Source of the DNA: a virus
Virus record (IMG/VR): IMGVR_UViG_3300010354_000024
Coordinates: 1 to 31,770 of that record
DNA length: 31,770 bases
Strand: one strand, 5' to 3'
In this document: positions 1-31,770 of the stretch, piece after piece
Layout of the letters: the number at the start of each line of letters is the position of its first letter
Numbering within the stretch: position 1 is the first letter of the stretch
Made by a program: the position numbers and the translations under genes
The notes under the pieces: model-generated
What the model saw: the letters and a program-made list of their open reading frames with translations, nothing else
Told to the model about the DNA's origin: nothing
Databases searched by the model: none

Positions 1-123
1 ATATCCCCACCCAAAATTGGTGGATATGCTGAAAAATCTAAAATAATTCATTCGTTTACTAAACATTTTGATACGTTCACTAAAAAAAGTGTCCTATCTT
101 TTTTGTTTTTACAAAATAAAATA
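1..123. repeat. Terminal direct repeat, left copy
   Basis: Bases 1-123 are identical to 31648-31770. The repeat holds the last codons of the endolysin (stop at 44-46) and the start of the early control region. The simplest reading is assembly overlap from a circular or circularly permuted genome; a true short terminal repeat is possible but cannot be told apart here. Confidence 0.95.
53..84 (+). promoter_or_regulatory. Tandem 11-bp operator-like repeats upstream of the first early gene
   Basis: CGTTTACTAAA (53-63) and CGTTCACTAAA (74-84) are near-identical copies in the same orientation, exactly 21 bp apart, about two helical turns. They lie just upstream of the promoter at 102-132. Spacing and position fit a site for a dimeric or tandem-binding regulator, viral or host. 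No binding protein is identified. Confidence 0.4.
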
Positions 124-132
124 TGATATTTG
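102..132 (+). promoter_or_regulatory. Bacteroidota-type promoter for the early operon
   Basis: TTTG at 102-105 and GATATTTG at 125-132 are separated by 19 bp, matching the known Bacteroidota consensus (-33 TTTG, -7 TAnnTTTG) with one mismatch. The next ATG is only 4 nt after the -7 box, so the message would start at or almost at the start codon (leaderless). Confidence 0.6.
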
Positions 133-136
133 AATC

Positions 137-343
137 ATGGAACACGGAAACAATATCACAATTCAAGTAGTTAACACTTTGACAAATGAGGTTTATGACG
201 CTACAATTTACCAAGAGCGTAAATCTTCGTATTTAGTTCATTTCAAAATTGGCTTATTGCCTTTTTCAAAAAGAACAGGCAAAATATTTGGCAAGTATAT
301 GGAAACAAATGAAATCTATCAATTACAAATCAAGGGTGCTTAA
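137..343 (+). CDS. Small early protein, unknown function
   Basis: A 68-residue protein that I do not recognise. It is rich in beta-type sequence (NITIQVVNTLTNEVYDATIY) with a basic middle, and has no signal peptide or membrane segment. It is the first gene after the early promoter and its ATG lies 4 nt from the -7 box. The stop codon sits in the loop of a perfect 8-bp hairpin (332-353). Position suggests an immediate-early host-takeover gene; that is inference only. Confidence 0.6.
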   Translation: MEHGNNITIQVVNTLTNEVYDATIYQERKSSYLVHFKIGLLPFSKRTGKIFGKYMETNEIYQLQIKGA

Positions 344-353
344 TTGCACCCTT
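332..353 (+). terminator. Hairpin around the stop codon of the first gene (weak terminator or attenuator)
   Basis: AAGGGTGC (332-339) pairs perfectly with GCACCCTT (346-353) around a 6-nt loop that contains the TAA stop. Only three Ts follow, so full termination is doubtful; partial attenuation or mRNA 3'-end protection is as likely. Confidence 0.35.
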
Positions 354-367
354 TAAATTAAACGAAT

Positions 368-595
368 ATGGAAACAACAATAAAAATATTATGCACGGCA
401 CAGGAAGCCTTTGCATTAATTGATTTACTACCAAAAGAATCATTTATTCAATTGGTACAGAACGATCCTACCTACGGGTGGAATGGTTCAGGAGATTTCT
501 ATGTGGTGTACATAGACAATTCAAACTATTATTTTTCGCATTCCCGATTATTCAATTTGGGTATGCAGGTTCAACAAAAGATTGCTAATAAGTAA
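368..595 (+). CDS. Small early protein, unknown function
   Basis: A 75-residue soluble acidic protein with no family I recognise. It has a hydrophobic N-terminal helix (residues 8-22) and an aromatic-rich centre (GDFYVVYIDNSNYYF). It follows the hairpin at 332-353 by 14 nt, so its transcription would depend on read-through of that structure. No membrane segment or Cys/His cluster is visible. Confidence 0.6.
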   Translation: METTIKILCTAQEAFALIDLLPKESFIQLVQNDPTYGWNGSGDFYVVYIDNSNYYFSHSRLFNLGMQVQQKIANK

Positions 596-605
596 AATAT
601 TGATT

Positions 606-827
606 ATGTTGCCAATAGAATTTTTAATACTATATCCTATGAGCCTCCCAGTTGCTTTTTTATTGAGCAAGTTATGGGCAAAGATTAGCCGCAAAAGATA
701 TGTAGATACGCCCGAAGCTACACCCTACGAGTTTGAGAAAGACAAACCAGTCAAGAATTACAACCAAGTGATGAACCACATCCATTGTGAAACCAAAAGA
801 ATGTATAGGGGAAAACTATTATCATGA
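606..827 (+). CDS. Small membrane-associated early protein
   Basis: About 73 residues from ATG 606; an in-frame TTG at 582 would add eight residues but overlap the previous gene. The N-terminus (about residues 2-24) is a hydrophobic segment followed by a basic cluster (KISRKR), as in a single-pass inner-membrane protein with a cytoplasmic tail. The tail is charged, with an MNHIHCE stretch. The ATGA overlap with the next gene suggests translational coupling. Function unknown. Confidence 0.55.
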   Translation: MLPIEFLILYPMSLPVAFLLSKLWAKISRKRYVDTPEATPYEFEKDKPVKNYNQVMNHIHCETKRMYRGKLLS

Positions 828-1075
828 AACTATACACAGAGGATCAAGTTGTAAATGCTTTACAAAAAGTATTTTTAGAATCAATAACATTTGAAGATGT
901 TAACGAGGTTGTTAGAAATTTAACACCCATTGAACTACCAAGTGAGGAGGAGATACGAGAAGAGAGATTATTACAATTTCCTGATTCTGAATATGCTAAC
1001 AGGGCAAATGATAGACTTGCCTTTTATTGTGGCGCAAAATTCGTAATAAACAAAATACAAGGAGGTAACAAATGA
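824..1075 (+). CDS. Early protein, unknown function
   Basis: An 83-residue acidic, mostly helical protein containing SEEEIREERLL. No recognisable domain. The start overlaps the previous stop as ATGA and the stop overlaps the next start in the same way, so it sits in the middle of a coupled run of small genes. Confidence 0.6.
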   Translation: MKLYTEDQVVNALQKVFLESITFEDVNEVVRNLTPIELPSEEEIREERLLQFPDSEYANRANDRLAFYCGAKFVINKIQGGNK

Positions 1076-1260
1076 TACGTTACGAGAAAAAAGATTCCCT
1101 ACAATGGAAAATGGAATGGTTGGAGAATATCAGGGAGTATGTCTATGTAATAACCGATGGTGGATATTCTGAAAAGTATATGATATACGATTGGAGTTTA
1201 CACGATGCGATTAAAGATTTTAAAACTAAATTAAAAGTAAAATATGCAGTTAAGTATTGA
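1072..1260 (+). CDS. Early protein, unknown function
   Basis: A 62-residue protein rich in Trp, Tyr and Lys, possibly a small alpha/beta fold. Overlaps the previous gene by ATGA. The next gene starts inside its last 17 nt. No family recognised. Confidence 0.55.
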   Translation: MIRYEKKDSLQWKMEWLENIREYVYVITDGGYSEKYMIYDWSLHDAIKDFKTKLKVKYAVKY

Positions 1261-1444
1261 TAGGGCAATGGGATTGCCAAAGGGAACATCCATCATTTAT
1301 ACGCACTTGGATACAAACGATAGCGAGGAAATGAAATGGGTGGGAATGGACTTTTCACCTACTGGATTAATTCGTGGAATTGTAGAGGATGAAGATGGTA
1401 ACCATTGGTGGGGTTATCTTACACAATTTCATACATTTGATTGA
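1244..1444 (+). CDS. Early protein, unknown function
   Basis: A 66-residue acidic protein whose C-terminus contains GIVEDEDGNHWWGYL, a beta-hairpin-like aromatic stretch. It overlaps the previous gene by 17 nt in another frame and is the last gene before the internal promoter at 1451-1482. Function unknown. Confidence 0.55.
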   Translation: MQLSIDRAMGLPKGTSIIYTHLDTNDSEEMKWVGMDFSPTGLIRGIVEDEDGNHWWGYLTQFHTFD

Positions 1445-1450
1445 TATAAT

Positions 1451-1482
1451 TTTGTATATTCTAAAAATAAAAAGTATATTTG
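1451..1482 (+). promoter_or_regulatory. Strong Bacteroidota-type promoter
   Basis: TTTG at 1451-1454 and a perfect TATATTTG at 1475-1482 are separated by 20 bp, the best match to the Bacteroidota consensus in the window. The ATG at 1491 is 8 nt after the -7 box, so the transcript is probably leaderless or nearly so. It would drive the SSB-like gene and the genes after it. Confidence 0.7.
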
Positions 1483-1490
1483 TAAACGAT

Positions 1491-1709
1491 ATGATTGACA
1501 CGGATTCGGCATTAAGAGAGATATTTACCAAGTACACCAATACTGAATTGGAGGTGTTGATGGGTGAGAATTATTACACCATTGCAACTTGGAAGTTTAA
1601 ATTCAAGAAACACGAATTATCAATTGAAAAAAAAATAGAGATCCTTACCAAGCTGAATTACAGGGTATGGACAAATTTAACATGGCAAAAACCAATTAAT
1701 TCAAAATAA
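1491..1709 (+). CDS. Small protein at the head of the SSB operon
   Basis: 72 residues from ATG 1491. The same frame is open upstream to 1389, but that region carries the promoter at 1451-1482, so 1491 is the better start. Charged and helical; no family recognised. A run of nine A (1627-1635) lies in its coding sequence and could be slippery, but nothing supports a second product. Ends 1 nt before the SSB-like gene. Confidence 0.55.
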   Translation: MIDTDSALREIFTKYTNTELEVLMGENYYTIATWKFKFKKHELSIEKKIEILTKLNYRVWTNLTWQKPINSK

Positions 1710-1710
1710 A

Positions 1711-2199
1711 ATGGAAACAATTAAATCAGCAAAAGTTACCCAAGTTAGTGGTAACGGCAAATGGGATTCACAACAGTATGGCACATTCTACAAGTTTGAG
1801 ATTGTATTCGACAATGGGGATAGTGGACAATATATGTCCAAAGAACCCGAGCAAAACAAATTCAAGGTAGGGGATGAGGCATCTTACACCATCACCAGTA
1901 AGGATGTAAACGGCAAATTGTACTACACAATTAAACCTGCAATGAACCAACAGGGCAAAGGTGGATGGAAACCACAGGCAGCCGACCCCGAAAAGGAAGC
2001 TCGTATCTCACGGATGAGTGTGTTAAAGGTTGCAACGGATATTTACATCAACCACGGCAAGATGGAGATTAATGAGATTATACCATTAGCACAATTATTT
2101 GAAAAGTGGGTAATGACTGGTGTTAATCCAACAAGTAAAACCGAACCAAAGAAATCGGAAACAGAACACCCATTGTTTAACGATGAACCCCCATTCTAA
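1711..2199 (+). CDS. Probable single-stranded DNA-binding protein
   Basis: 162 residues. The N-terminal half (about 1-75) alternates beta strands and aromatic residues as an OB fold does. The middle is Gln/Gly/Lys-rich, followed by a helical segment, and the protein ends in an acidic, aromatic tip, PLFNDEPPF. That tip resembles the DDDIPF-type tail with which bacterial and phage SSBs recruit partners. It would protect ssDNA during replication and recombination. Placement ahead of the replication genes fits. I infer SSB from the tail and layout; the OB fold is not proven by motif. Confidence 0.6.
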   Translation: METIKSAKVTQVSGNGKWDSQQYGTFYKFEIVFDNGDSGQYMSKEPEQNKFKVGDEASYTITSKDVNGKLYYTIKPAMNQQGKGGWKPQAADPEKEARISRMSVLKVATDIYINHGKMEINEIIPLAQLFEKWVMTGVNPTSKTEPKKSETEHPLFNDEPPF

Positions 2200-2201
2200 C
2201 C

Positions 2202-2609
2202 ATGAGCAACAATATAATTGAAACAATCAACACAACCCTGTATAATGCGATACAGGGCAATATCTCACCATTTGATACATACATAGACCTAAAAGAGGTA
2301 GAAAATGCCTTAAATGATGCTATAAATGCGTTAAAAGAGGCGGCAATGGATGAGGCAATCAGATACAATGGACAACAACACCGTGGGTATGAAATTAAGG
2401 TAGGTAGTGTTGGAGGTCGGTATTCCTATGACCACATCCCTGAATACATCCAATTAAAAGAACAATTAAAAGAGATGGAGGGTAATTATCAGGATGCGTT
2501 TAAACAATACGAAAAGGGATTGCAGATTGTAACCGATGATGGTGAATTAATGCCAGTTGCCAACTATAAACCTAATGCAGTAAGTATCCAATTGAAGAAA
2601 AAGTTATGA
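2202..2609 (+). CDS. Conserved phage protein of unknown function
   Basis: 135 residues, helical, with a central GGRYSYDHIPEYIQLKEQLK element. It resembles the small replication-region proteins of Bacteroidota phages that carry a W/YDYS...L..QL..K pattern. Probably a coiled-coil protein acting with the SSB-like protein just upstream; function unknown. Ends in an ATGA overlap with the next gene. Confidence 0.6.
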   Translation: MSNNIIETINTTLYNAIQGNISPFDTYIDLKEVENALNDAINALKEAAMDEAIRYNGQQHRGYEIKVGSVGGRYSYDHIPEYIQLKEQLKEMEGNYQDAFKQYEKGLQIVTDDGELMPVANYKPNAVSIQLKKKL

Positions 2610-2938
2610 AAAATATAATTGATCCAAAAGAAATTCATTTGATATCAGAGGGTATGTTATTAAGCATATTAGCATTAAATGAAAACGAGAATGATTCAAT
2701 GAGTGTATCTATACCAATATTAACTTTAATTGATATTTTTAAACGATATGAAGCGGAGGAAACAAGAAAAGTTAATCATTGGTGTAAACGAGAAGATTTG
2801 TTGGAATGGGAATTATCGCATTTGCGTGAATTGATACCAAGTGAATCAAAAGATAATGGTAAAAAAATGACAAGCTTTATGCAATTTAAGGAAATGAAAT
2901 TAGCGGAAAGGAATGCAAAGAAGTTAAACAATGATTGA
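2606..2938 (+). CDS. Protein of unknown function
   Basis: 110 residues, highly charged and helical, with no family recognised and no Cys cluster or membrane segment. ATGA-coupled to the previous gene. Last gene before the 350-bp non-coding control region. Confidence 0.55.
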   Translation: MKNIIDPKEIHLISEGMLLSILALNENENDSMSVSIPILTLIDIFKRYEAEETRKVNHWCKREDLLEWELSHLRELIPSESKDNGKKMTSFMQFKEMKLAERNAKKLNND

Positions 2939-2969
2939 AAAATGCATTTAGTCAAAATGATAAAATGGT

Positions 2970-3030
2970 AAAAAAATAGGGGGTTATTACACCCCCTATA
3001 AATCTATGAACGGATAATTTTGAAAACAAT
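2970..3030 (-). ncRNA. Candidate minus-strand small RNA 2 with its own terminator
   Basis: On the minus strand a perfect TATATTTG -7 box (complement of 3036-3043) is followed about 40 nt later by a perfect 9-bp hairpin, ATAGGGGGT / ACCCCCTAT (2976-2984 with 2991-2999), and then a run of Ts (complement of the A-run at 2970-2976). On the + strand there is no T-tract after the hairpin, so it reads as a terminator only leftward. TTTTTG lies 15 bp upstream of the -7 box, shorter than the usual 19-21. Expected RNA about 60 nt. Confidence 0.4.
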
Positions 3031-3055
3031 CGGCACAAATATAATGAATTTCTAT

Positions 3056-3155
3056 AAACAAAAACAGCCCCGTAAGGAGCTGCAATTTGTAACGGCATCA
3101 GTCAGTCCGTTTGATAATTTTTGTTTACATTTTAGAAGGATGTGTTTAACGACTG
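3056..3155 (-). ncRNA. Candidate minus-strand small RNA 1 with its own terminator
   Basis: On the minus strand TATATTTG (complement of 3161-3168) precedes about 100 nt that end in hairpin CAGCTCC-TTAC-GGGGCTG (complement of 3082-3065) followed by TTTTTGTTT. Read leftward, all seven stem positions pair (one U-G wobble); read rightward there is a C-A mismatch and no T-tract, so the leftward RNA is favoured. The body holds an AACGG...CCGTT hairpin (3091-3111) whose loop contains CUGAC. No -33 box is evident. No ORF fits. Confidence 0.4.
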
Positions 3156-3180
3156 CGGTACAAATATAAAATTATTTTCG

Positions 3181-3285
3181 TATATTCGTATTGCTAACAA
3201 CAACGGAGGTCAGGCCGTTAAGTTTAAAGATTTTGCCCTATATGGGTATTAAGGCTGACCACTTAATACTTGTATAGGGTTTTTT
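3181..3285 (+). promoter_or_regulatory. Leader of the replication initiator with intrinsic terminator/attenuator
   Basis: TATATTCG (3181-3188) is a one-mismatch -7 box. Hairpin AACGG/CCGTT (3202-3206, 3215-3219) carries loop AGGTCAGG. Then a long stem, CCCTATA...GTATTAAG (3236-3242, 3246-3253) with CTTAATAC...TATAGGG (3262-3269, 3273-3279), is followed by TTTTTT (3280-3285): a canonical terminator 4 nt before the ATG at 3290. The terminator loop GCTGACCA is complementary to the upstream loop GGTCAG, so a loop-loop contact or pseudoknot could form. A terminator this close to a start codon implies conditional read-through. Confidence 0.6.
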
Positions 3286-3289
3286 ATTT

Positions 3290-4036
3290 ATGGAAGAAAC
3301 AAACTATTTTGTAATATTTCCAACCGAGTTGTTGGAAGTATTAACACCCCGACAAGCAATATTAATTGGGATTATCACAGGTATGGCGAAAAAACAAGGT
3401 TACGCATACCCAAGCAACCAAACATTATCAAACCTATTGAACGTGAGTATTGATTGTATTAAACGTGATTTAGCGGAATTGGAGGAAAAGAAACACATTT
3501 ATCGTGAAATTATTAGAAATGATAAACAGGAAGTAATACAACGCAGAATTTACCCTACGCATTTAAAACGCACCGAGGTGGGTGCAGAAATACCCCGAGG
3601 GGTGGGTGCAAATTTACACGGAGGGTCGGTGCAAAAATCCGCCATAGATAATAATAATAGTTATAATAATAAATTAGATAAAGATAATTATATAACTATC
3701 GCAGGGCGATTGTATGATAGGGATGAACTTTTTGAACTATGTTGGAAAGCATATCCAAGAAAAGAGGGAAAGGCCGCAGCACGGAAAACGTGGGGGAAAT
3801 TGAAAGTGGAGGATATCCAGTTAATACAAAAGCATCTACCATTATTTAAAAAAGAAAGTTCCGCAAAAGAAAAAAGATACATCCCACATTTTTCAACCTA
3901 CCTAAACCAACGCAGATTTGAGGATGAGGTAGAACCATCCAATATGGGCGGCATCCTAATGGATAAAATAAACAAGCTTACTAATGAAATCGGTCATTCA
4001 CTAAATAACACTTTACAAATCATTACAAATCAATAA
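3290..4036 (+). CDS. Replication initiator / replisome organizer-like protein
   Basis: 248 residues. Residues about 15-75 look like a winged-helix DNA-binding domain (GYAYPSNQTLSNLLNVSIDC then a recognition helix). An Asn/Asp-rich linker follows, then a C-terminal domain (about 145-210) with FELCWKAYPRKEGKAAARK and YIPHFSTYLNQRRFEDE, the pattern of gpO/DnaD-like phage replication proteins. These bind the origin and recruit the helicase or its loader. The gene starts 4 nt after a strong terminator, so expression should be controlled by read-through. The non-coding region upstream is also a candidate origin. Confidence 0.7.
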   Translation: MEETNYFVIFPTELLEVLTPRQAILIGIITGMAKKQGYAYPSNQTLSNLLNVSIDCIKRDLAELEEKKHIYREIIRNDKQEVIQRRIYPTHLKRTEVGAEIPRGVGANLHGGSVQKSAIDNNNSYNNKLDKDNYITIAGRLYDRDELFELCWKAYPRKEGKAAARKTWGKLKVEDIQLIQKHLPLFKKESSAKEKRYIPHFSTYLNQRRFEDEVEPSNMGGILMDKINKLTNEIGHSLNNTLQIITNQ

Positions 4037-4042
4037 TATTTG
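4035..4042 (+). promoter_or_regulatory. Weak -7 box directly before the next gene
   Basis: AATATTTG lies 4 nt before ATG 4047 and overlaps the stop of the initiator gene. The string ATATTTGAAnnATG here is the same as at 126-139 and 12667-12680. No clear -33 box is seen 19-21 bp upstream. Confidence 0.3.
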
Positions 4043-4046
4043 AACC

Positions 4047-4718
4047 ATGTTTATAAAAGACATAACCCCCGAGATGCTCGATTTGCACATTACTAAATTT
4101 TGTGCATTAACTGGAATGGAGTACATCGACCTAACATCAATGATTTACCCAATGGTATTGGAGAAATATGGCAAGTATGATGCGGCAATATTTCCGAACG
4201 CATTTAAAGAATTTGTAATATCAGGTCGCAAAGCCCCATCAAAGTTTGCATTTAACTTTATTTGTGGCGTTCTAAACGAATATATACAGGATAACCATAC
4301 CAAGATACCACGGGTGGAAAATAAACGTGAATACACCCCAAAACTGCCATCCCCCGATGAAATGGAAAAGATATTCCAAAATAACTTTTCACGGTGTACT
4401 ACAACTTGGATAAATGTATGGTATAGCCAAAAGATGGAAATGTTATCATTGATGGTAATGAACATTGTTTTTAAGGGATTGGTAGAACGTGGATTGGTAG
4501 AGGATAATTTTGATCAAGGCGAAGTGTACCAAATGATGGATTGGGTATCTAATTACGAACAAAAATACATCCAGCACCTGAAAGGTTTGAATCGCAACCC
4601 ATACGCCAAAACAATATATGAAACATTGACTTTGGTTGCCGATAAGAACAAACAGGATAAGACATTAGAGGGAGCGGCTAAATTTGCAATATACATAAAC
4701 ACAAAAAACAATATTTAA
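4047..4718 (+). CDS. Replication-region protein of unknown function
   Basis: 223 residues, helical throughout, no motif I can name. A central segment, RVENKREYTPKLPSPDEM, looks like a linker between two helical halves. The position right after the initiator suggests a helicase loader or replication accessory, but no Walker motifs are present, so this is inference from context only. Confidence 0.55.
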   Translation: MFIKDITPEMLDLHITKFCALTGMEYIDLTSMIYPMVLEKYGKYDAAIFPNAFKEFVISGRKAPSKFAFNFICGVLNEYIQDNHTKIPRVENKREYTPKLPSPDEMEKIFQNNFSRCTTTWINVWYSQKMEMLSLMVMNIVFKGLVERGLVEDNFDQGEVYQMMDWVSNYEQKYIQHLKGLNRNPYAKTIYETLTLVADKNKQDKTLEGAAKFAIYINTKNNI

Positions 4719-4723
4719 TCGAT

Positions 4724-5059
4724 ATGTTAAAAGTAGAAACAATCACATCAAGTTACTTTTCACCACGAGTGGTCGACAAGGTAAGAGACATTTTAACCCG
4801 ATTCCCTGAAACACGGGATTCCAACAATCAATTATTGGCAAAGTATTTTCATTTCTATTGCCCCGAACCCGTGCAGTACATTACAGGTGAGGAATTTTTA
4901 AACCATCTTGCCGCTGGTAACTTGGGTAAATTGGAGGTAATTACACGGGCATCACGAAAGTTACAACAGGATTACCCTGAATTGCGTGGGTATCTATGGG
5001 AAAAACGCCAACGGAAGGAAACGGAAGTTAGGGATGAAGTAAGAACATGGGAGGTATAA
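4724..5059 (+). CDS. Conserved phage protein of unknown function
   Basis: 111 residues. VRDILTRFPETRDSNNQLLA followed later by ASRKLQQDYPELRGYLWEKR is a pattern I recall from small replication-region proteins of many phages, where it is annotated without function. The basic helical C-terminus could contact nucleic acid. Confidence 0.6.
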   Translation: MLKVETITSSYFSPRVVDKVRDILTRFPETRDSNNQLLAKYFHFYCPEPVQYITGEEFLNHLAAGNLGKLEVITRASRKLQQDYPELRGYLWEKRQRKETEVRDEVRTWEV

Positions 5060-5061
5060 CA

Positions 5062-5301
5062 ATGACTGCAATACACACATTAATTGATTGGGTTCAGGAA
5101 ATACAATCGTGTTCGCCTGAATCAACTTGTTTTATTGATGCACAGGAAATTATTGACCACGCCAACAGGTATGCAATGGATGATGAAATGCAGGTGATTA
5201 AGTACCTTGGTATTTTAACCGATATTATCAATGCACATCCCGAAATTACACGGGAGGAAATATTGTATGAGATAAACAGAATTAAGGAGATTTTATTATG
5301 A
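5062..5301 (+). CDS. Small helical protein, unknown function
   Basis: 79 residues from ATG 5062. The frame is open back to 5047, but that would overlap the previous gene for no gain. Acidic and helical. Ends in an ATGA overlap with the next small gene. Function unknown. Confidence 0.5.
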   Translation: MTAIHTLIDWVQEIQSCSPESTCFIDAQEIIDHANRYAMDDEMQVIKYLGILTDIINAHPEITREEILYEINRIKEILL

Positions 5302-5462
5302 AAATAATCGTTAAACACAAAAACACGGAAGTTGTCATCGAGGATGGCGAAACAAAAACCGACACTAATTCCAATCTAATCTATTACAATCAAAAGTATC
5401 TATTAGAATTATTGGACAAGATTTTTAAACACATTAAAGAATTGAACAATGACAATCCTTAA
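5298..5462 (+). CDS. Short protein, unknown function
   Basis: 54 residues beginning MKIIVKHKNTEVVIEDGE, with a beta-type N-terminus and a helical C-terminus (YLLELLDKIFKHIKELN). ATGA-coupled to the gene before, and overlaps the next gene by 14 nt. The tight coupling on both sides is the main reason for calling so short a gene. Confidence 0.5.
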   Translation: MKIIVKHKNTEVVIEDGETKTDTNSNLIYYNQKYLLELLDKIFKHIKELNNDNP

Positions 5463-5574
5463 ATTTATGTTGGACTACCTCTTAATTTTTGTACTGGGTG
5501 GGTTTGTTGTATTCGTATTCCTGTACCTACTAATTGATTTAATTAGAAGCTTGGTTAGATATTACAAAAAATGA
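5449..5574 (+). CDS. Short single-pass membrane peptide
   Basis: 41 residues. Residues about 8-30 are strongly hydrophobic (DYLLIFVLGGFVVFVFLYLL) and are followed by a basic tail ending RYYKK, as expected for a membrane peptide with its C-terminus in the cytoplasm. Start overlaps the gene before by 14 nt and the stop overlaps the nuclease start as ATGA. Could modify the host envelope or exclude other phages; unproven. Confidence 0.5.
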   Translation: MTILKFMLDYLLIFVLGGFVVFVFLYLLIDLIRSLVRYYKK

Positions 5575-5912
5575 GGCATTTAGAATCTTCCCTCCAAATT
5601 CATTGTGTTAAGTGGTTTAGGTACGAACACCCTGATATGATATTGTTTTCAATTCCTAATGGTGGTAAGCGTTCAGCAATAACCGCTAAAATAATGAAAG
5701 CGGAGGGGCAGATGTCAGGTGTAGCCGATTTATTCCTAATGTACCCACATCACGGATTCCATGGATTATGGATTGAGATGAAAACGGATAAGGGCAAACA
5801 ATCGGATAACCAAAAGTATTTCCAACAGAAAGCGGAGTTCTTTGGGTATAAATACACCATTGCACATTCGTTTGATGAATTTATGAAAATAGTAACAGAA
5901 TATTTAAAATGA
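5571..5912 (+). CDS. VRR-NUC-type nuclease
   Basis: 113 residues, the usual length for stand-alone phage VRR-NUC proteins. The PD-(D/E)xK core is visible: GVADLFL with Asp53, WIEMKT with Glu69 and Lys71, and Gln81 in the following helix. N-terminal FSIPNGGKRS is typical of the family. It probably cuts branched or flap DNA during replication or repair. ATGA overlaps on both sides couple it to the membrane peptide and to the methyltransferase. Confidence 0.85.
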   Translation: MRHLESSLQIHCVKWFRYEHPDMILFSIPNGGKRSAITAKIMKAEGQMSGVADLFLMYPHHGFHGLWIEMKTDKGKQSDNQKYFQQKAEFFGYKYTIAHSFDEFMKIVTEYLK

Positions 5913-6160
5913 TACATTTTTCACTATTTAGTGGCTTGGGAGGCTTCGATCTTGCCGCAGAATGGATGGGATGGAAGAATTATGTGAGTTGTGAAATAAA
6001 TCCGTTTGCCAATAAAATATTAGAATATCATTTTCCTGATGCCTATCATCATACAGATATAACAACTTTAACTTATGACACAATTAACACTGAACTTACA
6101 AGGAGATTTGGAAGCCACTGGAGGAACGATGATATCATCCTCACAGGTGGCTTCCCGTAA
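5909..6160 (+). CDS. DNA C5-cytosine methyltransferase, N-terminal part (stops in motif IV)
   Basis: 83 residues with SAM-binding motif I (FSGLGGFDLA, residues 7-16) and a CEINPFA acidic motif. The frame ends at GGFP, the first half of catalytic motif IV (GGFPCQPFS), because TAA-CTA follows. After these two codons the same frame continues at once with CQPFSLAGKRKG. The enzyme would transfer methyl from SAM to cytosine C5 and protect phage DNA. As written, this fragment lacks the catalytic Cys and should be inactive unless the stop is read through. Start is ATGA-coupled to the nuclease. Confidence 0.85.
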   Translation: MIHFSLFSGLGGFDLAAEWMGWKNYVSCEINPFANKILEYHFPDAYHHTDITTLTYDTINTELTRRFGSHWRNDDIILTGGFP

Positions 6161-6773
6161 CTATGCCAACCATTCAGCCTTGCAGGAAAAAGAAAAGGAA
6201 CTGAAGACGAACGCTACTTGTGGGGCGAAATGCTACGAGCAATACAAGAAATTAAACCGAAATATGTCATTGCAGAAAATGTCTTTGGTATCACAAATAT
6301 TGATGGCGGATTGGTATTCGAGCAGGTGTGCCTTGACTTGGAAGCTCAAGGGTACGAAGTTCAACCGTTTATTATTCCAGCTTGTGCCAAAAATGCACCG
6401 CACCGAAGAGATAGAGTTTGGTTTATTGCCTACACCGTCAGTGATGCAAATGGACTACGAACCAAAGGATGGATGGATATGGATGGGAAATTATTGGAAA
6501 GACGAAAAAGGCAAAAAAAGGCAAACGGATTTAACAACAACTGTGAAAATGGGGATGCTACCGACTCCAACTTGCCAGGATGCGAAACAAAAAGAGAACA
6601 GTCCAAGCCAACAACACAAAATAAACGAATTGAGTATAGCAGTAGCAGGTGGTACAACTTCCCATCTCAATCCCCGATTTGTAGCGGAGATGATGGGCTT
6701 CCCACCAAATTGGACGGAATTACCTTTTCAAAGTGGAGACAAGAATCAATCAAAGGATATGGAAACGCCATAG
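6075..6773 (+). CDS. ORF overprinted on the methyltransferase in the +1 frame
   Basis: 232 codons open in a frame different from the methyltransferase; ATG 6129 is an alternative start. The product is not random: WYSSRCALTWKLKGTKFNR, EIEFGLLPTP, a second MLPTP repeat, and FVAEMMGFPPNWTELPFQ are motifs I recall from proteins encoded with phage cytosine methyltransferases. The same bases read in the methyltransferase frame give canonical C5-MTase motifs, so both frames look conserved. The ORF stays open across the stop-bearing insertion at 6158-6163, reading it as Asn-Tyr. Function unknown; a partner or specificity subunit is a guess. Confidence 0.6.
   Translation: MTQLTLNLQGDLEATGGTMISSSQVASRNYANHSALQEKEKELKTNATCGAKCYEQYKKLNRNMSLQKMSLVSQILMADWYSSRCALTWKLKGTKFNRLLFQLVPKMHRTEEIEFGLLPTPSVMQMDYEPKDGWIWMGNYWKDEKGKKRQTDLTTTVKMGMLPTPTCQDAKQKENSPSQQHKINELSIAVAGGTTSHLNPRFVAEMMGFPPNWTELPFQSGDKNQSKDMETP
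6158..6163 (+). other. Two-codon stop-bearing insertion in methyltransferase motif IV
   Basis: Between codons for GGFP (6146-6157) and CQPF (6164-6175) lie TAA CTA. Removing these six bases (or the equivalent AACTAT, 6159-6164) restores the invariant GGFPCQPFS exactly. It is in frame, so it is either a small insertion, a site of stop read-through, or an error in the sequence. Confidence 0.85.
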
Positions 6774-6835
6774 TACCACAAGTGGCGTATGAAATATTCA
6801 AAGTTTTACAACACATTGATGATTCATTAAAATAA
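6218..6835 (+). CDS. DNA C5-cytosine methyltransferase, C-terminal part
   Basis: Same frame as 5909-6160; the frame is open from 6161, and the first usable start after the stop is TTG 6218, which would lose CQPF. Contains AENVFGI (motif VI, ENV), HRRDRVWFIA (motif VIII region) and C-terminal GYGNAIVPQVAYEIFK (motif X region). A low-complexity Lys/Asn-rich segment (about residues 85-145 of this part) is where target recognition would sit. With the N-terminal part the full protein would be about 308 residues. It is overlapped almost fully by the ORF at 6075-6773. Confidence 0.85.
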   Translation: MWGEMLRAIQEIKPKYVIAENVFGITNIDGGLVFEQVCLDLEAQGYEVQPFIIPACAKNAPHRRDRVWFIAYTVSDANGLRTKGWMDMDGKLLERRKRQKKANGFNNNCENGDATDSNLPGCETKREQSKPTTQNKRIEYSSSRWYNFPSQSPICSGDDGLPTKLDGITFSKWRQESIKGYGNAIVPQVAYEIFKVLQHIDDSLK

Positions 6836-6848
6836 ATTTGTTATTTTG
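6815..6848 (+). promoter_or_regulatory. Possible promoter before the sigma-like gene
   Basis: ATTG (6815-6818) and TTATTTTG (6841-6848) are 22 bp apart, one mismatch from TAnnTTTG. The GTG start at 6863 is 14 nt downstream. A weak match, but it sits in one of the few gaps between genes. Confidence 0.3.
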
Positions 6849-6862
6849 CAAAATCAAAAAAG

Positions 6863-7453
6863 GTGTTAACCCTTGAAATTATAGCAAAGGATGAAATCAA
6901 ATGGCGTAAAATGGCTAATTACCTTGGTGCAAGGTGGGGGGATATTGACGATTGTGTTCAGAATATGTATTTAAAATTAGCCGAAATACAGGAAACAGAG
7001 GGTTCATTGCAACGATTAGAAACACCATCAGGTGGGGTGAATACATTTTACATATTTAAAATCCTACAATCAGCAGTTATTAACGTATATCGTGCCGAAA
7101 ATAAGGTATATGATCACGAAGCACAATTTAACCCAATAGAATCCCCCGAAGAATCCGAATACCGATACCAACAATTAATGCAACGGATTAAGGAGGTAAT
7201 AGATACGATGCATGAATATGACCAAATGATTTTGGAATTGTATTTTGTCTATGGGCATAGTTTACGGCAAATTGAGAAACGTACAGGCATAACAGTTACA
7301 TCGGTTTATAACACCTTAAAAAACGCAAAACAACACATTAAAACACATTCAAAAGAATTATATGAGCAATACATACAACAGAAAGCAGACGAAGAAACCA
7401 TCGCAAGGATTGGGGGATTCGGTGGAGAAGTTCACGAAAGCGACTGGGATTAA
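6863..7453 (+). CDS. Sigma-factor-like HTH protein
   Basis: 196 residues from a GTG start; the next Met (codon 17) would cut the conserved N-terminal helix. Residues about 20-75 (DIDDCVQNMYLKL) resemble sigma region 2 of ECF-type factors. Residues about 105-165 (YDQMILELYFVYGHSLRQIE and the following helix) form a region-4 type helix-turn-helix. It may redirect host RNA polymerase or act as a late transcription activator. Similar proteins precede the packaging genes in Bacteroidota phages. Its last 92 nt overlap the next gene. Confidence 0.6.
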   Translation: MLTLEIIAKDEIKWRKMANYLGARWGDIDDCVQNMYLKLAEIQETEGSLQRLETPSGGVNTFYIFKILQSAVINVYRAENKVYDHEAQFNPIESPEESEYRYQQLMQRIKEVIDTMHEYDQMILELYFVYGHSLRQIEKRTGITVTSVYNTLKNAKQHIKTHSKELYEQYIQQKADEETIARIGGFGGEVHESDWD

Positions 7454-7751
7454 AGAGGTAGTAAAATTTGTGGCGGGTGAGGATTGTGGATGCGATGAAC
7501 GTAAGAATAAGTTAAATGCATTATTCCCACGGAGGCAACCCCTATGTATGACGGAGGAGGAGTACAATTGGTGGACTGCATTTAGGGATAAAAATAGCAC
7601 CGAAATTATGCCTGATGAAACCAATCACATTGCACAGATGTACACCCGTTTATTTCAGCGTAAAAAAATATACCATCCCTGCCATTGCAACCCCAAGGCA
7701 TGGCAAGAAATGATAAACCACCTTAATTACATTTGGGATACCTACCAATAG
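7362..7751 (+). CDS. Conserved phage protein with Cys cluster
   Basis: 129 residues. GLGDSVEKFTKATGIKEVV followed by GEDCGCDERKNKLNALFP is a signature I recognise from many Bacteroidota phage proteins of unknown function; further Cys/His occur near the C-terminus (HPCHCNP), so metal binding is possible. The conserved GLGD segment is encoded inside the 92-nt overlap with the sigma-like gene, so the overlap appears real. Confidence 0.7.
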   Translation: MSNTYNRKQTKKPSQGLGDSVEKFTKATGIKEVVKFVAGEDCGCDERKNKLNALFPRRQPLCMTEEEYNWWTAFRDKNSTEIMPDETNHIAQMYTRLFQRKKIYHPCHCNPKAWQEMINHLNYIWDTYQ

Positions 7752-7752
7752 A

Positions 7753-7932
7753 ATGGAGAAACCAATTATAACAAAATCGTATTGGTGTGATAGATGGTAT
7801 TTTGCGGTGTGGTATAAGGGGTTAAGGCGTGGATTGTATGACACGAAACAAGAGGCACAATTAAAAGTAAAAGAATATGAAACAGGAATTAGTACACATA
7901 ACCAAGTTAGTCAACAACAAGGGGCAAATTGA
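7753..7932 (+). CDS. Short basic aromatic protein
   Basis: 59 residues. The N-terminal 40 (SYWCDRWYFAVWYKGLRRGL then a helix) look like a small folded domain. The last 19 residues are read from the first 56 nt of the ParB-like gene in another frame. It starts one nt after the stop of the Cys-cluster gene. Function unknown; called for its tight fit between neighbours. Confidence 0.45.
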   Translation: MEKPIITKSYWCDRWYFAVWYKGLRRGLYDTKQEAQLKVKEYETGISTHNQVSQQQGAN

Positions 7933-8413
7933 GGGGTTACCTAAAAACCCAAGGTTTGTGAAAGACCACAAATTCGTGCAGTTAAAACAATCCATTAAGG
8001 ATGATCCTGAAATGTTGGAATTGAGGGAGGTTATTGCCGTGGATTATAATGGGGAATTGGTTGTGATTGCAGGGAATATGCGATTAAATGCCTGTTTGGA
8101 ATTGGGCATTAAGGAAGTGCCGTGTAAGATATTACCACAGGATACCCCAGTAGAGAAATTAAAAGCTATTACCATTAAGGATAATATCGGATATGGTGAA
8201 CACGATTGGGATGCGTTGGCGAATGAATGGGATGTTGAGGAATTGGCACATTGGGGATTGGATTTACCGATTGAGGCAACAAATGATGATGAGGAAGAAT
8301 TAGAAAATGAGCAAACTATATTTCCTGTAAAGATTAATTGTGAATCGTTACAAGAACAAGAAACAACATATTTTAAATTAATTGAACAAGGGTTTAACCC
8401 CGTAAAAATATGA
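7877..8413 (+). CDS. ParB/Srx N-terminal domain protein
   Basis: 178 residues. Residues about 15-110 match the ParB N-terminal nuclease-like fold: NPRFVKDHKFVQLKQSIKDD and then VVIAGNMRLNACLELGIKEV, the box that corresponds to the GERR/GNMR signature of ParB-like CTP/ATP-binding domains. The C-terminal part is acidic (DDEEELENEQ). Phage versions often sit next to methyltransferases and terminase and may bind or nick DNA, or steer a modifying enzyme. A true partition role is unlikely, as no ParA is present. Confidence 0.75.
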   Translation: MKQELVHITKLVNNKGQIEGLPKNPRFVKDHKFVQLKQSIKDDPEMLELREVIAVDYNGELVVIAGNMRLNACLELGIKEVPCKILPQDTPVEKLKAITIKDNIGYGEHDWDALANEWDVEELAHWGLDLPIEATNDDEEELENEQTIFPVKINCESLQEQETTYFKLIEQGFNPVKI

Positions 8414-8598
8414 GCAAAGCATATAGACACGTTACAACACAATTACCATCGGAGGGGATTCCTGTATTGGTATCCACCATTCACGATGATAAATTCATTG
8501 CATATTATGATGGGGATGATTGGTTTGATTACCATACAGAGGAACACATACAGAACATTGAATGGTGGATGTACATTCCAATAAGTCCGCAAGAGTAA
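8410..8598 (+). CDS. DUF551-like small protein
   Basis: 62 residues with the DUF551 layout: TTQLPSEGIPVLVSTIHDD, FIAYYDGDDWFD, then a closing IEWWMYIP. Family function is unknown; it is common in phages. ATGA-coupled to the ParB-like gene. Confidence 0.65.
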   Translation: MSKAYRHVTTQLPSEGIPVLVSTIHDDKFIAYYDGDDWFDYHTEEHIQNIEWWMYIPISPQE

Positions 8599-8603
8599 AC
8601 AAT

Positions 8604-9113
8604 ATGAAATATAAAGATTTAATTGGATATGAAGGCACATATACAATCTACGAAAATGGAGATGTAAAACGCATTAGCACTGGCCGAATAATTAAAACGC
8701 AAATAATCAAAGGGTATTATAATATTGAATTATGTCAAAATGGAATACGCAAAAGATACAATGTGCATAGATTAGTGGCATTGACATTTTGTGAAAATCA
8801 ATACAATAAACCACAAGTGAATCATATAGATGGCAATAAGTTAAATAATCATTGTTCAAATTTGGAGTGGGTAACTTCCAAAGAAAATACACAACATGCA
8901 GTGAGGATTGGATTAAAGAAAGGTAGTGAAAAACAAAAAATGGCTGCATCAAAAAATATCACGGAGTATAATCAAAAGGCAACGATAGATTTAATGACTG
9001 GTATTGTATTTGATTCTTTAAAAATTGCATGTGAATCAACAAATTTTAATTATACAACGGCAGTAATTCAAATATATCGCAAGTCAAAATCATGTCGATT
9101 TAAATATGTTTAA
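8604..9113 (+). CDS. HNH homing endonuclease (NUMOD4-type)
   Basis: 169 residues from ATG 8604; the frame is open upstream only as a shadow of the previous gene. N-terminal YKDLIGYEGTYTIYENGDV is a NUMOD4-like DNA-contact module. The HNH core is VHRLVALTF...NHIDGNKLNNHCSNLEWVT (about residues 55-92). The C-terminal part (about 120-165) resembles a NUMOD1 helix. Such free-standing enzymes cut related genomes lacking the gene and spread by repair. It lies between the DUF551 gene and the glycosyltransferase, with gaps on both sides, and is more AT-rich by eye than its neighbours. Confidence 0.85.
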   Translation: MKYKDLIGYEGTYTIYENGDVKRISTGRIIKTQIIKGYYNIELCQNGIRKRYNVHRLVALTFCENQYNKPQVNHIDGNKLNNHCSNLEWVTSKENTQHAVRIGLKKGSEKQKMAASKNITEYNQKATIDLMTGIVFDSLKIACESTNFNYTTAVIQIYRKSKSCRFKYV

Positions 9114-9134
9114 TAACCAAACAAATAACATCAC

Positions 9135-10136
9135 ATGAGTAAAGTATTAGTCATAATGGATGGCATGAGTGCCGTTACCTACCATCGTTTAGCAATGCCA
9201 TGGGCAATGATTCGTTTCCATCAACAATTGGATGTAACATTTGCAATCACCCGACCTGAAATTGAGGCGGTAAAGGTTCAGGATTACGATGCTATTGTAA
9301 TATCACGTTACCTGCGATTCAATACCAAAATAATAACAGATTGTAAAAAGTACGGTGTCAAATTCATTGTTGATAATGATGACCATTGGATTATTCCAAA
9401 ACATAACCCTGCCTATTCCTCATACAAGAAAAAGGCAAAGGATGGGGTAATATCATGCATAAAGGCAGCCGATGCAGTAATTGTTACCACGCCCCAATTG
9501 GCAGAGAAAACAAAAGAAATCAACCCAAATGTTTACATCGCACACAACGCATTGGATTTGGAAGAACCACAATGGAACGCCAAGGCAGCCCATCCCTTTA
9601 CAATTGGCTATGTTACAGGCTCATCCCACCTATATGATGTGAAGTTATTAGAGAATCAGTTATCCAATGTACTGAAACGCAATCAATGTAATTTCTTATT
9701 GGCTGGGTATGCACCAATGGAACGAATATCGCAGATGATGGAATACTATATCACGGGTGAAAAGGAACGCCCGACATGGTTCTATATCGGTGAGGGTGTC
9801 AATGTGTTGAATTATGGTAAGTATTACGCATTTATGGATGCCGCTATTGCACCATTAGAAAAGACATCATTCAATAAGTATAAATCCGAATTGAAGATTA
9901 TTGAAGCTGCGGCATATAGATTACCCATTTTTGTAAGTGCCGTTGAACCATACACCAACCATAGAAAAAACAAAGGTGTGATTTTTGTAGAGAATAACGA
10001 TTGGTCGATACTGGATAAATATTTAGCCGATAAAGCGTTATTAAAGGAGTTAGGTGAAGCCAATTACCAGTATTGTAAAGAACACCACAATTTATACCAA
10101 GTAAATGAACAACGAATTAAAGCGGTTACAGATTGA
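9135..10136 (+). CDS. GT-B fold glycosyltransferase (GT4-like)
   Basis: 333 residues. Starts VLVIMDGMSAVTYHRLAMPW, with a Rossmann-like N-domain and VDNDDHW and AHNALDL motifs. The C-domain has the GT4-type acidic helix KSELKIIEAAAYRLPIFVS (about residues 250-268) that contacts the nucleotide-sugar. It transfers a sugar from an activated donor. In phages the acceptor may be modified phage DNA, a virion protein or host surface glycan; which one cannot be told here. Its end overlaps the next glycosyltransferase gene by 32 nt. Confidence 0.75.
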   Translation: MSKVLVIMDGMSAVTYHRLAMPWAMIRFHQQLDVTFAITRPEIEAVKVQDYDAIVISRYLRFNTKIITDCKKYGVKFIVDNDDHWIIPKHNPAYSSYKKKAKDGVISCIKAADAVIVTTPQLAEKTKEINPNVYIAHNALDLEEPQWNAKAAHPFTIGYVTGSSHLYDVKLLENQLSNVLKRNQCNFLLAGYAPMERISQMMEYYITGEKERPTWFYIGEGVNVLNYGKYYAFMDAAIAPLEKTSFNKYKSELKIIEAAAYRLPIFVSAVEPYTNHRKNKGVIFVENNDWSILDKYLADKALLKELGEANYQYCKEHHNLYQVNEQRIKAVTD

Positions 10137-10920
10137 GAAGGCAACCATTGCCGATGATGAACAACCCATAAGATTAAAGACGGTATTGCAATCAGGACAC
10201 CTTGGGGATTTATTATATTCGTTATCTGCTATACAGGCAATCGGTGAACCTGTGCATTTTTACGTTGGTTTTAAATTATCCAATGGTGTTCCAAATCATC
10301 CAAGTGGTAGGTATTGCATGAATAGTGAGATGTATGCCTATATTAAACCATTGTTACAAGCACAACCCTACATTTCGCAAGTATCAATACATGATTCAAA
10401 AATTGTAGATTATAATTTTGACCAATTCAGGAACATCGGTTTAAATTTAGCGTGTGGTGATTTGAGGCGTTCACATTTCCAAGTGTATCCCGAACTTGCA
10501 ACCGATTTAACACAACCTGCATTATTTGTTGAACAGACATTCCCACAATTTAATGATTCAATTGTAATTAATTTTAGTAGTCGGTATAGAAATAGGCACA
10601 TGAATTATTCGTTCCTCCAAAATTACAATGTGATATTCGTGGGGTTAGATCAGGAATATGATGAATTTGTTGCCCGTAACCATTGGCAACCCAAACGGAT
10701 GTTAATTGATGATGCCCTACAAATGGCAATGCTGGTTAAATCATGTAAGTTATTTATCGGAAATCAATCCTCCACCTATGCAATAGCCGAGCAATTAAAA
10801 GTACCAAGATTATTGGAATCATATCAACCATGCCCTAATGTTATTCCGATGGGTGCTAATGGATATGATTACACAAATCAAAGTACCCTTGAATATTTTG
10901 TTAAAAAACTTATCAATTAA
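10105..10920 (+). CDS. GT9-like glycosyltransferase
   Basis: 271 residues. SGHLGDLLYS (residues 30-39) is the glycine-rich loop of heptosyltransferase-like GT-B enzymes, and KLFIGNQSSTYAIAEQLKVP near the C-terminus is the donor-binding element. The first about 22 residues lie in the overlap with the previous gene and lack conservation, so a later start is possible. Works as a pair with the upstream GT4-like enzyme. Confidence 0.7.
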   Translation: MNNELKRLQIEKATIADDEQPIRLKTVLQSGHLGDLLYSLSAIQAIGEPVHFYVGFKLSNGVPNHPSGRYCMNSEMYAYIKPLLQAQPYISQVSIHDSKIVDYNFDQFRNIGLNLACGDLRRSHFQVYPELATDLTQPALFVEQTFPQFNDSIVINFSSRYRNRHMNYSFLQNYNVIFVGLDQEYDEFVARNHWQPKRMLIDDALQMAMLVKSCKLFIGNQSSTYAIAEQLKVPRLLESYQPCPNVIPMGANGYDYTNQSTLEYFVKKLIN

Positions 10921-10928
10921 TCAAAACT

Positions 10929-11162
10929 ATGACACCACAAGAAAAAGCAAAGGAGTTAGTAGAAAAATTTTACCAAACAACACCAAATGAAGCTTGGATA
11001 AATCAACCTATTGGATTAGCAAAAGAATATAAAGCCTATAATCAAGCTAAAGAATGTGCGTTAATTATGGTTGATGAACTATTAAGTAATTCAACATTCC
11101 TATTGAGCAATGGCGAATTATATTTTTGGAATCAAGTCAAAGAAGAAATTAATAAATTGTAA
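10929..11162 (+). CDS. Small helical protein, unknown function
   Basis: 77 residues: TPQEKAKELVEKFYQ, then a QAKECALIMVDELL helix and WNQVKEEINKL. This pattern is common in small genes just before the terminase of Bacteroidota phages. Function unknown. Confidence 0.65.
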   Translation: MTPQEKAKELVEKFYQTTPNEAWINQPIGLAKEYKAYNQAKECALIMVDELLSNSTFLLSNGELYFWNQVKEEINKL

Positions 11163-11183
11163 TTCGAGAATAATTCGACAAAT

Positions 11184-11528
11184 ATGGCAAACGAACAAAA
11201 CTTAATTCCACCTGCACAACTTGGTGAGGTACGAAACCCAAACGGCAGACCCAAAGGGAGTAAGAACCGCAGTACCATTGCCCGTAAGTGGTTGGAGGTT
11301 ATGCAAGATGCCAAGAATCCCATCACGGGAGAATTGGAAAAACTATCCCAAGAGGATTTGATTACCCTTGCAATGATTCATAAAGCCCGAAAGGGTGATG
11401 TCAATGCGTATAAGCAATTAATGGATTCAGGCTTTGGAATGCCTACCCAACAGATTGATGTTAATACAGAAACACCAATATTTAATGGTATAAATTTGGA
11501 TGTTGCAAAAGACAACGGCACAAAATAA
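11184..11528 (+). CDS. terS: Terminase small-subunit-like protein (DUF5681-type)
   Basis: 114 residues. NPNGRPKGSKNRSTIARKWL (from about residue 18) is the basic N-terminal signature of the DUF5681 proteins found just before large terminases. A helical region follows and the tail is disordered. It probably recognises phage DNA and hands it to the motor. The large-subunit start lies inside its last 29 nt, supporting coupled expression. Confidence 0.65.
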   Translation: MANEQNLIPPAQLGEVRNPNGRPKGSKNRSTIARKWLEVMQDAKNPITGELEKLSQEDLITLAMIHKARKGDVNAYKQLMDSGFGMPTQQIDVNTETPIFNGINLDVAKDNGTK

Positions 11529-12657
11529 GATAGCAGCACTACGGAAACGGGTGCGAATAGTTAGGGGTGGAACATCCAGTTCAAAGACCTTTTCAATTAT
11601 TCCTATGCTTATAACATATGCAGTACAGAACCCAAGACAAGAAATAAGCATTGTAGCGGAATCAATACCACATTTAAGGCGTGGTGCTATCCGTGATTTC
11701 CTTAAAATTATGCAGATGGTTGGAATGTTTAGGGATTCCCAATGGAATAAATCATCCCTTACCTATACATTTAGCAATGAATCGTTTATTGAGTTTTTTA
11801 GTGCCGACCAACCCGACAAGTTACGGGGTGCAAGGCGTGATGTGTTATTTGTCAATGAGTGCAACAACATAGAATGGGAATCATATTACCAAATGGCAAT
11901 CCGTACACGGAAGTTTATTTATTTGGATTACAACCCAGTTACTGAATTTTGGGTGGATACGGAATTGATTGGTGATGCAGATTCCGAAATGATTGTGTTA
12001 ACCTACAAGGATAATGAGGCATTGGATGAATCATTGGTTCGGGAAATTGAGAAAGCCCGTGATAAAGCCGAAACAAGTGAGTATTGGCGTAACTGGTGGG
12101 CAGTTTACGGATTAGGGCAAATCGGTAATTTAGAGGGTGTTATATTTAGCAACTACAAAACGATTGATACCATCCCAAAGGAGGCACGATTAATTGGGTG
12201 TGGTTTGGACTTTGGTTATTCAGTTGACCCCACGGCAATTGTAGAGATATACCAATACAACAACCAACGTATTGTTAATGAGCTTTGTTACAGAACAGGG
12301 ATGTTAAACACGGATATTGCCAAGATATTACCCAAAGGAGTTCCGATATATGCAGATAGTGCCGAACCTAAATCCATTGAGGAAATACGCAGATTTGGAA
12401 TATCCATTAAACCCGTTACCAAGGGCAAGGATTCAATCAACTATGGAATACAGGTTATGCAATCACAGGAATATTTAATTACAAAGGATTCAACCAACTT
12501 AATAAAAGAATTAAGAGGGTATTGCTGGGACAAAGGCAAAGATGGTAAACAATTACCGATTCCCGTAGGTGATGACCACATCATCGATGCGTGGAGGTAC
12601 TTTGAAATGGAATCACTTGGGCTGAAAAAGAATTTTGGCGTGTATGATGTTAGGTAA
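11500..12657 (+). CDS. terL: Terminase large subunit
   Basis: 385 residues, PBSX-like (Terminase_3) type. ATPase: Walker A GGTSSSKT (residues 23-30) and Walker B DVLFVNE (114-120). Nuclease: Asp237 in GLDFGYSVDP, Asp286 in YADSAEP, and Asp359/Asp363 in DDHIIDAWR. It pumps DNA into the prohead and cuts the concatemer. Length is slightly short for the family but all key residues are present. Confidence 0.92.
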   Translation: MLQKTTAQNKIAALRKRVRIVRGGTSSSKTFSIIPMLITYAVQNPRQEISIVAESIPHLRRGAIRDFLKIMQMVGMFRDSQWNKSSLTYTFSNESFIEFFSADQPDKLRGARRDVLFVNECNNIEWESYYQMAIRTRKFIYLDYNPVTEFWVDTELIGDADSEMIVLTYKDNEALDESLVREIEKARDKAETSEYWRNWWAVYGLGQIGNLEGVIFSNYKTIDTIPKEARLIGCGLDFGYSVDPTAIVEIYQYNNQRIVNELCYRTGMLNTDIAKILPKGVPIYADSAEPKSIEEIRRFGISIKPVTKGKDSINYGIQVMQSQEYLITKDSTNLIKELRGYCWDKGKDGKQLPIPVGDDHIIDAWRYFEMESLGLKKNFGVYDVR

Positions 12658-12665
12658 TTATTTTT

Positions 12666-12673
12666 TATATTTG
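12666..12673 (+). promoter_or_regulatory. Perfect -7 box before the PAPS-reductase-like gene
   Basis: TATATTTG, a perfect TAnnTTTG box, lies 4 nt before ATG 12678 in the 20-nt gap after the terminase. No TTTG is seen at 19-21 bp; one at 12634-12637 is 28 bp away. A leaderless, separately controlled transcript is suggested. Confidence 0.45.
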
Positions 12674-12677
12674 AAAA

Positions 12678-13418
12678 ATGAATATAATAAATTTTAGCGG
12701 TGGCAGAACCTCGGCATATATGACCAAAAGGCTAATCGATGAAGGTGGTGAATACTTAGTTACTTTTCAAAACACGGGAAAGGAAATGCCGCAAACATTG
12801 GATTTCATTAATGAATGTGATAAACGCTGGAATTTAAATATTGTTTGGTTGGAATACCGATATGGTAACAATTTTGAGGTTGTAAATTATGAAACCGCTT
12901 CAAGGGATGGCAGACCATTTGATGAAGTAATCGCACATAAGAAGCATTTTTTACCCAACCAACGATTGAGATACTGCACGACATTTATGAAGATTGATAC
13001 GTTACGTAGATATTTAAAAAGTATTCACGTAACTGATTACACATCTTTTAACGGAATTAGATACGATGAGCCAAGGCGATGGGCAAAGATAGAGGCAACG
13101 GATTTGGATATTGAATTACCATTGGTTAAATGGAAGGTAACCAAAAAAGATGTGTTGGATTGGTGGAAAGTTCAAGATTTTGATTTAATGGTCAATGAGC
13201 CGTATGGCAATTGTGATTGTTGCTTCTTGAAAGGTAAGGGTAAATTATCAATTATCGCAAAGGAAAAACCCGAATTATTTGACTGGTGGATTAACCACGA
13301 AACAAATAGTACATTTAAAAAAGATATATCTTACCAGCAAATAAAAGACAAGGCAGAATCACAATTTGGTCTTTGGGATAATGATCCATCCTTTGAGTGT
13401 TTTTGCAATGTAGATTAA
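12678..13418 (+). CDS. PAPS reductase / PP-loop family protein (cargo gene)
   Basis: 246 residues. PP-loop SGGRTSAYM (residues 7-15) binds ATP or PAPS. RYCTTFMK (Cys100) and NCDCCFLKGKGK (Cys179, 181, 182), with a C-terminal ECFC, suggest an Fe-S or thiol centre as in DndC-like and phage PAPS-reductase-family proteins. It could act in sulfur assimilation or nucleic-acid modification. It sits between terminase and tail genes with its own -7 box, which is typical of a moron. No dnd partner genes are present, so phosphorothioation is not supported. Confidence 0.75.
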   Translation: MNIINFSGGRTSAYMTKRLIDEGGEYLVTFQNTGKEMPQTLDFINECDKRWNLNIVWLEYRYGNNFEVVNYETASRDGRPFDEVIAHKKHFLPNQRLRYCTTFMKIDTLRRYLKSIHVTDYTSFNGIRYDEPRRWAKIEATDLDIELPLVKWKVTKKDVLDWWKVQDFDLMVNEPYGNCDCCFLKGKGKLSIIAKEKPELFDWWINHETNSTFKKDISYQQIKDKAESQFGLWDNDPSFECFCNVD

Positions 13419-13446
13419 AACATACACAAATTCAATCGTTAATAAT

Positions 13447-14199
13447 ATGATGACCACACAAACCCTATCAGTACCATCCTGTTTAAATGACATCCCATTG
13501 GTGCGTATGCAAGAATACGAGCAACTGCCAAAGGATTTGGATGAGTTTGATAAGACAATTCAGGCAGTTTCAATTTTCTGTAACATCTCAATCAAGGAAG
13601 TAAAGGCAATGCCTATGGATGTACTGAATAAAGTTGCAGCCATTTTAGTTAAGGCATTATCCGAAAAGCCAAAGTTTGAATCCAAGTTTGAATTGAACGG
13701 AATTAAATACGGGTTTGTGCCTAATATGGATGATTTAACCACAGGGGAATTTATCGATATAGAGAATTACAACAAGGCAGGGGATATGTATAAGACATTA
13801 TCGGTGCTATACAGACCTATTACAATTGAGGGGCAGGGTGGTAGATACGATATTGAGCCGTACAATGGCAAGATAAATGAGGAATTTAAAATGATACCAT
13901 CAGGGGTTGCCTATGGTGCGATGGTTTTTTTTTGGACTATCGGAGCCGACTTACTCAACTCTATCCTGAAGTTCTTGGAAACGAATCCGAGGGTACAGAT
14001 TCCGAATACGGTATTCAACAAAAGTGGGGATGGTTTAGCTTTGTCCACTGGTTATGTGAGGGAGATATTACAAGAGTTGACATTGTTACAAAATACCCCA
14101 TTTCAAAAACCCTCCTTTGGGGTTGTTACAAAAGCGACATGGCGGACTTGGAAAAACAAGCAATCCAAAAATCATTTAATAAAAACCGATGAACAATAA
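13447..14199 (+). CDS. Tail assembly chaperone, zero-frame product
   Basis: 250 residues. The helical N-terminal part is followed by AMVFFWTIGADLLNSILKFL and a C-terminal GYVREILQELTLLQNTPF, a pattern seen in the short chaperone product of Bacteroidota siphophages. Nine Ts (13925-13933) inside the VFF codons form a -1 slippery site that leads into a second open frame. The chaperone coats the tape measure during tail tube assembly, and a fixed ratio of short and long forms is needed. It is unusually far (about 9.5 kb) from the major tail protein. Confidence 0.7.
   Translation: MMTTQTLSVPSCLNDIPLVRMQEYEQLPKDLDEFDKTIQAVSIFCNISIKEVKAMPMDVLNKVAAILVKALSEKPKFESKFELNGIKYGFVPNMDDLTTGEFIDIENYNKAGDMYKTLSVLYRPITIEGQGGRYDIEPYNGKINEEFKMIPSGVAYGAMVFFWTIGADLLNSILKFLETNPRVQIPNTVFNKSGDGLALSTGYVREILQELTLLQNTPFQKPSFGVVTKATWRTWKNKQSKNHLIKTDEQ
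13925..13933 (+). promoter_or_regulatory. T9 slippery site for programmed -1 frameshift
   Basis: In the zero frame the codons are GTT TTT TTT TGG; 13926-13932 reads T TTT TTT, a canonical X-XXY-YYZ heptamer. A -1 slip continues as TTG GAC TAT into the frame ending at 14192. T9 could also allow transcriptional slippage. Confidence 0.8.
13932..14192 (+). CDS. Tail assembly chaperone, -1 frame extension
   Basis: 86 codons open in the -1 frame right after the T9 site; there is no good start codon, as the first codon is TTG within the slippery run. The sequence (YRSRLTQLYPEVL, then KWGWFSFVHWLCEGDITRVD, and TLLWGCYKSDMADLE) is well structured and typical of a chaperone T-part rather than a shadow. 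Its TGA overlaps the next gene's ATG as ATGA, which supports real translation to this stop. The fusion protein would run 13447-13932 then this frame, about 248 residues. Confidence 0.75.
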   Translation: MDYRSRLTQLYPEVLGNESEGTDSEYGIQQKWGWFSFVHWLCEGDITRVDIVTKYPISKTLLWGCYKSDMADLEKQAIQKSFNKNR

Positions 14200-14680
14200 C
14201 CATATAGGTACGGCATTCCAAATATTCAAGGAAATAGCCGATGAATTAGGGTGGAATTATAGCCACGGCACATTGGATGAGCATTCGTTGAAAGCTATCA
14301 CCGTATATCCATTGTTGCACGTTACAATGCAAACTGCATCCCTAACCGATGTAACCGAGCAATTTAATTTTAATATCCTGATTGCCGATATTACCAACTA
14401 TTTGAAAGGTGAAAATGAGCAACAAGATTTGGTGGATGTATATTCTGAAATAGGGTATACAGAGAATCAAAACTATGCCCATATATTACAAAATCTATAC
14501 GTTGAATTTTCACGTTTGGTGTATGCCAAGGAAAAGGAATATTTCAGCCAAATACAATGGATTAGACCGATTGCATTCACCCCATTCACCGAGGGTGGAC
14601 AAGATGTATTAACTGGATACAATGTATCAATTACAATTGAATTACAAAACCCTTGGGTTACTGATGGAACTTGTTACTAA
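14189..14680 (+). CDS. Tail completion / tail terminator-like protein
   Basis: 163 residues, alpha/beta, ending with an antiparallel-type stretch (GYNVSITIELQNPW). Starts as ATGA with the chaperone -1 frame and ends as TAATG with the next gene. By place and size it resembles a head-tail or tail-completion protein; the fold is not provable by motif. Confidence 0.55.
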   Translation: MNNNHIGTAFQIFKEIADELGWNYSHGTLDEHSLKAITVYPLLHVTMQTASLTDVTEQFNFNILIADITNYLKGENEQQDLVDVYSEIGYTENQNYAHILQNLYVEFSRLVYAKEKEYFSQIQWIRPIAFTPFTEGGQDVLTGYNVSITIELQNPWVTDGTCY

Positions 14681-15255
14681 TGGCAATTAAATACACCAAT
14701 ACCGAGCAGGTTGCCCAACAGATGGCTAATTTCTATGCCTCACAGGCACGATTGGAATTAGAGGCAAAACATACCCGTACTGCAATCCGTGCCAAGTGGA
14801 AAAAGGTTGGTAGTGATTGGCAGCCCGTAAATGTAACCAAACAAAAGGTTAAAGCAAATTATGTTGCATCGGGTAATTTGGTGCGTTCAATCAAACCATT
14901 TGTGGATGGGATGGAATTTGGTATCACAATGGATTGGTATGGTGAGGCAATCCGTAGAGGTCGGCAACCTTGGGGAAAGTTCAAAGGCGGTAAAGGTATT
15001 CCACCCCGTGCAATGGATGCATGGATAATGAATAAGAGGTTAAGGCCAAGAGATCCCGAATCAGGACAATTCCTAAAAAATACCCGTGCAAATAAAAAGG
15101 CAATGGGATTCATGATGAATAGAAAAATCAAACACTTTGGAATAGAACCTTTTGATTTTATTAAAAAGGCAACGGTATCCACCAATTTTAAATTTAAAAA
15201 TGCCTTAACCGAGGCAGTAAAAAAAGATATTCAAAATTATGTCGCTAACATTTGA
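14680..15255 (+). CDS. HK97 gp10-like tail protein
   Basis: 191 residues from ATG 14680, which overlaps the previous TAA; an in-frame TTG at 14671 is less likely. Basic protein with a KWKKVGSDWQPVN motif, ASGNLVRSIKP, a Gly-rich GKFKGGKGIPPRAMDAWI segment and a helical C-terminus. This layout fits gp10/tail-completion type proteins at the top of the tail. Moderate certainty. Confidence 0.6.
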   Translation: MAIKYTNTEQVAQQMANFYASQARLELEAKHTRTAIRAKWKKVGSDWQPVNVTKQKVKANYVASGNLVRSIKPFVDGMEFGITMDWYGEAIRRGRQPWGKFKGGKGIPPRAMDAWIMNKRLRPRDPESGQFLKNTRANKKAMGFMMNRKIKHFGIEPFDFIKKATVSTNFKFKNALTEAVKKDIQNYVANI

Positions 15256-16348
15256 AGTACAACCACAGGGCAACATGGGGGCAATGTCCCCAATAATATA
15301 CCAAGCTTATGACACCGACTACAATAAAACAGGGTTTTACTACCTATTTGATGTTTATGTTTGGAATGGTTCTGCATCGTTCCCAGCAACTCCAAATTAT
15401 TCGATTACACGAGATGCCGATACTTTTGCAAATAATCGTGCGTGGATTGACATTCATAAATTAGTCAACCAAGCGTTAACCGAGGATTTCTTGGATGTTG
15501 GAACATACAAACCAAACGTAACGGGCGGAGCTTGTTATTTTGGCGTTAAGGCAAAAGGAGTATGGGCAACGGGTTCAGGTTCGTACGTTTCTTCCAATAT
15601 CAAATTGGCAACCAATGGGTGGTCATACACCTTTGATGGGTTTAACCATAGTTATGGAACACAACGGGTATTCACAGACAAAACCACATTTTACATCACG
15701 GCACAAACACCAAGTTATTATGTGTGGTATGATGCCAATCTAATTACCTCCATAACCATTGGCAGTACATCGGTTACACCCGTAGCAGTTACATCATCCT
15801 CCAATTATATACAGGGGATTGACGTTGTGCAATTATTGGCAGCCGCAGGAGTATCCTCCGACACCACCATAACTTTTGCATATTCAGGTGGTACACAGGT
15901 GTATAACATAGATTATCAGTGTCAAAATAAATACGGAAGTGTAACTATTCATTACCTCAATAATTATGGGGTGTATGATACAATGGTATTTAATGCCCTA
16001 TCAAAAAAGGTATTCAATTATGAGCGTGAAACGTACCAAAAACCAATATTCTTAACACAGAATATGGCTAATGCGTGGACATATGGGGTTCATCAAACAC
16101 AAAATTTCCTAACCAATGCAACCACAACAATGGTGGTAAATACCGACTACATCCCCGAAGCTTACAATGATATTATTCAGCAACTATTCGCATCGGATAA
16201 TTTATTGATTGATGAGAATAATATTTCGTATTCGGCACGGATAGTGGATTCAACATTTAATCGGTTAACCCGAATTAACGATAAATTGATTCAGTACACA
16301 TTAACCATAGAATACAACCAACCCTTAATCAATAAAATCGTAAGATAA
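15239..16348 (+). CDS. Structural tail protein (beta-rich)
   Basis: 369 residues, Thr/Ser/Tyr-rich beta protein without signal peptide. GFYYLFDVYVWNGSASFPAT near the N-terminus and the closing RLTRINDKLIQYTLTIEYNQ are typical of tail-tip or distal tail proteins in Bacteroidota phages. It overlaps the gene before by 17 nt, and its stop shares one base with the next ATG. No enzyme motif is seen. Confidence 0.55.
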   Translation: MSLTFEVQPQGNMGAMSPIIYQAYDTDYNKTGFYYLFDVYVWNGSASFPATPNYSITRDADTFANNRAWIDIHKLVNQALTEDFLDVGTYKPNVTGGACYFGVKAKGVWATGSGSYVSSNIKLATNGWSYTFDGFNHSYGTQRVFTDKTTFYITAQTPSYYVWYDANLITSITIGSTSVTPVAVTSSSNYIQGIDVVQLLAAAGVSSDTTITFAYSGGTQVYNIDYQCQNKYGSVTIHYLNNYGVYDTMVFNALSKKVFNYERETYQKPIFLTQNMANAWTYGVHQTQNFLTNATTTMVVNTDYIPEAYNDIIQQLFASDNLLIDENNISYSARIVDSTFNRLTRINDKLIQYTLTIEYNQPLINKIVR

Positions 16349-19014
16349 TGAATGTTAGGTTTTCAATGACCATTGCAGGTCAACCGATTGATTTATTCCA
16401 AGATGAGGTTGTTAAGTTAACACGGCAAGTTAAGGATGTTAGCGACCTATCACAGGCACGGACAGATTTTACACAACAATTTACCATCCCAAGTTCACCT
16501 ACTAATGATGAGGTATTTTCCAACTACTTTGAGGAAAATATTGTATTAGGGAATTGGAATGCATATCTAAAATTGGATGCAACGATATTTATTCATGGAT
16601 TGCCAGTATTCGTTGGATGTGTGGAATTAAGTGGGGTGAAGTACGCCAATGGACTTGCACGGCAATATGATATTATATTCTATGGACAGGCAAAAAACGC
16701 CTTTGCCCTATTCGGTGAAGATACGTTGATTGATGTTGATTGGAGTGAATTAGAACATAGTGTAAGTGCAACCAATATCACTAATAGTTGGCAACAGACA
16801 TTTTTAAATGGGGATATCATTTACCCAATAATTGATTGGCACGTTGGGTACACATATAGCAGTCAATTTCAGATTAAAAATAATATTGGTAGTGATGATG
16901 TAGGTGGTATTCAAATTAATGATTTACGGCCTATTATTCGTATTCGTAAAATGTTGGAGTTGTGTTTTGCCAATGCAGGGTACACATTAAACGGAAGTTT
17001 ATTAGACCGACCCGAATTTGATGATTGGTATGTTGCACCGATGGGTGTTGCAGGGCCTGTACAGAATTACACCAATGAACAAGCCAAAATTGAAGTTACA
17101 AGAGGCAGTTTTACAATAGCCGCACAAACCGCAGTAACTGGGAATGGTGGGTATTTGGTTTACCCATATAACACGGAGGTATCAGACCCTTTAAATCTAT
17201 ATAGTACCTCTACACATATTTATCAAGTACCCTACAATGGGGAATATACTATTGAATTAGAATGGGTTATTGGGGCATTGCCTACACCACCAACCGCAGG
17301 TTATGTAAATGTGTTTGCCACGGCAATTTTAGTTAATGGAAATCCTGTTGAACGTATTGGTTATACATTGGTTCAGACATATACTAAAACAACCACATTG
17401 ACTTTAAATCAGGGTGATCAAGTAACGATTGGATATGCCAATTTATGGGGGGCAACCATTACGAGTGCCAAATTTAAAATTACACAAGTTCCATATGGTA
17501 TTGCCGATTCGTTATTGAATTTAAAATGGATAATGCCTACAACTAAAATTGTTGATTTTATCAGGTCATTCATGCAAATGACAAATTCAATATTAGTTCC
17601 TGTGGATGCCACCACATTTGAGCTTCACAATATTGAGGATTGGTATGCCAATGCGGTAACCAAGGATTGGACAAAATATATCGATACAAAAGAAATATCC
17701 CATCAAAAGATGGATATCCCAAAGGCAATAATGATGAGCCATGCCGAGGGGTTGGATTTAGCAAATCAGGAAATTATATCAAAGTATAACAGAAAATTTG
17801 GGATGATAGATTTTAGCCCACAAGTTGACTTTGCCCGTGAGGAATTTACCATCGAAACAATTTTTAATATATCCGTGCCATCGGTTATGCGAGAGATTAA
17901 CGATGTGGGGAATGTAATTGGATTAACCGATTTACAGATTCCTGTAATGTTGGATAAGGATAATAAACCCGTTCAACAACCATTAACGATGTTTTTCTAT
18001 GCAGGGTATAACCAAGTATTTTTCCCTTATTATTTTAATGGAACACAATATTATGATTTAGCCATTGTTTCACCTTATTCAGGTAGCCCAGTAGCCAAAA
18101 CAAGCTATTCGTTGGCGTATGGCCTTGAAAACGTGTTGGCAGGTGATATGGCATTGAATACATTGTTTAAATTGTATTACGAAAATTACCTATCACGTTA
18201 TTACTCTACAAAATCCCGTATCGTTACAATGGATGCGGTGATTCCTGTGGGGGAGTGGTTAAATTTATCATTAAATGACACTATCGATATATCAGGGAAT
18301 TATTATAAGATACAGAAAATTGATTATGATATTTTAAACGAACGTGCCGTAATTGAATTTATAACCTACAATGATGTTACCACCATTACATTGGATTCCG
18401 ATGGGAATACTGCGGAGTGGACTGATGGCACAACCGACCCAAGCCGTGGGGCAACATTAATCGGGAATGGTATTGTAGGTAGACAATTGACAAATTCACG
18501 CCCATGGGATGCATTAAATTACACGGGCATACCACAACAGACAACCTACAATGACCAAAATGTGGGTGGGATGAAGATTATCACCAATCAATTGTTCAAT
18601 CGTTTCAGGCGTACCGTAATGACTGCCTACAATGATACACCCGTTGCAACGGCAACCATTGGGGATGATCCTGTATTTATTGGATTTGAGGGATATGAAT
18701 TGATGGGGCAAGAACGTATGGTGTGTTCGTTGGTAGATAGTTGGATTTATGACGAATACGGGGGGCAATTTAGGTTAACGGCAATTGTATCGGTTGATAA
18801 AACAGCAAACAAACACGATGGATTTGCCATTTTTGTTGATGGTGTTCGTACATTGGCATACACATCATTGGACAAAACCAATGGTTCAGTAACAATAACA
18901 ACCATGTTAAATTTAGGTGCGGAACAAAAAGTTCAAGTTGCATTTTGGAATGAAGATAATGAATCTCATTCCATCACTATTCATAATGTGCGTTTAATAG
19001 TAGAGCTACAATAA
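16348..19014 (+). CDS. Large tail-tip / baseplate-like protein
   Basis: 888 residues, beta-rich, second-largest gene product region of the tail module. N-terminal RQVKDVSDLSQARTDFTQQF then FTIPSSPTNDEVFSNYFEEN, followed by VFVGCVELSGVKY, is a pattern I recall from conserved structural proteins of Flavobacterium-type phages. The C-terminal 200 residues look like a carbohydrate-binding or jelly-roll type module. It likely forms the tail-tip hub below the tape measure. Its stop overlaps the start of the small gene at 19014. Confidence 0.6.
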   Translation: MNVRFSMTIAGQPIDLFQDEVVKLTRQVKDVSDLSQARTDFTQQFTIPSSPTNDEVFSNYFEENIVLGNWNAYLKLDATIFIHGLPVFVGCVELSGVKYANGLARQYDIIFYGQAKNAFALFGEDTLIDVDWSELEHSVSATNITNSWQQTFLNGDIIYPIIDWHVGYTYSSQFQIKNNIGSDDVGGIQINDLRPIIRIRKMLELCFANAGYTLNGSLLDRPEFDDWYVAPMGVAGPVQNYTNEQAKIEVTRGSFTIAAQTAVTGNGGYLVYPYNTEVSDPLNLYSTSTHIYQVPYNGEYTIELEWVIGALPTPPTAGYVNVFATAILVNGNPVERIGYTLVQTYTKTTTLTLNQGDQVTIGYANLWGATITSAKFKITQVPYGIADSLLNLKWIMPTTKIVDFIRSFMQMTNSILVPVDATTFELHNIEDWYANAVTKDWTKYIDTKEISHQKMDIPKAIMMSHAEGLDLANQEIISKYNRKFGMIDFSPQVDFAREEFTIETIFNISVPSVMREINDVGNVIGLTDLQIPVMLDKDNKPVQQPLTMFFYAGYNQVFFPYYFNGTQYYDLAIVSPYSGSPVAKTSYSLAYGLENVLAGDMALNTLFKLYYENYLSRYYSTKSRIVTMDAVIPVGEWLNLSLNDTIDISGNYYKIQKIDYDILNERAVIEFITYNDVTTITLDSDGNTAEWTDGTTDPSRGATLIGNGIVGRQLTNSRPWDALNYTGIPQQTTYNDQNVGGMKIITNQLFNRFRRTVMTAYNDTPVATATIGDDPVFIGFEGYELMGQERMVCSLVDSWIYDEYGGQFRLTAIVSVDKTANKHDGFAIFVDGVRTLAYTSLDKTNGSVTITTMLNLGAEQKVQVAFWNEDNESHSITIHNVRLIVELQ

Positions 19015-19169
19015 TGATAAATTTAATTATACAATTGGCAATTAGTCAGGAATGGCATGGGGTATCTAAATCGGTAGACCTTGCCAAAGGTGGAAATCAA
19101 TACATCACATCATACAAACAATTTTGGAAAATAATTAAAAGGGAATACTACTCATGGCGGAAGATATAA
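19014..19169 (+). CDS. Small protein between tail hub and tape measure
   Basis: 51 residues: hydrophobic start (INLIIQLAI), then a basic C-terminus ending KREYYSWRKI. ATG overlaps the previous TAA, and the end overlaps the tape measure start by 16 nt. It fills the gap exactly. Function unknown. Confidence 0.5.
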   Translation: MINLIIQLAISQEWHGVSKSVDLAKGGNQYITSYKQFWKIIKREYYSWRKI

Positions 19170-21028
19170 AATATGCGATAAAAGTTGATACTGGTGGCGT
19201 TGATACGGCTACCAATGCAATTAATAATTTAGGCAAAGCCACAAAACAAGCCGTAGAAAAATCATCGGATAAATTAGGAAATTTATCGGAGAAGTTTGAA
19301 TCAATGCCAGGCCCTATTGGCAATGTTGCAAGTTCATTAGGTGGTTTAGGTAAATCAATGATGGCATTAGTTACCAACCCATTGGGTGCGGTACTAACTG
19401 GATTGGTTGGCATATTTATGACCTTACGTTCTGCATTAAAGCAGACGGATGAGGGGATGGATTCATTGGAACAACTTACATCTGCATTTAGTGCGGTAAT
19501 TAATCCATTGATACAAGCGGTGTCCAAACTTGCCGCAACATTAGTTGGTGGACTTGCTAAAGGATTGGAATTGGTAACATCATTATTTAGTGATGCTGCG
19601 GAACAGGGTGCAAACCTTGCTAAAATTCAACAAGATTTAGATGATGTTGAATTACAATTAGCGGAATCAAGAGCTCAACAAAATAAAACATTAGCCGAGG
19701 CAAGAGAATTACTATCCGATACCAATGCTACATTACAAGAACGCAGGAAAGCATTAAAACAAGTTGCCGATTCCGAAACAGATTTAGCAACCAAGGAATT
19801 AAAGTACGCAAAGGATAGGTTAAAGGCTGCACAATTAGACCAAAAATTAAATGGTGAAACCGAAGAATCAAAAAAGAAAGTAAGCCAAGCGGTTATTGAT
19901 GTAGCAAATGCGGAAACAGATTTAGCGGCAAAGCGTAGGTTATTTAATCGTGAACAAAAGAAATTAGATTCCGAGGAAAAAGCATCGGCAAAAGAACGTG
20001 CAGACAAAGCAAAGGAATATGCCGAAGAGCGTAAAGCGGCAAGTGATAAAATCCGTGAATTAGAGCAACAAAATATTATTGCATCTATAAAAGGTGAGGA
20101 ACAAAGAGCAGTAAAACAAGCGGAAATAGATTTAGAAAATGCCAAGCGTGAAATTGAACGTGGTAAATATACCAAGCAAGAAAAGAATCGGTTAATTCAG
20201 GAACTGGATGAACAACATCAATTAAAATTAACACAGATTGCAGTTGATGGTGAGAAAAAACGCAATGATGAAGTAAAGGCATTCCAAGACAAAGCCGCAT
20301 CCGATGAACAGGCGTTTATTGATTTGCAGTATCAAAAAAAGCAATTGGAAATTGAGCGTACAATTACTGATGAAAAGAAATTACAAGAAGAATTATTTAA
20401 GTTAGAGGCAGATAGAATACAAAATCAAATACAAGCGGCAAAGGATGCAGGTAAAGACACCACGGCATTAGAGGCACAATTGTTAGCAAATTACAAAGCA
20501 AGTAATAAATTTAAACAAGAATCCGATAATCAAACTGCGGAAAATAAAAAGAAAGCAGAGGCACAAACATTAGATGCAGTATCACAAGCATTGGGAGGTG
20601 TAATTGATTTGGTGGGTGCAGAATCCAAGTGGGGTAAATCATTGGCAGTTGGACAGGCAATTATAAATACTTATGTAGGTGCATCCAAGGCAATTGCCGA
20701 GGGTGGAACGATAGGCCCTATATTGGCTGCTGGTGTTATTGCATCGGGGTTGGCACAGGTTAGACAAATTACAATGACTAAATTACCCGATCCTCCATCC
20801 GAGTTTGGTGGTGGCGGTGGTGGTGATGCATCTGCATCCGTACCCACTCCATCATTTGGCCCAAGTGTGGGAATCGTTGGCGGACAGATAGGCAACAATG
20901 CACAATTGGCACAAGCATTTGGTGGGGTAATGCGTAAACCGATAAAGGCCTATGCCGTAGGTCAGGATATGACATCACAACAATCATTGGATAGGCATAT
21001 AAGCCAAAATGCAACATTGGGTAAATAA
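19154..21028 (+). CDS. Tail tape measure protein
   Basis: 624 residues. A hydrophobic helix (about 65-92), a long charged coiled coil (about 155-460) and a second hydrophobic region (about 485-540, ILAAGVIASGLAQVRQI), then a Gly-rich flexible tail, form the standard tape measure plan. Length sets tail length; at about 1.5 angstrom per residue this implies a tail near 90 nm, a short to medium siphovirus-like tail. Many antisense shadow frames here are caused by its Ala/Lys-rich repeats. Confidence 0.85.
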   Translation: MAEDIKYAIKVDTGGVDTATNAINNLGKATKQAVEKSSDKLGNLSEKFESMPGPIGNVASSLGGLGKSMMALVTNPLGAVLTGLVGIFMTLRSALKQTDEGMDSLEQLTSAFSAVINPLIQAVSKLAATLVGGLAKGLELVTSLFSDAAEQGANLAKIQQDLDDVELQLAESRAQQNKTLAEARELLSDTNATLQERRKALKQVADSETDLATKELKYAKDRLKAAQLDQKLNGETEESKKKVSQAVIDVANAETDLAAKRRLFNREQKKLDSEEKASAKERADKAKEYAEERKAASDKIRELEQQNIIASIKGEEQRAVKQAEIDLENAKREIERGKYTKQEKNRLIQELDEQHQLKLTQIAVDGEKKRNDEVKAFQDKAASDEQAFIDLQYQKKQLEIERTITDEKKLQEELFKLEADRIQNQIQAAKDAGKDTTALEAQLLANYKASNKFKQESDNQTAENKKKAEAQTLDAVSQALGGVIDLVGAESKWGKSLAVGQAIINTYVGASKAIAEGGTIGPILAAGVIASGLAQVRQITMTKLPDPPSEFGGGGGGDASASVPTPSFGPSVGIVGGQIGNNAQLAQAFGGVMRKPIKAYAVGQDMTSQQSLDRHISQNATLGK

Positions 21029-21043
21029 TACGTTTGATAAAAA

Positions 21044-21655
21044 ATGAGAATCGTTGAATTAGTATTGGATGAGCAACAATTAGCCACAGGCATTGAGGCA
21101 ATTTCCATCGTGGAAGCACCTGCGATTGAATCCAATTTTATTGCCCTGAACAAACAGAAGTTTGAATTCAAAACAATGGATTCGGAAAAACGTGTGTTGT
21201 TAGGCCCTGCATTGATTCCAAATAAACCTATTTATCGTAATCAGGAATTAAATGGTAAACAGGAGGAATTCTATGTTTACTTTTCCAAGGCTACAATTGA
21301 AAAGGCATCACAATTATATATGATGCGTGGCAACCAAGCCAAAACCACCGTAGAGCATCAATTTGGTGTTGATGGTGCAATTGTGGTTGAAACGTGGTTA
21401 AAGGTGGATGAGGTCAATGATAAATCTGTTGCATACGGATTCAATGAACCTGTGGGAACATGGTTTGTTGCAATGAAAATTGTGAACGATGAGTTGTGGA
21501 ATGATTTTGTAAAAACAGGCAAGGTTAAGGGATTTTCAATTGAGGGATTCTTTGCCGATAAATCAATTCCAGCACAAATGAGCAAGGTGGATGAGGATGA
21601 GGTGAAGTTAAATGAAATAGTAAATATTTTAAAAGATTATATCAATGGAAAATAA
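21044..21655 (+). CDS. XkdF-like prohead protease
   Basis: 203 residues. LLGPALIPNKPIYR (52-65) and EEFYVYFSKATIEKA are XkdF signatures. Candidate catalytic residues are His105 in TTVEHQF and Ser165 in VKGFSIEGFF, the His and Ser of the herpesvirus/HK97-type protease fold. It would cleave scaffold and capsid during maturation. Followed by scaffold and major capsid genes, as expected. Confidence 0.8.
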   Translation: MRIVELVLDEQQLATGIEAISIVEAPAIESNFIALNKQKFEFKTMDSEKRVLLGPALIPNKPIYRNQELNGKQEEFYVYFSKATIEKASQLYMMRGNQAKTTVEHQFGVDGAIVVETWLKVDEVNDKSVAYGFNEPVGTWFVAMKIVNDELWNDFVKTGKVKGFSIEGFFADKSIPAQMSKVDEDEVKLNEIVNILKDYINGK

Positions 21656-22010
21656 AACATCATTCCATAAGTTTATGGATGCAGTTAGTTCACTTGAAGT
21701 GGAACTTGCTGAAAACCCAAAAGAGGTTGGACAAAAAATAAAAAAATCAATTGATTCAAGTAATGAAGTTGCAACAAGAATGCAGAGAATTTCTGTTGAT
21801 GTTGGGAACTGGGCATTGATGATTAACAACGCTTTAAAGGAATTAGAAAAAGCAAAGAGTGCCGCAAGGTTAGGACGTATGCAATCCGAAAAAGCAAAAC
21901 AAAAGGATGCTGCTAAACAATGGGGTAAACTTGAAGATGAAGCGACTAATGCCATTGCACAATATAGCAAGTTAGCCAAGGCAGTAAAAGTATTAGATGC
22001 CGCCTTGTAA
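21645..22010 (+). CDS. Coiled-coil protein of the head module, unknown function
   Basis: 121 residues, almost entirely helical with Lys/Ala/Glu heptads in the C-terminal half (LEKAKSAARLGRMQSEKAKQ). It overlaps the protease by 11 nt and precedes the scaffold. Possible assembly cofactor or internal head protein; no family recognised. Confidence 0.6.
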   Translation: MENKTSFHKFMDAVSSLEVELAENPKEVGQKIKKSIDSSNEVATRMQRISVDVGNWALMINNALKELEKAKSAARLGRMQSEKAKQKDAAKQWGKLEDEATNAIAQYSKLAKAVKVLDAAL

Positions 22011-22056
22011 TTCTATTTCAAAATACAACAATCAATAAATTAATCGTATTACAATT

Positions 22057-22698
22057 ATGAGCAACGCAAAAGATACCTTAAATCGTGTACTTGATGTACT
22101 TGGTTTAGGTAAAGCCGAAGCAACCATCGAGGTTGAAATGGCTCAAAAGAAAACAATGGATGGTGAAGTGGTTTTAGATAGCGAGAATTTCGCAATTGGC
22201 GAACCTGTATTCATTGTAACCGAGGAAGGTAATATCCCAGTACCAATGGGTGAATACATCCTTGAAGACGGAATGAAAATCGAAACCGATGAAAAGGGGG
22301 TAATTGTTGAGGTGTCAACTGAAAAAGAAGAAGAAGTTACCGAAGAGGTAATTGAGGAAGTTGAAGCCAAAGACATGATCGAAAAAGAAGAAACAGGAAT
22401 GATGGGTAAAGATTCAATGCCTAAAAAGGTTGTTAAATCTAAAACCGAAATGGAGGAATCTTATTTCTCTAAAATCGATGCCCGTTTGTCTGCAATTGAA
22501 TTATCAAACGAATCGTTAAAGGCTGAAAACATCAAGTTATCTGCTGAAAATGAGGAATTGAAAAAGCAATTAGCGGAAACACCTGCACCCCATGCATCGT
22601 TTAGCCCCGAGGCAGAAACCAAAACTGAATTGAAATTCAAGATTGGTGCAAAGCGTGAAGTGTCTATTAAGGACAGAGTATTTGATTCATTATTTTAA
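22057..22698 (+). CDS. Capsid scaffolding protein
   Basis: 213 residues: a beta-type N-terminus, an extended acidic stretch (about 85-110), a coiled coil (about 145-175, LKAENIKLSAENEELKKQL) and a basic C-terminus that would dock on the capsid subunit. This composition and its place between protease and major capsid gene are typical of scaffolds. It is probably degraded by the upstream protease. Confidence 0.75.
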   Translation: MSNAKDTLNRVLDVLGLGKAEATIEVEMAQKKTMDGEVVLDSENFAIGEPVFIVTEEGNIPVPMGEYILEDGMKIETDEKGVIVEVSTEKEEEVTEEVIEEVEAKDMIEKEETGMMGKDSMPKKVVKSKTEMEESYFSKIDARLSAIELSNESLKAENIKLSAENEELKKQLAETPAPHASFSPEAETKTELKFKIGAKREVSIKDRVFDSLF

Positions 22699-22722
22699 AC
22701 ATTAAAAACACACTAAATAAAA

Positions 22723-23646
22723 ATGAGAAATAAATTTGCATTTAGCGGCCCAACTATTAACCCGAACACCTATGCAGGTTTGTTCGCAAATAAGTACATT
22801 GCGGCTGCCCTTTTGTCGGGTGATACCCTTGCAAAAGAATTAATCACCGTACACCCTAATGTGGCTTACAAAGAGGTTATCCGTAACTATCAAAATAGCA
22901 TCGTAATCGCTGATGCAACTTGTGATTTTACCGATTCTTCATCTGTAACTTTGGGCGAATACGTTTTAACCACCGTTGAAAAGCAGGTTAACTTACAATT
23001 GTGTAAGAACCAATTGCGTACTACTTGGGAAGCTGCACAGGCTGGATTCTCTGCATTTGAGAAATTACCTGCAACTTTCGAAGAATTTGCATTGGCACAA
23101 ACCGCAGCAGAGGTTGCACAAGCCGTTGAATTAGGTATTTGGAAAACAAGCCTATTCTATAATGGTACTGCTGATGAGGGAATGGTTGGTTACCTATTGG
23201 ATAACTCCGCTATTACCGTAACTGCAACTGGTGTTACAAGTGGTACAAACGTAGTTGCCCGTTTACAGGCAATGTTGGATGCATCTCCAGCCGCTTTGTA
23301 TGGAAAAGAGGGATATCAGTTCTATGTAGGCCCTACCACAATGAAAGCTTACCAAGCCGCATTGTCAGCAGGTAACTACAATTTCCAATTCTATGTTGGT
23401 GAGAAGCCAATGAATTTCCAAGGTATTCCTGTTACTATGTGTCCAGGCCTTAACGATTCCGATTGCGTATTGGGATTGAAATCAGACCTACACTTTGGTA
23501 CAGGTTTATTGAGTGATTACAACGAAGTGAAATTTATCGACATGAGCGATATTGATGGTTCACAGAACGTGCGTATCATCATGCGTTTCACAGGTGGTTT
23601 GATTGCTACTAACCCAACTCAACAAGTTGTATTAAATATTTCTTAA
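22723..23646 (+). CDS. Major capsid protein (HK97 fold)
   Basis: 307 residues, Ala/Thr-rich, with codon use noticeably richer in C-ending codons than most of the genome, as expected for a highly expressed gene. The long helical segment (FEEFALAQTAAEVAQAVELG) and a C-terminal FTGGLIATNPTQQVVLNIS strand fit the HK97-fold capsid proteins of Bacteroidota phages. A strong terminator follows 28 bases later. Confidence 0.82.
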   Translation: MRNKFAFSGPTINPNTYAGLFANKYIAAALLSGDTLAKELITVHPNVAYKEVIRNYQNSIVIADATCDFTDSSSVTLGEYVLTTVEKQVNLQLCKNQLRTTWEAAQAGFSAFEKLPATFEEFALAQTAAEVAQAVELGIWKTSLFYNGTADEGMVGYLLDNSAITVTATGVTSGTNVVARLQAMLDASPAALYGKEGYQFYVGPTTMKAYQAALSAGNYNFQFYVGEKPMNFQGIPVTMCPGLNDSDCVLGLKSDLHFGTGLLSDYNEVKFIDMSDIDGSQNVRIIMRFTGGLIATNPTQQVVLNIS

Positions 23647-23674
23647 TTCATTAGGAAATAGAGATTGAATAATG

Positions 23675-23708
23675 GGGGAGGGAAACACAAGCCCCTCCCC
23701 TTTTTTTT
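23675..23708 (+). terminator. Strong intrinsic terminator after the major capsid gene
   Basis: GGGGAGGG (23675-23682) pairs perfectly with CCCTCCCC (23693-23700) around a 10-nt loop and is followed by eight Ts (23701-23708). Confidence 0.92.
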
Positions 23709-23732
23709 AAACACAAATAAATAAAAATAGAA

Positions 23733-24296
23733 ATGTCTTGTAATACATTAGCTAATAGATACGAACCATGTAAACAATTCGTGGGTGGTATTCGTGGTGC
23801 ATTTTTCGTACCCTATGTTTTTAGTAACGTAGTAACCAAAGATGCAAGTGGATTGGTAACATCAATCAACAATGGTGCGAGTCCTACCCCTGTAAATGTT
23901 ACAGGTTGGTTTTGGGAATTGAAAGGTTTATCAACCTTGGAAGTTGCCCCAACTGTTTCTCGTGATAATGGTAACACCATGTACACACAAACCTTTACCC
24001 TATCTTTTAAACCAAGTGGAGTAACTCCCAATGCTGGTGATTTAGATATGGACACCATCCAAACTTTAAACCAAGGTCGTTGGAGAATTATCCTATGGGA
24101 TAGAAATGACCAATTTTGGTTATTGGGTGAAGATGAGGGATGTGATTCAACTGGTGGTTCACTATCTTGGGGAACACAGATGGGTGATGCCCGATTAAAT
24201 ACCCTAACCTTTGTAGGTAGTGAAAAGGCAGCCCCTACCCCCGTAGATGCTGAAACCTATTCAGAGGTATTGACCGTTATCACCGTACCCGCTTAA
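23733..24296 (+). CDS. Major tail (tube) protein
   Basis: 187 residues. N-terminal Cys-containing segment MSCNTLANRYEPC, then a beta-rich body with GWFWELKGLSTLEVAPTVSR and a central GRWRIILWDRNDQFWLLG. Size and beta content fit a tube subunit. Flanked by two terminators, which isolates it as its own expression unit beside the capsid gene. No promoter is clear in the 24-nt gap, so partial read-through of the terminator is likely. Confidence 0.65.
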   Translation: MSCNTLANRYEPCKQFVGGIRGAFFVPYVFSNVVTKDASGLVTSINNGASPTPVNVTGWFWELKGLSTLEVAPTVSRDNGNTMYTQTFTLSFKPSGVTPNAGDLDMDTIQTLNQGRWRIILWDRNDQFWLLGEDEGCDSTGGSLSWGTQMGDARLNTLTFVGSEKAAPTPVDAETYSEVLTVITVPA

Positions 24297-24330
24297 TCTC
24301 AATTAAGGTTTTCATATTTGAATGGTTAGA

Positions 24331-24354
24331 CCCTCACCAATGGTGGGGGTTTTT
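24331..24354 (+). terminator. Intrinsic terminator after the major tail gene
   Basis: CCCTCACC (24331-24338) pairs with GGTGGGGG (24342-24349), with one U-G wobble in RNA, around a 3-nt loop; TTTTT follows (24350-24354), then CTTT. Confidence 0.88.
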
Positions 24355-24373
24355 CTTTATAATGGAACGATAA

Positions 24374-24381
24374 TTTAATTT
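24374..24381 (+). promoter_or_regulatory. Candidate -7 box for the portal operon
   Basis: TAATTTTG is a perfect TAnnTTTG match just after a terminator and 16 nt before ATG 24398, where a new promoter would be expected. No TTTG is seen at the right distance upstream. Confidence 0.45.
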
Positions 24382-24397
24382 TGCGTTTATTAAATAG

Positions 24398-24838
24398 ATG
24401 GTTATAAATCTATCCACGGCAAATATTTCATTCTATCCCTTTGTTTCATTTGAAAATGTAACACAAGGGGGTGCAACATCGTATTTATTGCAACAGGATG
24501 GATTTTATATCTTACAACAAAATGGTAGTAAGATTATTACAAGTGAGGGTGGTGGAGTTGTAAACGTGCAGGTATGGCATAAGAATACCAAAACTATGGT
24601 TGAGGCTAATGCAACACCTGTTGAAACAGGCACTAAAATTAGTGTAGCATTACCATCGTTAACCAATATTGCAGATGTTGCACAGGATTTAGATGTGTGC
24701 TTAATTCGTGTATTTAATGGTGATACCCTATTATGGGAATACCTTGCCACATGGTCGAATGAATCTACCAACATCAATAAGACATTTAAAAATTGGGATA
24801 CCACATCAAACATTAGTCCACAATGGATAACATTATAA
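24398..24838 (+). CDS. Small structural protein next to the portal, unknown function
   Basis: 146 residues, beta-rich. SYLLQQDGFYILQQNGSKII repeats a motif of virion proteins in Bacteroidota phages, and a C-terminal jelly-roll-like segment follows. It overlaps the portal start by 16 nt. Could decorate the head or tail; unproven. Confidence 0.55.
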   Translation: MVINLSTANISFYPFVSFENVTQGGATSYLLQQDGFYILQQNGSKIITSEGGGVVNVQVWHKNTKTMVEANATPVETGTKISVALPSLTNIADVAQDLDVCLIRVFNGDTLLWEYLATWSNESTNINKTFKNWDTTSNISPQWITL

Positions 24839-27090
24839 AACAGAATTTTTCGTTTATGCAATTTGCATCCTACACCGCACCTGCGATTGTAGAGCATAAG
24901 AATAAACATTGGGTTGAATACGGAGAGGATAACGATTATTATCAGTATTTAATTGATTTGTATCTTGGTTCACCAACAAACAATGCGGCAATTAAAGGTA
25001 TTGCAGATTTAGTGTATGGATTAGGTTTGGAGGTAGTTAAATCCGATAGGAATTTAAAGGGGTATATTGAATTTAAAAAGCTTATTAAACCTGATTGCAT
25101 CCGTGCCGTTACATTGGATTTGAAGATGTTGGGGCAATATGCTTTTCATTGTGTTAAATCCAAGGACAAGAAATCCTATGTTAAGGTATCTCATTGGCCT
25201 ATTCAAACCCTACGCCCTGAACGATGCAACGATAAAGGTGAAATTGAGGGATGGTATTTCTGTGCCGATTGGAGTAAATTAAAAAGAGGTCAACAACCTA
25301 AAAGATTTGCATCATTTGGATTTGATGAGAATGAAAATGAATGTATATTGGTGGTTAAACCATATTCAACAGGATCGTACTACTTTGCACCCGTAGATTA
25401 TCAGGGTGGTACACAATGGGCAGATTTAGAATGTGAAATTAGCAACTACCATATTAACAACATCAAAAATGGTTTAGCACCATCGATGTTAATTAACTTT
25501 AATAATGGTCAACCACCCGAAGAGGTTAGAAATGCAATAGAGGGGCAAATTAACGCCAAATGGAGTGGTTCTTCCAATGCAGGTAGAGCAATTATATCAT
25601 TTAACGATTCCAAGGAAACGGCAACCGAAATAACACCAGTTCAATTATCCGATGCTCATAATCAGTACGAATTCCTATCAAGGGAATCCACCCAAAAGAT
25701 AATGTTAGCTCACCGCATTGTATCACCAATGTTGTTGGGGATTAAAGACAATACAGGATTAGGGAATAATGCCGATGAGTTGCGTAGTGCATCTATACTA
25801 TTCGATAACATCGTTATAAGACCATTTCAACGATTAATTATTGAGGGTGTAGAGAAAGTATTAAACGCCAATGGAATATCGTTGGAAATGTACTTTAAAA
25901 CGTTGCAACCTTTGGAATTTACCGATTTATCGGGTAAGGAAGTTACCGAGGAAGTTAAGGAACAGGAAATGGGATTTAGTTCCCAAAAAAAAAAGTATGA
26001 TTTTGTAAAACCCAATGCAGGGGAATCGGAAGATGATTTTATTTCCCGATGTATTGGCGTGGTAGTTGGCGATGGTAAAGAACAAGACCAAGCGGCTGCA
26101 ATATGTTACAATTATTGGGAGGGTTCTGTTCAATTGGCGGAATCATATACCGACTATCCCGAAAGTGCATCTAATAACGCTAAAAAGGCATTAGAATGGG
26201 CAGAGAAAAACGGATGGGGTGATTGTGGTACACCAGTAGGCAAACAACGTGCAAACCAACTTGCAAAGCGTGAACCAATATCTCGTGAAACTATTGCACG
26301 AATGGCGGCATTCCGCAGACACCAACAAAATAAAGATGTACCCTATTCCGAGGGGTGTGGTGGATTGATGTGGGATGCATGGGGTGGTGAATCAGGTATT
26401 CAATGGGCTGAAAATAAATTAAAACAGATTGACGCTAAATTGAGTGTTGATAGACCTGAATTTACACAAGAAGCCGAACAAGAATGGATTGAATACCTAA
26501 AAGACAAAGGTCAAGTGATTGATGAATCGGTTTGGGAGTTAATTGATGAATATCCTGTGGATGATCCCGACAACGAACAACACCTATCACGCCACGAATT
26601 TTTTAAACGATTTGCCAACCCTGATGAGAAATCCAAGGATGACAAGGGTATTTATTTGATTCGTTATCGATACGCACCATTCCGTGTTCAAGAGAATAGC
26701 CGCATATTTTGTAAAGATATGGTTGCCAATGCCAAGCTTGGTGTAACCTATCGCAGGGAGGATATTGATGTAATGGGGGATGCTGGTATTAATGGACAAT
26801 TTGCACCATCGGGAAAATCATCCTATTCAATATGGAAGTATAAAGGTGGGGTATATTGTAAACACCAATGGTTCAGGTTAACATACCGAAGGAAGAAAAT
26901 TAATGGTAAAATTATACCATTGACAAGTGAAGAAAAAGAACAGAACATGAGGGATATAGTGGACAATTACGATAGAGTATCTTCACAGAGTGCAGATAGA
27001 GCAGGTGTACCATTTGACCCACCATCTTGGGATATAGCATCCGTAAAAACAAACGATTTACCTAATAGAGGCTCATTAAAAAATAAATAA
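24823..27090 (+). CDS. Portal protein with long C-terminal extension
   Basis: 755 residues. Residues about 1-385 read as a phage portal (NNAAIKGIADLVYGLGLEV, LQPLEFTDL at its end). After an A10 tract at residues 388-391 follows a 364-residue extension in blocks: KPNAGESEDDFISRC (about 395-430, seen in XkdF-like proteins), an AKKALEWAEKNGW block (about 440-550) common in phage head proteins, and YRYAPFRVQE...KGGVYCKHQW (about 609-690), known from Bacteroidota phages. The dodecameric portal is the DNA gate. The extension may act inside the head or in maturation; that is inference. Confidence 0.8.
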   Translation: MDNIIKQNFSFMQFASYTAPAIVEHKNKHWVEYGEDNDYYQYLIDLYLGSPTNNAAIKGIADLVYGLGLEVVKSDRNLKGYIEFKKLIKPDCIRAVTLDLKMLGQYAFHCVKSKDKKSYVKVSHWPIQTLRPERCNDKGEIEGWYFCADWSKLKRGQQPKRFASFGFDENENECILVVKPYSTGSYYFAPVDYQGGTQWADLECEISNYHINNIKNGLAPSMLINFNNGQPPEEVRNAIEGQINAKWSGSSNAGRAIISFNDSKETATEITPVQLSDAHNQYEFLSRESTQKIMLAHRIVSPMLLGIKDNTGLGNNADELRSASILFDNIVIRPFQRLIIEGVEKVLNANGISLEMYFKTLQPLEFTDLSGKEVTEEVKEQEMGFSSQKKKYDFVKPNAGESEDDFISRCIGVVVGDGKEQDQAAAICYNYWEGSVQLAESYTDYPESASNNAKKALEWAEKNGWGDCGTPVGKQRANQLAKREPISRETIARMAAFRRHQQNKDVPYSEGCGGLMWDAWGGESGIQWAENKLKQIDAKLSVDRPEFTQEAEQEWIEYLKDKGQVIDESVWELIDEYPVDDPDNEQHLSRHEFFKRFANPDEKSKDDKGIYLIRYRYAPFRVQENSRIFCKDMVANAKLGVTYRREDIDVMGDAGINGQFAPSGKSSYSIWKYKGGVYCKHQWFRLTYRRKKINGKIIPLTSEEKEQNMRDIVDNYDRVSSQSADRAGVPFDPPSWDIASVKTNDLPNRGSLKNK
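25985..26000 (+). promoter_or_regulatory. A10 slippery site with immediate -1 frame stop at the portal domain junction
   Basis: Ten As (25985-25994) then G. In the zero frame CAA AAA AAA AAG TAT GAT contains heptamer A AAA AAG (25989-25995). A -1 slip would read GTA TGA and stop at 26000, giving a portal of 392 residues without the extension. This is the same logic as dnaX. GGGA/TCCC (25972-25984) forms a small hairpin just upstream; no strong downstream stem was found. Confidence 0.5.
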
Positions 27091-27093
27091 ACC

Positions 27094-27609
27094 ATGTACG
27101 CAAACGATGATGTTTTATTAATTACCAAGGATGACTTATTTAAGTACACCCAGTTAAGTGGTAATTTTGATATTGACAAAATAACGCCATTTATTAAGGT
27201 GGCACAGGATATTGAGGTTCAACAATTATTGGGTACGTTATTGTATCGTAAGATATTGACCGATGTAAAGAATAACGTATTAACAGGCAATTACCTTACA
27301 TTGGTATCCGATTATGTACAACCGATGCTAATCCATTATTCAATGGCTGATTTGTTGTTGTTTCACGGGTATGAGGTATCTAATGCAGGGATTGTAAGAA
27401 ATACCCCCGAAGGTACTCAATTACCCGATGCAGGTGAAATTAGTACATTGGTGGAACGTACACGGGCAATGGCGGATACCTACCGCAGAAGATTGGTAGA
27501 TTATTTGAGCTATTACCCTCAATTATTCCCTGAATATACTGCTAACCAAAATGCAGGGCAATACCCAACCTCATACCCAACTAATTATACTGGATGGAAT
27601 CTAATGTAA
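27094..27609 (+). CDS. Head-tail adaptor (head completion) protein
   Basis: 171 residues, helical: DIDKITPFIKVAQDIEVQQL, a YVQPMLIHYSMADLLLFHGY helix and RAMADTYRRRLVDYL. This is the plan of gp6/DUF6712-type connectors that bind under the portal. It lies directly after the portal, as expected. Its end overlaps the spanin-candidate frame. Confidence 0.7.
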   Translation: MYANDDVLLITKDDLFKYTQLSGNFDIDKITPFIKVAQDIEVQQLLGTLLYRKILTDVKNNVLTGNYLTLVSDYVQPMLIHYSMADLLLFHGYEVSNAGIVRNTPEGTQLPDAGEISTLVERTRAMADTYRRRLVDYLSYYPQLFPEYTANQNAGQYPTSYPTNYTGWNLM

Positions 27610-27659
27610 AAAAGACCTACGCCCCAAAGGCAAATAAGGTTGCAAAGCTTAAAACATAC

Positions 27660-28112
27660 ATGGCAAGTGTAAAAGTTGCTAATGTGGTAAAATGTGATTT
27701 ATTCACAAAAACCACCAAGATAATTGCCATATTGATATTATTAAGTGGTTGTTCTGCACAATATCACATCGAAAAGGCGTGTAAGAAACAACCTGATTTA
27801 TGCAAGGTGAAAGTTAGGATTGATACATTTGTTGTTAGGGATTCAATATATTTCCATGATACGTTTACGACCACGGAAATTGACACTATCACCATTGACA
27901 CGGGTTCTATTAGGGTTAAGGTTGTACGCCATTACAATAAAATCAAAGTACTAATTAAACAAAAACCCGATACGATACGAGTTACAAAAACCATTACACT
28001 ACCACCCAAATACATTGAAAAAGAAAAGGAGGCATGGGGTACTGCCCATTGGGTATTTTTTTGGGTGGGGTTGATATTGGTATTGATTGGAGTTTATAAA
28101 CTACTCAATTAG
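27660..28112 (+). CDS. Candidate unimolecular spanin (lipoprotein plus C-terminal membrane anchor)
   Basis: About 150 residues. A hydrophobic stretch, IIAILILLSG, ends in Cys followed by SAQ, a lipobox; a long beta-type, Thr/Asp/Lys-rich periplasmic part follows (RIDTFVVRDSIYF), and the C-terminus is a membrane helix (AHWVFFWVGLILVLIGVYKL). Lipid anchor in the outer membrane plus helix in the inner membrane is the u-spanin plan for membrane fusion at lysis. The frame opens at ATG 27594; Met 27660 or GTG 27684 gives a more usual signal peptide. It lies apart from the lysis cassette. Confidence 0.6.
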   Translation: MASVKVANVVKCDLFTKTTKIIAILILLSGCSAQYHIEKACKKQPDLCKVKVRIDTFVVRDSIYFHDTFTTTEIDTITIDTGSIRVKVVRHYNKIKVLIKQKPDTIRVTKTITLPPKYIEKEKEAWGTAHWVFFWVGLILVLIGVYKLLN

Positions 28113-28142
28113 AACAATTAATTTAAAAAGCGTTTTATAAGT

Positions 28143-28370
28143 ATGACAAAAGCGTGGGTTACACCATCTCGTTCAAGCCCAAAACCAGGGGGCAATCGTG
28201 CGTGTTTATGCCGAGATGGGAGAACGTATTCCCGTAGATGTTGTGATGGTTCATTACAAGCCCAAGGCGTTGGGAATGTATACGCCACACCTAAACCAAT
28301 AGAAAATATAATTGCTCAAAATGGCGATTTCTTAACAACACAAGACAATAAAAATATAATTACCAACTAA
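28143..28370 (+). CDS. Conserved Cys-rich virion-region protein
   Basis: 75 residues. GNRACLCRDGRTYSRRCCDG followed by SLQAQGVG is a signature I recognise from small proteins before the tail fibre in Bacteroidota phages, where function is unknown. Four Cys could form disulfides or bind metal. One nt separates it from the fibre gene. Confidence 0.65.
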   Translation: MTKAWVTPSRSSPKPGGNRACLCRDGRTYSRRCCDGSLQAQGVGNVYATPKPIENIIAQNGDFLTTQDNKNIITN

Positions 28371-28371
28371 T

Positions 28372-29514
28372 ATGGCAGACGTTAAAATAACGGATTTATC
28401 CGCAATCACCGACATTGAGAATAGCGATGTACTTCCCATTGTCGATATCACAGCGGATTCAACCAAGAAGATAAGTATTTCACAACTGAAATTACAAGCC
28501 CCAGTACAATCGGTGGCGGGTAAAACTGGTGCGGTAACATTAACCACCTCTGATATATCAGGATTATCGACTGCCTTGGCGGCTAAGCAAGATACATTAG
28601 TATCGGGTACCAATATTAAAACCATAAATGGGAATACCGTGTTAGGTAGTGGAGATATCACAATATCTTCTTCCGTTGCTTGGGGTGGTATTACTGGAAC
28701 GCTATCCGATCAAACCGACTTAAACAATGCCTTGGGTGGTAAACAAGCCACGTTGGTGAGTGGTACATCGATTAAGACCATCAACAATACATCGGTATTA
28801 GGAAGTGGAAATATAAGCGTAGCCCCTGCCACTGGAATTGATGCAACTGCAATCGGTAGCGGTTCGGTGGATAATGCAGAATTTGGATATTTGAACGGAG
28901 TTACATCTGCTATTCAAACACAATTCAACGGTAAACAAGATACCCTTGTAAGTGGCACAAGCATTAAAACAATCAATTCTACAAGTGTATTGGGAAGTGG
29001 GGATATTGCAGTACAAGCAACATTGGTAAGCGGTACAAATATTAAAACCATTAATTCTACCTCAATTCTTGGAAGTGGTGATATCAGTGTTGCCCCCGCA
29101 AGTGGAATCAATGCCACGGCAATCGGGAGTGGTAGCGTTGACAATACCGAGTTCGGTTATTTGAATGGTGTAACAAGTGCGATTCAAACGCAGATAGATA
29201 CTAAGACAAACAAACTAATTACGGCAAACCGACAAACTGCATCTTATACATTGGTTGCAGGGGATGCCGATAAGTTGGTTGAAATGAATGTTGCGAGTGC
29301 AAATAATTTAACCGTACCCGCATCTACATTTTCAGCAGGTACACAGATACTTTTAGCACAATACGGGGCAGGACAAACCACCATCGTTGCAGGTTCGGGA
29401 ATGACAATAAGAAGTAATGGAGGCAAGTTAAAATTATCCGCTCAATATAGCGGTGCAACATTGGTATTCATAAGTGGTACGGAAGCCTATTTGTTTGGTG
29501 ATATATCTGCATAA
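28372..29514 (+). CDS. Tail fibre with internal repeats
   Basis: 380 residues. N-terminal KITDLSAITDIENSDVLPIV is the common virion-attachment start of phage fibres. Four copies of LVSGTNIKTINGNTVLGSGDI-like 21-residue units (residues 76-96, 128-148, 192-212, 218-238) and two copies of a 34-residue unit (151-184, 241-274) form the shaft; the C-terminal about 95 residues (from KLVEMNVASANNLTVP) form a small head. Shows trimeric beta-fibre character. It probably holds the receptor-binding protein encoded next. Confidence 0.75.
   Translation: MADVKITDLSAITDIENSDVLPIVDITADSTKKISISQLKLQAPVQSVAGKTGAVTLTTSDISGLSTALAAKQDTLVSGTNIKTINGNTVLGSGDITISSSVAWGGITGTLSDQTDLNNALGGKQATLVSGTSIKTINNTSVLGSGNISVAPATGIDATAIGSGSVDNAEFGYLNGVTSAIQTQFNGKQDTLVSGTSIKTINSTSVLGSGDIAVQATLVSGTNIKTINSTSILGSGDISVAPASGINATAIGSGSVDNTEFGYLNGVTSAIQTQIDTKTNKLITANRQTASYTLVAGDADKLVEMNVASANNLTVPASTFSAGTQILLAQYGAGQTTIVAGSGMTIRSNGGKLKLSAQYSGATLVFISGTEAYLFGDISA
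28597..29193 (+). repeat. Fibre gene repeat array
   Basis: 63-bp units at 28597-28659, 28753-28815, 28945-29007 and 29023-29085, and 102-bp units at 28822-28923 and 29092-29193. In the 102-bp pair 31 of 34 residues are the same but only 11 of 34 codons, so the copies differ mostly at synonymous sites. Confidence 0.85.
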
Positions 29515-29516
29515 TT

Positions 29517-30326
29517 ATGATAATAGCAACACACGGGATATTAGCAAGTGCAGGAGGTATTGTATATGATGCCGATGCACAAGCCTTTTTTGACCGAGTA
29601 ACAACGGCAGGGGGTAGCCTATCAACAACCGAGAAAACTGCGGTTAATACGCTTGTTATTGATTTAAAAGGGTATTCTATATGGACTAAAATGACAACTA
29701 TATACCCGATGGTTGGAGCAAGTGCAGCAGCGTGTAAACAGAATTTAAAGAGTAGTAGTTTTACAGGTACATTTTCAAGTGGTTGGACGTATTCAAGTGG
29801 TGGAGTAACTGGTAATGGTACGAGTGCTTATTTAGATTCTAATTTATTACATAATTCTTTATCACAAAATTCAACACACATTTCATATTATTCACGAACA
29901 AATGCCTACACTAATTCACAGGATATTGGCGTAGGAAATGATAGTACTTCATTTTTGATTATGGAAATAAATCGAGATGTGGCAGGAGGTATTCAATCAA
30001 CAATCGTTAATAGTAATTCAAGAACTGGTGCTACATCACAAGGGAATAAAGGTTCATTAGGATTTTATATTGGTTCAAGAACTGCATCTAATTCTCAAAA
30101 ATTTTATAAAAACGGTACTTCAATTCAAACAAGCACAGCAAATTCAACAAGTTTACTTAATCAAAATATATATATAAATGCTTACAACGGTCCAATTGGT
30201 GCGAAAGAATTTTCAGATAAACAATGTGCATTTGCATCAATTGGTGATGGATTAAATGATACCGAATCAGGTAATTTATATACTGCGGTTCAAGCATTTC
30301 AAACAACACTGGCTCGCCAAGTTTAA
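29517..30326 (+). CDS. Receptor-binding / fibre tip protein
   Basis: 269 residues. DADAQAFFDRVTTAGGSLST and IDLKGYSIWTKMTTIYPMVG (about 19-70) are the conserved linker of many Bacteroidota phage fibre proteins; the rest is Ser/Thr/Asn-rich beta sequence like a lectin-type domain (about 80-230). It would bind the host surface. The beta region has more T-rich codons than its neighbours, suggesting exchange of the tip domain. Confidence 0.65.
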   Translation: MIIATHGILASAGGIVYDADAQAFFDRVTTAGGSLSTTEKTAVNTLVIDLKGYSIWTKMTTIYPMVGASAAACKQNLKSSSFTGTFSSGWTYSSGGVTGNGTSAYLDSNLLHNSLSQNSTHISYYSRTNAYTNSQDIGVGNDSTSFLIMEINRDVAGGIQSTIVNSNSRTGATSQGNKGSLGFYIGSRTASNSQKFYKNGTSIQTSTANSTSLLNQNIYINAYNGPIGAKEFSDKQCAFASIGDGLNDTESGNLYTAVQAFQTTLARQV

Positions 30327-30365
30327 GAAATATGATTATACTGTTGTATTAAGGAATAATAAATT

Positions 30366-30587
30366 ATGCAAGGATACATTTTAACAACTGAACAATACCA
30401 AGAAATTCAAGGGCAATTTTTTGCAATTGATATATTTTTTAATTGCGTTCAAGATATTAACGAAATTTGGTTTACATTCCTAAGCGAACAAGATATACCA
30501 TTGGTTGAGCAATCCGAATACGCTTGGGTATTAGATTTACCACAAGGTGAATATATACCACCACCACCACCACCATTTCCATCATGA
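30366..30587 (+). CDS. Small conserved fibre-region protein
   Basis: 73 residues. GQFFAIDIFFNCVQDINEIW then a WVLDLP...YIPPPPPPFPS end follows the pattern of small proteins between fibre and holin genes in Bacteroidota phages. It may be a fibre accessory or chaperone; function unknown. Poly-Pro tail; ATGA overlap with the holin-like gene. Confidence 0.6.
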   Translation: MQGYILTTEQYQEIQGQFFAIDIFFNCVQDINEIWFTFLSEQDIPLVEQSEYAWVLDLPQGEYIPPPPPPFPS

Positions 30588-30778
30588 AACACTTAGATAA
30601 CGACACCACCGCAGCCATTGCCACAGGAATAAGTGGAAGTGCTACGATAATACATTTTTCCCAAACGTGGCAGCCAGTAGCAGCGTTTGTACTTGCAATT
30701 GTCGGCATAGTATCAGGCATGTTTGCGATAATATACTACGCACGTAAGATTAAGCAATTGAATGGCAAAGGCAAGTAA
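30584..30778 (+). CDS. Holin-like membrane protein
   Basis: 64 residues with a clear membrane helix (about 30-52, VAAFVLAIVGIVSGMFAIIY), a possible second weaker one (about 9-25) and a basic tail (ARKIKQLNGKGK). Size, topology and place in the lysis cassette fit a small holin, which makes inner-membrane lesions at the set time. The next two short genes follow in overlap. Confidence 0.6.
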   Translation: MKHLDNDTTAAIATGISGSATIIHFSQTWQPVAAFVLAIVGIVSGMFAIIYYARKIKQLNGKGK

Positions 30779-30884
30779 ATCCACCCCATCCACATTTAGG
30801 CGTAAACCTAAAAAGAAATTGGGTAGGCACACCAAGCATATTAATAAACATAAGTCATGCAAACCAAGCAGAGGTCAAGGGTGA
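30762..30884 (+). CDS. Small basic RGQG-tailed protein
   Basis: 40 residues, very basic: STFRRKPKKKLGRHTKHINK, with the last residues SRGQG. I recall similar 40-50-residue basic proteins ending in RGQG(R) in many Bacteroidota phages, always near the lysis or fibre genes, without known function. Overlaps both neighbours in other frames (17 and 28 nt). Could be nucleic-acid binding or a virion component. Confidence 0.65.
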   Translation: MAKASKSTPSTFRRKPKKKLGRHTKHINKHKSCKPSRGQG

Positions 30885-31075
30885 AGCTTAAACCGTATTT
30901 TGCACCAACACCTAAAAGAATCAGAATCTTTGGCGATAGCCTTGCGGCTGCATCAATTATGGTTGCTGGGTTTAATATGGATCATCCATCCGTAATGATT
31001 GGTTGTGCCATTGTTGGTGGCGTTGGTAAGTTCCTATCTAATTTCTTTACAATAGAAAAAGAGAATGAAAACTAA
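30857..31075 (+). CDS. Second holin-like membrane protein
   Basis: 72 residues. TPKRIRIFGDSLAAASIMVA and PSVMIGCAIVGGVGKFLSNF give two hydrophobic, Gly/Ala-rich helices with a basic N-terminus and an acidic tail. This family precedes the endolysin in many Bacteroidota phages; it may be a holin or antiholin partner of the protein at 30584. Confidence 0.65.
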   Translation: MQTKQRSRVKLKPYFAPTPKRIRIFGDSLAAASIMVAGFNMDHPSVMIGCAIVGGVGKFLSNFFTIEKENEN

Positions 31076-31373
31076 ACAAATTACATTCCGTGGGTATTAC
31101 CACGAAGTCAAGAATAAATCACAAGTATATCTACACCATACCGCAGGTAATGACAATGCACAATCGGTATTTAATTGGTGGGAATCACAAGGCAAAAAAA
31201 TTGCTACCTGTGTTGTGATAAATTCCAAGGGTGAAATCATACAAGGGTTTGGTTCACAATACTGGGGATATCACCTTGGTTTAACCAATGATGTATTCCG
31301 TAAGAATGGTTGCACATTTATTCCATTGGATAAATCTTCCATTGGCATTGAGATTTGTTGTTGGGGCAGTTAA
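31065..31373 (+). CDS. Endolysin, N-acetylmuramoyl-L-alanine amidase, N-terminal part
   Basis: 102 residues. YLHHTAGND (His24, His25) and GYHLGL are the zinc and substrate loops of Amidase_2, and SIGIEICCWG is the core strand after which the family normally continues. Here the frame stops two codons later, while the next part of the enzyme is open in the -1 frame (31355-31693). One more G in the GGGG run (31363-31366, TTGGGGC) would join them. It would cut the amide bond between sugar and peptide of peptidoglycan. Confidence 0.85.
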   Translation: MKTKQITFRGYYHEVKNKSQVYLHHTAGNDNAQSVFNWWESQGKKIATCVVINSKGEIIQGFGSQYWGYHLGLTNDVFRKNGCTFIPLDKSSIGIEICCWGS

Positions 31374-31693
31374 CAAAAAAAGGTGAGAAGTTCTATAATT
31401 ATGTAGGCAAGGAAGTTCCAGCCGATGAGGTATGCACATTGGATAAACCATTTAAAGGATATAAGTATTTCCATAACTACACCGATGCACAGATTGAAGC
31501 CGTAGAGGCGTTATTAAAGCATTGGGGGCAGAAATACGGCATAGACCTTACCTACCATCAGGATGTATGGGATGTTACGCCACGAGCCTTAAAAAACGTT
31601 AATGGGGTATATACCCATAATTCGGTTCGTTACGATAAAATTGATGTATATCCCCACCCAAAATTGGTGGATATGCTGAAAAATCTAAAATAA
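31355..31693 (+). CDS. Endolysin, C-terminal part in the -1 frame
   Basis: The family-like sequence begins at GQLTKKGEKFYNYVGKEVP and includes YHQDVWDVTPRALK, where the last zinc-site residues lie. Its apparent TTG start at 31355 is only the edge of the open frame. Together with 31065-31373 it forms one amidase of about 209 residues. The last 46 nt lie in the terminal repeat. Confidence 0.8.
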   Translation: MLLGQLTKKGEKFYNYVGKEVPADEVCTLDKPFKGYKYFHNYTDAQIEAVEALLKHWGQKYGIDLTYHQDVWDVTPRALKNVNGVYTHNSVRYDKIDVYPHPKLVDMLKNLK

Positions 31694-31770
31694 TTCATTC
31701 GTTTACTAAACATTTTGATACGTTCACTAAAAAAAGTGTCCTATCTTTTTTGTTTTTACAAAATAAAATA
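31648..31770. repeat. Terminal direct repeat, right copy
   Basis: Identical to bases 1-123. Joining the two copies closes the genome and places the endolysin directly upstream of the early promoter. Confidence 0.95.

Follow-up and report, generated by a model that had tools for sequence, protein, structure and literature searches.

Matching hairpin-loop codes in a leader RNA point to an undescribed control of phage replication by RNA

A plus-strand leader element precedes the replication initiator gene

The window, i.e. the complete stretch of 31,770 nucleotides of the virus record analysed here, contains at positions 3181-3289 a predicted plus-strand leader RNA, by which the downstream replication initiator gene is probably controlled through transcription attenuation with loop-loop (kissing) recognition. 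Comparison of related phages indicates that the matching codes in the two hairpin loops were rewritten many times without losing their match, and this suggests that phage replication is subject to an RNA control not described so far. The alignments give good support to both hairpins, to the pairing of their loops, to the position of the promoter, to the place before the start codon and to the repeated coordinated change of the code. A preliminary description of this region was devoted to the minus strand and overlooked the plus strand of the gap, on which the best terminator found in a scan of the first 12 kb ends 10 nt before the ATG of the initiator. The leader and the gene under its proposed control comprise the following features.

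3181-3188, plus strand: predicted -7 box TATATTCG of the leader promoter, from sequence and alignment (TATATTTG in the relatives L001 and L002)
~3195-3289, plus strand: leader RNA element, from covariance-model matches, with the start inferred from the promoter
3202-3219, plus strand: hairpin H1, AACGG-AGGTCAGG-CCGTT, from the fold and a hairpin scanner
3208-3213, plus strand: loop code 1, GGTCAG (GGUCAG in RNA), the exact reverse complement of code 2, with covariation in relatives
3235-3280, plus strand: terminator hairpin H2 with 19 pairs and an 8-nt loop
3255-3260, plus strand: loop code 2, CTGACC (CUGACC in RNA), from the hairpin scanner
3280-3289, plus strand: U-tract TTTTTTATTT, reaching the start codon, from the sequence and the terminator scan
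3290-4036, plus strand: gene of a DnaD-like replication initiator (HTH_36; phrog_270 replication initiation protein)

In the order promoter, H1, A-rich linker, H2, U-tract and initiator start codon, a stable hairpin with a U-tract is located between promoter and start codon, which is the arrangement of an intrinsic-terminator attenuator. The fold of the leader revealed no alternative nested structure, leaving loop-loop pairing as the sole candidate for an antiterminated state. What speaks against a kissing attenuator in the window itself is its promoter, in which no TTG is present at -33 and the -7 box contains TTCG in place of TTTG.

No copy of the stretch was detected when phage and plasmid records were searched for DNA similarity, and in bacterial genome contigs neither one sequence pattern of the element nor the initiator gave a match. 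According to the promoter type and a terminase similarity to Flavobacterium phages, the phages carrying the element look like Bacteroidota phages. Neither an integrase nor a repressor was noticed in the window. Elsewhere in the window, a DNA methyltransferase-like gene (5909-6835) extends across different reading frames, possibly due to a frameshift or sequencing error, and a lysis-type amidase-like gene (31065-31693) is split between two overlapping frames.

The leader is exchanged as a cassette in near-identical phages

Two relatives from IMG/VR, L001 and L002, are identical to the window in the minus-strand region (212/212), and their initiators share 98.5% and 96.9% identity, respectively, with that of the window. 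In both of them one stretch is replaced.

3199-3278, plus strand: leader stretch replaced as a cassette in L001 and L002 (80 nt, 46% identity; L001 flanks 98.5-100% identical)

The versions of the window and of L001 alike consist of a small hairpin at the 5' end followed by a long terminator hairpin, with fold z-scores of -4.35 and -4.65, and each version has its own pair of complementary loops, namely GGUCAG/CUGACC in the window and GUGAGAG/CUCUCAC in L001.

Loop codes covary without G-U intermediates

Further phages with the element, situated before different genes, were found by a terminase search and a pattern search. In the first 11 members, the loop-loop helix was paired in all 77 cells, with double changes at four of the seven pairs and not a single one-sided change. 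A covariance model (R1) of 11 relatives, from which the window and the loop pairs were left out, recovered the window element with 31.7 bits (E 4e-5) along with new members. When the loci upstream of DUF6291 proteins were added as a source, the covariance-model matches, the window not included, amounted to 70, of which 48 were distinct. The broader model R2, again built with the window left out, detected it with 49.3 bits (E 1.2e-7).

The covariance-model-selected alignment A4 was evaluated for the 43 members whose loops are 7 nt long. Their 301 loop-loop pairs, representing 13 codes, are all Watson-Crick pairs and none is a G-U pair, whereas 167 of the 812 pairs with letters in H2 (20%) are G-U; H1 contains 10 G-U pairs and three mismatches. 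The whole structure is 95.8% paired in A4, and its covariation of 0.627 (0.202 in shuffles) was reached by none of 500 shuffles and is also far above that of slid registers. The non-redundant set comprises 44 leaders with 21 loop codes; scaffolds that differ can share a code, and one scaffold can have different codes. Since the loci share kinship, member counts do not represent independent events, and the numbers of codes (21) and of scaffolds are the safer measure. Hits with the codes CTGCGAAC, GTACGAAC and CCGCCAG differ in architecture and were excluded from the counts. Such a differing hairpin pair, which scores on both strands, was observed with code CTGCGAAC or GTACGAAC in the leaders of L208, L211, L215, L216 and L221, ahead of genes whose products start with MAKD.

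Perfect loop-loop covariation could be accounted for by intramolecular pairing alone. The loops of H1 and H2 might form a tertiary contact within one RNA that tunes the strength or timing of the terminator, or senses a protein, the ribosome or the speed of the polymerase, and involves no action between molecules; the linker of about 10-22 nt between the hairpins could span both of them. We regard this reading as a serious possibility with roughly one chance in three. A contact in cis has no need for distinct codes, but many codes are found in close relatives and are exchanged with cassettes, and the complete lack of G-U pairs in the loops, set against their frequency in H2, looks like selection for codes that differ from each other.

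Anatomy and genomic setting of the element

A TAnnTTTG box, which corresponds to the -7 consensus of sigma-A in flavobacteria (PMC9723704), is present in 38 of the 44 elements, usually 10-11 nt upstream of H1, at a background of 3.2%, and 28 elements have a TTG 18-22 nt farther upstream. H2 is more stable as plus-strand than as minus-strand RNA in 44 of 44 cases (mean -23.7 versus -14.3 kcal/mol), and therefore selection acts on the plus-strand RNA. A function at the DNA level, for which the DNA fold was also considered, is unlikely because the wobble pairs stabilise the plus-strand RNA only. Start-stop (NUG-stop) or Shine-Dalgarno mimicry in the H1 loops appeared suggestive in the first dozen members and was dismissed, being missing in L102 and others. 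In two members (L071:2925-2975; L089/L105), an additional hairpin, with a common GTAGTAAC stretch, separates the promoter from H1.

Each of the 17 records matched by R2 contains one element, and two elements with different codes occur in the 62-kb record G005 and in G006. The two elements of the 62-kb contig (L102:851-955 and G005:C1:59610-59712; codes GUCGCAU and GUGAGAG) each belong to a replication module of their own, and this contig may be a chimera of two phages. The downstream genes encode DUF6291 proteins, HTH_36 initiators and proteins without a Pfam match and are mostly replication genes; the element precedes several unrelated initiator families. A second element with this layout and the code GUCGAG/CUCGAC was observed in L103:2020-2110 and also in L026, L029, L031 and L030:11183, where it is located behind the large terminase gene and followed by a few hundred nucleotides without an obvious gene.

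Complementary loops join the molecules of the phi29 packaging RNA into multimers. The leader is likewise one small RNA with two mutually complementary loops and might serve as a structural RNA that links molecules into chains or rings, but this is scarcely credible for an element that always stands directly before a start codon, ends in a terminator tail and precedes mostly replication rather than packaging genes.

Complementary loops occur on further scaffolds

In a family-blind scan, each strong terminator was inspected for an upstream hairpin loop with at least 6 nt complementary to the terminator loop. This design was detected at 60 of 291 strong terminators, compared with 0-6 in 20 permutations, and further scaffolds came to light in this way, including one from a human gut phage record (L111 = MT837081). 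The window's own code was recovered in L134 on a like scaffold with a different gene downstream. By eye and fold, the same logic of complementary loops was seen on other scaffolds in the leaders of L139 (GUGGACG/CGUCCAC), L188 (CGUCUCAC/GUGAGACG), L180 (UCGGGCAGG/CCUGCCCGA), L189 and L190; a differing scaffold with complementary loops was likewise observed in L140.

The U-tract is weak or displaced in the scaffolds of L139, L140, L190 and L188, which argues against a kissing attenuator everywhere; because of this feature, translation may be the controlled step in these four. Extended to the element in general, translational control would mean that H2, a few nucleotides from the start codon, blocks or shapes ribosome entry with or without kissing, and that termination plays a minor part. 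The start codon indeed lies 5-11 nt past the H2 stem in most members, and initiation in Bacteroidota is tuned by mRNA structure, Shine-Dalgarno sequences being lacking (PMC6847099). We nevertheless consider this general form of translational control unlikely, as most members, the window included, have a tract of six to eight Ts directly behind a strong stem.

Divergent minus-strand units are not countertranscripts of the initiator

According to the preliminary description, the gap carries two tandem minus-strand small-RNA units that control the initiator in the manner of countertranscripts.

3056-3168, minus strand: unit 1, with TATATTTG at 3168-3161 and a terminator at 3083-3064; window group only
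2969-3043, minus strand: unit 2, with TATATTTG at 3043-3036 and a terminator at 2999-2976; same terminator in L007

Its sequence observations were reproduced. The box TATATTTG is exactly present in both units, and at least two copies on one strand of the 351-nt gap would be expected with P ~0.0004, given the gap's own dinucleotides. Both leftward hairpins with their T-tracts are among the three best sites found when the first 12 kb were scanned for terminators: the terminator of unit 2 has a 9-bp stem without mismatch and seven Ts, and that of unit 1 consists of CAGCTCC/GGGGCTG followed by TTTTTGTTT. The unit 1 stem is unbroken only as leftward RNA, as had been stated, because it holds a U-G pair. 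Open reading frames of at least 50 amino acids are absent within 2956-3289, in line with the view that no protein fits, and sequence inspection revealed that both minus promoters lack a TTG at the proper spacing, the weakness already conceded for their -33 boxes.

The existence of short transcription units on the minus strand is probable. Across the 1.35 Mb of related loci, only 15 distinct short units from TAnnTTTG to a terminator were found, eight of which are a divergent leftward unit preceding the plus-strand element. Since this unit recurs across several lineages (window group, L007, L030, L141-L146, L157 and L161), unit 2 represents a real recurring arrangement; outside the window, unit 1 occurs only in the near-identical relatives L001 and L002. 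A minus-strand box at the corresponding site is absent in 35 of the 44 elements. The terminator of the divergent unit acts leftward and, in those relatives that were inspected, directly follows the upstream stop codon. In the simplest reading, the unit would yield a short leftward transcript that is separated from the upstream operon by its own terminator. The leftward RNAs of L141, L157 and L161 have a common body (AATCCGTT...TTGTTATTTGTCAT...GGAT) before the terminator, and because all three share it, these RNAs may possess a separate function.

The recurrence of minus units in several lineages is what favours countertranscript control of the initiator, but this model is now very improbable. 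The minus RNAs run left from ~3155 within units that together span 2969-3168 and do not overlap the leader at ~3195-3289, and therefore they are not antisense RNAs opposite the initiator leader. Moreover, minus units are missing in most members and remain unchanged where the leader and its loop code are swapped, and no match was seen between the minus-RNA loops and the codes of the relatives. The unit 1 loop CUGACU, which could pair weakly with the window's GGUCAG, was rejected as code partner because L001 has the same unit 1 despite its code GUGAGAG. From the earlier proposal, control by an RNA directly ahead of the replication initiator is retained with respect to place; strand, which is plus, and design are different.

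Proposed mechanism

In the kissing attenuator proposed here, the promoter would start an RNA of about 90 nt that comprises H1, the A-rich linker, H2, the U-tract and the start codon. Most transcripts are likely to be terminated at H2 before the gene, and, with slightly less assurance, the frequency of read-through by RNA polymerase is presumably set by loop-loop pairing. The released leader RNA should be stable because of a hairpin at each end. With close to an even chance, if slightly below it, nascent leaders also become paired with released ones of their own code; the resulting negative feedback would be copy-dependent, and phages with the same code would show self-specific interference. 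This model of action in trans is based on the purity of the code, i.e. the lack of G-U pairs, the coordinated changes and the swaps, which argues for specific recognition since cis folding alone needs no such purity. In a broader and more tentative form, Bacteroidota phages might possess a hypervariable RNA code for self-recognition ahead of the replication initiator, usually one per genome, and same-code leaders might shut down the replication gene by kissing loops, giving plasmid-like incompatibility groups that drive code change and cassette swaps.

The element is a widespread RNA, not represented in Rfam, at the replication control point of Bacteroidota-like phages, including a human gut phage record. 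Its loops display unusually clean compensatory evolution, with many codes and no intermediates, and thus provide a natural experiment in specific RNA recognition as well as a supply of kissing-loop attenuators that are matched and independent of each other. If action in trans is true, phages that have no obvious lysogeny module would possess, in these leaders, an incompatibility or superinfection system encoded in RNA.

Comparison with known RNA control systems

The window and the loci of the relatives matched no Rfam family, riboswitches included, and the covariance model of the C4 antisense RNA (RF01695) had no match in the window or in 24 loci. A metabolite riboswitch is not indicated either, as no conserved unpaired ligand-binding core was found and loops and stems vary or are swapped wholesale. 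In the open-access literature, no description of the element in phages was found.

P4 CI, pT181 attenuation and the ColE1 loops serve as analogues of the proposed mechanism; by the comparisons made here, the element belongs to none of these systems. The pT181 plasmid encodes a separate antisense RNA opposite the leader that binds the attenuator hairpin. The phage element resembles such plasmid attenuators in being a leader attenuator ahead of a replication initiator, but here both complementary loops reside in one RNA, and the strand opposite the plus-strand leader showed no promoter-terminator unit. In pT181, recognition of the attenuator starts as kissing of hairpin loops and the terminator decides (PMC4878617). 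Short complementary loops are also shared with RNAI and RNAII of ColE1, where they start pairing and the loop sequence decides compatibility (PMC9458437); in contrast to ColE1, the leader element has no sense-antisense overlap, and no primer RNA was seen.

Premature termination of replication genes by leader pairing on the same strand is known from the CI RNA of phage P4 (PMC4825925). The element is similar to this immunity system, and to the c4 RNAs of P1 and P7, in that segments complementary to each other occur in a single leader, which precedes the replication genes under control and is encoded on their strand. It differs from P4 CI in that it is a compact element of two hairpins, the loops of which are fully complementary and the second of which is the terminator itself.

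Follow-up and report, generated by a model that had tools for sequence, protein, structure and literature searches.

A dual-coding phage cytosine methyltransferase gene with a conserved stop codon in its catalytic motif and a probable stop-hop element

The closest described precedent for the arrangement reported here is T4 gene 60, in which a stop codon follows the take-off codon, the landing codon matches the take-off codon, and two stem-loops, one 5' and one at the take-off site, refold behind the ribosome and promote forward sliding (PMC11194080). Synthetic stop-hops, in which matched codons flank the stop and 9 nt are translated as one amino acid, work in E. coli, and a 2016 review wrote of in-frame stop hopping that 'no occurences are known' (PMC5009743). 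Later reports of a natural stop-hop may exist, and our literature search was thin on subscription journals and bioRxiv. For a second protein read out of frame within a phage methylase gene, the nearest likeness is the ShiLan element, a hidden HNH endonuclease (PMC11855218). ShiLan is a mobile insertion with a homing nuclease, whereas in the gene described below it is the enzyme's own conserved domain that is dual-coding. Overlapping genes and bypassing are known kinds of phenomena; what is new is the proposed natural in-frame stop-hop in a widespread dual-coding enzyme.

The stretch of DNA analyzed, called the window from here on, comprises 31,770 nucleotides (positions 1 to 31,770 of the IMG/VR virus record IMGVR_UViG_3300010354_000024). 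It is a tailed-phage contig, with terminase, portal and tape measure genes. A C5-cytosine methyltransferase (PF00145, PHROG_363) occupies positions 5909 to 6835 of the + strand, on which the overprinted frame and the putative stop-hop elements described below also lie. Its 5' part (5909-6160) contains motifs I-III up to GGFP and then an in-frame TAA, and matches PF00145 at 4.9e-07 (5909-6157) and PHROG_363 at 1.3e-17; its 3' part (6164-6835) runs from the catalytic Cys through CQPFS, ENV, HRRDRVWFIA and GYGNAIVPQ and matches the same two families at 6.2e-27 (6161-6832) and 3.7e-40, respectively. The Pfam profile and the ordered motifs I, IV (PCQ), VI (ENV), VIII and X (GN) identify frame 0, as far as sequence can tell, as a phage C5-cytosine methyltransferase. 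A VRR-NUC nuclease ORF (5571-5912) overlaps the methyltransferase start by 4 bases, and a VRR-NUC gene likewise lies near the methyltransferase in Bacteroides phage BKO1-TP3. A glycosyltransferase-like ORF at 9135-10136 (PHROG_7162, 6.4e-44) is a possible DNA-modification or moron gene.

Overprinted on the methyltransferase in the +1 frame is a protein of 232 aa, referred to here as alt (6075-6773), which was defined by ORF call, profile match and selection tests. In the profile searches alt matched PHROG_1008 at 1.4e-25, and Pfam yielded nothing for it above the cut-off; a Paenibacillus homologue matched PHROG_1008 at 8.2e-74. Alt would be a small conserved protein with its own initiation, overlying the enzyme from motif IV to near the C-terminus. 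The original prediction had described a 232-codon frame at these positions that carries motifs of its own over those of the methyltransferase; this frame is present, reads as quoted and is +1 to the methyltransferase, and both sets of motifs were found. The prediction had also held that both frames read as recognizable protein. Each of them does match profiles, but the methyltransferase frame is broken by the TAA at 6158-6160, which sits exactly between GGFP and CQPFS and had been overlooked.

In the window, the motif IV proline codon CCG (6155-6157), the putative take-off codon, is followed by the TAA, the putative programmed stop, then by the YYN codon CTA (6161-6163), the putative landing codon, and by the catalytic Cys codon TGC (6164-6166), at which the CQPFS of motif IV would resume; at the DNA level motif IV is thus split by TAA CTA. 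The same CCG-TAA-CTA-TGC recurs in further contigs, where alt reads across it and the methyltransferase frame goes on beyond it. Scans that permitted TAA, TAG or TGA followed by any codon (NNN) found CCN-stop-YYN-TGY in 50 distinct in-frame phage methyltransferases, the window included, with TAA in 29, TGA in 14 and TAG in 7. The landing codon was CTN in 23, CCN in 20, TCN in 7 and no other. When the second codon was fixed as CCN and the first was left free, 61 places were found; all 20 in-frame methyltransferases among them, which include some near-duplicates, have a stop (TAA 9, TAG 3, TGA 8) and none a sense codon, and the other 41 places are chance matches in which the open codon was anything.

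The codons on both sides of the stop follow rules of their own. The third base of the take-off codon is G in 24, T in 17, A in 9 and C in none of the stop genes, as against C in 66, T in 44, A in 28 and G in 7 of the stop-free genes, so that CCC is found in 0/50 versus 66/145 (p ~3e-11). Landing codons end in A in 33/50 genes, and a G-ending landing codon accompanies a G-ending take-off codon (9/24 versus 3/26, p 0.047). All 50 fit the tRNA-Pro anticodon, with GG at the two strict positions, by Watson-Crick pairs or with one G.U. Constraint from alt could explain the first pyrimidine after the stop (Asn, Ser or Asp in alt), not obviously the second, at which the alt residue varies (Y, H, C, R, L, F, P). 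Several sister genes have different stops or landing codons from each other and still always keep a stop plus YYN. A quick tree, built from the 29 stop genes that are complete enough and with long branches that leave some placements unsure, implies that the stop was gained or lost 5 times, with supported branches forcing at least 4 of these events. We consider it very probable that the conserved stop is functional and that full-length enzyme is made across it. The window contains no suppressor tRNA. A search for prophages with the stop in 396 genomes of Bacteroidetes, the phylum of locus L167, gave 1 pattern match, which is not a methyltransferase, and a DNA-level search for the form seen in the window found nothing close among cultured phages.

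Directly 5' of the take-off codon lies a predicted RNA stem-loop (GGAAGCCAC...GUGGCUUCC, 6110-6155), identified by folding and covariation, whose 3' arm in the window extends to the first base of the take-off codon. The window fold has -25.2 kcal/mol and a z of -3.9, with 0/200 shuffles as good. Among all genes compared, z (from mononucleotide shuffles) was < -2 in 41/49 stop genes versus 2/145 stop-free genes, with medians of -4.9 versus +0.5, and a perfect 9-nt 5' complement of the 3' arm was present in 33/49 versus 0/145. Because 8/49 stop genes (L282, L296, L302, L304, L309, L318, L323 and L325) have no fold with z < -2, the stem is not universal. The covariation score was 0.314 versus 0.145 when shuffled, a value that 0/500 shuffles reached. 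Pairing is seen in 95% of the cells of 20 distinct arm pairs, a percentage favored by the selection of genes with a good stem, and two-sided changes number 21 versus 7.1 in shuffles. More weight as evidence falls on the two-sided changes at stem pairs 5 and 8. Two further points count against a bypass element: no nascent-peptide motif beyond the normal methyltransferase conservation was evident by eye, and no conserved structure was seen downstream of the stop (z -0.1 in the window). In several relatives, as in the window (6129-6131), the apical part of the stem-loop contains an alt-frame ATG, which could link the hairpin to alt initiation.

Taken together, the computed results are dual coding with selection acting on each frame, a stop that is conserved and followed by YYN, a biased choice of take-off codon and a stem whose arms covary. 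The mechanism that we find likely on their basis is a programmed 6-nt stop-hop, not readthrough. The ribosome would decode up to the motif IV proline (CCN) and then have the stop codon in its A site. The peptidyl-tRNA-Pro would detach, refolding of the 5' stem-loop against the ribosome would favor a forward move of 6 nt, and the tRNA would re-pair on the YYN codon past the stop. Translation would resume at the catalytic Cys and give a normal GGFP-CQPFS, and ribosomes that do not hop would end as a truncated N-terminal fragment. Such a hop should limit or regulate the output of enzyme and leave alt, in the other frame, unaffected. Three features expected of bypassing are found: a stop follows the take-off codon in 20/20 genes with a CCN landing codon, the landing codon can pair with the take-off tRNA in 50/50, and a potentially stimulatory mRNA structure is present in most members, not all. 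The arrangement shares with T4 gene 60 the stop right after the take-off codon, the same-tRNA landing codon and the 5' stem-loop. It differs in that the predicted hop covers 6 nt, not 50, stays in frame, has no known nascent-peptide signal, and lies in the catalytic motif of an enzyme in ~50 divergent phage genes. The synthetic stop-hops are artificial, whereas the case proposed for the window would be natural.

If instead a near-cognate tRNA were to read the stop, the enzyme would carry two extra residues (X plus Leu, Pro or Ser) between the motif IV Pro and the Cys. Such readthrough would fit a stop that lies in frame between two conserved coding parts, and the C that follows the stop in 43/50 genes. 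All three stops are used, however, and if two extra residues were tolerated, sense insertions would be expected, of which 0/20 were seen. Readthrough also leaves unexplained the YYN rule, the avoidance of CCC and a 5' stem that ends at the take-off codon. Known readthrough stimulators sit 3' of the stop. We therefore regard readthrough as unlikely.

The preference for C after the stop, together with the position of alt in the +1 frame, could also point to an RF2-like +1 frameshift, in which the stop would send ribosomes into alt and fuse the N-terminus of the methyltransferase to it; the prfB site likewise has a stop followed by C. Against this, CCC would suit a +1 slip before U better than any other codon and is used in 0/50 genes, the conservation of the methyltransferase after the stop would be unexplained, and alt has its own upstream start in most genes, which makes this reading very improbable.

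We give equally little credence to the possibility that the methyltransferase is decaying as a pseudogene in the lineage of the window, with only alt still made. The frame is interrupted in the window, and in loci L112, L175 and L212 the methyltransferase is broken over an intact alt. Decay would not be expected to place the stop at one exact position in ~50 distinct genes of several clades, nor to leave the enzyme constrained where alt does not overlap it and where synonymous sites are near saturation: the alt-free N-region of the stop genes has a median dN/dS of 0.13, with dS commonly 1-2, and the short alt-free C-tail past the alt stop a median of 0.39, the methyltransferase being conserved to its end.

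The conservation of both halves would also suit a split enzyme, made as an N-terminal piece of 83 residues and a C-terminal piece with its own initiation, as in the known two-subunit C5 methyltransferases. That reading is more doubtful still: no usable start lies ahead of the catalytic Cys, in-frame starts in the window begin only past it, with TTG at 6218, the landing codons CTN, CCN and TCN are non-starts with the possible exception of CTG, and the stem-loop and the YYN rule would have no explanation.

Alt is found well beyond the window. A search with alt retrieved 484 related viral stretches. In the first 82 loci compared, alt was in the +1 phase in 82/82, with both frames open in the overlap except for the motif IV stop. 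A scan of bacterial genomes gave 80 further loci, to which 8 distant phages were added, and the phase was the same in all 88, apart from a few copies with a local frameshift or interruption. The 80 genome loci belong to Bacillota, Bacteroidota, Pseudomonadota, Acidobacteriota, Actinomycetota, Chlorobiota and Myxococcota, and divergent same-phase forms occur in annotated phages of E. coli, Salmonella, Pseudomonas, Vibrio, Mycobacterium and cyanobacteria. The E. coli phages Bas70, Bas76 and Bas77 were among the matches. Among the loci examined, no stand-alone copy of alt outside a methyltransferase was found. In L112 and L175 the methyltransferase frame is interrupted elsewhere (stops near 3139 and 2833, respectively) with alt intact; L212, also with alt intact, comes from the set of loci picked by methyltransferase alone. 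In L113 and L136 a frame switch has brought pieces of alt and the methyltransferase C-terminus into a single open segment, suggesting that frameshifts from one frame to the other occurred recently.

To separate selection on alt from constraint imposed by the enzyme, codons were permuted with the methyltransferase protein and codon usage kept fixed (29 loci, 500 permutations). The real alt frames are stop-free across the 29 loci, against averages of 1.3-7.0 stops in permutations; in the window the expected mean was 5.5 and 0/500 shuffles were stop-free. Against an HMM from independent loci, the window alt scored 330 bits and its shuffles 122 +/- 16. An HMM from Bacteroidota-type viral loci only gave 92-152 bits for Firmicutes and related loci, with permutation means of 16-59, and the window alt scored 161 bits against an HMM from the other group (permutation mean 59); with the cross-group HMM, real alt stood at z 6-10 above shuffles in most loci. 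The HMM from the other group ranked 29/29 loci above all 500 permutations and the Bacteroidota-type one 27/29 (exceptions L184 and L185). In a 72-codon block of 188 genes, methyltransferase-silent changes were 0.57-0.66 times as frequent when they altered alt as when they were silent in it (SN/SS), and methyltransferase-altering changes 0.45-0.49 times as frequent when they also altered alt (NN/NS); NS/SS of the methyltransferase was ~0.2. These ratios are summary values without formal errors, from sequence pairs that share ancestry. A candidate alt start with a Shine-Dalgarno-like stretch of >=4 nt upstream was found in 25/27 loci, mostly Firmicutes and proteobacterial, a supportive count, several candidate starts per locus being permitted. 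Other C5 methyltransferases of the same host genomes have 9 (L335) and 20 (L343) stops in this frame, and neither these nor L351, which is open over 88 codons, gave a meaningful score to the alt HMM.

By shuffling, HMM scores and substitution classes, both frames are under purifying selection, and the synonymous shuffles show that the second frame is under selection of its own. The suggestion of a long-lived dual-coding gene was therefore well founded: the phase is the same in all loci and several phyla, and alt is conserved beyond the level that the methyltransferase imposes. Of the two outcomes named beforehand as counting against it, neither occurred. The second frame is not regularly broken by stops, being open in 187/188 genes over the 72-codon block and in 80/80 loci picked by methyltransferase alone, mostly close relatives of the window; and its conservation exceeds that of a mere shadow of the enzyme. 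The locus is, on these sequence comparisons, almost certainly a dual-coding gene. That the +1 frame is a mis-annotated by-product of methyltransferase conservation and codon bias is scarcely credible, for although the methyltransferase motifs force some +1 likeness (shuffles still reach 16-59 bits in Firmicutes-type and related loci), the real frames lie far above shuffles, are stop-free, possess starts preceded by ribosome-binding sites and show constraint at positions where the methyltransferase is synonymous, and other C5 methyltransferases of the same genomes do not match the alt family in this frame.

Existing annotation has registered the overlap in several ways. The window alt belongs to a family whose members in K1G, Shelly and others are annotated over the methyltransferase: an 'Mte8-like protein' lies over a 'C-specific methylase' in K1G, the record of Shelly gp56 (SHELLY_56) carries the remark 'g55 internal gene', and Paenibacillus phages often have 'DNA methyltransferase (x2)'. 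In Porphyromonas phage018a_AFR5B1 (L395 1420-2448) alt alone is annotated and the intact methyltransferase over it is missing. PHROG_1008 and many GenBank records label alt 'DNA methyltransferase'; alt has no recognizable methyltransferase domain, and the label is wrong for this frame, probably as a result of annotation transfer. In the literature searched, no paper treats the overlap as dual coding and 'Mte8' occurs as a label only. Annotators have noticed the overlap, and its interpretation is absent from the papers searched. Gene-finding programs that disallow overlaps, or that break a gene at a stop, misread the locus in several ways, as these records show.

Alt has several conserved features: a segment at the N-terminus, a W-S-x4-L-x-W stretch after which a beta-hairpin is predicted, LPTPxxxD units repeated in numbers that vary between relatives, and LNPx[FW]Vx3MGFPx2WT. 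One locus, L189, was read in the methyltransferase frame in alignment A3; it was left out of alignments A4 and A6, and the structural work did not draw on A3. In the C-terminal signature, LNPRFVAEMMGFPPNWT in the window (6666-6716, from the alignment), LNP, V, M, G, P and WT are near-invariant from Bacteroidota-type to Firmicutes and proteobacterial phages. The number of LPTPxxxD units (window 6420-6570, L041, L100) varies opposite the variable target-recognition part of the methyltransferase, and the two proteins may diversify together there. Alt matched 0 families of the PADLOC profiles of known anti-phage defence, NCBIfam was empty, Pfam had no match above the cut-off for the true alt rows either, and the PDB sequence profile gave no match. 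Two AlphaFold models were of low confidence (pLDDT 60.5 and 56.8, pTM 0.26 and 0.23), with only the beta-hairpin and two helices standing out, and the first had no match among PDB folds at E <= 0.001.

The roles put forward in the original prediction, a partner, a specificity factor or an anti-restriction protein, are candidates, and the one lead to a function comes from the N-terminus. QLxLF is the consensus for binding to the sliding clamp (PMC4549789), and many alt proteins resemble clamp-binding proteins in a short N-terminal Q[LM][TS]LF. Q[LM][TSD]L[FW] occurs in 40/194 alt N-termini versus 0.7-3.7 expected from synonymous shuffles, at a place that precedes the motif IV overlap, and a looser QLxLF-type pattern in 27/72 genome loci versus 2.7 expected. 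The motif belongs to part of the family only and is rare in stop-free viral relatives (2/69). The window has, at alt residues 3-8 (6081-6098), the hexapeptide-like QLTLNL, where homologues commonly have QLTLF, and not the canonical QLxLF. Alt would probably act together with the methyltransferase, and the clamp-type motif, from which binding is predicted, suggests that it would tether modification to the replication fork. By analogy with the recruitment of DNMT1 by PCNA, alt may recruit the enzyme to the replication clamp, a possibility that we put at perhaps one chance in three.

Our overall reading, which we hold tentatively and at somewhat less than even strength, is that dual coding in phage C5 methyltransferase genes is ancient and spans several bacterial phyla, that the overprinted partner ties modification to the replication clamp, and that a subset of these genes sets the ratio of enzyme to partner by the first natural in-frame stop-hop. 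The minimal bypass element would consist of a 5' stem-loop, CCN, any stop and YYN. If this is true, natural in-frame stop-hopping, listed as unknown by a major recoding review, exists, and the element that causes it is small, portable and easily mutated, with ~50 natural variants through which the rules for take-off, landing and the push from the mRNA could be tested. A very widespread family of phage enzymes would then be a deep dual-coding gene with its second product mis-annotated as a methyltransferase, and alt would offer a testable link to the replication clamp.
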